Positions 1 to 64,000 of a stretch of DNA of 64,000 nucleotides are shown one piece after another. A program made the position numbers and the translations under genes. How positions within the stretch are numbered: the first letter of the stretch is position 1; the number at the start of each line of letters is the position of its first letter. The stretch covers positions 361,574 through 425,573 of the forward strand of contig CAMYOL010000007.1 in NCBI GenBank assembly GCA_947260005.1, in the 5' to 3' direction. The stretch comes from an uncultured Ectothiorhodospiraceae bacterium. Its GTDB lineage: Bacteria; Pseudomonadota; Gammaproteobacteria; UBA6429; Thiohalophilaceae. The notes beneath the pieces were generated by a model. It was not told the DNA's origin and made no database searches. It worked only from the letters and a program-made list of their open reading frames with translations.

Positions 1-585
1 TTAACCACGGCCAGCCAACAATATCTCGAATTTAAAAAAGCAGGCTATTCCAACACAAGGATGTCGGTCAATCTTTCCGGGGTATTATTAAAAGGCGATT
101 CGATTCTGGATATTGTTATCAATTCGATTGAAAAGACAAAAGTCGATCCTCATGGACTGATCATGGAAATTACTGAAGATACCTTATTAGAAGACTTTCA
201 GGGCGCTGAAAAGTCACTTTCTATCCTGAAAGACATGGGTATCCGCATCGCGTTGGATGATTTCGGAACAGGTCAGTCATCCCTTAGCCATCTACGTCTG
301 AACCCTATCGACATTGTTAAAATAGATCGCAGCTTTGTTCGCGATATTCCTGGAGACAGTAATGATTCCGATCTAGTGGATGCGGTTATTGCCATGGCAC
401 ACAAATTACGCATGAAAGTGGTTGCTGAGGGCGTTGAAAATAAAGAGCAACTGGAATTTTTACGTTGGCATAAATGCGATGCTATCCAGGGCTATTATTA
501 CAGCAAACCTTGTTCCGGACGAGATATACTTAAATTGCTCAACGAAAAAAATAACAAAGTTTTTGATAATCGTAAGACTGAATAG
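1..585 (+). CDS. EAL-domain c-di-GMP phosphodiesterase, C-terminal part (5' end outside window)
   Basis: The frame is open from base 1, so the true start lies upstream. The visible 194 codons are the second half of an EAL domain: SVNLS, the metal-binding MEITE (ELTE-type) motif, DDFGTG, KIDRSFV, VVAEGVE and a terminal QGYYYSKP. The metal and catalytic residues that can be checked (E of EITE, DD of DDFGTG, K of KIDRS, E of EGVE) are present, so this half looks active. EAL enzymes hydrolyse c-di-GMP to pGpG. Sensor or GGDEF domains, if any, lie outside the window. It is closely similar in motif wording to the EAL domains at 7.7 kb and 24.5 kb. Confidence 0.93.
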   Translation, partial: LTTASQQYLEFKKAGYSNTRMSVNLSGVLLKGDSILDIVINSIEKTKVDPHGLIMEITEDTLLEDFQGAEKSLSILKDMGIRIALDDFGTGQSSLSHLRLNPIDIVKIDRSFVRDIPGDSNDSDLVDAVIAMAHKLRMKVVAEGVENKEQLEFLRWHKCDAIQGYYYSKPCSGRDILKLLNEKNNKVFDNRKTE

Positions 586-597
586 GTCTCTTCTCGT

Positions 598-1752
598 CTA
601 GGCCTCTAAAACAATTAGCGGTGTAAACATCTCCAACTCACTTACTCCCCCATGAACACCGTAATGAAAAAACTTCTGCTCCTGCGGTAACCAGTCTTTA
701 ACGACATAATTATCTTTCATGATCAGTGTAAAATCACCAATTCGTTCGGCCAGTTTAGGATGGGGCTCGCCCAAACCAAAATAATGATCATTAATTAATT
801 TATGACTTGGAATACAATCTAACTGTTCAGCAAAGTTGAAAGTTACATAATCATTAAATAATTCATGTTTATCCGGTGCAACATAACAATAAGCCACTCT
901 CGGTTCGCCACTTAATGGGGCGTTTAAACAGTTTTGCAGAATTGGATGATCATTTATGGTAATACATCGTTCAGGCATCGTATCAATAAAACCATGATCG
1001 GATGTTATTAGCAACAGACTATTTGTACCGGCAATCTCTGATATAAATCGTTTAGTTTCAGACTGTAGTTGCTGAAAATGTATAGCCACTTGTTCACTTT
1101 GGTTACCATGTACATGAGATAGATGATCAAACTGAGACCAATAGGCATAAATATATTGTTTATCCTGACCGTCTTTCACTCCGTCTCGTATTTGATCAAA
1201 CATTTCAGAAAGATCATTATATCCACGTTTTTGAGCAACTCCGGTGTGGGCTTTATTGAAAGTCGTGTCCAGGATCCAGTTTTCTGAGACCACAATACTG
1301 TTGCAGTCTAACTGATCAAAAAACACGGGATGTTGATACAATTCAGCAAGATTATATCCCTGCTCCGTCAGTTCACTATCCGTACCACGTAAACGAAAGG
1401 GTAAAACCGCCGTTACGCCGCCCACTTCTCTTAAATAAGTAAACCAACCCGTTAAACCATGCTGTTGCGGGGCAAGGCCGGTCATAAAGGCTGAAATACT
1501 GGTCGCCGTGGTCGATGGAAAGACTGAGGTTAACTCGCCTGTGCAATGAGAGCGAAACAAACCCGTTGTTGATTGAACATAGCGATGACCCAGTCCATCA
1601 ATGACGAGTAAAACAATGTTGTCATAATGCGCCAAATCAATTCCGCTAACAGCAGCACACTCGGGATACACACCTTTGTCCCGTCCATAGACCTGTCCCA
1701 GGCTGGACATCAAATTAACCAGGCTGTTGCCCTCGTAATCAGGTAAATACAT
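598..1752 (-). CDS. Alkaline-phosphatase-superfamily phosphodiesterase/nucleotide pyrophosphatase
   Basis: A 384-residue protein of the type I phosphodiesterase/nucleotide pyrophosphatase group. Two-metal residues are visible: D52 in VIDGLG, the Thr nucleophile in FPSTTATS (about 81), D209 and H213 in the QFDHLSHVHG stretch, D252-H253 in SDHGF and a late H367 in HGGVS. These enzymes cleave phosphodiester or phosphonate bonds; the substrate cannot be read here. No signal peptide is seen, so it is probably cytoplasmic. It converges with the EAL gene, 12 bases away, and stands alone. Family confidence is high and specific activity is unknown. Confidence 0.85.
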   Translation of the reverse strand: MYLPDYEGNSLVNLMSSLGQVYGRDKGVYPECAAVSGIDLAHYDNIVLLVIDGLGHRYVQSTTGLFRSHCTGELTSVFPSTTATSISAFMTGLAPQQHGLTGWFTYLREVGGVTAVLPFRLRGTDSELTEQGYNLAELYQHPVFFDQLDCNSIVVSENWILDTTFNKAHTGVAQKRGYNDLSEMFDQIRDGVKDGQDKQYIYAYWSQFDHLSHVHGNQSEQVAIHFQQLQSETKRFISEIAGTNSLLLITSDHGFIDTMPERCITINDHPILQNCLNAPLSGEPRVAYCYVAPDKHELFNDYVTFNFAEQLDCIPSHKLINDHYFGLGEPHPKLAERIGDFTLIMKDNYVVKDWLPQEQKFFHYGVHGGVSELEMFTPLIVLEA

Positions 1753-1896
1753 GAATTAACCTCCCACCAACACTCATGTAAATTTTTTATTGAAAATCAT
1801 CAGCTTACAAACTTTCATATGTTCAGCTTTGGTTCATGGTCACAAGCCTATTCTACCCATCACACAATAACCATCCACATCAAGCGGAGGTGGATT

Positions 1897-2409
1897 ATGA
1901 ATAACACACTAACAAAGTCAGCACTCATCGCGATTACCTTACTGGGATTCATCGGTATGAGTAGCCAAACGCTCGCTTCACAACGAGATGACTCGCTAAA
2001 GCGTCATTATGCCAAGAAACATGGCCATAATAACCATTCGAATCGTCAGCGGAACGATCGACATGAAAACCGGCGTGATGATCGGCATGGGGAACATCGT
2101 CGTGACCGACGTCACAATGGCCATAGAGACCGCCATCATAGTCGTCACCGTGATCAACATCATGCTGGCCATCGCAATCGTCACCATAATCACCACCGCG
2201 ACCGTCATCGTAGCCGCCATCATGGACGTCACCACAACTGGCATCACAAACGGCACCACAAACGGCATCAACATCGCCATCACTATGGCCGCCATGGTTA
2301 TGGACACCATACTTCGGGACATCATGGAGATAGGCATCATGGATATGGACATCACCGCAGTGGGATATACCTGAGCCCTCATTTAGGCATCAGAATCCAT
2401 CTGGATTAA
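1897..2409 (+). CDS. Secreted histidine/arginine-rich low-complexity protein
   Basis: The ATG at 1897 has a good GGAGG ribosome site, so I prefer it to an upstream in-frame ATG at 1819. The product is 170 residues: a signal peptide (hydrophobic 8-22, cleavage near A27), then a low-complexity domain made of His, Arg, Asp, Asn and Gly in short HRDRHH-, GHHR-like patches, then a short hydrophobic end (GIYLSPHLGIRIHLD). About 30% of the mature chain is His. I recognise no family. Such chains commonly bind Ni, Zn, Co or Cu, so extracytoplasmic metal buffering is an inference. It lies upstream of the PepSY-PhoPQ-like operon on the same strand; a second exported His-rich protein is encoded at 26.6 kb. 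Confidence 0.75.
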   Translation: MNNTLTKSALIAITLLGFIGMSSQTLASQRDDSLKRHYAKKHGHNNHSNRQRNDRHENRRDDRHGEHRRDRRHNGHRDRHHSRHRDQHHAGHRNRHHNHHRDRHRSRHHGRHHNWHHKRHHKRHQHRHHYGRHGYGHHTSGHHGDRHHGYGHHRSGIYLSPHLGIRIHLD

Positions 2410-2437
2410 TAATTTTACCCTTTGCAGTACATAATCA

Positions 2438-2473
2438 AATCAATCAGGGCTGCTTTTGCAGCCCTTGTTGATT
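2438..2473 (+). other. Strong stem-loop between the His-rich gene and the PepSY operon
   Basis: An inverted repeat of two 16-base arms around a TTTT loop, with an 8-bp perfect core (AGGGCTGC/GCAGCCCT) and a two-base internal mismatch. No T-tract follows on the + strand, so it is not a textbook terminator. It could be a transcript-end stabiliser, an attenuator or a processing site between the two genes. Confidence 0.45.
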
Positions 2474-2530
2474 TACCTCATCGTATGGTCATTGTATGCT
2501 ACTGCCTTTACCCGAATTTGGGATACAGGT

Positions 2531-2779
2531 ATGAACCGAATATTTCTTGTTGTTATTCTAATCGTCGGCGGATTCTCTGCCAGCCCACAGAAACTCTTGG
2601 CTGAAGAGATCTCAAAGCAACAAGCGGCAAAAATTGCTCAATCACGTTACCCTGGTAGAGTCATTAACGTAAAGTTAGTTAATAACAGCGTCTACCAGGT
2701 TAAGGTGCTGGACGAGAAAGGCGGCATGCATATCGTGATAGTTAATAAACAATCTGGAAATGTTGAATCAGCGAATTAA
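2531..2779 (+). CDS. Small exported PepSY-domain protein
   Basis: An 82-residue protein. M1 at 2531 begins a clear signal peptide (MNRIFLVVILIVGGFSA, cleavage near LLAEE). The mature part fits one PepSY repeat: ISKQQAAKIAQSRYPGRV, then VYQVKVLDEKGG and IVNKQSGNV. PepSY domains occur as extracytoplasmic inhibitors or sensors and are frequent beside two-component systems. Its stop is 5 bases before the response-regulator start, so it is almost certainly the first gene of the operon and may modulate the sensor kinase. The ribosome site is weak. Longer upstream starts would destroy the signal peptide. Confidence 0.8.
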   Translation: MNRIFLVVILIVGGFSASPQKLLAEEISKQQAAKIAQSRYPGRVINVKLVNNSVYQVKVLDEKGGMHIVIVNKQSGNVESAN

Positions 2780-2784
2780 AAATT

Positions 2785-3468
2785 ATGCGTATACTCATCA
2801 TAGAAGACGAACAGGATATCCGACAACAAGTTGTCGAACAACTCGTAAAAAACGATTACATGGTCGATCAAACCGGTGAAGGCGAAGAAGGTTTATTCTT
2901 TGCAGAAGAATATCCCATCGATGCGGCCATTGTTGATATTGGCCTACCCGGAATGTCTGGTATCGATGTCATCAAAGCACTTCGTAAAAAAGGTCAAACC
3001 TTACCAATCCTCATTCTCACGGCTCGTGATCGTTGGCAAGATAAAGTCGATGGCCTTGAAGCAGGCGCCGATGATTATTTAGTGAAACCTTTCCAGATGG
3101 AAGAATTATTAGCCAGAATTAAAGCCCTACTCCGCCGCGCCAGTGGCGAAACCAAACAGGAACAGGTGTGCGGCCCTGTTAAACTCGACATTAATTCTCA
3201 ACAAGTTTATTTATCAGAACAACTGATCGAATTGACGACTTTTGAATACCGTCTGCTTGAATATCTTATGCGCAATCATCAAAAAGTGATTTCCAAGGAT
3301 ACCCTTGGGGACTATCTTTATCCGCATGACGAAGATTCAGATAGTAATGTCATTGAAGTCATTATCGGAAGAGTCCGACGTAAGCTGGATCCTGATAACA
3401 CATTACAGCCTATCGAAACTTTACGTGGTCGCGGCTATCGATTTAAACTCTGCGATAAGGATTCATGA
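2785..3468 (+). CDS. OmpR/PhoP-type DNA-binding response regulator
   Basis: A 227-residue regulator. The receiver has the acidic EDE (7-9), phospho-acceptor D51 in VDIGLPGMSG, T79 and K101 in LVKPF. The C-terminal winged helix shows LTTFEYRLLEYLM and the end motif IETLRGRGYRFKL. It is followed by its kinase with a 4-base ATGA overlap (3465-3468). The order PepSY-regulator-kinase and the kinase's sensor style suggest a PhoP-type, cation- or peptide-responsive system, but the signal cannot be proven from sequence. Confidence 0.93.
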   Translation: MRILIIEDEQDIRQQVVEQLVKNDYMVDQTGEGEEGLFFAEEYPIDAAIVDIGLPGMSGIDVIKALRKKGQTLPILILTARDRWQDKVDGLEAGADDYLVKPFQMEELLARIKALLRRASGETKQEQVCGPVKLDINSQQVYLSEQLIELTTFEYRLLEYLMRNHQKVISKDTLGDYLYPHDEDSDSNVIEVIIGRVRRKLDPDNTLQPIETLRGRGYRFKLCDKDS

Positions 3469-4796
3469 GATCATTACGTGCCAGACTTATACTGGCAGCG
3501 AGCTTGGTACTTACCTTCTTTATTATTTTTGCAGGTTATGCGCTTGATCGTGCATTTTATGAAAGCGCCGAAAGCAGTTTGCAGGAAAACCTTGGCACCC
3601 AACTCACTTTGTTACTAGCAGGCACTGAAGTCAATGATTCCAATGATATTGATATGCCAAGTCGATTATTAGAAACAAAGTTCAGCCTGCCCAGTTCCGG
3701 GCTTTATGCTTATATATTAAATAGTAAGGGCAAACATATTTGGAAATCACTTTCTACCATCGGTGTTGACTTACCAAAACCAATTAAACTTGAACCGGGT
3801 AAGTCTCTACAGCAGCACTTAAAAATAAATGGTGACGAATATTATATTAAAAGCAATGGAATATTATGGCATACACCAAATGGTAAAGTACCTCTAACCT
3901 TTAACATTATCACTGAGCTAGACGACTTCAATCAGCAGATTAATGAGTATCGCCGAACTCTTTGGGGATGGTTAATTGGGCTGGCAACGATCTTATTAAT
4001 CGTGCAGGTCATCATTCTTATCTGGGGCCTGAAACCACTGCGACGGGTTAGCAATGAGCTCTCGGCAATTGAATCAGGCGAACAAGAACGAATCACTAAC
4101 AATTATCCTACCGAGATTTTAAGACTAACTGATAATATTAATGGTTTGTTAGAGCATGAACATACGCAACAAAAACGATACCGTCATTCTCTCGCTGACC
4201 TGGCGCACAGCCTGAAGACCCCCCTGGCCGTAATCAACGGCGCATTGCATGGGCTAAACGATAAAAATAGTCAAACCATTCAGGAACAAGTCCAACGCAT
4301 GGATAATATTGTTGGTCACCAATTACAACGCGCAGCCACTGCTGGCTCGTCACCGATTCGCAAAAGCATCGAAGTCAAGATCCTGGTTGATAAAATATCG
4401 AATGCACTTAAAAAAGTATATCAAGACAAGAACATCCAGTTTGATTTTCACATGCCGGAGAATTTACACATTCGTGTGGATGAAGGTGACATTATGGAAG
4501 TGCTCGGTAATATCATGGACAACGCCTGTAAATTTTGTGAGCAACGTGTCAGGGTGAACATTACGCTGATTGAAAACCGGGCAAACTTCACGATCGCCGA
4601 TGATGGACGTGGAATTAAAGATTCTGAAATACAGCACATTTTGCAGCGCGGAGGACGTATCGATCAGGCCATGCCGGGTCAGGGTATTGGTTTGTCGGTC
4701 GTTATGGATATTGTCTCCGCCTACCACAGTGAATTAACCGTCACCAAAAGTGATTTAGGGGGGGCGGCCTTTAGTTTTGATTTTCCGTCTGGTTAA
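3465..4796 (+). CDS. PhoQ-like membrane sensor histidine kinase
   Basis: A 443-residue kinase. TM1 is about 7-27, a periplasmic sensor of about 135 residues follows, and TM2 is about 167-188. A short HAMP-like linker leads to the H-box LADLAHSLKTPLAV with H248, an N-box (DNACKF) and G-boxes (DDGRGI, GQGIGLSVV). The sensor contains YAYILNSKGKHIWKS, the PAS-like pattern of PhoQ sensors. It overlaps the regulator by 4 bases. It converges with the secreted protein at 4803. All catalytic motifs are intact. It is PhoQ-like by architecture; the ligand is unknown. Confidence 0.9.
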   Translation: MRSLRARLILAASLVLTFFIIFAGYALDRAFYESAESSLQENLGTQLTLLLAGTEVNDSNDIDMPSRLLETKFSLPSSGLYAYILNSKGKHIWKSLSTIGVDLPKPIKLEPGKSLQQHLKINGDEYYIKSNGILWHTPNGKVPLTFNIITELDDFNQQINEYRRTLWGWLIGLATILLIVQVIILIWGLKPLRRVSNELSAIESGEQERITNNYPTEILRLTDNINGLLEHEHTQQKRYRHSLADLAHSLKTPLAVINGALHGLNDKNSQTIQEQVQRMDNIVGHQLQRAATAGSSPIRKSIEVKILVDKISNALKKVYQDKNIQFDFHMPENLHIRVDEGDIMEVLGNIMDNACKFCEQRVRVNITLIENRANFTIADDGRGIKDSEIQHILQRGGRIDQAMPGQGIGLSVVMDIVSAYHSELTVTKSDLGGAAFSFDFPSG

Positions 4797-4802
4797 ACGC
4801 GT

Positions 4803-5384
4803 TTAAACCGCCAGTCCTTTTTTAAGCAGCTCATCGATTAGTTCGCGTTTGCGTAAACCTTCACTATCACCACCTCTATAGATCAACAGCCCGGAAGAAT
4901 AGCTGCCGCCATAGCTAGTAATTAAATTTGCCACTTGTCCAAGTCCAATAAGAAATTCTTCATCCGACAAAGGGGATAATGGATGAATAAAGGCACTCCA
5001 TAAGACGCCTTTAGCAATTGCATAACGTGCATCCAACGCACTGTCGAAGTTTGCCTGCATAATTCGAGTTAATTGTTTTTGGCTGAGTTTATCGCTTTTA
5101 GTAACAGGCGCAATGATTCTCATACGGTCGGCTTTTTCATCAGTAATAACCAGAATATTTTGCTCATCAACAACGAACGACCAGTAACCCGGTTTACCCT
5201 GTGCATTTTTATCAATTCTTTTAATTAAAACATCGAGTCGTTTATTCGACATCCCCTTGGTTGTTTCACGATTACCTTCAGGATTGCGATCAACGTAACT
5301 GGTTTCGGCCGAACTTATCGCAGTTATAAATTGAAAGGGTATACAAAACAAAACTAACGAACATAACCTGATTAAATATTTCAT
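4803..5384 (-). CDS. Uncharacterised exported protein
   Basis: The ATG at 5384 has GGAGG six bases upstream and starts a signal peptide (MKYLIRLCSLVLFCIPF..SSAE). The mature protein of about 170 residues is soluble, mixed alpha/beta, with RIIAPVTKSDKLSQKQLTR and LGQVANLITSYGGSYSSGLL. I do not recognise the family; the fold pattern is loosely like small YbjN or T3S-chaperone-type domains, a weak impression only. It converges on the PhoQ-like gene with a 6-base gap and is probably monocistronic. Confidence 0.7.
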   Translation of the reverse strand: MKYLIRLCSLVLFCIPFQFITAISSAETSYVDRNPEGNRETTKGMSNKRLDVLIKRIDKNAQGKPGYWSFVVDEQNILVITDEKADRMRIIAPVTKSDKLSQKQLTRIMQANFDSALDARYAIAKGVLWSAFIHPLSPLSDEEFLIGLGQVANLITSYGGSYSSGLLIYRGGDSEGLRKRELIDELLKKGLAV

Positions 5385-5476
5385 CGGTTTCCTCCAACTG
5401 GTCAATTGTTTCTTCCATTAATCATTATCACTGGTTAAGATTAGCAGATTACGTTAGTTACAGTTGAAAACTTAGC

Positions 5477-6172
5477 ATGAAGCCAATAAGAATTTTTCGT
5501 CATATCGATTGCGAAGGTCCCGCCTATTTCCAAACAATATTGGAATCAAAACAAATATCATTTGAGCTAATAAAGATCGATGAACACCAGGCGGTCAATA
5601 CTAACCTGGATAATGTTTCAGGTTTATTATTTATGGGGGGCTCGATGAGCGTTAATGATCCCCTGGACTGGATCGAACAGGAGTTAACCCTGATTCAAAA
5701 TGCCATACAACGTAACATTCCTGTTATGGGAATCTGTCTTGGTAGTCAGCTCATCGCCAGAGCCATGGACGCCACTATTTATCCCGGCCCCTGCATGGAA
5801 ATGGGTTGGGATTCAGTGCGATGTGAAAATAATACAAACTGGACACAGGACTTACCGGAAGAATTCCCGGTATTCCACTGGCATGGTGAAACATTTGATC
5901 TCCCAAACGGAGCAACTCGAATATTTGAAAATGATCGTTATAAAAACCAGGGATTTATTTCAGGCCCGCATCTGGCCCTGCAATTTCATCTGGAAATGGA
6001 AGAATCTATTATCAATGAGTGGCTGCGGCGTTATCCTGAAGACCTGCAACGCCGTTGCGACAAAGACAACGATGCTCGACAAATCCAACGACAGACCAGC
6101 CAATTGATACAGGCCCTGCAATATCATGCCTCGATTCTTTTTAATCGCTGGTTAGATGGCTGCTTAGTTTAA
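5477..6172 (+). CDS. Class I glutamine amidotransferase (GMP-synthase-like GATase1)
   Basis: A 231-residue stand-alone GATase. The nucleophile elbow GICLGSQ puts the catalytic Cys at 87, the oxyanion region is FMGGSMSV, and the His-Glu pair is in QFHLEME (H171, E173). Stand-alone relatives act in gamma-glutamyl or amide transfer, often loosely named GMP synthase-like; the acceptor is unknown. The last four bases overlap the end of the convergent DUF523 gene. Confidence 0.87.
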   Translation: MKPIRIFRHIDCEGPAYFQTILESKQISFELIKIDEHQAVNTNLDNVSGLLFMGGSMSVNDPLDWIEQELTLIQNAIQRNIPVMGICLGSQLIARAMDATIYPGPCMEMGWDSVRCENNTNWTQDLPEEFPVFHWHGETFDLPNGATRIFENDRYKNQGFISGPHLALQFHLEMEESIINEWLRRYPEDLQRRCDKDNDARQIQRQTSQLIQALQYHASILFNRWLDGCLV

Positions 6173-6687
6173 AGATTCTGCACCGAATATTCTCGAACCT
6201 GCTGACTAAACGCGATCAGAATATCGGGATCACTGAATGCCGTGTCTTCAATAGTAGGTAATCGCGATTTATGTTTAATCACATAATTTGCAAACAACCC
6301 CGATCCATAACCCATTAAAATATTATCCTGATCAAAAACTTGAGTAGATTCTAACCCACAGCTGGGTGACTTACTCTTCAGGATCAATCCGCAGATATCG
6401 TTATTTGTTTCCACAAAATCTTTTGCCACTTTCAATATATGTACACTCACATCCAGGGTGTTATCATTTACACCAAGCGCTTTTAGTTCATTTTCAACAT
6501 TAACCAGTTGTACGGCTGGTCGAGGAACACCTAATCCCGCCAGGACCTCTGGACATACTGCCACTAACTCAAACTCGTCACCCAACGTATCGATTAAGTT
6601 ATCATTACGTTTATCTAAACCATCATAACGCACGGCATTTCCTAACAGGCAACTACTTACCGCTATCTTAATTTTTACTGGATTCAT
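6169..6687 (-). CDS. DUF523 family protein
   Basis: A 172-residue protein with the DUF523 signatures: SSCLLGNAVRYDG near the N-terminus, CPEVLAGLGVPRP in the middle and LKSKSPSCG further on. The conserved Cys residues suggest a metal or thiol role, but the family has no firm biochemical function that I can state. In some bacteria the domain is fused to DUF1722. Here it stands alone and may be co-transcribed downstream of the NUDIX gene (38-base gap, same strand). Confidence 0.88.
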   Translation of the reverse strand: MNPVKIKIAVSSCLLGNAVRYDGLDKRNDNLIDTLGDEFELVAVCPEVLAGLGVPRPAVQLVNVENELKALGVNDNTLDVSVHILKVAKDFVETNNDICGLILKSKSPSCGLESTQVFDQDNILMGYGSGLFANYVIKHKSRLPTIEDTAFSDPDILIAFSQQVREYSVQNL

Positions 6688-6725
6688 CGTTTATGGTATC
6701 GATCATTTTTTATTCTATTTTAGAA

Positions 6726-7259
6726 TTAACCAGTTTGAATGGTCGTCAAATGTTGTTGCAAATAGAATAAACCAACTATCGTCTTGGCATCGTAAATCTC
6801 CCCTGCTGCTATCATAGACATGATCTTATTAAGCGCGAACCAATGCACCTCTAACACCTCTTCGTCTTCAAGGTTTTGTTGACATACCTGCAAATCATTC
6901 GCGAGGTAAAGATGAATAACTTCCGTAAAAATACCAGGTGAAGTAATTGTCTTTCCCAGGTGAAGCCAATTAGTTGCCTCAACCCCGACTTCTTCGATAA
7001 GTTCCCGTTTTGCGGTTAACTCTGGGGCTTCATTTTTTTCTATCTTACCTGCAGGCAACTCCCACAATACGCCCCCTGCCGCATGACGAAACTGATGAAC
7101 TAAACAAATTTCCTGTCGATCATTCATCACCACAATCGCCACACCACCAGGATGATGAATCATCTCTAATTCACAAGTTACACCATTGGGTAACCTGACC
7201 TTTTCAACATTGAGTTGTATAATGCGCCCACGAAAAATTTGGCGTTCTTCAATTAACAT
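6726..7259 (-). CDS. NUDIX hydrolase, ADP-ribose pyrophosphatase type
   Basis: A 177-residue protein with a complete Nudix box from G71 to V93 (GKIEKNE, then REL, then EEVGV), fitting Gx5Ex7REUxEExGU. The N-terminal beta region and the GGVAIVV and LWELPAGK segments match ADP-ribose or nucleoside-diphosphate-sugar pyrophosphatases. It would hydrolyse X-linked nucleoside diphosphates in the cytoplasm. It is the first gene of a probable two-gene unit with DUF523. Confidence 0.88.
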   Translation of the reverse strand: MLIEERQIFRGRIIQLNVEKVRLPNGVTCELEMIHHPGGVAIVVMNDRQEICLVHQFRHAAGGVLWELPAGKIEKNEAPELTAKRELIEEVGVEATNWLHLGKTITSPGIFTEVIHLYLANDLQVCQQNLEDEEVLEVHWFALNKIMSMIAAGEIYDAKTIVGLFYLQQHLTTIQTG

Positions 7260-7369
7260 TAGTTTGATCCTAAGTAACAGTTTTACAACTGAGCGTAAAC
7301 AGTTCGATGCTCTTATGTCTATGTTATGAAAGTCATCTCATTTTGAACACAAAAGTCAGGAAATCCATT

Positions 7370-7501
7370 ATGGCGAATGTACGACAATTTGGCCCGCTCG
7401 CAGATGTACTCGATACTAATTCAATCGAAATCGAACCAGAAAACAAACCCAGACAATCTTCAGATCACCGTCAATCGCCAATTCGCGGATGCCAATTCTG
7501 A
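7370..7501 (+). CDS. Possible small protein (43 residues)
   Basis: A short frame starting at an ATG with a moderate CAGGA site. It is polar and rich in Pro, Gln and Ser, with no membrane segment or known domain. It lies divergent to the NUDIX gene and upstream of the PAS-GGDEF-EAL gene in a 460-base gap. Coding status is uncertain; another frame across the same stretch is equally open. Confidence 0.25.
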   Translation: MANVRQFGPLADVLDTNSIEIEPENKPRQSSDHRQSPIRGCQF

Positions 7502-7719
7502 AATAAGAATTCCGATGGAATTGCCTTCATTTCTCAACCTGGCACAGTCTAGCCTCAAGTCGGCTTATTAGTATGGTTAAATAACAACCACGCCAGTCAA
7601 TCCATGCAGCAAGTATAAATCCTGAATATTAACCTTTATTTGATCTACATCGTCAGTATGTAGGCAATATCATGATAAAATTGGCCTTCATATTTGTACG
7701 CTGATATACGAAGGATATC

Positions 7720-10170
7720 ATGAGTCAATCCACGGCTGTATTAGAGGCATTGCGAAATAAACTGATCAGTGATGCTGAGGCTCGTTGGTGTACGTTGACC
7801 GAACACTCCCAGAATCAAATTATGTTCCTGGATCCGGAAGGAACCATTCTCTTTATTAATCACAGTATCGCAGTGTGGGATGCACAAGAATGTATTGGTC
7901 ATTCTATTTATGACTGCCTGACAGAACAAGATGCCGATCGGTTTAATCACCACTTTGAAAAGGTACTGACAAACGGCCAGTCAGATCAACTGGAACTTCA
8001 CTTCACCAGTCAAGAAGATGAAGATTTTATTTACGAAACACGAATATATCCGGTCAAAGAAGACGATAACATCATCGCGCTGATAACCGACACTCGTGAT
8101 GTGACCGAACAAGTGCAGCAACAGCTTAATCTTGAACAAAGTCATACCTTACTCAATACCGTCATTTCGAATTCTCCTGTCATCATTCTGGCGTTTGATG
8201 ACAGAGGCATCTTTACCTTGTCAGAAGGTAAAGGACTGGAGAGCCTGGGTAGCAAACCGGGTAGTGTGGTTGGCGAATCCATTTTTGATGTATATAAAAA
8301 CTACCCGCAAATTCTAAATGATGCAGAAACTGCATTAAGCGGGGTATTAGTAGAATCGGTTGTTAAAGTAAATGATCGTACTTATCAAACTCACTACAAC
8401 CCCATTTTAAATGAACAAGGTCAGGTCAGTGCTGTTATCGGAATAGCCAACGATATCACCACGACTACACAAATCGAATCACAAATGCGCATCATTTCTA
8501 CCGCGTTGGAACAAACTACCGATGTCATTATGGTAACGGATGTGGTGGGAACCATCGAATATGTAAATCCTTCATTTGAAGCAATTACCGGCTACTCACA
8601 AACCGAGGCACTCGGGCAAAACCCAAGAATGCTGAAGTCAGGAAAACAAGATCATGATTTTTATGAAAACATGTGGTCGACTTTATTGAAGGGCGAAAAT
8701 TTTTCCGACGTCTTTACTAATACTCGTAAAGACGGTTCTATATATTACGAGGAAAAAACCATTACACCGGTTCGCACTGAGAGCAAAGAAATCACTCACT
8801 TCATATCAACCGGTAAAGATATTTCCGAACGCATGCGCACTCAGGAACGCTTGCATTATATGGCTCATCACGATGCCTTAACTAAACTACCGAATCGAAC
8901 TTTATTCCTGGATCGTTTACATCAGGCGATGGCACGTGCGCATTGGCACAATCGATTGATCGCCGTAATTTTTATGGACCTGGATCAATTCAAAGAGGTG
9001 AATGATAATTTTGGCCATGAGGTAGGTGATGAGTTACTCATACAATTAACCCAACGACTCAGTCGCAGTGTACGTTCCGGGGACACCATTGCACGATTCG
9101 GTGGAGATGAATTTGCCATCTTGCTGGATGATATTGCCTCTGAACAAGATGTCTCTTTATTAGCAAAAAAAATACTCGATACCCTGGCCCCCCCTTTTAG
9201 TGTACAAGGACATGAATCACTGGTGACCGCCAGTCTGGGCGTCAGCATTTTCCCTTCTGATGGCAACGACTCTGAAACCTTACTCCGTAATGCCGATGTC
9301 GCCATGTATCGAGCCAAACACCTGGGGCGTAATAATTATCAATTTTATTCTAACGAAATGAGTGCGCGTGCCTTTGAGCGTTTATCTCTGGAAAATTCCC
9401 TGCGCCATGCTCTCAAACGCCAGGAATTTTTCCTGCTCTATCAACCGCAAATCGATTCTCGTAGTGGCCGCATTACCAGCGTTGAAGCGTTGTTAAGATG
9501 GCAACACCCTGACTTAGGTATCGTTCCGCCAAACGATTTTGTTCCGTTACTGGAAGAAACCGGCTTAATTGTCAGCGTCGGTGACTGGGCCTTAAAAACC
9601 GCCTGTAATCAAGCTGTACAATGGCATCAGTCTGGATTTGAATCGCTTCGCATGTGTGTCAATTTATCCAGTCGCCAGTTTAACAACCCTGATTTCATCC
9701 AGTCATTCCAGCGCATCATTAGCGAAACCGGAATCAATCCGGAGTTATTAGAACTGGAGCTGACCGAAAGCATGTTAATGCGTAACGCCAGCAAAACCAT
9801 CAGTGCCCTGAATACTTTGTCACACCATGGCATCCAGATTGCCATCGATGATTTTGGTACGGGTTATTCGTCCCTAAACTATTTACGCCGTTTTCCAATT
9901 TCTACCTTAAAAATTGATCGTTCATTTGTGCGTGATGTGATTGAAGATGCCGATGATGCCGCCATTGCATCGGCCATTATTGTCATGGCACAAAGTTTAA
10001 ATTTGAATGTCGTGGCAGAAGGCGTTGAGAACCAAAAACAACTTAACTTTTTAACAGAACGAGAGTGTTTTGCTATACAAGGTAACTATTACAGTAAGGC
10101 CGTTACCGCCGATGCAATTACTGAGCAGCTGACTGAGCGTCTCACTGATAAGGCACCAGTCGAAACCTAG
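7720..10170 (+). CDS. PAS-PAS-PAS-GGDEF-EAL bifunctional c-di-GMP enzyme
   Basis: An 816-residue cytoplasmic protein without membrane segments. Three PAS domains (about 20-130, 135-250 and 258-380, the last with a typical ITGYSQTEALGQNPRMLKSG) precede a GGDEF domain with intact RFGGDEFAILL near 461 and an EAL domain with VEALLRW (about 588), LELTES, DDFGTG and VVAEGVEN. Both catalytic motifs look intact, so either c-di-GMP synthesis or hydrolysis is possible under PAS control. The PAS ligands are unknown. It ends with a 4-base overlap with the convergent MazG-like gene. Confidence 0.95.
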   Translation: MSQSTAVLEALRNKLISDAEARWCTLTEHSQNQIMFLDPEGTILFINHSIAVWDAQECIGHSIYDCLTEQDADRFNHHFEKVLTNGQSDQLELHFTSQEDEDFIYETRIYPVKEDDNIIALITDTRDVTEQVQQQLNLEQSHTLLNTVISNSPVIILAFDDRGIFTLSEGKGLESLGSKPGSVVGESIFDVYKNYPQILNDAETALSGVLVESVVKVNDRTYQTHYNPILNEQGQVSAVIGIANDITTTTQIESQMRIISTALEQTTDVIMVTDVVGTIEYVNPSFEAITGYSQTEALGQNPRMLKSGKQDHDFYENMWSTLLKGENFSDVFTNTRKDGSIYYEEKTITPVRTESKEITHFISTGKDISERMRTQERLHYMAHHDALTKLPNRTLFLDRLHQAMARAHWHNRLIAVIFMDLDQFKEVNDNFGHEVGDELLIQLTQRLSRSVRSGDTIARFGGDEFAILLDDIASEQDVSLLAKKILDTLAPPFSVQGHESLVTASLGVSIFPSDGNDSETLLRNADVAMYRAKHLGRNNYQFYSNEMSARAFERLSLENSLRHALKRQEFFLLYQPQIDSRSGRITSVEALLRWQHPDLGIVPPNDFVPLLEETGLIVSVGDWALKTACNQAVQWHQSGFESLRMCVNLSSRQFNNPDFIQSFQRIISETGINPELLELELTESMLMRNASKTISALNTLSHHGIQIAIDDFGTGYSSLNYLRRFPISTLKIDRSFVRDVIEDADDAAIASAIIVMAQSLNLNVVAEGVENQKQLNFLTERECFAIQGNYYSKAVTADAITEQLTERLTDKAPVET

Positions 10171-10532
10171 TCCATTTCATATTCCGTATATTTTTTTGCA
10201 CTGCCCCGAACTTTATCCACAGGATATTTTTGCTCGTTTAACTTTATTTTCTGTTCGACTAATTCGTCCAGATCAATACCCATTCTATCCGCAAGTCTGA
10301 CCGTAAAAATAAATACATCCGCAACCTCAAAACCGACGGTTTTAAGTTTGTCGGCATCGAGTTTTTCGCTTTGTTCTTCCGATAACCATTGATAGTGTTC
10401 CATTAACTCACCGGCCTCAACCGCTAATGCCATTGCCAGGTTTTTGGGAGCATGAAACTGTTCCCAGTCACGATCCCTGGCAAATTGACGTAAACGGTTT
10501 TGCAGATCTTTTAAATAAGTTTCAGTCACCAT
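10167..10532 (-). CDS. MazG-like nucleotide pyrophosphohydrolase (dCTPase type)
   Basis: A 121-residue all-alpha protein of the RS21-C6/DCTPP1 group. The metal-binding helix motif EAGELMEHYQW and the later EVADVFIF motif give the acidic cluster expected for MazG-type enzymes, and the start FARDRDWEQFHAPKNLAMAL is typical. It likely hydrolyses non-canonical or excess (d)NTPs to the monophosphate. It stands alone, convergent with the PAS-GGDEF-EAL gene. Confidence 0.85.
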   Translation of the reverse strand: MVTETYLKDLQNRLRQFARDRDWEQFHAPKNLAMALAVEAGELMEHYQWLSEEQSEKLDADKLKTVGFEVADVFIFTVRLADRMGIDLDELVEQKIKLNEQKYPVDKVRGSAKKYTEYEMD

Positions 10533-10576
10533 TGTTTCCCTTTAATTTTTAGCCTCACTTAAATATCGGCGGACAT

Positions 10577-10614
10577 AAAAAAGCCTGAAAGGAGTATAAT
10601 CCTTCCAGGCTTTT
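10577..10614 (-). terminator. Hairpin, probable terminator of the 72-residue minus-strand gene
   Basis: A near-perfect 15-bp stem (arms AAAAGCCTG.AAGGA and TCCTT.CAGGCTTTT, one mismatch) with A-tract and T-tract edges. It lies between two minus-strand genes and can serve the upstream one (10663-10881) by its T-rich minus-strand tail. Confidence 0.65.
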
Positions 10615-10662
10615 CCTTCCCCTGGCGTGATGCCTTATTATTCGGCTATCTTAATTTTAATT

Positions 10663-10881
10663 TTATTGATTAAAACGGACGGTACCACCTCGACTGATAT
10701 GACGATTGAGTTCAAGACAAGACCAGGCATTCATATCGATAATTTTGGTCGTCCCATCAAGGTATTCGATCATGGCTTTAACAGGTACACCTTGCAGCAT
10801 TTCTAATAACTTCACTTTTATCAGTTGTCCTGTTCTATTTACGTACCAGTTTCCAACAACTGGAATATTCTTGGTTAACAT
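10663..10881 (-). CDS. Conserved-looking small protein, function unknown
   Basis: A 72-residue protein preceded by a very strong GGGGAGG ribosome site. The sequence (VVGNWYVNRTGQLIKVKLLEM, MIEYLDGTTKIIDMNAW) looks like a compact beta-rich domain, similar in feel to small SH3-like folds; I do not recognise the family. It stands alone between ilvD and the MazG-like gene and is followed by the hairpin at 10577. The strong translation signal argues that it is real. Confidence 0.65.
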   Translation of the reverse strand: MLTKNIPVVGNWYVNRTGQLIKVKLLEMLQGVPVKAMIEYLDGTTKIIDMNAWSCLELNRHISRGGTVRFNQ

Positions 10882-11068
10882 TCGGGCCTCCCCAGGTCAC
10901 TGCACAATTAATGTTCATGCATATTGTGCGGATATATTATCAAAGCTGGGGGGACACGGGTACATAAATGTGACAAATTGTTAAAAACAATATTATCTTT
11001 AATAATCAATCTGTTATTTATTATTTTTAAGAAATTAAGTTAATAAAACGCGCTAGCCTTTTAATTTA

Positions 11069-12751
11069 TTACTCATCCGTGACACAGCCAAATGAGGCGT
11101 CCTTCACACTTTTGATATATTTGTATAAAGTTCCGCGTTTGACCTTATAGGCCGGCATCACCCAGTCTGCGCGACGTTTATCCATCTCTTCGTCGCTTAC
11201 ATCAACACTCAGCTGTAATGATTCCGCATCAATCGTAATCACGTCGCCGGTTTTAATTAATCCAATCGGCCCACCTTCCTGGGCTTCCGGCACAACGTGA
11301 CCAATAATGAAACCGTGTGAACCGCCCGAAAAACGACCATCGGTAATCAACGCAACGTCCTTACCCAGGCCAGCGCCCATAATGGCCGAGGTCGGGGTTA
11401 GCATCTCAGGCATACCCGGTCCTCCTTTCGGACCCTCATAGCGAATGACCACCACTTCACCTTTTTGGATCTCATTGTTCTCTAAACCCGCAAGCATATC
11501 TTCTTCGCAATCATAGACGCGAGCCGGCCCGGAAAATTTGAGTCCCTCTTTACCGGTTATCTTGGCCACAGAACCACCTGGAGCCAGATTACCTTTTAAT
11601 ATATGGATATGACCCGTTTGCTTGATCGGATTTTCCAATGGCATAAACACATCCTGACCCGGGCTTAATTCCGGTAGATCGGCCAGGTTCTCGGCCACCG
11701 TTTTACCCGTCACGGTCATGCAACTACCGTCGATTAAATCTTTCTCTAATAAATACTTCATTACTGCCGGAACACCACCCACATTATGCAAATCTTCCAT
11801 GACATAGCGACCACTGGGTTTGAGGTCTGCCAGGAACGGAATGCGGTTGGAGACCGACTGGAAATCATCCAGCGTCACAGACACATCAACGGCACGCGCC
11901 ATCGCAATCAAGTGCAATACCGCATTGGTAGAGCCGCCTAAGGCCATAATCATCACCATCGCATTTTCGAATGCGGCACGGGTCATGATATCGCGGGGTT
12001 TGATATCATTTTCAAGCAAATGACGCATCGCCTTACCCGCCTGCATGCACTCATCCAACTTGCCCTGATCCACCGCTGGAGTCGACGAACTATACGGTAA
12101 ACTCATACCCATCGCCTCGATGGCCGAGGCCATGGTATTGGCGGTATACATTCCACCACAGGCACCCGCACCGGGACAGGCATTTTCAACAATCTCCTGA
12201 CGTTCCTGATCGTCAATTGAGCCGGCTAAAAACTCACCATAACTCTGAAATGCCGAAACAATATCCAGCACCTTATCGCCATAGTGGCCCGGCTTGATGG
12301 TGCCACCGTAAATCATTAACGAGGGACGATTGAGTCGCCCCATTGCGATTAACACCCCGGGCATGTTCTTGTCGCAGCCCGGAATTGAAATATTGCCGTC
12401 ATACCATTGTGCATTCATCACGGTCTCAACCGAATCAGCGATAATATCGCGTGATTGCAACGAATAACTCATGCCATCGGTGCCCATGGAAATGCCATCA
12501 GAAACACCGATAGTATTGAAGCGCATCCCCACCAGGCCCGCCTCAATAACACCTTTTTTGACGATGGCAGCCAGATCGTTCAAATGCATATTACAGGTAT
12601 TGCCTTCCCACCAGACACTCGAAATACCAATCTCAGCGCGTGACATATCATTCGCGGTCAGGCCAGTACCATACAGCATCGCCTGGGAAGCCCCTTGAGC
12701 CTTCGGTTCGGTAATCCGGGAACTGTATTTGTTGAGCTTCTTATCTGCCAT
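11069..12751 (-). CDS. ilvD: Dihydroxy-acid dehydratase
   Basis: A 560-residue enzyme of the normal IlvD length. It dehydrates 2,3-dihydroxy-isovalerate and dihydroxy-methylvalerate in valine, isoleucine, leucine and pantothenate synthesis. The Fe-S ligand cysteines are visible in NTCNMHL, CDKNMPG and [21 protein letters not shown] and [10 protein letters not shown] are also typical. It is cytoplasmic and oxygen-sensitive in relatives. No leader-peptide attenuator with branched-chain codons was evident upstream, and no other ilv gene lies in the window. Confidence 0.97.
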
Positions 12752-13060
12752 CTTCGGGTCTCTCCTGCTGCACGTGTTTGAATAGTTTACTCGATCGAAA
12801 AAAGAGCCAGATTATACCGTTTTGAACAAAAAAGTGGGCATCGAACACAAACTGAGTCAAATTTTGCTGTAAATGGGTCAATTTGGGAGCAGCGCGGCCG
12901 ATATAGGCTAAATAGCATGCCAAGGCAGGTACTGGCACATTATGTGCGAATACAAAGGCTTAGCTAGCGCAAAAGGATCTTCCGTTGTATAGTTTAGAAG
13001 AGAGGCAACGGAGGAGGATATTTGTTATCCAATTTTGCCCCTGGGGTAGGAGGTCGTCCC
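12752..13060. other. ilvD-slt divergent intergenic region
   Basis: A 309-base gap between divergent genes that must hold both promoters. Two features are visible. A TGGCAC...TGC pair at 12932-12948 has the spacing of a sigma-54 site but misses other consensus bases. A GGAGGAGG at about 13010 precedes an in-frame TTG at 13022. I could not assign a convincing sigma-70 promoter. Confidence 0.35.
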
Positions 13061-15055
13061 ATGTTAGTTGCAGTAGTGAACATTGTTAAACGGATTTTTA
13101 TCATCGCTCTGGTGAGTTTGCTGGCCACCCCAGCGATAGCGAATGTCGATCGACGTACCATGCTACAACGACAAATGTTCCAGGATGCGGAACATGCCTT
13201 AAAGCGCGGCCACATGAAAAAGTATCGTGGCCTCGAAAAACGCCTGCGCGACTACCCACTCCATTCGTACCTGCAATTCAAAGAGATCAAACGTAATCTT
13301 AACTCGACGAGTTACAAATCGATTCATCGTTTTTTACAGGAACAACCCGGCACCCCATTAGCCACACGACTGCAATACTCCTGGTTAAAATCGTTAGCAC
13401 GTAAACGACAATGGCAAACCTTGATCGATAATTTTTATTACACCAATGATCGCGGACTGCAATGTGACTTTGCGCGTGCATTGTTAATGCAAAAGCAACC
13501 CAAACGTGCCTATGCAGTACTTGAAGGCATATGGATGACGGGCAAATCGTTACCAAAACGCTGCGACTACCCGATACAGCGTTGGCACAAATCTGGTGGG
13601 CTGACACAAGATTTAGTCTGGGAACGAATACGCCTTGCCATGCAGGCGCGCCGATCACGCATGGGATTATATTTAAGTAAATATCTTCCTGAGAAAGAAC
13701 GTTATTGGGTACGCATCTGGGCCAAGGTACGTCGAGACCCAAATTATGTTATGGACGTTTACAGTCGCTTCGAAGGTAAAGACTCGCAACCATTGCGTTG
13801 GGTACTCACCGATGGTCTAAGCCGTATGGCTCGCAAAGATGCCACTTCTGCCGCACAACTATGGCATGACTGGCGTGACGAGTATCAATTCAGTAAAAGC
13901 GAGAAAGAACGTTTAGAACGTCGCTTAACACTGGCCTTAGTCAAAGACGATCCGATTACCGCAAATACCTGGCTCAAACAACTCAACCTTAATGCTACAG
14001 ACAAACGTGTGCATGAATTTTACATCTTAAATGCCATGCAGGATCAAGACTGGGAAATTGCATTGGACTGGATGGATAGACTGGCAGCAGAGGATAAACA
14101 TTCTGATCGCTGGCGTTATTGGCGGGCACGTTCTTTAGAAGCAATAGGCCGACTAGATGAAGCGCGTTCTGTCTATCTTTTAAATGCCGATAACCGTAGC
14201 TACTTCGGATTTCTTTCTGCCGATCGTGCCGGCATGCAATATAAATTTGATCACCGTCCAATTAAATCTTCCGCTCAGGATTTATCAAAAATAGAAAAGA
14301 TGCCCGCCATCGAACGCGCTCGTGAACTCTATGCCTTAAAACGTGTGGTTGACGCACGACGTGAATGGAATCATGCATTACAACTTCTGGATAAACCACA
14401 GTTAATGGTGGCCGCGCAGTTAGCCCATGAATGGAGCTGGCATGATCGCGCCATCGTTACTTTTGCACAGGCAAAGTATTGGGATGACCTGGAAAAACGC
14501 TTCCCATTAGCACATCAGGATTTAGTCGTGAATCATTCGCGTAAAAAAAGTATTAACCCGGCCTGGGCCTTTGCGATCATACGTCAGGAAAGTGCCTTTA
14601 CCAAAGATGCCAAATCACATGCAGGTGCAATGGGGTTAATGCAATTGTTACCTCGTACGGCTCGCCAAATGGCACGTTCGTTACGAATTCGTTTTCGTCG
14701 TAACGATTTATTAAACGCCAATACCAATGTAAAACTCGGTATAAATTATTTAAAACATGTTAAAGATAAATTTAAAGGCAACAGCGTACTGGCCACCGCT
14801 GCTTATAATGCAGGAGGCTATCGAGTCAGTACCTGGTTACCCAAAGATAAAATACTGCCGGCAGACATATGGGTAGAGAGTGTGCCTTTCAGGGAAACGA
14901 AAGATTATCTACAACGGGTATTAACCTACACCGTCATCTATGAACAACGTTTAGGCAAACGTCCTACGCCACTGCTGGAAAGAATGTTACCGATCGTAGG
15001 TCCTGTGACCGTGGTCTCAAAAAACGACAAAACAGCCGATAACAGTGGCGTCTGA
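13061..15055 (+). CDS. slt: Soluble lytic murein transglycosylase
   Basis: A 664-residue periplasmic enzyme that cleaves peptidoglycan glycan strands to 1,6-anhydro products. I chose the ATG at 13061 because AGGAGG lies seven bases upstream and the signal peptide (IFIIALVSLLATPAIA) follows; an in-frame TTG at 13022 also has a GGAGGAGG and cannot be excluded. Residues to about 450 form the helical U-shaped superhelix. The C-terminal SLT domain has the catalytic-Glu motif IIRQESAF, then GAMGLMQLLPRTA and AAYNAGGYR. Length matches E. coli Slt70. Confidence 0.95.
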   Translation: MLVAVVNIVKRIFIIALVSLLATPAIANVDRRTMLQRQMFQDAEHALKRGHMKKYRGLEKRLRDYPLHSYLQFKEIKRNLNSTSYKSIHRFLQEQPGTPLATRLQYSWLKSLARKRQWQTLIDNFYYTNDRGLQCDFARALLMQKQPKRAYAVLEGIWMTGKSLPKRCDYPIQRWHKSGGLTQDLVWERIRLAMQARRSRMGLYLSKYLPEKERYWVRIWAKVRRDPNYVMDVYSRFEGKDSQPLRWVLTDGLSRMARKDATSAAQLWHDWRDEYQFSKSEKERLERRLTLALVKDDPITANTWLKQLNLNATDKRVHEFYILNAMQDQDWEIALDWMDRLAAEDKHSDRWRYWRARSLEAIGRLDEARSVYLLNADNRSYFGFLSADRAGMQYKFDHRPIKSSAQDLSKIEKMPAIERARELYALKRVVDARREWNHALQLLDKPQLMVAAQLAHEWSWHDRAIVTFAQAKYWDDLEKRFPLAHQDLVVNHSRKKSINPAWAFAIIRQESAFTKDAKSHAGAMGLMQLLPRTARQMARSLRIRFRRNDLLNANTNVKLGINYLKHVKDKFKGNSVLATAAYNAGGYRVSTWLPKDKILPADIWVESVPFRETKDYLQRVLTYTVIYEQRLGKRPTPLLERMLPIVGPVTVVSKNDKTADNSGV

Positions 15056-15100
15056 CCGCCTTCACACTTTCAGCTTCTTTTAATTAATAACCTTAAAAAA

Positions 15101-15123
15101 CGTGATCCTGCTCATGGATCACG
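15101..15123. terminator. Perfect 8-bp hairpin after slt
   Basis: Arms CGTGATCC and GGATCACG with a 7-base loop. The T-tract lies on the minus-strand side (six A's precede it on +), so it is a canonical terminator only for minus-strand transcription. For slt it would be a T-less stem that could protect the 3' end. Confidence 0.5.
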
Positions 15124-15214
15124 AAGTCACTTACCCACTAAAGTTAAGATGTTCCGCCCAACACCGATACATTAGTTATCTAGTTTAATGTTGTTAGTTG
15201 TAATAGGTATCGAA

Positions 15215-15367
15215 ATGACAGAATTACTCATCTTAACCGTAATAATCTCCAGCTTGTTTAGCTTTGGCTACTACCTTGGTAAACAAGTTGGTCGCACCGC
15301 CCATATACGTGACGATCTACGACGTGCACGTGAAGAAAATATTGTTGCTCGCATTCAAAATCAATAA
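15215..15367 (+). CDS. Small single-span membrane protein
   Basis: A 50-residue frame. The N-terminal half is one hydrophobic helix (ELLILTVIISSLFSFGYYLG) and the C-terminal half is charged (TAHIRDDLRRAREEN). An AGGTAT ribosome site precedes the ATG. The layout (short N-terminal anchor, cytoplasmic basic/acidic helix) is common among bacterial small membrane proteins that bind a larger partner. It lies alone between slt and the two-receiver gene. Coding is likely but not proven. Confidence 0.5.
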   Translation: MTELLILTVIISSLFSFGYYLGKQVGRTAHIRDDLRRAREENIVARIQNQ

Positions 15368-15504
15368 CTAAGCCCGCTTTTCATCAGCCATATCGGTAAC
15401 TGCCAAATTTCCGGCGGTTACCGCTAGTCAGCATATTCTCAAGTAAACCCTCTTCAAGACGATATTAAAATGTAAGATCAATAACTTATCGTGTTATCCA
15501 GTCC

Positions 15505-16299
15505 ATGAAAAAAATTACCCTGGATCAATTGTCAGTTTTGCTTGTCGAACCGTCTTCGACGCAACAACGTATTATTTGTAACCACCTCAATGGCTTTGGT
15601 GTGATGAACATTGATCAGGTCACAAATGGTTCTACTGCACTCAATACGATGGATAAAAACAAACACGATCTCATTATTAGCTCCATGCATTTAGAAGATA
15701 TGACCGGCACCGAGTTAGTGCAAAATATGCGCATGGATACGGAGCATAATGAAATTCCATTTATGTTAATTTCAAGTGAGACAGACTTTCGTTACCTTGA
15801 ACCAATACGCCAGGCCGGCGTGATTGCCATTTTGCCCAAGCCTTATGAAATCGAGCAACTTAAGCGCGGATTATTCTCAACCGTTTATTACCTTGACCCG
15901 GACAGCCTCGATACAAAAGAAATAGAATCAGAGAATTTGGAAGTGCTGGTGGTGGATGACAGTTTCACGGCACGCAAACACATTAATCGAGTCCTATCCA
16001 ACATGGGCATAGAAAAAATCACCAATGCAAAGGATGGTAAAGAAGCGGTTGAGATTATTAAAAACAAATATTTTGATCTAATAGTGACTGACTACAATAT
16101 GCCAGAGATGGATGGTAAACAACTGGTTGAACATGTACGCAAGAACAGTACCCAGTCAACCATCCCTATCCTGATGGTCTCAAGCGAATCCGATGATAAT
16201 CGACTCGCGGCCGTACAACAGGCTGGCGTCTCAGCAATCTGTGATAAGCCGTTTGAATCCAACACCGTACGTGAGTTATTACTTAAGATGTTAGCTTGA
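15505..16299 (+). CDS. Tandem-receiver protein: pseudo-receiver followed by a canonical CheY-like receiver
   Basis: A 264-residue protein made of two REC domains and no output domain. The second domain is canonical: D151-D152, phospho-acceptor D196 in VTDYNMPEMDG, and K in CDKPFE. The first keeps the fold (LLVEPSSTQ, LPKPYE) but has Glu-Pro in place of the acidic pair and Ser60 where the phospho-acceptor Asp should be, so it should not be phosphorylated. Such proteins act as phospho-signal hubs by protein contact. No kinase is adjacent; the partner is unknown. Confidence 0.88.
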   Translation: MKKITLDQLSVLLVEPSSTQQRIICNHLNGFGVMNIDQVTNGSTALNTMDKNKHDLIISSMHLEDMTGTELVQNMRMDTEHNEIPFMLISSETDFRYLEPIRQAGVIAILPKPYEIEQLKRGLFSTVYYLDPDSLDTKEIESENLEVLVVDDSFTARKHINRVLSNMGIEKITNAKDGKEAVEIIKNKYFDLIVTDYNMPEMDGKQLVEHVRKNSTQSTIPILMVSSESDDNRLAAVQQAGVSAICDKPFESNTVRELLLKMLA

Positions 16300-16339
16300 A
16301 AAAGCAGGTAACAACGCGATACGTTTTATCCCGAACCAA

Positions 16340-16660
16340 AAAGCCTGTCATCCCGATTGGTTCAGGTCAGTCATCCTGAGCGGAGCGAAGGATCTTGCCA
16401 AGAACAGCAGGGCTTTCGATTTGCTTAACCTGTGCTGTCATAAGTTCCTTCGTCGTTTCAATCCTCAGGATGACAGGTTCGCTTTGCTATGGATGATAGT
16501 AGACAAATTATCTGGATTCTCCCTCTCCAGGGAGAATGACGAGAAGGTGATGAAAAGATGTTGTTTCTATTTGGTAAAACTTAAGATCCTGCGTCGTTTC
16601 ACTCCTCAGGATGACAAATTTTTCATGTCATCCTGAGTGAAACGAGCCTGTCATCTGCTT
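16340..16660. repeat. Intergenic array of CATCCTGAG...GGATCTT palindromic repeats
   Basis: This 465-base gap holds several partial copies, in both orientations, of an interspersed repeat with core ATCCTGAG-CGGAGCGAAGGATCTT or its variant with CGACGAAGGATC. It also holds a block at 16511-16637 starting with a hairpin (ATTCTCCCT/AGGGAGAAT). The 16511-16637 block recurs at 18233-18354 beyond the fic gene. A 71-codon open frame here is built from the repeats and is not a gene. Confidence 0.8.
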
Positions 16661-16764
16661 CCACCTGCTGTGCATCATCAACAAAAAAAGACCAGCTTTG
16701 TTTTAGAAAACTAAAATTCGATTACCTCATCCCTGTTATCCTTTGTGTGTAACCGTTACTTAAT

Positions 16765-17928
16765 TTATGGCAATTCGTTACCCTGGTTTAAAATTGCTAT
16801 GTATTCACCATAAGCATAAATACGATTTCGTTGCTTTCCGGTCAGCTCCTGCAAAATATTGAGCTTCTCAAGTTTTTGAAGACCCGATTGGATGGTCGCC
16901 GGTGCCAAATCCGTTTCATTTTTTATCCGCGCCGCGCTGGTAACAGGTCGTCGCAGTAGTACATTGTATATTTGTGACAATGTACCCGCAAAACGGCCCT
17001 GTCCCTGAATAGCAGCTCGATCCCGTTCTGATTGATCAATTAATTCCTTTGCCGTGAGTACGGCATTATTTGCTGTCTGCTCAGTCGCATCCGCAAAATA
17101 CTCAAGCCAGGCCTCCCAATCTCCGGTGAGCCGCACCTGATTCAAACGTTCATAATATTCCTGTCGATGGGTTTTAAAATATAAACTTAAATATAACAAA
17201 GGTTGTTGCAATACTTTTTCTGCCACCAAAATCAAGGTAATGAGCAAGCGACCTAGCCGACCATTGCCATCCAGAAAAGGGTGAATGGTTTCAAACTGCA
17301 CATGCACTAATGCCGCCTTGAGTACGGATGGTGTTTGCTGTCCCTGGTTATGGATAAACTTTTCAAGTGCAGACAGCACATCGGCAATTTCCTCAGCGGG
17401 TGGCGGTACAAACACCGCATTACCTGGACGTGTACCCCCAATCAAGTTTTGCGACTGGCGTAGCTCACCAGGCTGCTTCGTGCTACCGCGCCCGCCTGAT
17501 AACAAAATGGCATGAATCTCTCTCAACAAGCGCACTGATATTGGAAATCCTTCTTCCAACCTACCTAAGCCATGCTCCAATGCAGCGACGTAATTACTCA
17601 CCTCCTCCACATCATCAATGGGCACACCCGGTCGCGCCGAAAGCTCATACAAGAGCAGATCCGATAGAGAGGATTGCGTGCCTTCAATCATGGACGAAAG
17701 TACCGCTTCTTTTCGCACATACATATAAAGGAAAATATCCGTATCCGGCAACAAACTGGAAATACTGTCCAGCCTTCCCAGAGCCAGATGAGCCTTTTCA
17801 AAGCGTTGGCGCAATGCAAGTGACCATTCAATATCCGGCTTTGGGGGCAGTGCAGCCGGTATAAAAGCTTGAACGGACTCCCCCACGGTGGAAATGGTGA
17901 CGTATTTGCCCTGTATTTCTCTTTTCAT
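16765..17928 (-). CDS. Fic-domain AMPylase-type protein with inhibitory helix and C-terminal winged helix
   Basis: A 387-residue Fic protein. The N-terminal helix carries the inhibitory motif [ST]xxxE[GN] as SSMIEG (S78, E82), as in class II Fic proteins that hold themselves inactive. The Fic core has the complete HPFLDGNGRLGR (H216 to R227), so nucleotidyl transfer, usually AMPylation of a hydroxyl side chain, is expected when inhibition is relieved. Residues about 305-370 read as a winged-helix DNA-binding domain (VTSAARIKNETDLAPATIQSG). No separate Fic antitoxin of class I type was found. Its promoter holds iterated sites that the HTH could bind. Matching repeats flank the gene. Confidence 0.93.
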   Translation of the reverse strand: MKREIQGKYVTISTVGESVQAFIPAALPPKPDIEWSLALRQRFEKAHLALGRLDSISSLLPDTDIFLYMYVRKEAVLSSMIEGTQSSLSDLLLYELSARPGVPIDDVEEVSNYVAALEHGLGRLEEGFPISVRLLREIHAILLSGGRGSTKQPGELRQSQNLIGGTRPGNAVFVPPPAEEIADVLSALEKFIHNQGQQTPSVLKAALVHVQFETIHPFLDGNGRLGRLLITLILVAEKVLQQPLLYLSLYFKTHRQEYYERLNQVRLTGDWEAWLEYFADATEQTANNAVLTAKELIDQSERDRAAIQGQGRFAGTLSQIYNVLLRRPVTSAARIKNETDLAPATIQSGLQKLEKLNILQELTGKQRNRIYAYGEYIAILNQGNELP

Positions 17929-17965
17929 GATCCTGTTTCAATCATTGAATTACCGTACCCTACTA

Positions 17966-18021
17966 TTTCATTATTTCGATTTCATTATTTCGATTTCATT
18001 ATTTCGATTTCATTATTTCGA
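17966..18021 (-). repeat. Four 14-bp tandem repeats in the fic leader (candidate operator)
   Basis: The unit TTTCATTATTTCGA (plus-strand reading) is repeated four times without interruption at 17966, 17980, 17994 and 18008, with a partial fifth. On the fic strand each unit contains GAAATA-type half-sites. The array lies just downstream of the predicted start of transcription and upstream of the fic start codon. An iterated site in this place fits cooperative repressor binding, probably by the Fic protein itself. Confidence 0.75.
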
Positions 18022-18026
18022 TTTCA

Positions 18027-18062
18027 TTGAAATAGTATAATTCACTATTTCAATAAACGCAA
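18027..18062 (-). promoter_or_regulatory. Predicted fic promoter with overlapping inverted repeat
   Basis: On the minus strand TTGCGT (18062-18057), a 17-base spacer and TATACT (18039-18034) form a fair sigma-70 promoter. The inverted repeat GAAATAG/CTATTTC with a 9-base spacer covers the -10 region and shares its half-site with the neighbouring 14-bp tandem repeats. Repression by occlusion is a natural reading. Confidence 0.55.
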
Positions 18063-18089
18063 TATTTTGAAATTAAAAGCGTGATATGT

Positions 18090-18212
18090 ATGAAATCTAG
18101 CGTTAATCCACATGAGGCTTTTCCCGATGGAAACTGTGTTACTGATTGTGAATTTGGGGGAGATTCACTTTTACCTGTGCAAAAGTTAATCAGGAATTGG
18201 CATTTTAATTGA
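18090..18212 (+). CDS. Possible 40-residue protein divergent from fic
   Basis: A short open frame beginning MKSSVNPHEAFPDGNCV and ending LIRNWHFN, with no good ribosome site. It starts about 30 bases beyond the fic promoter in the opposite direction. It is shown because a small divergent gene beside a Fic gene could be a regulator or a remnant, but coding evidence is weak. Confidence 0.2.
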   Translation: MKSSVNPHEAFPDGNCVTDCEFGGDSLLPVQKLIRNWHFN

Positions 18213-18232
18213 AGTAATCATGTCTTACGAAA

Positions 18233-18430
18233 TCTGGATTCTCCCTCTCCAGGGAGAATGACGAGAAAGTGATGAAAAGATGCTGTTACTATTTGGTAAA
18301 CTTAAGATCCTTCGCTGCGCTCAGGATGACAAATTTTTCCTGTCATCCTGAGGAGTGGAACGACGAAGGATCTTGATCCTTCGCTTCACTCGGATGACAG
18401 GCTCGCTTTGCTATGGATGACAGTATACAA
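18233..18430. repeat. Second repeat block beyond fic, matching 16467-16637
   Basis: Bases 18233-18354 repeat 16511-16637 in the same orientation with few differences (hairpin ATTCTCCCT/AGGGAGAAT, then GTGATGAAAAGATG, then CTTAAGATCCT, then ATGACAAATTTTT). Bases 18390-18430 repeat 16467-16505 (CTCGCTTTGCTATGGATGA). The two sub-blocks are in swapped order relative to the other side of fic. The rest of the 505-base gap holds the fic promoter and little else. Confidence 0.8.
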
Positions 18431-18433
18431 AAG

Positions 18434-19912
18434 TTATTTAGCTTTAATCTTTACTTCATCACTCGCCTGGTCCTTATCATCCGACACATCAAACAGATGC
18501 GACATGTCCCGGGCTTCGGATATATTTAATTTTTTAATCGCATCTTCAATGGGTACCAGGTAATTGACATTTAAACTGGCCCCCCCTTGCGTAAACACAC
18601 CCGCAACACTGATTGCGATTAACTCACCTTTTTCATCGAACACCGGCCCGCCAGAGTTACCCTGGTTAATTGCCGCATCGGTTTGATAATAGATGAGGCC
18701 ATCGTGTTTTCTAAACGCAGAAAATACCCCCTTGGTCACCGTATTACTTAAGGATTCATTCAATGGGGTGCCAATAACATAGATTGTATCGCCTTCCGTT
18801 AACTTTGACTTACTGATGGCAACGCTTTTTACCGCAGGCAGGTTTTTAACTTCAATTAACGCAACATCACGATAAGGCTCTCTACGAATAACTTTGCCCG
18901 GGAGTTCCTGATTGTTAACAATAATAATGACATCACGGTTTTTGCCAACGACATGGGCGTTTGTTAACACATAACCAGCCTTATCAAGTATTACGCCACT
19001 GCCATGACCATCCGGGGTTCGCACCGTCACCGCAACTGATTTCACTTTTTCTATTTCAGTTTTAAATGTCGATTTTGCATTACCATATTGAAGTGCCACA
19101 TCCAGTCGCGCAAATGATTGGGCTGGAACATTTTGTCCCGGTAACGGGGTCATATGATCAACAAAATTTTCATCCGCCAGTAGATTTCGTGCCGCCATGG
19201 TGATCGCTCTGAATATAGCCTTCTCCGCACCGTCGCGACGAAAGCGATCAAAATCATTTACCGCCCCTTCGCTAACATTTCTATGCAGAATTTTTTTTGA
19301 TAATCGATCAACTAAACGCCAGGAAACTTTTACGTAGGCTGCGGCTTTTTGATAACTGTTTTTTCCCTGACTGTAAGAGTTACAAACATCTATTCGAAGT
19401 TTGGAAATTGTTGCTTTTAAAGTCAGCCGGCTGGAGCTTGAGACACTCATCAACTTGCCCGTGATCATGCGATAATTTTCTTCCTTGAAAGCAACAATCA
19501 CGTCACTCATCAACGAATTCTCAGAGACATCAATAAATCCTTGATCCCACATAATCGGTTGAGGGTTGCCGCAAGAACCTCGGTTGGATTGCATACGCGT
19601 ACCAATATGTAAATCTTTACGGTTAGACTTCTTGAGTTTTACCTGTAATTCTTTAAACAGGACCAACGCCGCCTTATCTTTACCTTGATATGTAATCGGT
19701 GTTTTTTTCTTGACCTGGTTAAATATCTTATCGCCACGTAAATTTACTTTGGCAACATCAGGAGATGACTTGCCTTGTTTTTTGGTTGCCGGAGGTTTAT
19801 CACCATAATGAGTAACCCCTTTATCATCCACCCAGCGATAAACATCAGCAACCGAAGTGACGGGTGTAGCAACAAAAACGATCATTAGAACGAAATTAGA
19901 CAGGTTTCTCAT
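18434..19912 (-). CDS. Exported DUF4124-trypsin-like serine protease without PDZ domain
   Basis: A 492-residue protein from the ATG at 19912, which begins a signal peptide (NFVLMIVFVATPVTSVA). A TTG 18 bases upstream is in frame but less likely. Right after cleavage is a DUF4124 motif (VYRWVDDKGVTHYGDKPP). A middle region (about 85-255) with paired Cys is unassigned. The C-terminal half is an HtrA/DegP-type protease with H320 (TNAHVVG), D349 (DVALIEV) and S420 (GNSGGPV). No PDZ domain follows; the chain ends about 65 residues after the Ser, so it is not a standard DegP. A periplasmic location is expected. Confidence 0.88.
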   Translation of the reverse strand: MRNLSNFVLMIVFVATPVTSVADVYRWVDDKGVTHYGDKPPATKKQGKSSPDVAKVNLRGDKIFNQVKKKTPITYQGKDKAALVLFKELQVKLKKSNRKDLHIGTRMQSNRGSCGNPQPIMWDQGFIDVSENSLMSDVIVAFKEENYRMITGKLMSVSSSSRLTLKATISKLRIDVCNSYSQGKNSYQKAAAYVKVSWRLVDRLSKKILHRNVSEGAVNDFDRFRRDGAEKAIFRAITMAARNLLADENFVDHMTPLPGQNVPAQSFARLDVALQYGNAKSTFKTEIEKVKSVAVTVRTPDGHGSGVILDKAGYVLTNAHVVGKNRDVIIIVNNQELPGKVIRREPYRDVALIEVKNLPAVKSVAISKSKLTEGDTIYVIGTPLNESLSNTVTKGVFSAFRKHDGLIYYQTDAAINQGNSGGPVFDEKGELIAISVAGVFTQGGASLNVNYLVPIEDAIKKLNISEARDMSHLFDVSDDKDQASDEVKIKAK

Positions 19913-20001
19913 ATGAATCAATAGTAGCAACTTTCAATCGCTAAAATTGCGAACAACGCAAAATTCCACAAAACCAGAGGATTATTCGTTGATGGGTTGT
20001 A

Positions 20002-20325
20002 TCAACTAATCACACCCATTTTAACCGCCATACCCTGACGTTCAGGTACCAACAGATTAGACGTGGCATCCATATCATAGGCATAGAAGTCTTTCATAAA
20101 GCGATACAGATGCTTGCGGTGATATTCAAGATGATCTTCGAGGTCGTCAATGACACGACGAGCTTTTTTGCAGGCCTGGTGTTCAGGCATATTGATAATA
20201 AAGCGACGCCCATCGCACTTAAAGCCCGCCTGCAGCATGCCTAGCTTTATGACATTCCACAGTTCTGAACACACCTCGGGGGGGTGATTTTCGTAATCCA
20301 GATTAATAACAATTGCGTAGGCCAA
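20002..20325 (-). CDS. Small protein of unknown function, TTG start
   Basis: I start it at TTG 20325, seven bases after AGGAGGAG; the open frame upstream has no comparable signal. The 107-residue product (AYAIVINLDYENHPPEVCSELW, FIINMPEHQACKKARRVIDDLED, then a long charged helix) looks like an alpha/beta domain with a C-terminal helix. I do not recognise it. It lies alone between the protease and a small plus-strand gene. Confidence 0.65.
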   Translation of the reverse strand: MAYAIVINLDYENHPPEVCSELWNVIKLGMLQAGFKCDGRRFIINMPEHQACKKARRVIDDLEDHLEYHRKHLYRFMKDFYAYDMDATSNLLVPERQGMAVKMGVIS

Positions 20326-20484
20326 GCCTTTTCTCCTCCTGCACTTTTCACTAGGGCCCTGCATTGGAGCCCATTTATTGATGAAATGTGGACACAGGAA
20401 TATATAACCTTTTTATAAGCAGTGCCAAGTTTTTAAGTTTAAGCATGCAAGATGAATTATAAATCAATAACTTATGTAATATAC

Positions 20485-20513
20485 TTGATATTTGATCTAA
20501 GAAAGGCTATATA
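20485..20513 (+). promoter_or_regulatory. Predicted sigma-70 promoter
   Basis: TTGATA at 20485-20490, a 17-base spacer and TATATA at 20508-20513, in an A+T-rich stretch about 50 bases before the small gene at 20563. Confidence 0.5.
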
Positions 20514-20562
20514 AGTAGCTATATTATATGTAGATCTATAATGAAATTGAGAGGAAATGGCG

Positions 20563-20703
20563 ATGAACGATACCATACCCGACTACGAAGTCGAGGAGAT
20601 CAGCCTGGAACAAGCGGTCTTATTACTGGCGACGGAAGAAGAAAAGATTAAAACGGATTACAGTAAGACTTCCGCCAAAGTTATTGAATATCTGGCGGCT
20701 TAA
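20563..20703 (+). CDS. Small acidic protein (46 residues)
   Basis: A 46-codon frame with a GAGGAAA ribosome site and a predicted promoter about 50 bases upstream. The product (MNDTIPDYEVEEISLEQAVLLL, EEEKIKTDYSK) is acidic, probably one or two helices, soluble and without known motifs. Promoter, ribosome site and amino-acid make-up together make it a likely gene. It could bind a nearby partner, but no function can be read. Confidence 0.55.
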   Translation: MNDTIPDYEVEEISLEQAVLLLATEEEKIKTDYSKTSAKVIEYLAA

Positions 20704-20885
20704 AAATGAGCTATTTAATTCATAAGCAACTAAGAAAATTCGAGCAGTTAATCGTAGTGTTAACGATTATGGCTGATTTCATCCAAAATCTGCTTGTTTT
20801 ACCCAGGCGTTCAACCAGAGAACCGAATTAAAGCTACTCCCCCAGCCTGCTTATGGAAGGCGGGCATTTAATTGCTAAGGCAGTA

Positions 20886-21338
20886 TCAATCGCGATCGAT
20901 GGTTAAGGCCGCAATGATCTGATCTTCGTATAGGATGCGGTCGGCCAGAATCTCACCTAAAACAGACATATCCTGATCAAGCTGGCCTAGGTTGTTACAT
21001 TTATCTTCACAGTCGTATTTTTCATTAAAATCCAGGATGGTCTGAGTGGTCTCAGCAATTTTCGGATAAATGCTTTCAGATAATTCCACGACATTTTTAC
21101 GCCGTTCTGTCCCTTCATCGATAAAACGATATAACTGGAAGTGAGCACTGGCCGTATAATCGACTAGCGCCTCACAGAACTCCTGTAATGCGAGCTGTAC
21201 TTCCTCGTCTGGCTTAAATGGTCTCAATCCGGCAAGCTGACTATACAGCGTGAGGGTCTCTGTACGAGATTCGAGTAAAGTACCATGCTTAGTTTGCGCA
21301 GCGTAACGACGCTCTGCGGATGCTTGACTGGTTTGCAT
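20886..21338 (-). CDS. rsd: Rsd/AlgQ family anti-sigma-70 regulator
   Basis: A 150-residue all-helical protein from the ATG at 21338, which has AGGAGG five bases upstream. The match to Rsd/AlgQ is seen in SRTETLTLYSQLAGLRPF, LQEFCEALVDYTASAHFQLYRFI and the closing VLGEILADRILYEDQIIAAL. Rsd binds RpoD region 4, reducing housekeeping transcription in stationary phase; AlgQ is the pseudomonad form. It is divergent from trhP. Confidence 0.85.
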   Translation of the reverse strand: MQTSQASAERRYAAQTKHGTLLESRTETLTLYSQLAGLRPFKPDEEVQLALQEFCEALVDYTASAHFQLYRFIDEGTERRKNVVELSESIYPKIAETTQTILDFNEKYDCEDKCNNLGQLDQDMSVLGEILADRILYEDQIIAALTIDRD

Positions 21339-21536
21339 CCCCACCTCCTGCCTATTCAGTGAGTTATTGTGCCCCTACTATCCTGATAATCACACCCTGT
21401 TGTCAAGCCTCGTAACCATTTGTGACACGGTTATGACCTGTTTCCACTATTTCGACCACTCTCTCTCAAAGGAGAGAGGTTAGATGTTGATAAAATTGCT
21501 AGAATAAACGCCATATTAGGAAAAAATGATGAAGAA

Positions 21537-22910
21537 ATGAAAGCACCTGAACTATTGTTACCCGCCGGTACCCTTAAAAACATGCGGTATGCCTTCGCCT
21601 ATGGCGCTGACGCGGTCTATGCCGGTCAGCCCCGCTACTCATTAAGGGTCAGGAACAACGACTTCAAACTGGAGAATATTGCCCAGGGCGTCAGTGAGGC
21701 TCATGCGCTGGGGAAAAAATTCTTTGTCGCCAGTAATATCATGCCCCATAACGCGAAAGTGAAGACTTACCTCGCCGATATGGCCCCAGTCATCGATCTT
21801 AAGCCTGATGCCCTGATCATGGCCGATCCAGGACTGATCATGATGGTCAGAGAAAAATGGCCAGACGTCCCGATCCATCTGTCCGTACAAGCCAATACCG
21901 TCAATTATGCAGCGGTGAAATTCTGGAAATCACTTGGCCTTGAACGCGTCATCCTGTCTCGGGAGTTGTCGCTGAATGAAATTGAAGAGATTCGGCAACG
22001 GTGTCCAGACATGGAATTAGAGGTCTTTGTGCATGGCGCATTGTGTATCGCTTATTCGGGGCGCTGCCTGTTATCCGGTTATTTTAATCACCGTGATCCC
22101 AACCAGGGTAGCTGTACCAACGCCTGTCGTTGGGAATACAAGATGCACGATGGTAAAGAAAATGAATCGGGCGATGTCGAGAGAGTAGCGCAAAAAATAG
22201 AATTTGATGCGATGGCGGCAATCAAGGAACAACAGCTCTTTCCAGAGCCTCAAAAGCGCCACCCTGATGCAGATAAGGTTTATTTGATTGAAGAAAAAAC
22301 CCGTGCCGGTGAGTTGATGCCCATCATTGAAGATGAACACGGCACTTATATAATGAACTCGAAAGACTTGCGAGCCATCCAACACGTGGCCCGTTTAACA
22401 GAAATGGGCATTGACTCACTTAAAATTGAAGGCCGCACTAAATCACATTATTACGTCGCCCGCACAGCGCAGTTATATAGCCAGGCCATTCAAGATGCGG
22501 TAGCGGGTCGCGAATTCAACCCTGACTTATACGGCAAACTCGAGAACCTGGCTAATCGAGGTTATACCGAAGGATTCTATCAACGCCACCCGGACCAGGA
22601 TTATCAAAATTACCTGCAAAATAACTCGACCCATACCAAACAACAGTTTGTTGGCGAGATAACTGGCTTCGATGAGGCACTGGGGATGGCTGAGATCGAC
22701 GTTAAGAATAAATTTGAACTCGGTGATCGGCTTGAGATCATTGCCCCTGATGGTAATCAACATATTAACGTTGAGCACATCGAATCACTAAAGGGCGAGC
22801 CAATGAACGTCGCCCCTGGTAGTGGCCACCATGTGCGTGTACCTATGCCGGCCGCCAATTATCAAAAGGCACTGATCGCCCGTTATCTGTCTGAGGATAT
22901 TCCAACCTAA
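21537..22910 (+). CDS. trhP: Peptidase-U32-family tRNA hydroxylation protein TrhP (YegQ)
   Basis: A 457-residue protein of the U32 family, YegQ type. It opens with PELLLPAGTLKNMRYAFAYGADAVYAG and has the signature EVFVHGALCIAYSGRCLLSGYF with the conserved Cys ligands (continuing in GSCTNACRWEY). TrhP acts with prephenate to make 5-hydroxyuridine at tRNA position 34 (ho5U). A hairpin-like CTCTCTC/GGAGAGAG lies about 60 bases upstream. It is followed 61 bases later by the FGGY kinase, possibly co-transcribed. Confidence 0.92.
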   Translation: MKAPELLLPAGTLKNMRYAFAYGADAVYAGQPRYSLRVRNNDFKLENIAQGVSEAHALGKKFFVASNIMPHNAKVKTYLADMAPVIDLKPDALIMADPGLIMMVREKWPDVPIHLSVQANTVNYAAVKFWKSLGLERVILSRELSLNEIEEIRQRCPDMELEVFVHGALCIAYSGRCLLSGYFNHRDPNQGSCTNACRWEYKMHDGKENESGDVERVAQKIEFDAMAAIKEQQLFPEPQKRHPDADKVYLIEEKTRAGELMPIIEDEHGTYIMNSKDLRAIQHVARLTEMGIDSLKIEGRTKSHYYVARTAQLYSQAIQDAVAGREFNPDLYGKLENLANRGYTEGFYQRHPDQDYQNYLQNNSTHTKQQFVGEITGFDEALGMAEIDVKNKFELGDRLEIIAPDGNQHINVEHIESLKGEPMNVAPGSGHHVRVPMPAANYQKALIARYLSEDIPT

Positions 22911-22971
22911 AGCTGAATCCGTTGTACGCCGATAACCAGAGCACCCCTAATAACGATGAGCAACACGGACC

Positions 22972-24414
22972 GTGCATACGACTAAAAATCTCTTTCTAAC
23001 CATTGATCAGGGCGGACACGCTAGCCGCGTCATGGCCTATGACGCTGAAGGTGAAATCGTCGCCAGCCATTCACAAGACCTGACGACCCATACCCCACAA
23101 CCTCATTTTGTCGAACACGATGCCGACGAATTATTAACCTCCATCCGTACTTGTTTACAACAGGTTATCAACCAGGTGGGTGAGAAAACAAAATATATTC
23201 GTGCCGTCGGGTTGGCCACACAACGTTCTAATATTGTTTGTTGGGACAAACATAGCGGACAGGCCTTATCTCCAGTAATTAGTTGGCAGGATCGACGTGC
23301 CCATCAATGGCTGGCCGATCTCGATCTGGATCGAGAAGACATCCATAAGAGCACAGGACTGTTACCGTCCGCCCATTACGGTGCAAGCAAGATGCGCTGG
23401 TGTCTGGATAATCTACCTGAAGTACAACAGGCATTGAGTGAAAATCGACTTTGTTGCGGACCGATGAGCAGTTTCCTGGTACACAACCTCGTTGAACAGA
23501 AACCAAATGTCGCCGATCCCGTCAGTGCTTCCCGAACATTACTTTGGCACATCCATCGACAGGATTGGGATGATTACTTATTAACAAGCTTTGGCATACC
23601 GCGAGCGATTTTGCCAGAGTGTGTACCCACTCACTACGCCTATGGCGATATTTCAATAAACGACAAGACTATCCCCTTAACGGTGGTCACCGGGGATCAG
23701 TCGGCCGCCATGTATGCTACGGGTAACCTGCAGTTTGAAACGGCCTATATCAATATTGGCACGGGCGCGTTTGTTTCACGTCCTTCAGGCTATGCGTTAC
23801 GGTATGCCCGACGTCTGCTGACCAGTATCATTTTTTCAGATAAGAATGAATCACAGTATGTGATGGAAGGTACGGTTAATGGTGCCGGCAGTGCTATCGA
23901 ATGGATGCAACAGCAGCAGCCGGTCACGGATCTTTGGCATCAACTCCCTGGCTGGCTGGACACCATCATCAATCCACCTTTATTTCTAAACGGCGTATCA
24001 GGCTTAGCCGCGCCCTACTGGGTCGCCGATTTTGAAACCGATTATGAAACCAGCGCAGAACCTGCCGCTAATTATGTTGCCGTTATAGAGAGCATCGTGT
24101 TTTTGATCCATGCCAACGTCCAGGAGATGGTGAAGTTCTCTTCGCCCCCCCAACAACTACAAATTTCCGGAGGTCTCGCGAAACTGGATGGCCTCTGTCA
24201 ACGTCTGGCCGACCTAACCCGCCTCCCTATTTACCGCCCGATTGAAAGCGAAGCAACCACTCGAGGATTAGCCTATTTGGTCGCAGGTAAACCTAGACAC
24301 TGGCCAGAAAATTCCCACGGCCCCTGGTTTAAACCACAGGAAAATGTTGTCCTGGATGGACGCTTTTTGCTCTGGGAACAAGCTATGCTGCAACGCATGC
24401 GCAACGACAACTAA
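22972..24414 (+). CDS. FGGY-family carbohydrate kinase, glycerol-kinase-like
   Basis: A 480-residue kinase starting at GTG 22972, the only in-frame start close to the conserved LFLTIDQGGHASRV. Other FGGY marks are LATQRSNIVCWDKHSG, ISWQDRRA, VVTGDQSAAMYATG and ISGGLAKLDGLCQRLADLTRLP. The N-terminal phosphate loop and GDQ resemble glycerol kinase, but the sugar or polyol is not certain. A GlpD-like oxidase and a glycerophosphodiesterase lie 3-6 kb away on the other strand, which supports a glycerol substrate. Confidence 0.85.
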   Translation: MHTTKNLFLTIDQGGHASRVMAYDAEGEIVASHSQDLTTHTPQPHFVEHDADELLTSIRTCLQQVINQVGEKTKYIRAVGLATQRSNIVCWDKHSGQALSPVISWQDRRAHQWLADLDLDREDIHKSTGLLPSAHYGASKMRWCLDNLPEVQQALSENRLCCGPMSSFLVHNLVEQKPNVADPVSASRTLLWHIHRQDWDDYLLTSFGIPRAILPECVPTHYAYGDISINDKTIPLTVVTGDQSAAMYATGNLQFETAYINIGTGAFVSRPSGYALRYARRLLTSIIFSDKNESQYVMEGTVNGAGSAIEWMQQQQPVTDLWHQLPGWLDTIINPPLFLNGVSGLAAPYWVADFETDYETSAEPAANYVAVIESIVFLIHANVQEMVKFSSPPQQLQISGGLAKLDGLCQRLADLTRLPIYRPIESEATTRGLAYLVAGKPRHWPENSHGPWFKPQENVVLDGRFLLWEQAMLQRMRNDN

Positions 24415-24565
24415 ATTTAAAGTGACCATCGACATTCACCAATAACACGCTTTCAGTACCTCAAATTACCAATCCCTGAATAAATAATTATAAAACGATA
24501 AAAATAACAAACCTGGATCACACTTTTTGATTTGCCGCCTGCAAGGCATAGCCGATAAAAGAGGC

Positions 24566-26566
24566 ATGGTTAAAACGAAGTTCCAGGGCTTTAGCGAGTT
24601 AAACAAAGAGCAAACATCAGCGGTAAAACGTGCCGCGAGTAGCGAAACCGCGAAACGCAGTAGCCCTGCTTCAGCAGCTTATTTTATTGCCGCAATCGTA
24701 TTAATCCTGGGTTCACCTTACGCAAGCGAACATCCCTGGATTATTTATCCCGCTTTGGCCATATTTACCATTAGTCTGGCTATACGCCTTGTGATTTTGA
24801 TCCGCTTCGATTCGATATATGATTTTAGTATCCGCTTATGGTGTGGATTAAATTTTTCTGCCGTAATCGCTGCAGCAATTACCTGGGCAAGTATCAGCTC
24901 GTTAGCCATTTATTATTACGAAAATACCTGGACGTCATTATTAACAACGGCCGCGACCGCTGCAATTTGTGCGGGTGGTCTGCTAAGTATTGGAATGAAT
25001 AAACGACTCACCCAGGCACACGTTACCATCATACTTTTGCCTAACCTTATCGTTAGCATGGTAGTTGGAGGTTACGGCATGGTTGCATTCTTTCTAACTT
25101 ATCTCGCATATTGTTTAATACAAAGTCGATATATTTATACAGAATTTTGGAATAGCAGAATTAATGCCATGCGCCTGGATGCCGAAACCAAACAACGACT
25201 GCATCAACTTACTTATCTTGATAGCTTAACTAATTTACCAAATCGAGAGTTATTTCACGATCGTCTACAACAATCTATTCATGACGCAAAACGCAGAAAC
25301 AATTTTTGTGGTGTTATGTTCGTCGGCCTGGATCGGTTTAGCAAAATCAACGATACCCTGGGGCATCATTGCGGTGACGAACTCCTGAAGGATGTTTCCG
25401 TACGGATACAAAATGTTCTTCGCGAAAATGATACTGTTGCCAGATACAGTGGCGACACATTTGCGATTACCATAAATAGTTTGGATGACGCTCAAGTTGC
25501 AGCTCGTATTGCAAATAAAATTATAGATTCATTTGCACAACCCTTTGAGCTTGCAGGGCTTGAACTTTTTATTACTACCAGTATTGGCATTTCATTGTAT
25601 CCAATCGATGGCAACGAGCAGGAAAATTTAATAAAAAATGCTGAATCCACCATGTATCAGGTCAAGCAGCAAGGTGGATGTAACTACCAATATTACAAAT
25701 CCGATATTCACGCAGAATCAATGGAGCAATTACAATTAGAGACCAAATTACGTCACGCCCTGGAAAGAAACGAATTTGTTTTGTACTACCAACCGAAAAT
25801 TAACCTTCATGAAGGCGTTCTCTCCGGGTTTGAAGCATTATTGCGTTGGCTCCCGCAAAATTCTGAAATGGTTTCACCGGTAAAATTTATTCCGATACTG
25901 GAAAGCACCGGTCTTATTGTAGAAGTTGGAGAATGGGTTCTTCGTCAGGCCTGTCTTCAGGCCAAAGAGTGGCAAAAGATATGCACGAAGCAATTTCGCA
26001 TGGCAGTGAATCTTTCTGCTCGACAATTCAAGCATGCAGGGCTCGCCGAAATGGTGGCCCGAGTCTTAAGCGAAACTGGGCTCGATGCAGAATGGCTCGA
26101 ATTAGAAATTACAGAAAGTATGTTGATGGAAGATACTGAACATACTTTTATGGTGCTTCGCCAACTTCAGGACATGGGCATACATTTATCGATTGACGAC
26201 TTTGGAACCGGTTACTCATCACTTGCTTACTTAAAACGCATGCCGATTAATTCATTAAAAATTGATCGCTCTTTTGTAAAAGATATTACGACAGATTCCA
26301 GTGATGCCGCCGTCGTACAGACTATTATTGCAATGGCACACAACCTAAATCTAACCGTCGTTGCCGAAGGGACCGAGACCGCCGAACAAGTTAGTTTTCT
26401 GCGCTACCAGCAATGCGATGAGACACAGGGTTTTTACTTTAGCCGGCCTCTACCTGCCGATGAATTGCGGGAAATGCTTCAGAGTCTGAAACACTGGTTA
26501 TCTGATCAAGCAGCTAGAGATATCGCAAGCGCTAACAACTTTGTCTTAATCAGTTCAGCTACATAA
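24566..26566 (+). CDS. Membrane protein with degenerate GGDEF and intact EAL domain
   Basis: About 666 residues from the ATG at 24566; a TTG at 24527 is also in frame and neither has a good ribosome site. The N-terminal 200 residues hold about six hydrophobic segments of MASE type. The GGDEF core reads SGDTF, lacking key Gly and Glu, so cyclase activity is unlikely. The EAL domain is intact (FEALLRW, LEITES, DDFGTG, KIDRSFV, VVAEGTE). It should be a membrane-signal-controlled c-di-GMP phosphodiesterase, the degenerate GGDEF perhaps sensing GTP. Confidence 0.92.
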   Translation: MVKTKFQGFSELNKEQTSAVKRAASSETAKRSSPASAAYFIAAIVLILGSPYASEHPWIIYPALAIFTISLAIRLVILIRFDSIYDFSIRLWCGLNFSAVIAAAITWASISSLAIYYYENTWTSLLTTAATAAICAGGLLSIGMNKRLTQAHVTIILLPNLIVSMVVGGYGMVAFFLTYLAYCLIQSRYIYTEFWNSRINAMRLDAETKQRLHQLTYLDSLTNLPNRELFHDRLQQSIHDAKRRNNFCGVMFVGLDRFSKINDTLGHHCGDELLKDVSVRIQNVLRENDTVARYSGDTFAITINSLDDAQVAARIANKIIDSFAQPFELAGLELFITTSIGISLYPIDGNEQENLIKNAESTMYQVKQQGGCNYQYYKSDIHAESMEQLQLETKLRHALERNEFVLYYQPKINLHEGVLSGFEALLRWLPQNSEMVSPVKFIPILESTGLIVEVGEWVLRQACLQAKEWQKICTKQFRMAVNLSARQFKHAGLAEMVARVLSETGLDAEWLELEITESMLMEDTEHTFMVLRQLQDMGIHLSIDDFGTGYSSLAYLKRMPINSLKIDRSFVKDITTDSSDAAVVQTIIAMAHNLNLTVVAEGTETAEQVSFLRYQQCDETQGFYFSRPLPADELREMLQSLKHWLSDQAARDIASANNFVLISSAT

Positions 26567-26605
26567 CAATCGAAAAAAAGGTCGAGTCAATATCGCTAAT
26601 GAAAT

Positions 26606-26842
26606 CTAATCGCGATGATGTCGATCTTTGTAATATTCTTTTTTTCGATTTTGTGAGTGACGACGGTGATCTCCATGGTGATTATCACTTCGATGACGAT
26701 TATCGTGATCATAATGCCGGTTATGATGCCCATGATGACCATGACGATGGTGCAATAGATGACAACCCGTTAATGTTGGCAGCAGAATAATAATGAATAA
26801 TAACGGCACCAGAATTCGGTTAAAAAAAGAAATCGCTTTCAT
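26606..26842 (-). CDS. Small histidine-rich lipoprotein
   Basis: A 78-residue protein with GGGGTAGGAT just before the ATG. A signal peptide (ILVPLLFIIILLP) ends in the lipobox LTGC, so the Cys near 27 should be lipidated. The mature 50 residues are mostly His, Arg, Asp and Asn (LLHHRHGHHGHHNRHYDHD and on), like the secreted His-rich protein at 1.9 kb. Metal binding at the outer membrane or periplasmic face is inferred. The plus-strand frame across the same bases is a shadow. Confidence 0.75.
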   Translation of the reverse strand: MKAISFFNRILVPLLFIIILLPTLTGCHLLHHRHGHHGHHNRHYDHDNRHRSDNHHGDHRRHSQNRKKEYYKDRHHRD

Positions 26843-26914
26843 ATCCTACCCCTAATTAAGCATTAGGAAAAAGATACTCCGCCAATACTGAACCCAAACT
26901 GAATTTAAAAAAAT

Positions 26915-27002
26915 GGGGGTCAGAGACGTATTTTTGTTTTGCATATTTTATATAACTCAAAAATACGTCTCTGACCCCCTTTTTTTTTCCGTCTCTGACC
27001 CC
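26915..27002. repeat. GGGGTCAGAGACG palindromic element, copy 1
   Basis: Two arms of about 20 bases (GGGGTCAGAGACGTATTTTT and its complement) surround a 20-base A+T-rich loop. A third arm (CCGTCTCTGACCCC) follows after a T-run, 26989-27002. The stop codon of the ABM gene (27002-27004) is formed at the edge of the third arm. This resembles REP-type elements mobilised by Y1-family (RAYT) transposases, but no such transposase is in the window. Confidence 0.85.
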
Positions 27003-27295
27003 TATTTTTCTCCCTGGTACTCCCTTAAAACTTCGACAATCTTAACGTCATAATGTCGATACCATTTTTCTCGACCTAATTGTTGCGCTGTGAGGTGTGC
27101 CGGATCCTGTTTCCAGGCACGAATGTCATCCGTGCTGTTCCAATAGGAGATAGTAATCTCCTGGTTACCTTCTGTTACCGACTGAATATTCTGACAATGA
27201 TAGTTTTCAAAGGCTAGCGTGCGCATTCGTTCTGCCGTTTGAGTGTATTCGTCATCTAATGATAACAATTCTGCTGTAAAGATTACCGCATACAT
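27002..27295 (-). CDS. Antibiotic-biosynthesis-monooxygenase (ABM) domain protein
   Basis: A 97-residue ferredoxin-like-fold protein. It starts MYAVIFTAEL and has ISYWNSTDDIRAWKQDPAHL and GREKWYRHYDVKIVEVLREY, the typical ABM pattern. ABM proteins are small dimeric oxygenases or stress-related folds; the substrate is unknown. It is the last gene of the WbuC-GDPD-GlpD-ABM run, 18 bases after the GlpD-like gene. Its TAG stop borders palindromic element 1. Confidence 0.85.
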   Translation of the reverse strand: MYAVIFTAELLSLDDEYTQTAERMRTLAFENYHCQNIQSVTEGNQEITISYWNSTDDIRAWKQDPAHLTAQQLGREKWYRHYDVKIVEVLREYQGEK

Positions 27296-27313
27296 AGTGT
27301 GAGCCTTATAATC

Positions 27314-28492
27314 TTAAAAATCATTCGGGGCCGGCGTTAAATGAATTGATCGGGTATTCATTTTATTTTTACTTTCACCAAGGTGGGTTTTCACTTTATG
27401 CATCGTTTTTTCGGCTGTATGGCGGTATCCGGTTAACTTCCCACCCATTAAACCTAAATAGCCAGGCAACATTTCATCACTAATATATAAAGTGTCCCGT
27501 GCACGATTAAACATACTTTTATTACTTTTGGGTAGCACCCTTACTCCGGCAATACTATCGATTATATTGTTATCATAACTGGGGAAATAATGGTCTGCGA
27601 TGTTTTGTAGATAATCCAACTCATGCTCGGTTGGGTTAATCTCCGCAGGGTTCCCTTCGTAATGAGTTTCGGTCGTACCGATCATGGTCTGTTGATACCA
27701 CGGCATGACGAACACGGCACGCCGATCGCTAGGTGATTCGACATAATAAACTCCTCGAGGTGGCGTTTGGTTAATAATTATATGTGCACCCTGCACCAAC
27801 TCGATATCCGGGACAGTAATATTTGGACTGATTTTCTTTTGTACCTCATTATGCCAGGGGCCAGTAGCATTAATTAAAACCCGGCAGACTATTTCAGTGT
27901 CAATACCATCTTCACTATACCGCACATGGTATTGGTGGTTTTGATAAGTTGCCAGTTCGAATTGTGCCGGACAAATTAATTCTGCACCTAATTGACAAGC
28001 AGAATACATAACCGCACGCGTTAGCTGTACGTCATCCGTTTGAGCATCACTATATTGATACACAGCCTGTAATTCGTTCTCATTCAGTCCGTCGAGTTGA
28101 TGCCATTTTGATTGTGGCACTTTGCGAAAACAGGCTTCCGCTTTTAATCGACCTAAGATCGCATACAGACTCAAACCAGCAAAAACCTGCCAGGAACGAC
28201 GCGAGGTATGTTTATAGATTGGAATATAAAACGGAACTCGCTTAACTAATTCAGGAGCATTTTTGATCAACAACTCCCGTTCATATATAGATTCCGCCAC
28301 TAAACTAAACTGACCGGATTCAAGGTATCGCAAACCACCGTGAATTAATTTTGATGAACGACTCGACGTTGCACAAGCCAGGCCAATTTTTTCGAGCAAT
28401 AATACATTGTACCCTGCAGCAGCCGCCGCTTGTGCAACCCCAACGCCCTGAATTCCACCACCTATGATACAAATGTCATATTTTTTCGTCAC
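27314..28492 (-). CDS. FAD-dependent glycerol-3-phosphate dehydrogenase, short GlpD-like
   Basis: A 392-residue DAO-fold oxidase. It has the FAD motif CIIGGGIQGVGVAQAA, then SSRSSKLIHGGLRYLESGQFSLV, diagnostic for GlpD/GlpA, and LMGGKLTGYRHTAEK near the end. Typical GlpD proteins are about 500 residues; the C-terminal helical domain is missing here without sign of a frameshift. It would oxidise glycerol-3-phosphate to dihydroxyacetone phosphate and pass electrons to quinone. It lies 21 bases after the GDPD gene, which would release its substrate. Confidence 0.88.
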   Translation of the reverse strand: MTKKYDICIIGGGIQGVGVAQAAAAAGYNVLLLEKIGLACATSSRSSKLIHGGLRYLESGQFSLVAESIYERELLIKNAPELVKRVPFYIPIYKHTSRRSWQVFAGLSLYAILGRLKAEACFRKVPQSKWHQLDGLNENELQAVYQYSDAQTDDVQLTRAVMYSACQLGAELICPAQFELATYQNHQYHVRYSEDGIDTEIVCRVLINATGPWHNEVQKKISPNITVPDIELVQGAHIIINQTPPRGVYYVESPSDRRAVFVMPWYQQTMIGTTETHYEGNPAEINPTEHELDYLQNIADHYFPSYDNNIIDSIAGVRVLPKSNKSMFNRARDTLYISDEMLPGYLGLMGGKLTGYRHTAEKTMHKVKTHLGESKNKMNTRSIHLTPAPNDF

Positions 28493-28513
28493 TAGCGGGA
28501 AGAACCTTTTAAG

Positions 28514-29275
28514 TTATTCATCGTTAAAGGCCGCCAACATTTCTGCAATTTGAAACGTCTCCACGAGATCAACACCACGTTGATGAACATTACTGGCCCA
28601 CTGCGGATCAATACACTCATAAACGGCTAATTGACTGCCAGGACAGACTAGTGCTCCATCATCCGGTAAATCATTGATGTCGGTAAACATATACTCTGGA
28701 TTTAATTGTTGAATTAAATCATTATTTCGTTCAGTCCAAAAATCAAATACCGCACCTACTGGAAAATGACTGTTCGACTGCGTTGCTATTAAAGATTCAA
28801 TCGAATACGAAATAATCACTGCCTGATTTTTAATCGACTCTAATACGGGAAGTACTTTTTCTAACATTGTATCAATACCATACTCTTGCATAGCCTGGCG
28901 CTTCAATTCAACAAACAAGGTCACTTGTGGGAGAGTCTCTATATAATTAACAAGCTCCACTAAACTTGTTACACGATTTCCCTCATATTGTGCGCCAAAT
29001 TTTTCAGGTTCAGAAACCGAAAAAGTTTTTAACTTTTTAAAAGTAAAATCATGAACCGCACCCTCAACACCACACATGCGTTGACAATCCCGATCATGAA
29101 ATAAAACCGGTACCAAATCTGAACTTAATAACACATCAATCTCGATATACTTTGCCCCGGCTTTGACAGCGGCCTGGACGGCTAATAATGTATTCTCTGG
29201 ATATCGAAAGGCATAACCTCGATGTGCCACAAATTGAGGATGGGTTTGTATCTCTGAAGATGATGTCACTATCAA
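28514..29275 (-). CDS. Glycerophosphodiester phosphodiesterase, UgpQ-like
   Basis: A 253-residue cytoplasmic GDPD (no signal peptide). Catalytic and metal residues are visible in VAHRGYAFRYPENT (HR...E), YIEIDVLLSSD (E and D) and LFHDRDCQR (H), and TLFVELKRQ adds the later Glu. It hydrolyses glycerophosphodiesters to an alcohol and glycerol-3-phosphate. It overlaps the WbuC gene by 4 bases (ATGA), a clear translational coupling. Confidence 0.92.
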   Translation of the reverse strand: MIVTSSSEIQTHPQFVAHRGYAFRYPENTLLAVQAAVKAGAKYIEIDVLLSSDLVPVLFHDRDCQRMCGVEGAVHDFTFKKLKTFSVSEPEKFGAQYEGNRVTSLVELVNYIETLPQVTLFVELKRQAMQEYGIDTMLEKVLPVLESIKNQAVIISYSIESLIATQSNSHFPVGAVFDFWTERNNDLIQQLNPEYMFTDINDLPDDGALVCPGSQLAVYECIDPQWASNVHQRGVDLVETFQIAEMLAAFNDE

Positions 29276-29766
29276 GCTTCCAAACGCGAAGGTGGCATGT
29301 CGCCAATCTCAGCCGAGTTAAACCAGTTAAGAAATTCGGCAACTTGAGGAGCGTTTTCCGGCGGCGCCCAGTCTGCAAAATTTTTATCCTCTAAAGGTAA
29401 GTAAGGTCCAGGTTTTACCTCAAATAGAATCGTGCCTGACTGTTTGGCAATAACGCTGTGCCAGGTCTGTTCAGGTATTTCGATAATGCGTGTTGCATCA
29501 TCGGCAATGGGGATCCGATCGATCAGCTGACCCCCAACGTCAAACAACAAGACATCGGCCACGCCTTGTATCACTATAAACAATTCCCATTTACCTGCCT
29601 CAGGATGACGATGAGGTCGAACATAAGTTCCAGGTTCCATTGCCAGGCACAGGCGCTGAATCGCATCACTTTCTGTGGGATGAATATTATAATGACTGCG
29701 TAAACGATCAGCCAACCTGGCATCAAGACTCAACTGATGAAGATCTTCATTCTGAATAACTTTCAT
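29272..29766 (-). CDS. WbuC-family cupin
   Basis: A 164-residue cupin. The motif RPHRHPEAGKWELFIVIQG contains the metal-binding His/Glu set, and the second half has TWHSVIAKQSGTILFEVKPGPY. WbuC proteins are known from O-antigen loci, with unclear activity. Here it heads a run with GDPD, GlpD-like and ABM, so a role linked to glycerophosphodiester or envelope lipid recycling is an inference only. Confidence 0.85.
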   Translation of the reverse strand: MKVIQNEDLHQLSLDARLADRLRSHYNIHPTESDAIQRLCLAMEPGTYVRPHRHPEAGKWELFIVIQGVADVLLFDVGGQLIDRIPIADDATRIIEIPEQTWHSVIAKQSGTILFEVKPGPYLPLEDKNFADWAPPENAPQVAEFLNWFNSAEIGDMPPSRLEA

Positions 29767-29924
29767 GTCATACCTGAAATAAGTTAAGAATGTATCTAAT
29801 CTTGATATATCTAAATAAGTCTAGTGGCACCAGATTAAAAGAAAAGTACAATGCCATTAGATTTATCAGTAATCGACAACTTGCTTATCCATAATATTGC
29901 CATAACACACTGGAAATTAACAAC

Positions 29925-30323
29925 ATGCCTGAATCAATTGTAAAAACCTGGTTTGCTAATATCGTCAAAACCGTCAGCGAACGGGATCATAAAACCCATA
30001 TGAATCTGATTTCCCGAAAAATCAGCCTGACAGGTGTCCCGGGTTATGAAAGCATTGGTTATGATGATTGGTCAAATCAGTGTGAACAAGAATTTAACGA
30101 CAACATAATTACTGACATTCAATACCAGGGAATAAAAATTCGTGCCGCCACCGACGAGCGCATTATGTTCATTACCCGTGAGACCATAACCGCCAAAGAT
30201 GGAACCATAATTTCACAAGGCATTGAGTGTTTATTAGAAAAAGAAGACGATGGATTATGGCGTCTGGTGCAACAACGCATATTGAGTGACGATGAAACGG
30301 CTCATTACCTCTCCGGAGTTTAG
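29925..30323 (+). CDS. NTF2-like/SnoaL-type protein
   Basis: A 132-residue protein. The pattern of an N-terminal helix (IVKTWFANIVKTVSERDHKTHMNLIS), a central YESIGYDDWSNQCEQEF helix and three long strands ending in LLEKEDDGLWRLVQQRIL is that of NTF2-like cone folds. No catalytic residues can be assigned. It lies 19 bases before thiD, probably in the same transcript. Confidence 0.65.
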   Translation: MPESIVKTWFANIVKTVSERDHKTHMNLISRKISLTGVPGYESIGYDDWSNQCEQEFNDNIITDIQYQGIKIRAATDERIMFITRETITAKDGTIISQGIECLLEKEDDGLWRLVQQRILSDDETAHYLSGV

Positions 30324-30342
30324 CGGCTATACTTAATTATAT

Positions 30343-31146
30343 ATGAACAAACCACTTCCAGTCGTGATGTGTTTGTCCGGATTAGATCCAACCGGAGGCG
30401 CAGGTATACAGGCCGATATTGAAGCCATCGCCAGCATGGGCTCGCACGCAGCGCCTGTCATAACGGCTCATACCGTTCAGAACACAAAAAATGTCATGCG
30501 TTTCGAAGCACAAGATCCGATGATATTAATTGAACAATCTCGAGCTATCCTTGAAGACATGGATGTCAAAGCCATAAAGATTGGCATGCTCGCCAGCATC
30601 GATATCATTGAAGCGATACATAGTCTGTTAAAAGATTACCCCAACTTGCCCGTAGTTGTTGATCCCATATTACGCGCAGGTGGCGGTAACGAACTTATTG
30701 AACACAATGCAACTGACGCGATAAGAAATTTAATTCTCCCACTAACGACCATCCTCACCCCCAATAGTGTTGAAGCGCGTTTACTCGCCAGCGAAGCTGA
30801 CTCTTTATCCGCATGTGCAAGTGCTTTGCAGGATCGTGGTTGCGAATATGTTTTAATAACCGGCACGCACGAAAAAAGTGATGATGTCGTCAATACGCTA
30901 TATGCTAACCATCGCGTAATGGAAACCTTTCATTGGGATCGACTCCCAAATGACTATCATGGATCAGGTTGTACTTTAGCAGCAAGCATCGCTGGCTTAA
31001 TTGCACATGGACTCGAACCTTTCACCGCAATCAATGAAGCACAAAACTACACCTGGCAATCATTAGCACACGCGTATCCATTAGGCAGCGGCCAATGGAT
31101 CCCCAACCGATTTTTCTGGGCCAGAGATGAAGATGAACAAGACTAA
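30343..31146 (+). CDS. thiD: Hydroxymethylpyrimidine/phosphomethylpyrimidine kinase
   Basis: A 267-residue ribokinase-fold enzyme that phosphorylates HMP and HMP-P in thiamine synthesis. It opens with LSGLDPTGGAGIQADIEAIASMG and has VVVDPILRAGGGN and the anion-hole GSGCTLAASIAG. The end overlaps thiE by 20 bases. No THI-box riboswitch was seen ahead of this unit. The ribosome site is weak, fitting read-through from the NTF2-like gene. Confidence 0.94.
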   Translation: MNKPLPVVMCLSGLDPTGGAGIQADIEAIASMGSHAAPVITAHTVQNTKNVMRFEAQDPMILIEQSRAILEDMDVKAIKIGMLASIDIIEAIHSLLKDYPNLPVVVDPILRAGGGNELIEHNATDAIRNLILPLTTILTPNSVEARLLASEADSLSACASALQDRGCEYVLITGTHEKSDDVVNTLYANHRVMETFHWDRLPNDYHGSGCTLAASIAGLIAHGLEPFTAINEAQNYTWQSLAHAYPLGSGQWIPNRFFWARDEDEQD

Positions 31147-31771
31147 AAGCTTAAAAGGACTTTATATCGTAACGGATCGCCAACTGAGTCTGGACATCGG
31201 TGTCCCGACTGAGAAACTGGTTGCAAAAGCCATCGAAGGTGGGGCCAGAATCGTACAGTATCGTAATAAACAATCCGCACTCACCATACGCCGTCATGAG
31301 GCGGCAATTCTTTCTGTATTATGTAAAGAACTCGGAGCAACCTTTCTGGTTAATGATGATATTGACCTGGCCCTTGAGGTTGATGCTGATGGCGTGCATT
31401 TAGGTCAAAGTGATACACCCATTTCTAACGCACGCAAATTAGTTGGTGACGACAAAATAATCGGAATCACCTGTCATAACGATTTGGAATTGGCCAGACA
31501 AGCAGAACAACAAGGCGCCGACTACGTTGCCTTTGGACGTTTCTACCCTTCTATATCGAAACCGACTGCACCACCAGCGTCAGTCGACATATTAAAACTA
31601 GCATCGGAAGAACTTAAAATCCCCATCTGCGCGATTGGTGGAATTAATCATAACAACGCAGCTGGTTTGATAACCCATGGCGCAGATATGTTAGCGGTTA
31701 TTTACAGTGTGTTAGCGGCTAAAAAAGTAACCCAAGCTGCAAATCAGATTAGTAAATTGTTTCCAGATTAA
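31127..31771 (+). CDS. thiE: Thiamine-phosphate synthase
   Basis: A 214-residue TIM-barrel enzyme that joins HMP-PP and the thiazole phosphate. It has LYIVTDRQL, the substrate loop VQYRNKQS, FLVNDDIDLALEVDADGVHLGQSD, FGRFYPSISKPTAPP and ICAIGGINHNN. The start ATG lies inside the end of thiD; a second ATG six bases on is equally possible. No other thi gene lies in the window. Confidence 0.94.
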   Translation: MKMNKTKSLKGLYIVTDRQLSLDIGVPTEKLVAKAIEGGARIVQYRNKQSALTIRRHEAAILSVLCKELGATFLVNDDIDLALEVDADGVHLGQSDTPISNARKLVGDDKIIGITCHNDLELARQAEQQGADYVAFGRFYPSISKPTAPPASVDILKLASEELKIPICAIGGINHNNAAGLITHGADMLAVIYSVLAAKKVTQAANQISKLFPD

Positions 31772-31993
31772 CTCCCAAGCCAATACTAAATTTCATTTAC
31801 AAATTAACTAACATTTTCGACATTTAATTTTGTCATTTCACCCTGCTGCAGATCCCCGATTATTTTAAAACACCGTTTATTGCATCATTGCTTCAAAGAA
31901 AATTTGACGATTAGGCAAGAAAAGAATAATGTTCCTTCGCAGTATGAACAAAGCTCCTACTAATTACTTAACAATCATGTATCAGGATTTAAA

Positions 31994-33277
31994 ATGAGTC
32001 GATCAGCAGAGTTATTCAAGCTAGCCCAACAAAAAATACCCGGTGGCGTTAATTCTCCGGTTCGAGCGTTTAAAGGGGTCGGTGGTGATCCCATATTCTT
32101 CAAACGTGGTCAGGGCGCCTACTTGTTTGATGAAGATGATCAACAATACATTGACTACGTAGCTTCATGGGGACCATTGATTGTCGGCCACACCCACCCG
32201 GATGTCTTAGATGCAGTCAGTGAGGTAATGCAACAAGGCCTCAGCTTTGGAGCACCTACTGAGCTTGAAATTCAGATGGCTGAAAAAGTATGCGAAATGG
32301 TACCTTCGATGGATCAAGTGAGGATGGTCAGTTCAGGTACCGAGGCCACCATGAGTGCGATTCGCCTGGCACGTGGATTTACCGGGCGGGACAAGATAGT
32401 CAAGTTTGAAGGTTGCTACCATGGGCATGCAGATTCGTTGTTAGTCAAAGCTGGATCTGGAGCTCTAACACTTGGTGTTCCGACTTCACCTGGTGTTCCG
32501 GCTGATTTGGCCCGACACACGTTGACCTTGTCATTTAATGACGCCGATATGGTACGTGATTTATTCAATAAAATGGGCAGTGAAATCGCCTGCATCATTG
32601 TCGAACCCGTTGCCGGTAACATGAATTGCATCCCCCCAGTACCTGGCTTTTTAGAAACCCTGCGCGAGGTCTGCGACCAACATGGCAGTGTGCTCATTTT
32701 TGATGAAGTCATGACTGGCTTTCGAGTCGCCCAAGGCGGCGCTCAGCAATTATTTGATGTCAAACCTGATTTGACGACACTAGGCAAGGTTATTGGTGGC
32801 GGGATGCCCGTCGGGGCCTTTGGTGGACGACGCGATATCATGCAAGCGATCGCTCCGACCGGACCGGTATATCAAGCTGGAACTCTGTCTGGTAATCCCG
32901 TCGCAATGGCTGCCGGATTAACCACTCTCAAACTGCTCAGTGAGCCAGGATTCTATAACCAGTTATCTGATCGGACCTTACAGCTGACGCAGGGATTAAA
33001 AGCGGCCGCAGATAAGGCCAATATCCCATTAACCACGAATACAGTGGGGGGCATGTTTGGTCTATTCTTTAGTGAAGAAGAAAAGATGACCAACTTTGCT
33101 CAGGTCTGCGCCTGTAACGTTGATCGTTTCAAACACTTCTATCACGGCATGCTGGATAATGGTATTTATCTTGCACCTTCCGCTTTTGAGGCTGGCTTTG
33201 TTTCAAGCATGCATACGGATGACGATATTAACAACACCATAGCGGAAGCCTCCAAGGTATTTGCGACACTCGAATAA
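31994..33277 (+). CDS. hemL: Glutamate-1-semialdehyde 2,1-aminomutase
   Basis: A 427-residue PLP enzyme of the C5 tetrapyrrole pathway, converting glutamate-1-semialdehyde to 5-aminolevulinate. Marks: [43 protein letters not shown], and the PLP-lysine loop [16 protein letters not shown]. The ribosome site is AGGA with six-base spacing. A 22-codon upstream frame ends in a TGA overlapping the hemL ATG. Confidence 0.97.
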
Positions 33278-33364
33278 GTGTGTCCACAAATTTGGGCTTA
33301 ATGACGATACCGCTAAACACATCCCAAACTTCACAAGATGGAAAATATTCGCTACATTAGCTAA

Positions 33365-34036
33365 ATGGAAAATCAATCAGAGCTCGTCCTGAATGCTGGA
33401 GATGCATTACAGTTACAATTTTACCCACAAACCGCCAGTGATCGCGAAGAACGCTATTATGTGCGAGTTATTGGTTATTTAGCCAGCAAAAGCATCATTG
33501 CCACGGCCCCCGTGCTTGATGGTAAATTGATGCTGCTCAGAGAAGGTCAACAATTTACCGTACGTCTTATCTCAGGTAATTCAGTACAAGCCTTTATGGC
33601 TTCCTTGCTCAAGAAAACCACTGCACCCTATCCTTATATTCACTTGAGTTATCCTGAGTCATTAGAAAGTAAAACCATTCGCAAGGCTCAACGCATAAAT
33701 ACTCGTATTATTGCCGCAGCACAAAACCTCGAACCCGGTAAAGAATCAATTAAAACCACGAGTGCCGTATTAAATGATCTTAGTAGCGCTGGCGCACTGA
33801 TTATGTCAGCCCAGGAACTCGGAGAGATAGGTGATTTAATCAGTGTCTCGGTTAAATTGACCGTCGCCGAAGTAGACGAATACCTGAGCGTCTCAGCCAT
33901 AATCAGACGCTGTCTGGATAAAACAGATGATGAAGATCAAAATCGCTACGGCATTGAATTTCAAATCGCCGATGAAAGAGAGAAGCTTATTATCCATGGC
34001 TTCGTCTATGAACAACTCGCAAAATCGATGGGGTGA
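33365..34036 (+). CDS. YcgR-like PilZ-domain c-di-GMP effector
   Basis: A 223-residue protein. The N-terminal 100 residues form a YcgR-N-like beta domain. Then come the c-di-GMP switch RKAQRINTR (RxxxR) and, 30 residues later, NDLSSAGALI (the DxSxxG motif). Both PilZ ligand motifs are intact, so c-di-GMP binding is expected. YcgR relatives slow flagella or control secretion; no flagellar gene is in the window. It fits the several c-di-GMP enzymes nearby. Confidence 0.85.
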   Translation: MENQSELVLNAGDALQLQFYPQTASDREERYYVRVIGYLASKSIIATAPVLDGKLMLLREGQQFTVRLISGNSVQAFMASLLKKTTAPYPYIHLSYPESLESKTIRKAQRINTRIIAAAQNLEPGKESIKTTSAVLNDLSSAGALIMSAQELGEIGDLISVSVKLTVAEVDEYLSVSAIIRRCLDKTDDEDQNRYGIEFQIADEREKLIIHGFVYEQLAKSMG

Positions 34037-34293
34037 ATTAGCAGATCTTTACAGCTTCAGCTGAATCATTCTCACGGGTAGACGAAGTTCCTTCCAACAA
34101 ATAATAATAATTTTCTTACTAGAAAATATTTCAAACCTTGGTAACTATACTTAGCCTTTTTGAAAAAGATTCTCAAATAGCAACGAAATAATTCTCCATA
34201 AAATACTATTTGTTATGACGGGACATACAAATATAAATAACTGCATGAGTAGTATTAAAAATTTCTGTTTACTTTAATTATGAAATCCGCCAG

Positions 34294-34878
34294 CTATCCG
34301 ACAGTGGATTGTTGGATCTGGATGTAGAGTTCTTCTATGCGGGAAAAAATGTCATCGACTTCGAGTAGCTGCTGTTTGTAATCTAACGGCAATGGTAATA
34401 ATTCGACTAAGCGGGCACTGACCCATTCTAAATCATCGTAATGTGTGGGCATCGTGGTATAGGGGGGCTCGAGTTGCGAGATAATTTTTCTAAGTAAGCT
34501 TGCCATACCCTGATATTTTTGCTGGATATCGATGGGTGGTGTTTCATTTAAGGCTTCGACTTCGGCCATGATCAGCTGATTACTTTTAACTTCACTGTTG
34601 ACGGTCTGGAATCGGCGGTTTCCTCTGAGCGTTATTCCTAACAGTCCATCGGCGCGTCGGTTCCAATAAGAAATCGTACATAAGGTACCAACCGTATAAG
34701 TTTGAGCAGCCGCACCGACTTCGTTTCCTTCCTGAATCAAGACAACACCGATCTCAGAATCTGAGCGCAGGCATTCACATACCATATCAAGGTAACGCGG
34801 TTCAAAAATTCGCAACGGCAATACACCACCAGGGAACATCACCGTCTTCAGGGGAAATAAAGGCACACTTAACGACAT
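34294..34878 (-). CDS. Stand-alone Lon N-terminal (substrate-binding) domain protein
   Basis: A 194-residue protein covering only the Lon N domain: SVPLFPLKTVMFPGGVLPLRIFEPRYLDMV at the start, IGVVLIQEG, a CTISYWNRRADGLLGITLRG strand pair and a C-terminal helical part. There is no ATPase or protease domain. Such proteins are common in proteobacteria; a role as an adaptor or substrate binder is inferred from Lon and not shown. Confidence 0.88.
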   Translation of the reverse strand: MSLSVPLFPLKTVMFPGGVLPLRIFEPRYLDMVCECLRSDSEIGVVLIQEGNEVGAAAQTYTVGTLCTISYWNRRADGLLGITLRGNRRFQTVNSEVKSNQLIMAEVEALNETPPIDIQQKYQGMASLLRKIISQLEPPYTTMPTHYDDLEWVSARLVELLPLPLDYKQQLLEVDDIFSRIEELYIQIQQSTVG

Positions 34879-34990
34879 TTTTTATATTTTAACTACTCAA
34901 ATTCGGTCAATCTGATCAGGTACATAAGTTTTAGACTGTGATCGGTGAGAATGCAAATCGATCTTGGCGATTTTGGCTTAGATTGTAGAA

Positions 34991-35632
34991 TTAATCGTGA
35001 TCTGGTTCAGGATCCCGCTCTGAATCAAGCCCCCAGCGTGGCATTAATGTGTGCTCAATCTGGAGTTGGTCTAAAATCCGCGCGACTACGAAGTCGACCA
35101 GATCATCAATTTTAGTAGGTTGATAATAAAATCCAGGATTAGCGGCTAACATAGTAACGCCCAATAGTGCCAATTTGTGCATATTTTCGAGGTGGATGGC
35201 AGAAAAAGGGGTTTCACGGGGGACTAATATCAGCTGGCGATTTTCTTTGATCATCACATCCGCTGCACGTTCAATCAGGTTGTCACTCATGCCATGTGCA
35301 ATCGCCGCCAGAGTCCCCATCGTACAGGGACAGACAACCATGCTACTTGCCGTATGTGAACCACTCGCCATTGGTGCCATCCAGTCTTCACGACCATACA
35401 CTCGAACCTGATCAGGACCTGCCTGAAAATGATCAATAAAAAACTGACTGAGTTCGGCTGGCCGTGCTGGTAACTTTAAAGCCGTTTCCATCGAGAACAC
35501 CATATGTGCGGCCTTGGAAAAAATGATATCAACCCGGTATCCAGCATTAAGCATACATTCAAGCAGGCGCATTGCATAGGGCGCGCCTGAGGCACCCGTT
35601 AAAGCTAAAATTTTATGTTGGGTATCAATCAT
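34991..35632 (-). CDS. ubiX: Flavin prenyltransferase
   Basis: A 213-residue UbiX/Pad1 enzyme that makes prenylated FMN for the UbiD decarboxylase in ubiquinone synthesis. It has [56 protein letters not shown] and [16 protein letters not shown]. It lies 5 bases after mpl and is probably co-transcribed with it. UbiD is not in the window. Confidence 0.95.
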
Positions 35633-35637
35633 TTTGA

Positions 35638-36999
35638 TTATTTGTTTGAGTCTGCAATCATATCGAGTAAGCGCTGATGCAGGTTTTCAAAACCACCATT
35701 ACTCATTATGACAATATAGTCGCCCGGTTGTGCCATGTCGTTTATTTTTTCTATCAAATTTTGAGTAGATTCACTTGTCTGGGTCTTGGTTGCAATACTG
35801 GAAAGAATTTCTTGTAAAGACCAATCTAAGTTAGCTGGCTCAAAAACAAAGACTTGATCCGCTTCTGATAAGGAATCGGCGAGTTGTTGTTTATGCACCC
35901 CCATACGCATGGTATTTGAGCGAGGCTCTAACACGGCAATGATCCTGGCCTTGCCAACATGTTGACGTAAACCTTGCAACGTTGTTTGAATCGCGGTTGG
36001 GTGATGAGCAAAGTCATCATAAACGGTTATGTCGTTCACCACTCCGCGAATTTCAAGGCGTCGTTTGATACCTTTAAAGGCAGTCAAACTCTCAGCCGCA
36101 TGTTCGATCGAAACACCAACATGATGAGCCGCCGCAATGGCTGCCACCGCATTTTGTACATTATGCTCGCCAAGTAAATCCCATTTAACCTTTACAGGCG
36201 TCTGCTGTTGAAAACGTACCTGGAACTCACTGCCATCACTATTCGTTAATGTCACTTGCCAGTCTGAATTATCTCCCACCTTTTGTTGTTCTGACCAACA
36301 TCCCATTGCGATCACCTCATTGATAGCCGCTTCATGATCGGGATAAATGATTAAACCATTTGCCGGTACGGTACGAACCTGATGATGAAATTGCTTTTGG
36401 ATGGCAGTGAGATTATCAAAAATATCCGCATGGTCAAATTCAAGATTATTGATCACAAGGGTGCGAGGATGATAATGAACAAATTTGGAACGTTTATCGA
36501 AAAAAGCACTATCGTATTCATCCGCCTCAACCACAAAAAAAGGCGTGTCACCCAAACGAGCAGTTAAACCAAAATTTGCCGGCACCCCACCGATTAAAAA
36601 TCCCGGCGCCATATTGTTATATTCCAGGATCCAGGCCAGCAAACTCGACGTGCTTGTTTTGCCATGTGTCCCAGACACTGCCAGTACCCATCGATCATTT
36701 AAAACATGCTCAGCTAACCATTGCGGTCCGGAGGTATAAGACAACCCCTTTTCCAATACATACTCAACGGCTGGGTTACCGCGTGATAATGCATTGCCTA
36801 TCACCACTACGTCAGGCGTATCATTAAACTGCTCGACTCCAAAACCTTCAAATAAGGTAATATCCGCTTGTTCGAGTTGTGTGCTCATCGGAGGGTAAAC
36901 ATTCTCGTCACAACCTGTAACTCGATGTCCCAGAGCTGAAGCTAATTGCGCAATGCCGCCCATAAAGGTTCCACAAATTCCTAGAATATGAACATGCAT
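35638..36999 (-). CDS. mpl: UDP-N-acetylmuramate:murein-tripeptide ligase
   Basis: A 453-residue Mur-ligase-family enzyme that recycles cell-wall tripeptide by joining it to UDP-MurNAc. It has [17 protein letters not shown], the P-loop [31 protein letters not shown] and [10 protein letters not shown]. Its ATG shares one base with the upstream membrane-protein stop (TGATG), so the membrane protein, mpl and ubiX read as one operon. Confidence 0.95.
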
Positions 37000-37538
37000 C
37001 AGGTTGCCACCGGAACAAGTAATGACTTAATGCCAAGACTTAAGATCAAAATCATCAGAGACAACATAGCCGCATTAATTCTTGGTGTAGCCAAAGCGAT
37101 GTGAAAGATATGCATATAGATAACCAGGTCCCAAACCAGTGTGACCATTAAAACTAAAGCTGCGAAATCAACTATTATAGATGGTTCACCACCCGCGCCA
37201 TTCATAACAAAAAATACCGCCGGTAACTGAATAATTACGAGAATTAATTCTGCGCCAGTTATCGCAGTCAGTGACTGTAAAAAACGATCCGCCTTACCAT
37301 AATATTTAAACAATAAAAAGATAACGCTAATAATGACAATATTGGCGACAATGAAAAAACGGATATTAACTCCAAAGTCGATCACCTTACCGTCATAACC
37401 AGGAATAAAACTGGTGACAATCTCTACAACAAACACAATGACAAAAAGAAACACAAACAAGAAAGGCGAATACGGTACATCTTGCGGCCCTTTTTTTAAC
37501 AGGGCAATGTCTAAAAACAATCTAAATAAGACTAACAT
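36999..37538 (-). CDS. Multi-pass membrane protein of unknown function
   Basis: A 179-residue protein with five hydrophobic segments (near 21-42, 58-77, 90-110, 124-142 and 150-172) and few charges, a Yip1-like layout. No motif is diagnostic. Translation is coupled to mpl through TGATG. It may take part in envelope biology by context only. Confidence 0.75.
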   Translation of the reverse strand: MLVLFRLFLDIALLKKGPQDVPYSPFLFVFLFVIVFVVEIVTSFIPGYDGKVIDFGVNIRFFIVANIVIISVIFLLFKYYGKADRFLQSLTAITGAELILVIIQLPAVFFVMNGAGGEPSIIVDFAALVLMVTLVWDLVIYMHIFHIALATPRINAAMLSLMILILSLGIKSLLVPVAT

Positions 37539-37735
37539 TTTATCTCGTCATTTCTGAATTTTATTAAGCTACACTGCATTCTGTAAATAAACCCACCAAT
37601 TATCATAAAAACAGGTTTTTTCATCAAGCAACTTAACAAATAGTTAAATTCATGAGCCATTCTATTGCAATTGTATAAAGAATTGCGCGATCATGTTACC
37701 ACAATCCTTAATTATCTTAATTTGAATACTAATAA

Positions 37736-38914
37736 ATGTCTGACTCTCAAACACTCAGTGACACCTGTCCACTCATAGAAAGCACACAGGAATTAACCAC
37801 GTTTTGTGAAAAAATTGCCAATGCCGAGTACATCGCAATTGACACTGAATTTGTACGTGATAAAACATACTTTTCAAAACTGTGTTTAATCCAGATAGCA
37901 AGCCCATCCGACATTGCTTGTATAGACCCTTTTAAGGTAGACGATCTGTCCGCACTTAAGGTGGTATTTGCCAACACGACACAAACCAAGATTTTTCATG
38001 CCGCCCGACAGGACCTCGAGATATTGTACTCTGATTTTGGACTTATGCCCGCACCTATGTTTGATACCCAGATTGCGGCAACCTTACTTGGATTAGGTGA
38101 GCAGATTGGCTATGGAAATATGGTTAAACATTATCTTGATATTAATCTGGCCAAACAACATGCCCGCACTGACTGGGAACTTCGTCCTTTATCTGCTGAA
38201 CAGCTCGAATACGCTGCAAATGATGTCCGCTATCTGATTCAAATGTACCCTTTAGTACTACAGGATTTACAAAAATACGGCCGACAAAGCTGGCTGGAGA
38301 ATGATTTTGCACAATTACTCGATCCAGGTTTATATCAAGTTAATAATGATCAACTTTGGCAGAAGGTTTCCGGCAATCAAAAATTACGCCGCAAGCAACT
38401 TGCGGTATTACAACAGCTATGTATCTGGAGAGAAGAAGTCGCGATCAAAAAAAACAAACCCCGCAAATGGATTCTGTCAGACAATATTGCCTTGTCCATT
38501 GCCATGGCAATGCCAACATCAAAACCAAAATTGGCTAACATTCGTGGTATCAACAAAGCCACTGTCGATAAAGATGCGGATACCATCATTCGTTGTGTAA
38601 AAACCGCACTTGATAAACCCGAAGAGCAATGGCCGATCCCGCATAAAAAACGTAAACTCGATAAAAACAAGGAAGCGACGGTTGATGCTCTGCTTGCGAT
38701 CAGTAAACTCAAAGCCAATGAACATAATATTAGCGTCGGAGCTATCGTAAACCGCAACGAGCTTGAGAAATTAATATTGGATGAACCGGATCTGGCGATA
38801 TTATCCGGCTGGCGTTTTAATTTGGTTGGAGAAACCCTGGTACAATTTTTAAAAAATAATCTGGTTTTAAGTTATTCGAATAATGAGCTGAGAATAATCA
38901 AAAACGAGTCATGA
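37736..38914 (+). CDS. rnd: Ribonuclease D
   Basis: A 392-residue 3'-5' exoribonuclease. DEDD residues are in IAIDTEFVRDKTYFSKLCLIQIA (D, E), IFHAARQDLEIL (D) and YAANDVRYL (Y, D). The C-terminal half holds two HRDC-type helical domains (RNEEL-like RKQLAVLQQLCIWREEVAIKKNKPRKWILSD region at about 220-250). It matures tRNA 3' ends. It overlaps the next gene by 4 bases. Confidence 0.94.
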   Translation: MSDSQTLSDTCPLIESTQELTTFCEKIANAEYIAIDTEFVRDKTYFSKLCLIQIASPSDIACIDPFKVDDLSALKVVFANTTQTKIFHAARQDLEILYSDFGLMPAPMFDTQIAATLLGLGEQIGYGNMVKHYLDINLAKQHARTDWELRPLSAEQLEYAANDVRYLIQMYPLVLQDLQKYGRQSWLENDFAQLLDPGLYQVNNDQLWQKVSGNQKLRRKQLAVLQQLCIWREEVAIKKNKPRKWILSDNIALSIAMAMPTSKPKLANIRGINKATVDKDADTIIRCVKTALDKPEEQWPIPHKKRKLDKNKEATVDALLAISKLKANEHNISVGAIVNRNELEKLILDEPDLAILSGWRFNLVGETLVQFLKNNLVLSYSNNELRIIKNES

Positions 38915-40071
38915 ACGTTGGTTATTCATTTCCCTGGCACAATCAAAACTCATTCCAATTATTAATCGATAGTGGAAAATTTTATCCCCGCATGCTTGCC
39001 GCTATCGAACAAGCAGAACACTTTATTTTAGTCGAACAATACCTGGTAAGTTCTGGTCAGGTTCTGGATAAATTTATTCTGGCCTTAACGAAAGCCGCTC
39101 AACATGGCATCCAGGTTTTTATTCTTTTCGATGACTATGGCACACGAGCGATCAAGCAATCTGATCTGAATAAGTTGAAGCAAAAGAATATGTACTTTGT
39201 CTCGTATAACCCTTTCAAATGGCAAAAGTTATATTCAAGTCTGCGCCGAAATCACCGAAAATTACTCTTGATTGATAACCATACCGCTTATGTCGGCGGA
39301 GCAGGTTTATCAGATGAATACCTGCCGTCAGAAAAAACACTGGACGAAACCTTGAACTGGCATGACATCATGCTTGAGATTCAAGGTCAGGTTGTTATTG
39401 ATTGGTACACTTCATTTTCCCAGATTTGGCAAGCATGTAGCGCAACAACACTACCTAAACCGCATGATAAAAACTGGGGGCCGGAGTTAACTCAGGCTGG
39501 GCGTGTATTGTTAGCACGTGGTCCGGGTAGAAATAGCATCATTAAATCCGCACTACGTAATATCAAAAGAAGCTCCGAACGGGTCTGGGTCGCAACCCCG
39601 TATTTTCTGACGACAAGAAAGCTTCGCCATGCCTTGAGTAATGCGGCTAAACGCGGTGTAGACGTGCGTCTGTTGTTACCAGGACCAATTAGTGATCACC
39701 CCTGGATATCACATGCAGGTCGTCGATATTACCGTCGTTTACTTCACAACGGAGTGAAGATTTATGAATACCAACCGCGATTCATCCATGCCAAGATTAT
39801 CCTGGCTGATAACTGGATCTCTATTGGCTCAAGTAACCTCGATCGTTGGAATCAATTCTGGAATCTTGATGCCAATCAGGCTGTCAGAGATAAGGACCTT
39901 GTCAAACAAACCTGTGACCTGTTTGAAACTGATTTTTCGCAAAGTAAATTATTAAGCTATTCCCTCTGGAAACATCGCCCCTGGTTACAACGCTTTTCGG
40001 AATGGTGGGCCAGTTACATTGTTCGTATGATCCAGTGGCTCGTGTATCTAGCCTCGCGAATACGTAAATAA
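38911..40071 (+). CDS. Phospholipase-D-family cardiolipin synthase, ClsB-like
   Basis: A 386-residue cytoplasmic or peripheral protein with two HKD motifs: HRKLLLIDNHTAYVGG and HAKIILADNWISIGSSNLD. No N-terminal membrane helices are seen, as in ClsB rather than ClsA, and the C-terminus ends in a basic hydrophobic helix. It likely forms cardiolipin from phosphatidylglycerol or PE. It is translationally coupled to rnd (ATGA), an unusual pairing. Confidence 0.9.
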   Translation: MNVGYSFPWHNQNSFQLLIDSGKFYPRMLAAIEQAEHFILVEQYLVSSGQVLDKFILALTKAAQHGIQVFILFDDYGTRAIKQSDLNKLKQKNMYFVSYNPFKWQKLYSSLRRNHRKLLLIDNHTAYVGGAGLSDEYLPSEKTLDETLNWHDIMLEIQGQVVIDWYTSFSQIWQACSATTLPKPHDKNWGPELTQAGRVLLARGPGRNSIIKSALRNIKRSSERVWVATPYFLTTRKLRHALSNAAKRGVDVRLLLPGPISDHPWISHAGRRYYRRLLHNGVKIYEYQPRFIHAKIILADNWISIGSSNLDRWNQFWNLDANQAVRDKDLVKQTCDLFETDFSQSKLLSYSLWKHRPWLQRFSEWWASYIVRMIQWLVYLASRIRK

Positions 40072-40102
40072 AAAATTCTCAAATTAAGATAAAGAGTCGC
40101 AG

Positions 40103-40285
40103 ATGGGAAAAAGTATCTTAAAAATTATTATTATAATTTTCATTAGCATTATTCTATTTGCTATTGGAATTCCCGTTATCTCAAAAATAATCGGAAGCGG
40201 TTATGAGCCATTATTTATCGGCGTGCTTTTTATATTACTTGTCGTTGCTGTCATCTTCGACCAGATTCTTAAAAAGAAACGATAA
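40103..40285 (+). CDS. Small two-span membrane protein
   Basis: A 60-residue protein with two hydrophobic helices (5-27 and 34-53), a short GSGYEP turn and a basic C-terminus (LKKKR). An AAGAG site lies upstream. It follows the ClsB-like gene by 31 bases and is followed by a good terminator, so it is probably the last gene of the rnd-cls unit. Confidence 0.6.
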   Translation: MGKSILKIIIIIFISIILFAIGIPVISKIIGSGYEPLFIGVLFILLVVAVIFDQILKKKR

Positions 40286-40313
40286 CAACTAGCCATTAGA
40301 CAAAACACACCAT

Positions 40314-40347
40314 AAAAAACGGGCTAGTTAATCACTAGCCCGTTTTT
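40314..40347. terminator. Bidirectional terminator between the rnd-cls unit and adk
   Basis: A perfect hairpin (AAAAACGGGCTAGT/ACTAGCCCGTTTTT, 5- to 6-base loop) with T-tracts on both strands, between convergent genes. Confidence 0.9.
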
Positions 40348-40369
40348 ATATCCCACTTAAGTGAGGACT

Positions 40370-41560
40370 CTAACGGCGGCGTCTGGCCTTCTTCTTCGTT
40401 ACTTTCTTTTTGGCCTTTTTCTTGGCCTTCTTCTTGGCCTTCTTCTTGGCCTTCTTCTTGGCCTTCTTCTTGGCCTTCTTCTTGGCCTTCTTCTTGGCCT
40501 TCTTCTTGGCCTTCTTCTTCGTTACTTTCTTCTTAGCCTTTTTCTTGGCCTTCTTCTTCGTTACTTTCTTCTTGGCCTTTTTCTTGGCTTTCTTCTTCGT
40601 TACTTTCTTCTTGGCTTTTTTCTTGGCTTTCTTCTTCGTTACTTTCTTCTTGGCCTTTTTCTTGGCTTTTTTCTTGGTCGTTTTCTTCTTGGCCTTTTTC
40701 TTGGCCGCCTTCTTCTTGGTTTTCTTCTTGATCACTTTCTTTTTAGTTGCCTTTTTCTTAGTGGCTTTTTTCTTGGTGGCCTTCTTCTTCGTCGCCTTCT
40801 TCTTCGTCGCCTTTTTCTTAGTCGCTTTTTTCTTGGTCGTTTTCTTCTTGGCTGCTGGCTTTTTCTTAGCCGCTGGCTTCTGCGCAACCGGTTCCGCAGG
40901 CGCTTCATCAGAAGGCAAGCTATCCAGGATCTGACATACGTTCATGAAGATCGTCTCGATTTCACCAATGCCTTGTACTGATCTTAATTTTCCTTGCCCC
41001 TGATAGTAATCAACTAACGGTGCGGTTTGTGCTTCGTATACTCGTAAACGATTGCTGATGGTTGCTTCGTTATCATCGGATCGCTGGGTAACTTCGCCAC
41101 CACATTTATCACAAACTCCATCAGTCCGAGGTGGGTTGGTGTGTACATTGTACATTTGCCCGCATGAACCACAGGTACGACGCCCGGTTAAGCGCTGCAT
41201 CAAGACATCAAAATCGACATCGATCAACAGTGAGGTCTGTAATGGTTTGCCCATGTCCGATAACAATCGATCCAGGGCTTCAGCTTGAGGGATATTGCGT
41301 GGGAAACCATCGAGAATAAAACCATTTTGAGCATCAGACCTGGATAGTCGTTCTTTGATCATGCCCAAGACAATGTCATCAGAGACGAGTTGTCCTGCAT
41401 CCATTGCAGCCTTGGCTTGCATACCTAATTCTGAACCCGCGGCAACGGCTTCGCGTAGTAAATCGCCAGTCGACAATTGCGGTATGCCGTACTTCTCGAT
41501 GAGTAATTTAGCTTGTGTGCCTTTGCCCCCACCAGGGGCACCAATTAATACGATTCTCAT
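40370..41560 (-). CDS. adk: Adenylate kinase fused to a long Lys/Ala-rich histone-H1-like tail
   Basis: The ATG at 41560 begins MRIVLIGAPGGGKGTQ; an in-frame start 39 bases upstream adds nothing conserved. Residues 1-220 are a complete long-form Adk: P-loop, LSTGDLLR, FILDGFPR, a zinc-type LID (CGSCGQMYN...CDKCGG) and ISNRLRVYEAQTAPLVDYY. It interconverts 2 ADP and ATP plus AMP. The same frame then runs on for about 175 residues of KKKA, TKKKA and VTKKK units with almost no other residues, ending KKKARRRR. This tail resembles AlgP, BpH1 or H1 C-terminal domains and should bind nucleic acid or polyphosphate. No stop, start or ribosome site was seen between the parts. Confidence 0.93.
   Translation of the reverse strand: MRIVLIGAPGGGKGTQAKLLIEKYGIPQLSTGDLLREAVAAGSELGMQAKAAMDAGQLVSDDIVLGMIKERLSRSDAQNGFILDGFPRNIPQAEALDRLLSDMGKPLQTSLLIDVDFDVLMQRLTGRRTCGSCGQMYNVHTNPPRTDGVCDKCGGEVTQRSDDNEATISNRLRVYEAQTAPLVDYYQGQGKLRSVQGIGEIETIFMNVCQILDSLPSDEAPAEPVAQKPAAKKKPAAKKKTTKKKATKKKATKKKATKKKATKKKATKKKATKKKVIKKKTKKKAAKKKAKKKTTKKKAKKKAKKKVTKKKAKKKAKKKVTKKKAKKKAKKKVTKKKAKKKAKKKVTKKKAKKKAKKKAKKKAKKKAKKKAKKKAKKKAKKKAKKKVTKKKARRRR
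40379..40870 (-). repeat. Tandem coding repeats in the adk tail
   Basis: The tail DNA consists of three repeat classes: about seven ATKKK units (15 bp), four KKKAKKKAKKKVT units (39 bp) and about ten AKKK units (12 bp, GCCAAGAAGAAG on the coding strand). Such arrays slip easily, so the tail length may vary between strains. Antisense open frames (Leu/Phe-rich) are shadows. Confidence 0.9.
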
Positions 41561-41599
41561 TTTATGTTTTGCTCCATTCCTGATTAATGCTGATATCAC

Positions 41600-42434
41600 G
41601 CAACGCTAATGTTGATGTCGGTGTAACTTTTTGGTGCGCACGATGTTTAATAATTGTTATGCACAATTTACAACCTAGAGGCGTAAAATTAGTCTCAAAG
41701 TAATGTCAAGTCAATGCTGTGCACCACTTAAATGAACATCAAAATGAAAATGTTGGCTTGAAGTTTGTACAATTTAGTATCACAAATTTTTAACGGAAAT
41801 CTCGCAAACACTGCATGAATAAAATCCAATCATTTAAACTTTGTGGCTACCCTGTCATTCTGAACGAGCGAACGCGAGTGAAGAATCTTAACCGGTTAAC
41901 AACCGTAATCGTAAAAGATCCTTCGCTACGCTGCGCTTCGGTTAGGAAAACAGGAATACGTTAGGGAAATAGGTAGAATTCAAGGTACCCGGATAACATC
42001 AGGATGAAAAGGTTCAGGTCCTTCGTTCTAAACGAGCCTTCGCAAGTGAAAAATCTTAAACTATAGACTCTTGTTATCGTAAAAGAACATTCGCGGCTGA
42101 AGAATCTTAGCCCGTTGACGACCACTGCCGTAAAGGATCCTTCACTTCGCTCCGCTCAACCGCTTCTCGTTTCGACCAGCATTTTCTGCGCTTCGCGACA
42201 GTCATTTCCTACACTGCGCTCCGATTAGGATGACAATCATAGGAAAATATCTCTTCTGGCTTACCGGGGCAAAAAAGAGTAAAAAAGTGATGAAAAAATG
42301 TTCGAAATTCATTTACTTTCGACCTCTGGCTGTTAGAATACGCGCCTTTTCAACGCCCCTACCTTTTGTATTTTAGGTAGACGCTATTTTTATACAGACA
42401 CAATGTCACAAGCAATTTAGAAGGTTATCCCGTT
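41600..42434. repeat. Gene-free region with degraded interspersed repeats
   Basis: The 835 bases between adk and ppa contain no convincing gene. Bases 41850-42245 hold several damaged copies of the CATTCTGAAC/GAAGAATCTTA and GGATCCTTCGCT repeat family also seen at 16.4, 18.3 and 62.9 kb. The last 130 bases should hold the ppa promoter; CTACCTTTTG...AGGTAG forms a small hairpin at about 42358. Confidence 0.75.
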
Positions 42435-42983
42435 ATGAATCTCGATCGCGTCGGTCCCGGCAAAGACATCCCCAATGATTTCAACGTTATTATTGAAATT
42501 CCATCTCATTCTGACCCCGTCAAGTATGAGGTCGATAAGGAAACAGGCGCCATGTTCGTCGATCGCTTTATGAATACTGCCATGCATTACCCCTGCAACT
42601 ATGGTTATATTCCCAAGACTTTGTCCGAAGATGGCGACCCCGTCGATGTGCTGGTGGTAACCCCAATTCCTCTAATTAGTGGTTCGGTAATCCGTTGTCG
42701 CTCAGTGGGTGTTTTACAAATGGAAGACGAAAGTGGGCCCGACGCTAAAATCATCGCTGTACCCATCGACAAATTATGCGTGATGTACCGTGAAGTGAAA
42801 CAAGCCACTCAACTTTCGTCTATGTTGCTGGATCAAATCAAACATTTTTTCGAACATTACAAAGATCTCGAAAAACACAAGTGGGTAAAAGTCCAGGGCT
42901 GGGCCGATTCTGACGCCGCGGCAAAGGAAATCAAAGACTCAATCCAGCGCTATAATGATGCCCCTGAAAAGCCGTTCTTCTAA
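42435..42983 (+). CDS. ppa: Inorganic pyrophosphatase (family I)
   Basis: A 182-residue soluble enzyme that hydrolyses pyrophosphate to phosphate. It has [27 protein letters not shown] and the signature [12 protein letters not shown] with the Mg-binding Asp residues, plus the closing [15 protein letters not shown]. The ribosome site is an AAGG seven to ten bases upstream. The next gene follows 10 bases later. Confidence 0.96.
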
Positions 42984-42993
42984 AGTATAATAC

Positions 42994-43551
42994 ATGAAAG
43001 TTTGTATCGTCTCAGATAGTCACGATAATCGCGCGCTACTGGCCACCGCTGTACAGGACGCAAAAGATCGTGGTGCCGAGTGGGTCTTGCATTGTGGTGA
43101 CGTCATCGCGCCCACCACCTTGCGATGCCTGCCCCCTATCGGCCTGCCTGTGCATGTCATCCACGGTAACAACACCGGTGACCTGGTTGCCATGCATTAT
43201 GTAATGAAAGCCTACCCGGATATTATTCACTACCACGGCATGGATGCGACACTGGCGCTCGGAGGAAAAAGGATATTTTTGGTTCATTACCCTCATTACG
43301 CCAGAGCAATGGCACTCACCGGAGACTATGATCTGGTTTGTTGTGGGCATGATCATAAAGTTGGCATACAACAATTCGACAACATCAAACAAACCAAAAC
43401 CACCCTGGTTAATCCCGGTACGGTTGGCGGTATCGGTACTGATCCTACCTATGTCATGGGTGACCTGGCGACGATGGAATTCGAAATCATCCCCGTTTCA
43501 ACCGAACATACCGTTATTAAGAACTCGGAACCCGTTACCCGGCACGCCTAA
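42994..43551 (+). CDS. YfcE-like metallophosphoesterase
   Basis: A 185-residue calcineurin-like phosphoesterase. Metal ligands are in VSDSHDN, LHCGDVI, IHGNNTGD, LVHYPHYA and CCGHDHKVG. Relatives (YfcE, MJ0936) are phosphodiesterases with broad substrates. It is closely linked to ppa and ends just before palindromic element 2. Confidence 0.9.
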   Translation: MKVCIVSDSHDNRALLATAVQDAKDRGAEWVLHCGDVIAPTTLRCLPPIGLPVHVIHGNNTGDLVAMHYVMKAYPDIIHYHGMDATLALGGKRIFLVHYPHYARAMALTGDYDLVCCGHDHKVGIQQFDNIKQTKTTLVNPGTVGGIGTDPTYVMGDLATMEFEIIPVSTEHTVIKNSEPVTRHA

Positions 43552-43560
43552 GAAAAAATA

Positions 43561-43624
43561 GGGGTCAGAGACGTATTTTTAGAGTAATTTAGATTTCTAG
43601 CTAAAAATACGTCTCTGACCCCCA
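43561..43624. repeat. GGGGTCAGAGACG palindromic element, copy 2
   Basis: Two arms of about 22 bases (GGGGTCAGAGACGTATTTTT on the left) around an A+T-rich loop, starting 9 bases after the stop of the YfcE-like gene. The A-run before and T-run after would let it work as a terminator. Confidence 0.88.
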
Positions 43625-43668
43625 TTTTTCAATTTTTCCTAAGCCAAATTTTAATTTATAGTTAAGCT

Positions 43669-44202
43669 ATGATTCGGTTATTCAAACTTATTTTTGTTTT
43701 CGTCATTCTGGCTGCTGCCTATTATTCATTTAAACAACACAGTGAACCCGCTATTTTTTGGCACCCAGTCAAAACCCAACAAAATATAAATATAAAATTT
43801 CCTGGTGACCCAAAACACACGCAAAAGATCCGTGACTTTCCCATTATTGGCCAGGCCAGGTTACAGATTTATCAACAACTATTAGATGATGACTTATTTG
43901 TTTTAATTGAATTAAAAGCTCGAGATAAAGATCTAACCCGCTTTAATTTAGATGAACTAGAAACCGCAATATTTGCACTCAATGGCACCGAAAATTTAAG
44001 AATATCAAACAAACACTTATTCGAATTACACGCGTATCCTTCCATTGATTATGTGGCTCATGATAAAAAAGGGAATTTAATCTACTGCCGTACCATCAAG
44101 GTAAACAACCAACTTGTCTCGATGATTTATGCGAGTCCGGTCGAACAATTTAGTAAAAAACGCCATAAGAAATTCTTTGATTCTCTGCAATTTGAAAAAT
44201 GA
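43669..44202 (+). CDS. Uncharacterised membrane-anchored protein
   Basis: A 177-residue protein with one N-terminal helix (LIFVFVILAAAYYSF) that may be an anchor or signal, then a mixed domain: INIKFPGDPKHTQ near the start and KKFFDSLQFEK at the very end. This FPGxP...FFDSLxF frame is common in exported PsbP/DcrB-like small domains; the assignment is tentative. Its TGA stop is part of the first arm of the nested repeat that follows. Confidence 0.65.
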   Translation: MIRLFKLIFVFVILAAAYYSFKQHSEPAIFWHPVKTQQNINIKFPGDPKHTQKIRDFPIIGQARLQIYQQLLDDDLFVLIELKARDKDLTRFNLDELETAIFALNGTENLRISNKHLFELHAYPSIDYVAHDKKGNLIYCRTIKVNNQLVSMIYASPVEQFSKKRHKKFFDSLQFEK

Positions 44203-44394
44203 GGGTCAGAGACGGAAAAAAAAAGGGTGAAAAAAAAGGGGTCAGAGACGTATTTTTCTCGTAACCGTCATTCCCGCGGAGGCGGGAATCCAAATATTTA
44301 GATTCCCGCCTCCGCGGGAATGACAAGAGAAAAGAGAAATACGTCTCTGACCCCTTTTTTTTCCGTCTCTGACCCCTATTTTTCCTGACCCTCA
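44203..44394. repeat. Three-layer nested palindromic element
   Basis: Outer arms: GGGTCAGAGACGGAAAA at 44203 and its complement near 44360-44378. Middle arms: GGGGTCAGAGACGTATTTTT at 44238-44257 and its complement near 44335-44354. Inner core: a perfect 24-bp inverted repeat, 44267-44290 and 44301-44324 (ATTCCCGC...GCGGGAAT type, like Neisseria dRS3 and related repeats), around a 10-base loop. It fills the entire space between two convergent genes. Confidence 0.92.
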
Positions 44395-44398
44395 TTTT

Positions 44399-44845
44399 TT
44401 AAACGGTACCCGGTGTGTTTTTCTCTACCCAACGTGTTTGACCGTCATCAAGGGTTTCTTTTTTCCAAAACGGGGCTTCAGATTTTAATGCCTCCATAAT
44501 GAATTGATTGGCGGCATAAGCATGGGCCCGGTGCGCCGACCAGACCACGACAACGACAATGGTATCAGACGGATTGATTTTACCGACACGATGCAACACC
44601 AGTGCATCCATCAGTGACCATTCGTCCATCGCTCGTTGAACGATATCCTCTAAAAATTTTTCCGACATGCCTGGATAGTGTTCCAGCTGCATCTGACGAA
44701 CGGTCTCATCTTCATTAAAATCACGCATACGACCCGCAAACACCACACTCGCGCCATGCTGACCAGCCAGTTCCGGGTGTTCGTCTTCATACGAGGCTAA
44801 ACGAGGCCATACATCAATCGGTTGTTCGCTGATCTCAACCAACAT
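44399..44845 (-). CDS. moaE: Molybdopterin synthase catalytic subunit
   Basis: A 148-residue MoaE. It has GASVVFAGRMRDFNEDETV, the MoaD-binding HRVGKINPSDTIVVVVVWSAHR stretch and the active-site Lys motif EAPFWKKE. It moves sulfur from MoaD onto cyclic pyranopterin to make molybdopterin. It lies 1 base after moaD. Its stop is adjacent to the nested repeat. Confidence 0.95.
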   Translation of the reverse strand: MLVEISEQPIDVWPRLASYEDEHPELAGQHGASVVFAGRMRDFNEDETVRQMQLEHYPGMSEKFLEDIVQRAMDEWSLMDALVLHRVGKINPSDTIVVVVVWSAHRAHAYAANQFIMEALKSEAPFWKKETLDDGQTRWVEKNTPGTV

Positions 44846-44846
44846 T

Positions 44847-45080
44847 TTAACCTCCTGTCACCGGTGGGAAAAAAGCCACTTCATCACCATCACAGACGGC
44901 ATGATCTGCACTGACGTATTCCATATTAACGGCTGCAAGTATATGGGGATCGAGCGATGGCTCACCCACTGTCTGTTGCCATACCTCCAATACGGTCGTC
45001 ACGCCGTTGGCATCGATAGAATCACTCGGCTTACCGACACGTTCACGCAAACTGGCAAAAAATTTTACTTCAATACTCAT
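44847..45080 (-). CDS. moaD: Molybdopterin synthase sulfur carrier subunit
   Basis: A 77-residue ubiquitin-fold protein. It starts VKFFASLRERVG and ends FFPPVTGG, the C-terminal Gly-Gly that is thiocarboxylated. It is first in the moaD-moaE pair and divergent from moaC with a 147-base gap. No Moco-riboswitch structure could be recognised there. Confidence 0.93.
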   Translation of the reverse strand: MSIEVKFFASLRERVGKPSDSIDANGVTTVLEVWQQTVGEPSLDPHILAAVNMEYVSADHAVCDGDEVAFFPPVTGG

Positions 45081-45227
45081 ACTGACCCTGTGTCATTTTC
45101 TTTATTACGATTTGATAACAACTTTGCCCCCAGGCTAAGAACAGGCTTAGCACTCGGCCGGCAGCGAAATTGATAGTCTTATGATAAGATCATTTTACCG
45201 CAGACTACGATATGACACACAAATAAG

Positions 45228-45704
45228 ATGAGCAAACTAACCCACTTTAATCAACATGGTGATGCCCATATGGTCGATATCGCGGCCAAGGATCCCAGTC
45301 ATCGGCGTGCCATCGCTCAGGGAACGATTCAAATGCACGCAGATACACTGGCCATGATACAGGCCGGCGAACACAAGAAAGGGGATGTTTTAGGAATTGC
45401 CCGTCTCGCCGGTATTATGGCCGCTAAAAAGACCTCAGATCTGATCCCGCTCTGCCACCCACTGATGCTATCGCATGTCCAGGTCGATTTTGAGCTCAAC
45501 CCGGATAAGAGCAGCATTACCTGCTTTGCTACCGTGGAGACCGATGGCAAGACCGGCGTCGAAATGGAAGCCCTGGCTGCCGTACAAATTGGGCTGCTGA
45601 CGATCTATGACATGTGCAAGGCCGTCGATCGCGGCATGCAGATGCATGATATTCAGCTCAATGAGAAAAAAGGTGGCAAATCAGGAACATGGTTGCGTAA
45701 ATAA
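45228..45704 (+). CDS. moaC: Cyclic pyranopterin monophosphate synthase
   Basis: A 158-residue MoaC acting after MoaA in molybdenum cofactor synthesis. Motifs: [64 protein letters not shown] and [10 protein letters not shown]. Active-site Lys and His residues are present. MoaA and MoaB are not in the window. Confidence 0.96.
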
Positions 45705-45796
45705 CAACCATACCTCTTAATTATTAGGGAAAATAGCTTAATACACCGGTCTAAAAGCCGATATAGGTTATACGATTCACTATCTATATTCTGCTT

Positions 45797-46825
45797 ATGT
45801 CTATACGATTTCCCCAAATTTACTATTTTGTCTTAACTGGTTTACTGATCATCGGTCAGCCACTCATCGCGATTGCCAGTGACGACTGGGTGCTGGAAAA
45901 ACGCTTTAAAGAACAAGTCGCTGAAGCCAATAGCGGTGACACTTCCGCCATGTATGAGGTCGGTCGCATGTATGAACGAGGACGCGGCATTGATGAGGAC
46001 GTGGCAATGGCAATGGATTGGTATCACAAAGCGGCTAAGGGAGGCTCCAGTTCTGCTCACACGCGCTTAGGCATGATCTACTTTACTGGGCACGGTGCGG
46101 CACAGGATTACCTCAAAGCAAAAACACATCTGGCTATCGGAGCAAAGAATAATATCCCCGCTGCCCAGTATTATCTCGCGATGATGTATGAGAAAGGCCA
46201 TGCGGTACAACAGAATGACTCAACCGCATTAACCCTCTATAAAAAATCTGCCGCCGGAGGTTATTATCAGGCCAACTCACGCATCGCAAAAATACAAAAG
46301 TCCGCAACAAAAGCCAAAACGGTCAGACTTCCTGCCCCACCTGTCGCAGCAAAACCTTCGACTAAAAAACTTGCCAGCGGATTGGTGGAATCCGTGATGC
46401 GAGGCGACTGGCAACGAAATGGTAAACCGGCTGGTTACCTACCTTCTGCAGGAACCAAATGTAAAAAAGATGGACGTAAACGTTATAAATGCCGCTCACA
46501 AATGTATTCACGCAAATCGGATGACACTATCATCACCTATGTGACGATGGCCACATTGACCGGCTTCAGCAAAAAAGACAAATTTGATGTGACCTATCAG
46601 CACAATATACTGCGATTTCAAAAAGATACCCCTCAAGAGGCCAGTCAGGAAGAAGATGATGGTGAAGACTATTCTATAGCGACGACCCAGTCACACGGGA
46701 CTCTGAAGCTGGGTGCTCAACGGAAAAAACATAAACTTAACTGCGTCCTAAAAGAAGAACGGACATTGGAATGCATCAAGAACCGAACTCAAAAGATTGA
46801 GTTTAACGACCGTAGTGGCAGCTAG
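45797..46825 (+). CDS. Exported Sel1-repeat protein with a novel C-terminal domain
   Basis: A 342-residue protein. A signal peptide (YFVLTGLLIIGQPLIAIA) is followed by three to four Sel1 repeats at about 45-165 (AMYEVGRMYERGRGIDEDVAMAMDWYHKAA and similar). From about 195 there is an unassigned beta-rich domain with spaced Cys (GTKCKKDGRKRYKCRS, NCVLKEERTLECIK). Sel1 repeats are protein-contact scaffolds. It is probably periplasmic and monocistronic. Confidence 0.82.
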   Translation: MSIRFPQIYYFVLTGLLIIGQPLIAIASDDWVLEKRFKEQVAEANSGDTSAMYEVGRMYERGRGIDEDVAMAMDWYHKAAKGGSSSAHTRLGMIYFTGHGAAQDYLKAKTHLAIGAKNNIPAAQYYLAMMYEKGHAVQQNDSTALTLYKKSAAGGYYQANSRIAKIQKSATKAKTVRLPAPPVAAKPSTKKLASGLVESVMRGDWQRNGKPAGYLPSAGTKCKKDGRKRYKCRSQMYSRKSDDTIITYVTMATLTGFSKKDKFDVTYQHNILRFQKDTPQEASQEEDDGEDYSIATTQSHGTLKLGAQRKKHKLNCVLKEERTLECIKNRTQKIEFNDRSGS

Positions 46826-46836
46826 ATTTAAGAAGC

Positions 46837-47097
46837 TTACGCTCGTCTGTGTTCAGTAGTAATAATAAACACGCGTTTACGTCGATCGGTTACTTTAACT
46901 CTGCGCCGGTCTTCCACAACCAACTTATGGTTTAAATCGTAAAAAGGTAACGGCGGCATTGGTATCCCAGAACGTCGATCGTTTCTGGAGCGACGTTCCA
47001 ACCCACTCTCAGGTGAGAGTAATATTTTTACCAAAGCAACAATGCCAATAAACAAGGCCACAGCAAGCAGTACTGGTAAATTAATAATTAAGTCCAT
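46837..47097 (-). CDS. Small membrane-anchored basic protein
   Basis: The ATG at 47097 is chosen because CAGGAG lies ten bases upstream and it starts the membrane helix directly (LIINLPVLLAVALFIGIVALV). The 86-residue product then has a cytoplasmic tail with RRSRNDRRSG and EDRRRVKVTDRRKR, repeats of the basic xDRRxG motif seen in many small proteobacterial membrane proteins of unknown role. It is convergent with the Sel1 gene. Confidence 0.65.
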   Translation of the reverse strand: MDLIINLPVLLAVALFIGIVALVKILLSPESGLERRSRNDRRSGIPMPPLPFYDLNHKLVVEDRRRVKVTDRRKRVFIITTEHRRA

Positions 47098-47243
47098 ATG
47101 CAGATAACTCCTGATCAGCTCGACAGGCAACACATTCATTTAGCGCTGTCTTACCCTAACATTAACAAGCATTAGAGACTTTTGGGGCGTCTGGCGTCAC
47201 ATTTTGCATTTATTAACACTTATATCTGCCCTAAAATACGGTC

Positions 47244-47915
47244 ATGGATCACATTTCGCCCCCAAAATCACCGCATGAACTGTTAGAACGTACGCATTCG
47301 ATAGCCGGGTTAACATTAGCAGAATTAGCTCACCGCCAACAACAAACCGTTCCGACTAATTTACTGCATGCAAAAGGCTGGGTTGGACAACTCATCGAAC
47401 AATCGTTGGGAGCCAGTGCAGGTTCTCGTGCAGAGCCCGATTTCGTTGAGCTTGGTATTGAACTGAAAACCATCCCATTAAATGCCAGCGGCCAACCCAA
47501 AGAAACCACCTATGTCTGCACCGTGCCACTCAATGAGGTGGCAACAAGTTGGGAAAACTCATGGATTCGTCAGAAATTAAACAGGGTGTTGTGGCTCCCC
47601 ATTGAAGCCGACCCTGATTTGTCTGTTAGTGAGCGTCGGATTGGTTCGGCAATATTAGCTGAATTAACACCTCAACAGGATCACTTGCTCAAGCAGGACT
47701 GGCTGGAACATATGGAACTCATCACCACCGGTCGCATTAATGAGATCAGCGCCCACCATGGCGCCTATTTACAGGTTAGGCCCAAGGCTGCCAATAACAA
47801 AGCGCTTCGTAACACCACCGATGAGGAAGGTCAGTCAGTACAAACACTGCCGAGAGGTTTTTATCTACGTACTAATTTCACGATCGAAATTTTAAAACAA
47901 CAATATGCCTTGTAA
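47244..47915 (+). CDS. mutH: DNA mismatch repair endonuclease MutH
   Basis: A 223-residue MutH. The catalytic D...ExK is in AEPDFVELGIELKTIPL, preceded by HAKGWVGQLIEQSLGASAGS and followed by KETTYVCTVPL. It nicks the unmethylated strand at hemimethylated GATC after MutS/MutL signalling. Its presence restricts the host to gamma-proteobacterial lineages with Dam methylation. Confidence 0.95.
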   Translation: MDHISPPKSPHELLERTHSIAGLTLAELAHRQQQTVPTNLLHAKGWVGQLIEQSLGASAGSRAEPDFVELGIELKTIPLNASGQPKETTYVCTVPLNEVATSWENSWIRQKLNRVLWLPIEADPDLSVSERRIGSAILAELTPQQDHLLKQDWLEHMELITTGRINEISAHHGAYLQVRPKAANNKALRNTTDEEGQSVQTLPRGFYLRTNFTIEILKQQYAL

Positions 47916-47918
47916 TGA

Positions 47919-49415
47919 TTAACCTGGCTCAGGATGTAGCTCATCCAGACCGATCGATAACCCACTATCGGTCATGATGCGGGCATGAAATCGTTTTAAT
48001 TGCCGTGGCTCAGACACGCCGCAGGAGTGGGCAATGATGCCAACTTCATGCTCCATATTTTGTTGATAATTCATTACCCGTACCGCCTTATGTCGAGGGT
48101 TTAAGCCTTTTTGCAAACGTGGATTATGTGTAGTAATACCGGTTGGGCAAGTATCTTTATGACAATGCATGGCTTGAATACAACCAAGTGAAAACATAAA
48201 TCCACGCGCCGAGGTAATAAAATCCGCCCCCATACAGAGAGCCCAGGCAACGTCCGTCGGCGTAATTAATTTACCGGAACAAATTACTTTAACGTATTCA
48301 CGAAGACCATGCTTTATTAAGACATCGATGACTCGTGGCAAACTTTCCTTAATCGGTAAACCAACATCATCCATTAATGCGACAGGAGCCGCCCCGGTAC
48401 CACCATCAGCGCTATCGACCGTTATAAAATCAGGTGCTGATTCAACGCCACGTTGCTTAATCGATTCACATAAATTATCTAACCAACCATACGCTCCAAT
48501 CACCGATTTAAATCCAACCGGCTTGCCGGTGACTTCGCGGATATGACTGATCATATCCAGTAACTCATTAACTGAATTAATATCTGGATGTCGATTTGGA
48601 CTAATGGAAGCCTGTTGTGGTGGGATCCCTCTTATTTGTGCAATTTCATCGGTTACTTTAAGCGCAGGTAAAATCCCTCCCTTACCGGGTTTCGCGCCCT
48701 GGCTTAATTTTATCTCGAACATCTTTACCTGTTCATGGGTCGCAACCGCTTTTAATTTCTCATCATCCAGATGGCCGTCTTTGTTTCTTACTCCGTATTT
48801 AGCTGTACCGATTTGAAAAACCAGATCGGCTCCCCCCTCAAGATGATACGGAGAGATACCTCCCTCACCGGTATTCATCCAACAACCTGATTTTGCAGCG
48901 CCCATCGACAGGGCGCGTACAGCGGGTCGGGATAATGCGCCAAAACTCATTCCGGATATATGAAATAATTTATTGGTCGTATAAGGACTACGACATCGGG
49001 GTCCGAGTGTCACCGCACAGGCAGGTGCCGCATCGACTTCAAGTGTTGGAAACGGACAGTTAACAAACATAACCGTTCCCGTTGGACGCAAATCTCGAGT
49101 TGAACCAAAAGCGGCATTGTTATTTATATTCTTTGCCGCACGATAGGCCCAGTTTCGTTGCGAACGATTAAAGGGTAGCTCTTCACGATCCATCGCAAAA
49201 AAATATTGTCGAAAAAATTTACCAAGCGTTTCAAATAAATAACGAAAATGCCCAATAACCGGATAGTTGCGTCTAATTGCCTGTTTAGATTGACTGACAT
49301 CAATAATGAATAAAACTATTACCGCTAAGACACCTAAACCGACCATAAAAATAAAGACGGTCGACATGAGATCAAGACTGGCTGTTAAAAACTTAGAAAA
49401 CTCTGACTCAAACAT
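47919..49415 (-). CDS. FMN-binding glutamate-synthase-like protein (membrane-anchored)
   Basis: A 498-residue protein. One N-terminal membrane helix (VFIFMVGLGVLAVIVLFII) precedes a GltB-type FMN barrel: HISGMSFGALSRPAVRALSMGA, GEGGISPYH, KLSQGAKPGKGGILP, SADGGTGAAPVALMDDVG and the Fe-S Cys cluster around CIQAMHCHKDTCPTGITTHN. It lacks the amidotransferase domain, so the ammonia-type or another reaction is possible. The ribosome site is GGAGGTG. Confidence 0.9.
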   Translation of the reverse strand: MFESEFSKFLTASLDLMSTVFIFMVGLGVLAVIVLFIIDVSQSKQAIRRNYPVIGHFRYLFETLGKFFRQYFFAMDREELPFNRSQRNWAYRAAKNINNNAAFGSTRDLRPTGTVMFVNCPFPTLEVDAAPACAVTLGPRCRSPYTTNKLFHISGMSFGALSRPAVRALSMGAAKSGCWMNTGEGGISPYHLEGGADLVFQIGTAKYGVRNKDGHLDDEKLKAVATHEQVKMFEIKLSQGAKPGKGGILPALKVTDEIAQIRGIPPQQASISPNRHPDINSVNELLDMISHIREVTGKPVGFKSVIGAYGWLDNLCESIKQRGVESAPDFITVDSADGGTGAAPVALMDDVGLPIKESLPRVIDVLIKHGLREYVKVICSGKLITPTDVAWALCMGADFITSARGFMFSLGCIQAMHCHKDTCPTGITTHNPRLQKGLNPRHKAVRVMNYQQNMEHEVGIIAHSCGVSEPRQLKRFHARIMTDSGLSIGLDELHPEPG

Positions 49416-49569
49416 CTACACCTCCTAGTGCCACATGTTTTTCCCTGTTTGGTTGCTAGCCAGTACCTTATTCGTAATTTTACAGGGCTGTTATTTTAGT
49501 CGCTAAACTCATCTTTAAGTTCCACCTACATCGCGTACAATAGCTTCTTTTATTCAGAATAGAATCACA

Positions 49570-50400
49570 ATGCCAGAATCCGAAGACAAACTAAAGAATC
49601 ATATTCGATCCATCTTTGACTGTGTTAGCCCTGGCTATGATAGCCCCGAGATGCGCTACTTTTCCTTTTCTGCTGATTACATGATGGGCCTGGCCAAACC
49701 CATTAGTGGCGAACGGGTATTAGATGTAGCGACAGGAACCGGTATGGTTGCCATCGCTGCCGCCCAGTATCTTGATCCGGAAGGTCGAGTACAGGCTATT
49801 GATATATCCGAGGGCATGCTTGGCAAGGCGAAGCAAAATGTCGATAAACATGCCCTCGAAAATATCGATATCCATAATATGGATGCTGAATCACTCGAGT
49901 TTCGCTCGAATGACTTTGATTTAATCACCTGTGGATTTGGCCTGTTTTTTCTGACCGATGCCAAAGCCGCTATAAAAAAATGGCATCGCGTTCTAAAACC
50001 AGGCGGTCGTGTTATTGTTTCCACTTTTCGCCAGTCTGCCTTTATGCCAATGGCAAAATGGTTTAGAGAATTAATCGAAGAGACCGGCGTTGATTTCCCT
50101 GATAGTAGCTGGCAACAGTTTAGTGATAACAAATCCTGTTTAGCTTTATTTGACAATGATTTATATCAAGATCAAAAAATAACAACTAAACAACACGGGA
50201 TTCACCTCAAGGACGCAAACGAATGGTGGAATATTATTATCAACAGTGGCTTACGCAGTTATCTGGATTTGCTGGATACTCAGCAACAAACTGAATTACG
50301 AACCAAGCATGCCCAACAATTGGAAGACTTAAAAACTGAAGATGGAATATGGCTTGACGTTGACGTAATTTATACCCAGGCAGTTAAGCCATCTAAATAA
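49570..50400 (+). CDS. Class I SAM-dependent methyltransferase (UbiE-like)
   Basis: A 276-residue methyltransferase. SAM motif I is VLDVATGTGMVAIAAAQ, followed by VQAIDISEGMLGKAK, DLITCGFGLFFL and LKPGGRVIVSTFR, as in UbiE/COQ5-like enzymes. The substrate is unknown, and the C-terminal 90 residues are unlike UbiE. Its stop is followed directly by palindromic element 4. Confidence 0.88.
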   Translation: MPESEDKLKNHIRSIFDCVSPGYDSPEMRYFSFSADYMMGLAKPISGERVLDVATGTGMVAIAAAQYLDPEGRVQAIDISEGMLGKAKQNVDKHALENIDIHNMDAESLEFRSNDFDLITCGFGLFFLTDAKAAIKKWHRVLKPGGRVIVSTFRQSAFMPMAKWFRELIEETGVDFPDSSWQQFSDNKSCLALFDNDLYQDQKITTKQHGIHLKDANEWWNIIINSGLRSYLDLLDTQQQTELRTKHAQQLEDLKTEDGIWLDVDVIYTQAVKPSK

Positions 50401-50482
50401 ATAGGGGTCAGAGACGTATTTTTGCTCGAAATTAAATGATTCCAAAAATACGTCTCTGACCCCTATTTACTGACCCCTATTT
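50401..50482. repeat. GGGGTCAGAGACG palindromic element, copy 4
   Basis: Arms of about 20 bases (GGGGTCAGAGACGTATTTTT and complement) with a short A+T-rich loop, then a partial third arm (TGACCCCTATTT). The third arm supplies the TAG stop of the convergent lipoprotein gene. Confidence 0.88.
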
Positions 50483-50959
50483 ATTATTTTGTGGGGTGAT
50501 TTCGAGTTTCATCAAACCATTAACAGCTTGTTCCATTTGTTCATGCGTAAGGTAACTACCGGAATTATCATCCCAGTTGCCACACGTGATCTCGAAAAGT
50601 GGTACCGATGCAGATGAGGTGAGGCGCATTGTCGTTTTAAAGCTGGTTTGCATTTCGTTGATTGGATCGTTCGCAAAGACTACTCGATTTATTTCATAGC
50701 TGCCTGCGGTTATTGTACGAAAAGCATCGACTTTATCTTGCATGACCAAATGACACCAGGGTTTGTATTGATCGGCACTGATCCGGGCAACAGGTTTACC
50801 ATATTGAAAAGTGATACCGGTCTTATTAGGGGGTACTTCAATTTTTCCAATCACAACCCATTTTGAGCCGACAAGATTGCTCTTAACCGCGCAGGCTGAC
50901 AAAGTCCCTGTTAGAAATACAACAAGAACAAGTTTAATAGATACAAAACGTCGATAGCT
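50477..50959 (-). CDS. Lipoprotein of unknown function
   Basis: A 160-residue lipoprotein from the ATG at 50959 (CAGGTAG upstream). The signal ends in a lipobox LSAC. The mature part (WVVIGKIEVPPNKTGITFQYGK, WCHLVMQDK, AGSYEINRVVFANDPINEMQTSFKTTMRL) is a beta-rich domain, and the late ITCGNWDDNSGSYLTHEQMEQA with its Cys is unrecognised. The stop codon lies within the neighbouring palindromic repeat. Confidence 0.72.
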   Translation of the reverse strand, partial: SYRRFVSIKLVLVVFLTGTLSACAVKSNLVGSKWVVIGKIEVPPNKTGITFQYGKPVARISADQYKPWCHLVMQDKVDAFRTITAGSYEINRVVFANDPINEMQTSFKTTMRLTSSASVPLFEITCGNWDDNSGSYLTHEQMEQAVNGLMKLEITPQNNK

Positions 50960-51027
50960 CATTTTTCTACCTGTACAATCGATTGTTGCGTATAATTTTA
51001 GTATATTCTCCAACTCATAATTAGTAA

Positions 51028-51311
<284 letters not shown>

Positions 51312-51454
51312 TCATTCAGACAAACGATACCTTGTTCAAAAACACTGTAAATCTACGATAATCTTTTAGACGTTCCCAATCACAGGGCCTCAAGTATTGT
51401 CTATAATTTATACCGAGAGTGATTCCATCAATTTTAAACGACAGGAATACAACT

Positions 51455-51940
51455 ATGCCAAAAATCAAATCATTATCGTCTATCCATGACGAATCGAATC
51501 CCGATATTAACCGCCGTAATATGTTACTTGGTGTTGGCGCTATTGCATCCATGGCCTATACAGGTAGTGCGATATCAGCCATGCCCGGCCATGATCACAG
51601 TAAACATTCAGCACAACTTCCTGATGTATTAGATGCCGTCAATCATTGCCTGGATAAAGGCCAGCGCTGTAAAGCCCATTGTATGGTTTCCTTCAAAGAA
51701 GGTGATATAAAAATGGCTGAATGTGCGGCAAAAGTTCATGAGATGCACACTGTCTGTGATGCATTTTCTTATCTGCTAGCATCAAACTCTAAATATGTAA
51801 AAGCCTATGCAAGCATTTGTGAACAAGTATGTAAAGACTGTGAAAAAGAATGCCTGAAACATAAAAAACACATCGAGTGCAAAGCGTGTGCCGAGGCCTG
51901 TTCAGGTCTGATAGATCTAATAAAGCTACGTCTTAGTTGA
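51455..51940 (+). CDS. Tat-exported Cys-rich four-helix protein, copper-storage (Csp1-like)
   Basis: The ATG at 51455 has ACAGGAA upstream. The 161-residue protein begins with a twin-arginine signal (NRRNMLLGVGAIASMAY). The mature part has a short His-rich segment (GHDHSKHS) and four helices with about 12 Cys, spaced as CxxxC and CxxC along the helices (HCLDKGQRCKAHC, CEQVCKDCEKEC, CKACAEAC). This matches the copper-storage Csp family, where Cys inside a four-helix bundle bind many Cu(I). Tat export fits Csp1. Intact and probably expressed, it sits between damaged genes. Confidence 0.85.
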   Translation: MPKIKSLSSIHDESNPDINRRNMLLGVGAIASMAYTGSAISAMPGHDHSKHSAQLPDVLDAVNHCLDKGQRCKAHCMVSFKEGDIKMAECAAKVHEMHTVCDAFSYLLASNSKYVKAYASICEQVCKDCEKECLKHKKHIECKACAEACSGLIDLIKLRLS

Positions 51941-51977
51941 AGCAGTTATCACTTCCTTGCATCTAAATAAAAAACCC

Positions 51978-52004
51978 AATTCCCGTTTCGGCGGAATTTT
52001 TTAT
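51978..52004 (+). terminator. Terminator after the Csp-like gene
   Basis: AATTCC/GGAATT stem with a small internal loop, followed by TTTTTTAT, about 40 bases after the stop. Confidence 0.7.
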
Positions 52005-52101
52005 ATTTAGACAATAACCACCAACTCCGATTATAGACTTGACCAATTCACTACTGAATCAGTATTCATCTTGCCGTACTAAAGACGATTAGCAAAAAAT
52101 A

Positions 52102-53189
52102 TCAGGGTGATGGATTCGGATGTTGAACATGAATCTGTTCGATACCATCCATCACTTCATCATTTAGAGTTAATTCAGTACTCGCAATATTATTTTTTAA
52201 TTGTTCCATGCTCGTCGCACCGATAATGTTGCTGGTCAGGAAGGGCCGGCTGTTTATATAGGCTAACGCCATTTGTGATGGATCGAGTCCATGTTGTTTT
52301 GCGAGCTGTACATATTGTTCCGTGGCTCGAGTCCATGTTGTTTTGCGAGCTGTACATATTGTTCCGTGGCTAAAATCGCCTGTTCATTCATATAGCGATC
52401 ATAATCAGGCCATTTACTTATGCGTGCTCCAACAGGTTTTTGATCGTTTAAATACTTACCTGAGAGCACACCAAAACCCAGCGGAGAATAGGCAAGCAGA
52501 CCGGTTTGTTCACGAATCGCAACCTCAGCCAGTCCAACTTCAAAACTTCGGTTTAACAGAGAATATGGATTTTGCACGCTGACCACCCGCGGCCATTGCT
52601 TATCTTCACTTGTCTTTAAAAACGACATCACACCCCAGGGGGTTTCATTAGACAAACCAATGTGACGAACCTTACCGGTACTCACTATATCGTTTAACAC
52701 TTCAAGGGTTTCTTCTATCGAAATCGAATGGTCATCCGGATCATGGGTGTAACCGAGGTGGCCAAAGAAATTGGTTGACCGATCCGGCCAATGAAGTTGA
52801 TATAAATCCAGATAATCTGTTTGTAGTCGTGTAAGACTATCGTTTAAAGCAGCTTCAATGTTTTTTCTATCCAGCCGGGATTGACCATTTCTGATATGCG
52901 GTAACCATTCTTCACCGGGACCCGCCACCTTTGACGCCAGCACGATGTCATTTCGTTTACCCGTTTTAGCTAGCCAATGACCAATTATCTGTTCGGTCTT
53001 GCCATAGGTTTCCACTTTAGGGGGAATGGCATACAGTTCAGCCGTATCAAAAAAATTTACCCCATGCTCGATCGCATAATCCATTTGTGCAAAGGCTTCA
53101 TCCTGGGTATTTTGTTCACCCCAGGTCATGGTGCCAAGACAGATAATACTAACCTCGATATCTGTTTTACCTAGTTTTCTATATTCCAT
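52102..53189 (-). pseudogene. Aldo/keto reductase gene broken by a 44-bp tandem duplication
   Basis: Residues 1-290 are a Tas-like aldo/keto reductase: LGKTDIEVSIICLGTMTWGEQN, FFDTAELYA (catalytic D, Y), LASKVAG, LYQLHWPD and SVQNPYSLLNR. The reading frame is lost in the second copy of a 44-bp tandem duplication (52284-52371), giving a short false tail and a stop at 52263. If one copy is removed, the frame continues as QMALAYINSRPFLTSNIIGATS, the normal C-terminus, to a stop at 52102. The gene is 27 bases downstream of the damaged amidohydrolase gene. Confidence 0.9.
52284..52371. repeat. Perfect 44-bp tandem duplication
   Basis: Copies 52284-52327 and 52328-52371 are identical (each from CGAGTCCATG to TCCGTGGCT). 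Forty-four is not a multiple of three, so it shifts the reading frame of the aldo/keto reductase. The absence of drift implies a recent event. Confidence 0.95.
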
Positions 53190-53216
53190 TTTGAACCACT
53201 ATCCTTATAGCTAGTT

Positions 53217-54063
53217 TTATTCATCCAACTCGATCTTAAAAAAACTCAACGCATTTTTTAGTCTAACTTTTTCTTCAACCTCGTCAGGTAATTCCTTAAG
53301 CCATTTACGATGAAACGTTATAAATTTAGTATAATGTTTCCATCCTTCATCTGCTTCATACCAGCGATTAACCTGATGAGCATTCCAGACCGGATCCGTA
53401 CCAACCATGAATCTATCTGGATGACGAATAATAATGTCATGCCAGCCTTTTCTTAGTTTGCCAGCATCATCCAGTAAACCGCCGTAATGGTTTGGATCTC
53501 GTGCGGATAATTCTATCCAGACATTGTTACATTCTTTTAAGATGCCCGCTGAATGGTCTGGCCCTAACACTCCACCGGCATGAGCCCATAAAAACCGAAC
53601 CTTTGGATGTTGTTTACACACGCACATCGTATTCAGCCGCCAAAGATAACAGGCCTTGCAGGACAGGATTGTCTCGCCGCGGACCAAGCCCCGAAATAAC
53701 ATGCAATTCCCCAATCCCTTTATAAAGACCTTTTTGTAAACCATCGCGAGCCTGTTTTAGCACCTTGGTATCGTAGTACCAGTTATTACGGCTATGGCCG
53801 GTGATATAGGGTGAAAAAAAGGGGATGATTGTCTTCGGACTCAGTTTGCTTAACTTCAAGGCGTTCGCGGATGGGACACTAAATACCACCCCAAAGACGA
53901 CGTTGTGTTTGGTTAATATCTCGAGTGCTTCTTCAGCAGAAATTAACTCTTCCTGATCCCAGTTAAAATGCAGATGCACATCCGCAAAGGGTTCATCCGC
54001 CACACATATATTCGAAACCGAAAAAATGGCGAGTAAAAAGTAGGTGTATCGAATTATATGCAT
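53217..54063 (-). pseudogene. Exported amidohydrolase (TIM-barrel) with internal deletion and frameshift
   Basis: The ATG at 54063 (GAGG upstream) opens a signal peptide and an amidohydrolase: VHLHFNWDQ (metal HxH), IGELHVIS. The frame stops at 53614 after AAEYDVRV. The neighbouring frame resumes at once with CKQHPKVRFLWAHAGG (metal His), IELSARDP and FMVGTDPVWN (catalytic Asp) and runs to 53217. In related proteins about 20-25 residues lie between these parts, so a deletion not divisible by three is inferred. The product is probably inactive. Confidence 0.78.
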
Positions 54064-54165
54064 TATCGGCCTCATCTATCTTTATAATAATCGACTTTTA
54101 CATCTTGTCGACTCTATGACCAAACTATTAGAATACGCCCCCCTATTCAAGAGTGTGTTATTAAA

Positions 54166-54870
54166 ATGTCGAATAATGATGAAACCCGCCCTGGCGTTGC
54201 CATTGATCAAGCCTTTAATGTTCTGGAAAATGAAGACACTCAGGCCCTGCTAAATTCACAGCTGGAACAATTGGCCCAGATGACCGATTCAACTCCGGCA
54301 GAAGATCGCCATACACTTGAACTTGATGTCGCCTCAAGTCAATTAGCCCTGGAAAATAAAAATGAAGCCTGGGATCTGGCCAAAAGCTGTTTTGAAAAAT
54401 TTATTGAATTGTCACTATGGCAAAAGGCCGTCGAGGCCTGCGATGTAATGTTCCAATGCGAAACGGATGATTCAATCATTGCATTAGCCAATGGTGTTTG
54501 GTTAGCCGTCACCTTCCCCATCAGTCCTGAGACCAGCGTGGCGATGTTACAACATATTATCGATGAAACCCCAGATAACTCTGACGGTGCCGCGGTCGCC
54601 GCGATAACCGCACATTATCTTGCCGATATACGTTGCGAGGGTGAAAAAGCCGAAAGCTTAAAATTCCTGGCCACACAAATGATCGCCCAGGTTGCCAAAC
54701 GACATTCACAAGTTAATGATCAGGAAATGCTGGAATTCTGGATCGAACGTATGGAGCTCAAAGACCCGGCGGTCTTTTTACCCAAGCTTGCCAAGGTACT
54801 GGATATCATTATTAATGACAAATGGTGGTATGATCGTGACAAACTACGCCAACTCATACCTGATAATTGA
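54166..54870 (+). CDS. Helical cytoplasmic protein of unknown function
   Basis: A 234-residue, acidic, mostly helical protein with TPR-like pacing (ALENKNEAWDLAKSCFEKFIELSLWQKAVEACDVMF). No known domain can be named. It lies 33 bases before the DUF502 gene on the same strand, probably in one operon. Confidence 0.72.
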   Translation: MSNNDETRPGVAIDQAFNVLENEDTQALLNSQLEQLAQMTDSTPAEDRHTLELDVASSQLALENKNEAWDLAKSCFEKFIELSLWQKAVEACDVMFQCETDDSIIALANGVWLAVTFPISPETSVAMLQHIIDETPDNSDGAAVAAITAHYLADIRCEGEKAESLKFLATQMIAQVAKRHSQVNDQEMLEFWIERMELKDPAVFLPKLAKVLDIIINDKWWYDRDKLRQLIPDN

Positions 54871-54902
54871 TAGCGGGTAACGGATCTTAGAAATATAATT
54901 CC

Positions 54903-55595
54903 ATGAGCGATAAAAAAGACAAACCCAAATCCCATTTTTTTAGCCACGCCCAACGCAATATTTTAACGGGTATTCTTACGGTTATTCCGATCTGGTTTAC
55001 CTGGGCTGTATTTGAATTTGTTTTAAGACAACTCTCCAAGCTTGGCCTGCCGTGGGCAAAAACGTTTGCCAGAGGCATCGAGAAACACTCACCCAACATC
55101 GCTGAATTTATTCAGGCGCCATGGTTACTAAATAGTCTGGCGGTAATATTTACCATTCTTGGTCTTTATATATTGGGCTGGATTACCACGCGTGTGATTG
55201 GTAAACGTTTACTTGGCATTTTTGAATATTTAATTCATAAGATTCCGATCGTACAATCCGTTTACAAAGCCGTGAAAAAGTTTCTATCCGTCTTACAAAC
55301 TCAACCTGATGACATTCAACGCGTGGTATTAATTGAATTCCCTTCAGAACATATGAAAACGGTCGGGTTTGTTACCAGAGTATTACAGGACGAAAAAACC
55401 GGGCAACAACTCGCAGCCGTTTATGTGCCAACCACTCCCAATCCAACCTCAGGTTATCTGGAAATAGTGCCTTTGGATAATCTGGTGTCAACTGACTGGA
55501 CAATGGATGAAGCCATGACATTCATTATTTCGGGTGGTGCGGTCGCACCGGATCATATTCGTTATGAAAATGATATTACAGATAACAAGGAATAA
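54903..55595 (+). CDS. DUF502 membrane protein
   Basis: A 230-residue protein with a membrane helix near 20-45 (NILTGILTVIPIWFTWAVFEFV) and one near 80-105 (LLNSLAVIFTILGLYILGWI), then the DUF502 soluble part (IPIVQSVYKAVKKFLSVL, FPSEHMKTVGFVTR, VYVPTTPNPTSGYLEIVP, SGGAVAPD). The family is widespread, with no settled function. It is convergent with the FHA gene. Confidence 0.9.
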   Translation: MSDKKDKPKSHFFSHAQRNILTGILTVIPIWFTWAVFEFVLRQLSKLGLPWAKTFARGIEKHSPNIAEFIQAPWLLNSLAVIFTILGLYILGWITTRVIGKRLLGIFEYLIHKIPIVQSVYKAVKKFLSVLQTQPDDIQRVVLIEFPSEHMKTVGFVTRVLQDEKTGQQLAAVYVPTTPNPTSGYLEIVPLDNLVSTDWTMDEAMTFIISGGAVAPDHIRYENDITDNKE

Positions 55596-55633
55596 ACTTT
55601 TACCTTCCAGAAGTGCTCTAATTTCTCTATATT

Positions 55634-56032
55634 TTACTTCTTTTTCTTTTTACCTTTTTTTGTAACAAAAACACCTGGGATCCAGGTCTTTTGTAATTTT
55701 GTCGTCACATCAAGGTTATCACGTTGGTCATCAATAAATTTAAAATTACTTTTGCCAATACGAATGATGTCCTTATCACTCAGACGACGAATGCTGACCC
55801 GCTCTTCATTTACAAAACTATAATTAGTGCTGTCTTGATCATGTAAAAAATATTCGATTTTCTTTTTATCATCCGCACTCACCACTACCTCAATAATCGC
55901 ATGGCATTTACTTACCAATTCATCATCGAGGGTGATGTCGTTTTCTGGACCACGTCCTATAAGAAATTTCGTTTTTTCAATGACAAACCGCACACCAGCG
56001 TGATCATCTTGCATCAGAATGAGAGTGGCCAT
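55634..56032 (-). CDS. FHA-domain protein 1
   Basis: About 132 residues from the ATG at 56032. One FHA domain: FLIGRGPENDITLDD, SKCHAIIEV, STNYSFVNEERV and IIRIGKSNFKF. The GR, SxxH (as SKCH) and N residues that bind phosphothreonine are present. A basic tail (KKGKKKKK) follows. It is a phospho-Thr reader and lies about 4 kb from a Ser/Thr kinase and PP2C phosphatase. It has a close relative at 57.7 kb. Confidence 0.88.
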   Translation of the reverse strand: MATLILMQDDHAGVRFVIEKTKFLIGRGPENDITLDDELVSKCHAIIEVVVSADDKKKIEYFLHDQDSTNYSFVNEERVSIRRLSDKDIIRIGKSNFKFIDDQRDNLDVTTKLQKTWIPGVFVTKKGKKKKK

Positions 56033-56127
56033 GTAAAAGATCAAACCTTTTAAAGCAATAGATTAAAGCCATTAAGTATATTAAATTCATACGATGAAAA
56101 CGAGCAGCAAAAGGAGATTGACCCAAA

Positions 56128-56155
56128 AAAAAGCCAGCAACGATGCTGGCCTTTT
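56128..56155. terminator. Hairpin terminator next to DoxX
   Basis: A 7-bp perfect stem (GCCAGCA/TGCTGGC, 4-base loop) with an A-run before and TTTT after, between the DoxX stop and the FHA start; it can end the minus-strand doxX transcript. Confidence 0.75.
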
Positions 56156-56181
56156 CAGGTGTATAATATAATCAGTTGTAT

Positions 56182-56733
56182 TTATGTTTTGTTACTGCTT
56201 TTGGCCCTCGCTTTAGTCCGAGTTTTTGGCTTGGCCTTAGCTTTTTTCAATAAAACAATCGAATGGGCATCCAGGCTATGCTGACCCGCACCCACCGCAA
56301 CAAACAGTAACAAGCCACCGGCGATCGCCATGTTTTTCATAAATAAAATACTTTGTACCGGCTCAGCAAAATCAGAATGAAAGACTAACGCCGCTAACAC
56401 GGTGAAAGCGGCTAATGAGACCGCCGCTTTGCGAGTTTGCCAACCCACTAACAGAGCTATGCCACCAACTAATTCAAGCAGAATGATAAAGGGCAACAGG
56501 AGCCCGGATACCCCCAACGATGACATATAAACCGTGGTGTCGGAATACGCGATAAATTTATCCAGGGCAAAATAGATAAAAAACAAACCCATCAAGCCTC
56601 GCGCCGTGAGTATACATAACTGTTCGGCTCCCCCTACCTTATCTAACATACGAGTTAGTAAGTGATTACTTAATACCAGCCACTTCGATGTTTGTTGCAG
56701 AGATGGCACTAAAAATAATTTATTCAGAGCCAT
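56182..56733 (-). CDS. DoxX-family membrane protein
   Basis: A 183-residue protein with four hydrophobic segments and the DoxX pattern (ARGLMGLFFIYFALDKFIAYSD, LLLPFIILLELVGGIALLVGW, AAVSLAAFTVLAALVFH). GGGAGGG lies ten bases before the ATG. The C-terminus is basic (KKAKAKPKTRTKAR). DoxX proteins act in redox or thiosulfate-linked membrane complexes in some species. It is divergent from a LysR gene, its likely regulator. Confidence 0.88.
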   Translation of the reverse strand: MALNKLFLVPSLQQTSKWLVLSNHLLTRMLDKVGGAEQLCILTARGLMGLFFIYFALDKFIAYSDTTVYMSSLGVSGLLLPFIILLELVGGIALLVGWQTRKAAVSLAAFTVLAALVFHSDFAEPVQSILFMKNMAIAGGLLLFVAVGAGQHSLDAHSIVLLKKAKAKPKTRTKARAKSSNKT

Positions 56734-56827
56734 TAGCTTTGTTCCCTCCCTGATTATAGGTCAGTTTTTTAGATTTAATAGTGCTTATTTTGCATTTATT
56801 TATCTATTTTTTTGATATATTTAGAGT

Positions 56828-57691
56828 ATGTCTCTGCATAAAGCGAATCTAGACGCCTGGCATGTCCTGCAAACGGTCATTGATGAGGGTGGTTTTGCGC
56901 AGGCCGCAAATCAGCTACAGCGCAGCCAATCCGCGGTCAGTTATAGCATTGGCAAGCTGGAAGAACAGCTGCAACTCGAACTACTGACAATGCAGGGACG
57001 TCGTGCCGTTTTAACCGAGGCAGGCCAGTTACTGCTGGCCAGGGCGCGCTATTTACTGGCTGATTACCACCATCTCGTCGACTATGCGGATCACCTTCAA
57101 CAAGGCCATTCGACTGAAATTCGACTCTGGATCGATGGCCTGTACCCGCTACAACGATTACAACAGGCAATTTTGGCATTTCAAAAACAATCCACACAGA
57201 CCAGACTGAGCATTGTGCACGGGTGCACCAATACTAATTTTGATGAGATGGATATCGTTATACACCGTCAGCAACGGTTTGATAAAAACCAACAACCGCT
57301 CGATGTGGTCGAATTAGTGGCCGTTGCTCACAACAATCACCCGCTGTTAAAACTGGACGTACCCATAGAACGCCCGTCATTAGCGCCATTTAATCAGGTG
57401 GTGCTCGAGTCTGATCCACAACAACAGGAAAACGCGCAGCAAAATTGGTCAGTGACCTCTGCGCAACAAGCCAAAGAGTATGTAATGCTGGGATTAGCCT
57501 ATGGCTGGCTGCCAAAAGACATGGTGGAAAATGAGATCAAGTCTGGCATATTGGAAGCACTGCCCCTCGCCGACGGCCAGAATTATCAGGTCAGCCTGTA
57601 TTTACAGTTGTTAGATAAAACCTCAGGTAACAAAGATGTACAGACTTTGAGTCAGTTGATTGAGCAGTCTGACAAAATTAATACTGTGTGA
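56828..57691 (+). CDS. LysR-family transcription regulator
   Basis: A 287-residue regulator. The N-terminal winged helix is typical (VIDEGGFAQAANQLQRSQSAVSYSIGKLEEQL). The C-terminal ligand domain is LysR-substrate-like. It is divergent from doxX with a 94-base gap, the classic LysR-target arrangement, so doxX control is inferred. Confidence 0.9.
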   Translation: MSLHKANLDAWHVLQTVIDEGGFAQAANQLQRSQSAVSYSIGKLEEQLQLELLTMQGRRAVLTEAGQLLLARARYLLADYHHLVDYADHLQQGHSTEIRLWIDGLYPLQRLQQAILAFQKQSTQTRLSIVHGCTNTNFDEMDIVIHRQQRFDKNQQPLDVVELVAVAHNNHPLLKLDVPIERPSLAPFNQVVLESDPQQQENAQQNWSVTSAQQAKEYVMLGLAYGWLPKDMVENEIKSGILEALPLADGQNYQVSLYLQLLDKTSGNKDVQTLSQLIEQSDKINTV

Positions 57692-57718
57692 GTAAACCAG
57701 GGGGAAAAACGTAGAAAA

Positions 57719-58159
57719 TTACTCGTCTTCGTCAGCAGTAATCAGGCTTAAGCGACGACTAAAATTCCAGGTTTGAGATTGGCTTTGCGAGGGTGTTTGA
57801 TTGGGTAATTCCAAATCAACTTCAACGGCGGCCAGTTCGGGCACGACACCTGAAGAATCAAACTTCATCGTCGTACGGCCAATGCGGACGATGTCTCCAT
57901 CTTCTAGCTTGACTCGTGTTATTGGCTCATCATTAACATAAGTATGGTTTTTGCTGTTAAGATCTTCGATGTAGATATCAAAATTACCGGGATCGAGGAT
58001 GCTCTCGACCAACATTATGATCGCATGATGCTTGCTGGCGAATGAGCAGGGTAAACAGATGTCATTGCCTTGAGCCGAACGGCCAATTAGCGTGTGACGT
58101 TTATCTAAAGCGTACTTTATGCCAGGTGCTCCGCTGGCAAATTGTATCAGTGCAGCCAT
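57719..58159 (-). CDS. FHA-domain protein 2
   Basis: A 146-residue FHA protein: HTLIGRSAQGNDICL, SKHHAIIML (SxxH), SKNHTYVNDEPI and IVRIGRTTMKF. Phosphothreonine contacts are intact. The tail is Pro/Gln/Ser-rich (LPNQTPSQSQSQ). It shares its domain plan with FHA protein 1, probably by duplication, and is convergent with the LysR gene. Confidence 0.9.
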   Translation of the reverse strand: MAALIQFASGAPGIKYALDKRHTLIGRSAQGNDICLPCSFASKHHAIIMLVESILDPGNFDIYIEDLNSKNHTYVNDEPITRVKLEDGDIVRIGRTTMKFDSSGVVPELAAVEVDLELPNQTPSQSQSQTWNFSRRLSLITADEDE

Positions 58160-58309
58160 TTTTCCTCTCTAACCCTAGGTTTGGGGCATAACCTCAAAGG
58201 TCACCTATTAAAGAGGATAGACTATATCGTAATTGTTAAAATGTGTCACACGTCACACTTTTACGTATAAGCGTATACTTATACCTTTACCTACATTTAT
58301 AATAATCGA

Positions 58310-59095
58310 TTACTGAAACAACCCTTCAAAAAACACCTTCATTTGCTGCCATGAATCCTCGTCAGCTTTTTTATTATATTCAAGCGGTAAACTAAATTTT
58401 TTACCAGCTGCAGTTGCTTCAGGATTGGTAAACGAATGTTTTGCCCCTTCTAAATTGACAAAACGAACATCGGCCTCAGCCTTTTTCATTTCCTGACGAA
58501 AAGCGATGATTGACTCTGGCTTAACAAACGGATCATCTGCGCCATTAAAAACTAAAATCTTAGCTTTCACGTCTCCTTTTTTGGCCGGATGACTGGTTCC
58601 CAAACTGCCATGAAAACTGACGACGCCCTTTAAATCTTTGCCTCGACGAGCCATTTCCAGGGCCACCCCACCGCCAAAACAGTATCCTATCGCAGCAATT
58701 TTATTCGCATCGGTTATTTTATAGCGGGTAAGTTGCTTTATCGCTGCATCAAAACGCGCTTCTGCAACCGGCATATTATTTTTAACTTGTCCTGAAAATC
58801 GACCGGCATCCTTGGGATGTTTTGCCAGTTTACCGTCACCATACATATCCAATGCAAAGGCGATATAACCCAACTCTGCTAATTGCCGGGCTCGAGAACG
58901 AGCATAGTCATTATGACCCCACCATTCATGTACGACCAGGACCCCGGGACGCTTGCCTTTTTGCTTATTATCATAAGCAAGATAACCCGTTAATGTCGTG
59001 CCATCATGTTCATATTTAATTTGCTTACCAACGACCTTAGCCTGAACTGGATTCACGACAGCCAGCAAGATTAAACAATAAAATAATTTACGCAT
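58310..59095 (-). CDS. Exported dienelactone-hydrolase family protein
   Basis: A 261-residue protein with a signal peptide (LFYCLILLAVVNPVQA). The DLH fold has VLVVHEWWGHNDY, the Cys nucleophile elbow AAIGYCFGGGVALEMA, VFNGADDPFV (Asp) and GAKHSFTNPEA (His). It hydrolyses dienelactone-like esters or unknown substrates in the periplasm. It is a stand-alone gene. Confidence 0.9.
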   Translation of the reverse strand: MRKLFYCLILLAVVNPVQAKVVGKQIKYEHDGTTLTGYLAYDNKQKGKRPGVLVVHEWWGHNDYARSRARQLAELGYIAFALDMYGDGKLAKHPKDAGRFSGQVKNNMPVAEARFDAAIKQLTRYKITDANKIAAIGYCFGGGVALEMARRGKDLKGVVSFHGSLGTSHPAKKGDVKAKILVFNGADDPFVKPESIIAFRQEMKKAEADVRFVNLEGAKHSFTNPEATAAGKKFSLPLEYNKKADEDSWQQMKVFFEGLFQ

Positions 59096-59311
59096 TTTTC
59101 TAAAACCTCTCCGATTAACTCAAGTAAGCTGCTTAAATATGAGTGTTCGTATAAACGTCAATGCCATCATAGGCTACAAAATAGAATTCATTAATATTAG
59201 CCATGAACGACAATGAATGCGAATAGTTAATACCATAAATTACGCTTTATTTGATCCTGATAATAAAACAGTTGGGTGGCAAAACATTGGATAGCGGCTT
59301 AGAATGAAGAC

Positions 59312-60040
59312 ATGGCAAAAGCGATAGCTAAAATTGACCACTTTAATCTGGCTGCTGGGCGAGTATTAGCTCGTAAATATGAAGTGATATCCCTGCTTGG
59401 CGGTGGCTGGGAAGGCGAGGTGTATCTCGTACGAGAAGTCGCCACAGGTATAGAACGAACCGCGAAGTTATTTTTTCCTCAACGCAACCTCCGCGACAAA
59501 GCGGTAAAATTCTACGCAAAGAAATTACATAAATTACGTCATTGTCCCATCGTCATTCAATACAGCGCGCAGGATCAAATCACCGTCAAAGGTATCCCAG
59601 TCACTTTATTAATCTCAGAATATGTCGAGGGTGAACTGCTTAGTCAATTTGTTGCCAGACAACCAGGTAAACGCCTGCAACCTTATCAGGCCTTACATGT
59701 GTTACATGCCCTCGCCTGTGGTATGGAAGCCGTACATCGTATTGGTGAATACCATGGTGATTTGCATACTGATAACATAATCCTGCAACGTTATGGTCTT
59801 GGCTTTGACATGAAATTAGTCGATTTATTTCAATCGCCGTCTTCAAAACGCACGGCCATCCAGGACGACACGGTTGAAATGGTTCGAATCTTTCACGAGA
59901 TCTTAGGGGGTCAAAAACATTACGCTAAACAATCCAGGGCCGTTAAAGATATTATAAATGGTCAGAAACGAAGTCTCATTCTGAAAAAATTTCGCAGCGC
60001 AGCACAATTGCGTGAATACATCGAAACCATGCAGTGGTAA
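59312..60040 (+). CDS. Protein kinase-like protein (Ser/Thr kinase fold)
   Basis: A 242-residue soluble kinase. It has a glycine loop (LLGGGWEGEVYLV), the ATP Lys (TAKLFF), a catalytic loop YHGDLHTDNI (Asp and Asn present; HGD form as in atypical kinases) and a metal loop KLVDLFQ, where DLF stands for DFG. It has no transmembrane or PASTA part. It is followed by a PP2C gene, so kinase and phosphatase likely work as a pair. Activity is likely; the substrate is unknown. Confidence 0.85.
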   Translation: MAKAIAKIDHFNLAAGRVLARKYEVISLLGGGWEGEVYLVREVATGIERTAKLFFPQRNLRDKAVKFYAKKLHKLRHCPIVIQYSAQDQITVKGIPVTLLISEYVEGELLSQFVARQPGKRLQPYQALHVLHALACGMEAVHRIGEYHGDLHTDNIILQRYGLGFDMKLVDLFQSPSSKRTAIQDDTVEMVRIFHEILGGQKHYAKQSRAVKDIINGQKRSLILKKFRSAAQLREYIETMQW

Positions 60041-60127
60041 GCCACAAAGGATAGAACTCTGTCTTTAGATAACGGCTATACACAAACTGATTTAGATAAA
60101 CCGATACGGCTAGACTTCACCAGTGGG

Positions 60128-60862
60128 ATGGCCGTGTTATATACGCACCGCTCACCTGACAAAACCAGCGTTAACGAAGACTGTGCAGCTTTAATCCCCT
60201 ATGATTCGACCTCCGGAGTATTAGTCATCGCAGACGGTCTGGGTGGCCAACCTAATGGTGAAACGGCATCCAAAACCGCCATTGAATCTATCTCAACTTC
60301 TATATCAAAAGCCAGCACCACAGATATATCGCTACGTGAAGCTATCCTGGATGGCATTGAAAAAGCTAACCAACAAATCCTTAAACAAACTGGTGGTGCC
60401 GCCACAACCCTGGCAGCAGTCGAAGTTCAAGATAACCAGGTACGTCCTTTCCATATTGGCGATTCCATGATCATGGTCTGTGGCCAAAGAGGAAAAATAA
60501 AACTGCAATCGATTGCGCATTCTCCTGTGGGTTATGCCGTTGAGTCTGGGTTACTTGATGAGGATGAAGCCATACACCATGAAGAACGTCATTTAATCTC
60601 TAACGTTGTGGGCGCTGATGATATGAGTATTGAAATAGGCAGCCAACGAAAACTGGATAAACATGACACGGTTATTGTCGCCAGTGACGGTTTATTTGAT
60701 AATTTGTATCTGTCTGAGATCACAGAGTTAATTCGCAAAGGTGATTTGGAATATGCGGCAACACAACTTGTTGAGCTAGCTCAACAACGAATGCAGGAAA
60801 AAGTAACCGATCTTCCCTGTCATCCTGATGATTTGACGTTTATACTATTCAGACATCATTAA
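60128..60862 (+). CDS. PP2C-family Ser/Thr protein phosphatase
   Basis: A 244-residue phosphatase with the metal-binding Asp motifs SVNEDCAAL, VIADGLGG, FHIGDSMI and VASDGLFDNL. The ATG at 60128 lacks a good ribosome site; the frame is open upstream and an AAAGGAT lies seven bases before an in-frame CTG at 60059 (23 codons earlier). The true start is therefore uncertain. It lies 87 bases after the kinase and 14 before the hydrolase-thioredoxin gene; it should remove phosphate from kinase targets. Confidence 0.88.
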   Translation: MAVLYTHRSPDKTSVNEDCAALIPYDSTSGVLVIADGLGGQPNGETASKTAIESISTSISKASTTDISLREAILDGIEKANQQILKQTGGAATTLAAVEVQDNQVRPFHIGDSMIMVCGQRGKIKLQSIAHSPVGYAVESGLLDEDEAIHHEERHLISNVVGADDMSIEIGSQRKLDKHDTVIVASDGLFDNLYLSEITELIRKGDLEYAATQLVELAQQRMQEKVTDLPCHPDDLTFILFRHH

Positions 60863-60876
60863 TCTTATTAAACACT

Positions 60877-62172
60877 ATGTCTATACGATTCGGGCAGCTG
60901 AAAAAAATTCTCCTTGTAGCACTAACATGCCTTATATTCAGCATCAGTACAATCACTATATCTGATCCCCTCGAGCATGCTTCCGAGATTGAAATAATTA
61001 TCGAAGCCCGGGATCAGACGGAGATGGTTGTCTCACATTATCCTGCCGACGGTGATACATTAATAATCTGGGTTGGATCAAGTTATAACTTTTCAAAACG
61101 TGCTTATCGAACCGCCCATCAGCTTGCAAAAAACAACCTGGAAGTCTGGCAAATTGATTTTGCTGAGGTGCTTTTCGAACCAAAAACATCGAATTTTATG
61201 CGTAATCTCGACGCCCAATACGTTGCCGATCTTATTTCTGCGGCGCATAACAAAACGGGTAAAAAAATTATTCTGTTAGCACGAGCTTATGGGGCGATCC
61301 CGGTGATGCGCGGGGCGACCTTGTGGCAACGACAAAACCCAGAGGAAAAATATTTATCGGGTGCAATTCTATTCTCTCCGGATTTTTTTAAAGCGATCCC
61401 GGAACTTGGCTTAGATCCGGAATATTTACCCATCACTAATCATACCACCATACCAACCTTTATTTTTCAAGGCGGACGACGCGGTACGGCCTGGCAATTT
61501 CCCCGTTTGCTAAAGATTATGACGGAATCAAATCAACACATCTATTATAAATATATGCCGGGGGTTGCAGGTGTCTTTTATCGGAATGATAGCGATCCTG
61601 CCGCAACCGAAATGTTACAACGCCTGCCCAGTTTTATACCGGATGTGGTCCATCTCCTGCAAAGTAGCCCGGACTTTTCTCCCCCTGAAAAATACCAGCA
61701 AAATAAAAATGTTCAACACCAAACCTTATTGAACAGCAAGATTAAGGCCTTCAAGGGTAACTCGATTCCGCCACCCTTTACTCTGTTGGACAGCGACAAA
61801 AAAACTATCGTGATGGATAATTTTAAAGACAAGGTCACTGTCGTTAACTTCTGGGCCACCTGGTGCCCACCCTGTGTTGAAGAGATACCGTCGCTAAATC
61901 GACTTCGTCAAAAGATGAATGGCAAGCCATTTGAGTTAATATCGATTAATTATGCAGAATCCAGTCAGACCATCGATCAATTTTTAAAACAAATTAACGT
62001 TGAATTTCCTGTGCTGTTGGATAAAGACGGTTCAGTATCAACTAAATGGAATGTTGTCGCCTTTCCTTCGACTTTTATTATCGGTCCTGATGGTAAAATT
62101 CATTACGGTATCAACGCAGCGATTCGTTGGGACGCTGATGAAGTGATTACCTTATTAAATTCTTTATATTAA
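60877..62172 (+). CDS. Fusion of a degenerate alpha/beta-hydrolase-like domain and a TlpA thioredoxin
   Basis: A 431-residue exported protein (hydrophobic N-terminus near 10-30). Residues about 50-270 read as an alpha/beta-hydrolase or VirJ-like fold (TLIIWVGSSYNF, IILLARAYGAIPVMRG), but the elbow has Ala where the catalytic Ser should be. Residues about 285-431 are a TlpA/ResA thioredoxin: WATWCPPCVEEIPSL with a CPPC active site and FPVLLDKDGSVSTKW. It is likely a periplasmic thiol reductant with a binding domain. The operon with kinase and phosphatase, and the SoxY-like gene downstream, suggest a regulated thiol system. Confidence 0.82.
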   Translation: MSIRFGQLKKILLVALTCLIFSISTITISDPLEHASEIEIIIEARDQTEMVVSHYPADGDTLIIWVGSSYNFSKRAYRTAHQLAKNNLEVWQIDFAEVLFEPKTSNFMRNLDAQYVADLISAAHNKTGKKIILLARAYGAIPVMRGATLWQRQNPEEKYLSGAILFSPDFFKAIPELGLDPEYLPITNHTTIPTFIFQGGRRGTAWQFPRLLKIMTESNQHIYYKYMPGVAGVFYRNDSDPAATEMLQRLPSFIPDVVHLLQSSPDFSPPEKYQQNKNVQHQTLLNSKIKAFKGNSIPPPFTLLDSDKKTIVMDNFKDKVTVVNFWATWCPPCVEEIPSLNRLRQKMNGKPFELISINYAESSQTIDQFLKQINVEFPVLLDKDGSVSTKWNVVAFPSTFIIGPDGKIHYGINAAIRWDADEVITLLNSLY

Positions 62173-62209
62173 ATTAACCCTTTTTAGGTTCCCTGCACAC
62201 TGCAAATCC

Positions 62210-62236
62210 ATCATGCATTTTGCATGATCGGTTTTT
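62210..62236 (+). terminator. Terminator after the hydrolase-thioredoxin gene
   Basis: A perfect 8-bp stem (ATCATGCA/TGCATGAT, 3-base loop) followed by CGG and TTTTT. Confidence 0.85.
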
Positions 62237-62290
62237 AAACATTCTCCGAATGTTATTCATTAAGTACTTGAATTTATATAGATTCAACAC

Positions 62291-62307
62291 CTGGCACAGA
62301 GTCTGCA
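62291..62307 (+). promoter_or_regulatory. Candidate sigma-54 promoter of the SoxY-like gene
   Basis: CTGGCACAGAGTCTGCA matches the -24/-12 pattern (TGGCAC, then TGC at the correct 12-base GG-to-GC distance) with two mismatches from the extended consensus. Predicted transcription would begin near 62317, 14 bases before the AGGAG of the next gene. No enhancer-binding regulator is nearby. Confidence 0.55.
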
Positions 62308-62341
62308 ATATCGTTATTGTCGATCACAAAAGGAGACTGAC

Positions 62342-62821
62342 ATGAAAAACATAACCTATATAATAAGTTTTATGATCTTTTCCGTCTTTAGCGGCGCTGC
62401 TATGGCAGCACAAAAGACTCTACCAAGCTGCATTAGTAAGCACTACGGTGATAACTCCATTAACGCCGATCGTATAAAATTAAAAACACCGGAAATTGCT
62501 GAAGATGGATCCGTTATTGGTGTGAGCATAAGAAAGGTTGAAGGCCTGACAAAAGGGGAATTTGTAAAAGAATTAAGTTTTTACAACGAGTTTCGAAAAG
62601 AACCCATTGCCACCTTTTTTCTATCGGAACATATGAAAAGTGATAATCTGAAAACACGAATCCGCTTACGTGAAAGCAGTAATATATATGCCGTTGCAAC
62701 CTTAGACAGCGGAGAAGTGATTGGTGGCCAAAGCTATGTCAAAGTCACGATAGGTGGCTGCGGTGGCGGGGGTGATTTAAATGCACTGGGTAAAGCACCG
62801 CGAGTGTGTAGCCAGAAATAG
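62342..62821 (+). CDS. SoxY-like sulfur carrier protein with C-terminal extension
   Basis: A 159-residue exported protein (signal FMIFSVFSGAAMA; AGGAG six bases before the ATG). The mature part fits the SoxY immunoglobulin-like fold: IKLKTPEIAEDGSVIGVSI, ELSFYNEFRKEPIATFFLSE and YVKVTIGGCGG. In SoxY the Cys of a terminal GGCGG carries sulfur intermediates. Here 19 further residues follow (to CSQK, with a second Cys), so the swinging arm is not terminal. No SoxZ or other sox gene is in the window. Thiosulfate or thiol carrying is inferred. Confidence 0.8.
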   Translation: MKNITYIISFMIFSVFSGAAMAAQKTLPSCISKHYGDNSINADRIKLKTPEIAEDGSVIGVSIRKVEGLTKGEFVKELSFYNEFRKEPIATFFLSEHMKSDNLKTRIRLRESSNIYAVATLDSGEVIGGQSYVKVTIGGCGGGGDLNALGKAPRVCSQK

Positions 62822-62861
62822 AATGCATTCTTAATCACATCTACCAGCAGGTTAACTAGAA

Positions 62862-63130
62862 ATTGTCATTCTGAGGAGCGCAACGACGAAGGATCTTGTT
62901 TTAACGCCACGTAAAACTCTTTGCTTCGCAAGATCCTTCGCTTCGCTCCACATGCTTTGCACTTCCTTGAATCGCTACGCACTTCGTGCAGTATTCCCTA
63001 CGCTTCGCTCCGGTCAACTGCTTTGCGTTTCGAGCAGTCACTGCCTAGAAGCGCTTTGCGCATCAAGCAGTATTCCTTCCGCTTCGCTACAGTCATTTCC
63101 TACGCTGCGCTCCGGTTAGGATGACAAACT
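62862..63130. repeat. Interspersed-repeat block, copy A
   Basis: A run of GGATCTT/AAGATCC and CTTCGCT-rich palindromic repeats, about 270 bases. Copy B at 63208 repeats nearly the same order and sequence. An open frame of about 68 codons is created by the repeats only. The 684-base gap around both copies shows no other gene. Confidence 0.88.
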
Positions 63131-63207
63131 AGTTGTAAGCTCGACAAGATCCTTCGCTCCGCTCAGGATGACAATCGATGTACTCATCGCCGCTGCTCTT
63201 TTTATCC

Positions 63208-63450
63208 TGTCATCCTGAGGAGTGCAACGACGAAGGATCTTGTTTTTACGCCACGTAGAACTCTTTGCTTCGCAAGATCCTTCGCTTCACTCCACATGCT
63301 TTGCACTGCCTTGAATCGCTACGCACTTCGTGCAGTATTCCCTACGCTTCGCTCCGGTCAACTGCTTTGCGTTTCGAGCAGTCACTGCCTAGAAGCGCTT
63401 CGCGTTTCATGCAGTGTTTCCTACGCTGCGCTCCGGTTAGGATGACAAAC
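63208..63450. repeat. Interspersed-repeat block, copy B
   Basis: Same orientation and order as copy A over about 240 bases, with roughly 10% differences and a shortened end. Together they form an imperfect tandem duplication with a short spacer that itself holds another CTCAGGATGAC unit. Confidence 0.88.
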
Positions 63451-63505
63451 TAAAGGTATGCTTCGGACAGGATGACGGATACATCATTCAATGCAATACT
63501 CTTTT

Positions 63506-63733
63506 TTAATTTATCGAGATAGTGACAATAATCGCCACGAATAGAAGAATCACGCTATAAAAAATACTTGCCGCGATGTTCCCATGTTTTATTTCTTCGA
63601 TAAAATCTATCTTTTTATAAAAAAAATGATCAATCATGTATAACGTCGTCACACTAACCACCAGTGTAATAATGGCGTAGCTTAAACTTATTAATAAATT
63701 AATCAGAGTTTGACTTAGGGTAGTAATTTCCAT
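63506..63733 (-). CDS. DUF350 small membrane protein
   Basis: A 75-residue protein with two membrane helices (about 12-35 and 54-73) and the DUF350 (UPF0719) element IEEIKHGNIAASIFYSVIL. AGGAG lies before the ATG, and the start directly abuts the stop of the upstream metallopeptidase-like gene. The family function is unknown. Confidence 0.85.
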   Translation of the reverse strand: MEITTLSQTLINLLISLSYAIITLVVSVTTLYMIDHFFYKKIDFIEEIKHGNIAASIFYSVILLFVAIIVTISIN

Positions 63734-64000
63734 TTAAGGACTCCTGAAGATAGATTGAATTTCAAATGGTGCTTTTGGTTTTTCATTATAAATACCGACC
63801 GCATACGCTGTTATCGGCTCCATGGTGTTTGCACCAATCATGCTTGCTGGATAATTCATAATATCACGGACCACATAATGTTTTGCACCTCGGATATTAT
63901 AAAGGTCATCGGCACCAAACAAATGCAATGTTTCATGAGCTTGGGCGTAATTCATGTAACTGCCACGTTTGCCTGATGGGGCCTCCATTAGATACACATA
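63734..64000 (-). CDS. Metallopeptidase-like protein, C-terminal part (5' end outside window)
   Basis: The frame is open to the window edge. The visible 88 residues hold an HExxH-type site in HETLHLFGADDLYNIRG, typical of zinc metallopeptidases where the chain continues LFGAxDLY, and then DIMNYPASM, a Met-turn-like motif. The substrate is unknown. It is translationally adjacent to DUF350. Confidence 0.65.
   Translation of the reverse strand, partial: YVYLMEAPSGKRGSYMNYAQAHETLHLFGADDLYNIRGAKHYVVRDIMNYPASMIGANTMEPITAYAVGIYNEKPKAPFEIQSIFRSP

Follow-up and report, generated by a model that had tools for sequence, protein, structure and literature searches.

The fic gene of the window (the whole 64,000-nt stretch of DNA analysed) is probably repressed by its own product, acting through inverted half-sites at the fic promoter, and the tandem 14-bp repeats between these half-sites would be an expansion of the operator spacer. 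Many relatives of fic carry a three-half-site form of this operator.

Results

The fic promoter region

The gene, its upstream region and its product contain the following features:

17946..17953, minus strand: half-site O3, GTAATTCA, separated from O2 by 9 bp and from the ATG by 17 bp
17963..17970, minus strand: half-site O2, TGAAATAG, inverted, having ATGAAAT in common with the repeat unit
17972..18027, minus strand: four exact 14-bp units, ATGAAATCGAAATA, within the O1-O2 spacer
18028..18035, minus strand: half-site O1, CTATTTCA, overlapping the -10 box
18045..18052, minus strand: half-site O0, TGAAATAG, an extra site, inverted relative to O1 across a 9-bp gap
18034..18062, minus strand: predicted sigma70-type promoter, TTGCGT-17-TATACT, read by eye
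16765..17928, minus strand: fic gene, 387 aa, Fic_N and Fic domains, class II, C-terminal winged helix
Fic residues S78-S79-M-I-E82-G83, in the N-terminal part: class II inhibitory motif
Fic residues 216-224: Fic motif, HPFLDGNGR
Fic residues about 311-381: C-terminal winged helix, with recognition helix 343-355

The -35 box occupies positions 18062-18057 and the -10 box 18039-18034. A consensus promoter scan requiring at least 9 of 12 matches did not list this pair because its -35 match is weak, and the promoter therefore stays a prediction. The inverted repeat TTGAAATAGT-gaattat-ACTATTTCAA (18053-18044 and 18036-18027) overlaps the predicted -10 box with its right arm. The first-pass annotation had described 7-bp arms at this place; they are in fact perfect over 10 bp, with a 7-bp gap. 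Its four exact repeats before the start codon were recovered as well, as exactly four copies and a partial fifth (TRF: 17965-18028, 4.6 copies, 100% matches). It had missed O2 and O3, which lie beyond the array, and with them the position of the array inside a conserved O1-O2 spacer. Read along the coding strand, the region runs TTGCGT, 17 bp, TATACT, ACTATTTCA, the four units, one A, TGAAATAGT, 8 bp, GTAATTCA, 17 bp and ATG. The half-sites are thus separated by 9 bp (O0-O1), 57 bp (O1-O2) and 9 bp (O2-O3), and O0 is rare in relatives (3/46).

REP-like interspersed repeats ("GTCATCCTGAG..." elements) form one cluster on each side of fic, at 16441-16660 and 18225-18431. Among them is a direct repeat of 69 bp with 96% identity, parts of which recur 74 times in the genome, and fic may have arrived, or may depart, by recombination between the clusters. 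Elsewhere in the window, a long array of 12/15/39-bp repeats (TTCTTCTTGGCC...) at 40385-40879 probably encodes, on the minus strand, a lysine- and alanine-rich histone H1-like tail, and the short repeat CTGACCCCTATTTTT is scattered at 26966-27013, 44342-44399 and 50456-50483.

The Fic protein

As judged from its sequence, the window Fic is an AMP-transferring enzyme of the SoFic (phage-defence) type. It has the architecture of that type, with an HxFxDGNGR core, an N-terminal inhibitory motif and a C-terminal winged helix. In an alignment of 40 homologues S78/S79-I81-E82-G83 and HP-LDGNGR are invariant, and we therefore regard both motifs as intact. The AlphaFold model has a mean pLDDT of 83, rising to about 90 across residues 311-360, and ends in three helices (311-326, 332-339 and 343-355) and a strand (370-372) that together make up a winged helix. 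The SoFic structures 3zcn and 3eqx superpose on residues 7-385 (3zcn: Z 34.5, 24% identity), so that the winged helix proposed in the first-pass annotation finds structural support. SoFic itself (SO_4266, PDB 3eqx/3zcn), a single-gene anti-phage Fic, shares the whole-length fold and the inhibitory and catalytic motifs with the window Fic. The PADLOC SoFic model scores the window Fic at 390.5 bits; unlike SoFic proper, it falls below the cut-off of the NCBIfam equivalog NF046030 (154.8 bits against 550 bits).

A three-site operator in the Fic family

The homologue set comprised about 200 members, with upstream regions from many phyla, of which 191 were scored. In the dominant geometry O1 (forward) is followed after 16 bp by O2 (inverted) and after a further 9 bp by O3 (forward), with O3 about 17 bp before the ATG. 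A triple operator with at least 20/24 matches occurs in 105 of the 191 regions and in 0.4% of 1,910 shuffles, a comparison that yields no p-value, as the shuffles retain nothing but base composition and the homologues share ancestry; the remaining 86 regions score below 20. Outside the window, loci that show the operator keep the O1-O2 spacing constant to about a base or two. In many homologues a TTGAC or TTGATT lies 16 bp ahead of O1, which places O1 on their -10 box too. A scan of offsets relative to O1 found no other common site; in some homologues extra copies extend the same lattice.

Many unrelated-looking half-site words occupy this identical geometry (57 dereplicated proteins), and because the words differ, inheritance of a single sequence does not explain the shared geometry. 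A Rhodoferax plasmid copy has the operator too and reads TTATTAAA-15-TTTAATAA-9-TTATTAAA. Two homologues above the NCBIfam SoFic cut-off, L217 and L218, use another word than the window, with several TGTCGA-type half-sites upstream, one exact inverted pair among them in L218, and so self-control through several sites may also exist in SoFic proper. Fic relatives are also carried by 77 IMG/VR viral contigs (L125-L201), many with a three-site operator of the same kind.

Tandem units occur in front of other family members. Upstream of fic in a Mucispirillum homologue (L058, positions about 1300-1500), a 40-bp unit composed of TTATTTTA / TAAAATAA half-site pairs is repeated 3.9 times, by its sequence an independent operator array. 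In a distant relative (L095, 38% identity), fic is preceded by three tandem units of 40 bp. These two cases indicate that operator regions of the Fic family do expand, by different units.

Fic as the candidate binder of its operator

The half-site word switches between clades and loosely tracks the recognition helix: TTATTTTA goes with xATVNK, ATCCTTTC with PT[IV]AKS, and CTATTTCA or CTAATTCA with PATIQS or PATIHS. A partial Mantel test of recognition helix against word gave a permutation p of 0.001; region 332-348 came out near the top of the whole protein, and of the single columns only one scored above wing residue N368. The lead of helix and wing columns together over the rest reaches no more than p 0.026, and residues 1-10 at the N-terminus score equally high. 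Covariation of helix and word is thus moderate after correction for relatedness, and it supports Fic as the binder without being decisive.

Across 93 loci no conserved neighbour, partner gene or antitoxin was found, and between fic and its flanking genes there is no ORF of at least 80 aa. In the whole 3.7-Mb genome, the palindrome TGAAATAG-N9-CTATTTCA occurs without mismatch at fic only, and the O2-O3 pair is one of three sites at two mismatches. A regulon search of the same genome at up to 3 mismatches returned 38 matches against 48 in the reversed control, that is, not above control. A palindrome with one mismatch at L203:1501-1525, downstream of a response regulator gene, lies about 20 bp before an unrelated ORF for a possible 184-aa membrane protein, possibly by chance.

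These data bear on the idea that another regulator binds the sites while the winged helix of Fic serves otherwise, as in Coxiella CbFic2, where DNA binding is reported to stimulate (de)AMPylation of histone H3 and no operator has been defined (PMC10628234). The window Fic resembles CbFic2 in being a class II protein with a C-terminal winged helix, which in CbFic2 binds DNA, so a catalytic role for such binding has a precedent. However, a separate regulator is improbable given the lack of a conserved neighbouring gene, words that vary with Fic clade and recognition helix, and sites elsewhere in the genome no more frequent than in the control. Taken with the data on CccR described below, the missing neighbour, the tracking of the words and the restriction of the site to fic make a dedicated autorepressor the simplest reading.

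The array as an expanded operator spacer

In L005, the closest homologue (79% identity), O1 and O2 are 15 bp apart. The 57 bp of the window equal 15 + 3x14, and the O2-O3 (9 bp) and O3-ATG (17 bp) distances are exactly kept. The register of the half-sites in the window was set through O2-O3 and L005, as its O1-O2 gap exceeds the range of the automatic triple search. When the array is collapsed to one unit, the window aligns to L005 without gaps from the promoter through the start codon, scoring 77, compared with 68.5 when all units are kept and at most 60 for shuffles. The remaining unit and the L005 spacer agree at 10/15 positions. From this gapless alignment we conclude that the array is best explained as a tandem multiplication of the O1-O2 spacer and not as independent binding sites. 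The ancestral spacer would have been 15 bp long, holding one unit, a copy number that rests on the family geometry since L005 is one sequence. The motif ATGAAAT, present in the unit and at O2, 14 bp apart, is a plausible seed for slippage.

The first-pass annotation had taken the units for iterons carrying the half-site, a view that this comparison does not support. A version in which they are working iteron-like sites, with Fic spreading across the array and copy number setting the repression, appears rather unlikely to us. Each unit does hold GAAATA-like words (TGAAATCG, CGAAATAA), and L058 and L095 independently bear their 40-bp-unit arrays upstream of related fic genes, the L058 units being whole half-site pairs. 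Yet the half-site of the 14-bp unit, TGAAATCG, is degenerate, agreeing with TGAAATAG at 6/8 positions in a match to the sequence word only, and direct spacing at 14 bp is foreign to a family built on inverted pairs at 16 and 9 bp. Nor were relatives with another copy number found among 370 related genomes; in these, a search with two consecutive units as the pattern hit the window's own genome only (reversed-pattern control, 0). The array was also searched for in viral contigs and not found.

That the array is a neutral slippage product without effect, tolerated since O0-O1 still covers the promoter, is a possibility we hold somewhat less doubtful. The ATGAAAT seed repeats, the occurrence in one genome among 370 and the sparing of O2-O3 and O3-ATG by the inserted 42 bp all agree with it; but elsewhere the O1-O2 spacing is tightly kept, which makes it unlikely that 42 bp more would have no effect at all.

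The array also lengthens the fic leader, as the predicted transcript start is near the first unit, and each unit reads ATG AAA TCG AAA TAA, which encodes MKSK in four codons and ends in a stop that shares bases with the following ATG (TAATG). Control at the RNA level, through leader structure or a row of very short upstream frames, would draw on this position and on these mini-frames, but we judge it very unlikely: the leader folds no better than shuffles (z 0.56), the mini-frames have no Shine-Dalgarno-like sequence before them, and O1 lies on the -10 box, so that the conserved pattern is not wholly in the RNA.

Discussion

We think it probable that Fic represses fic through the half-sites and that the array is a spacer expansion of the operator they form. 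Fic would bind its own promoter by one word (CTATTTCA / TGAAATAG / GTAATTCA), and since O1 overlaps the -10 box, bound Fic would shut out RNA polymerase and hold down the level of an enzyme that is potentially toxic. Direct autorepression, which the first-pass annotation had suggested from the repeats and the winged helix, is likely in the light of indirect evidence: a conserved promoter operator, no partner gene, some covariation and the footprint of CccR. CccR of Yersinia pseudotuberculosis is a class II Fic protein with a C-terminal HTH, secreted by a type VI system, for which footprint and reporter data show repression of its own promoter at an inverted repeat near -35/-10 with 10-bp arms 26 bp apart (PMC9755527). 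The window fic likewise encodes a class II Fic with a C-terminal HTH, and its inverted half-sites (O0-O3) overlap its own promoter. Against this, CccR is distant, its half-sites are 26 bp apart, and for the Fic clade of the window binding is predicted from sequence. Unlike CccR, with one inverted pair and no tandem array described, the window has gaps of 9, 57 and 9 bp, and most of its Fic relatives have three half-sites at 16 and 9 bp.

The ancestral promoter may be pictured as O1 -15- O2 -9- O3 -17- ATG. Slippage between the ATGAAAT of the spacer and that of O2 would have added three 14-bp copies (42 bp). The operator would now be split into two separate inverted pairs with matching geometry, one on the promoter (O0-9-O1) and one ahead of the ribosome site (O2-9-O3). 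Fic could still work through these pairs, and O0 may compensate for the loss of the regular O1-O2 distance. An insertion of 42 bp amounts to about 4.0 helical turns and would leave O1 and O2 on one face, a phasing that, with three possible phases, is a one-in-three coincidence and no evidence in itself. Our guess is that the effect of the array on repression strength is modest, and it is possible that copy number tunes it. It is tempting to go further and see in spacer slippage a switchable dosage control of a phage-defence Fic toxin, in which 1 and 4 units repress and 2 and 3 do not, a scheme we consider improbable. If true, each 14-bp step would rotate O2-O3 relative to O1 by roughly one third of a helical turn, and cells would differ in readiness.

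Plasmid iterons and other autoregulated replication repeats are short tandem direct repeats beside an autoregulated promoter. The window array differs from them, as it has no replication gene and its repeats copy the operator spacer, not the half-site.

Autorepression as a principle is already known from CccR. What is new here is the three-site operator shared by this Fic branch and a natural expansion of its spacing, and we found no description of either in the literature, in open-licence full texts. The family-wide operator is of more interest than the array, and the window provides a natural spacing mutant of it. The regulation of SoFic-type solitary Fic proteins has been called elusive (PMC12249575), and little is known about how these toxins stay silent until needed. 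A three-half-site operator found across many phyla, with words that follow the recognition helix, offers a directly testable answer, namely that the enzyme would be its own repressor.
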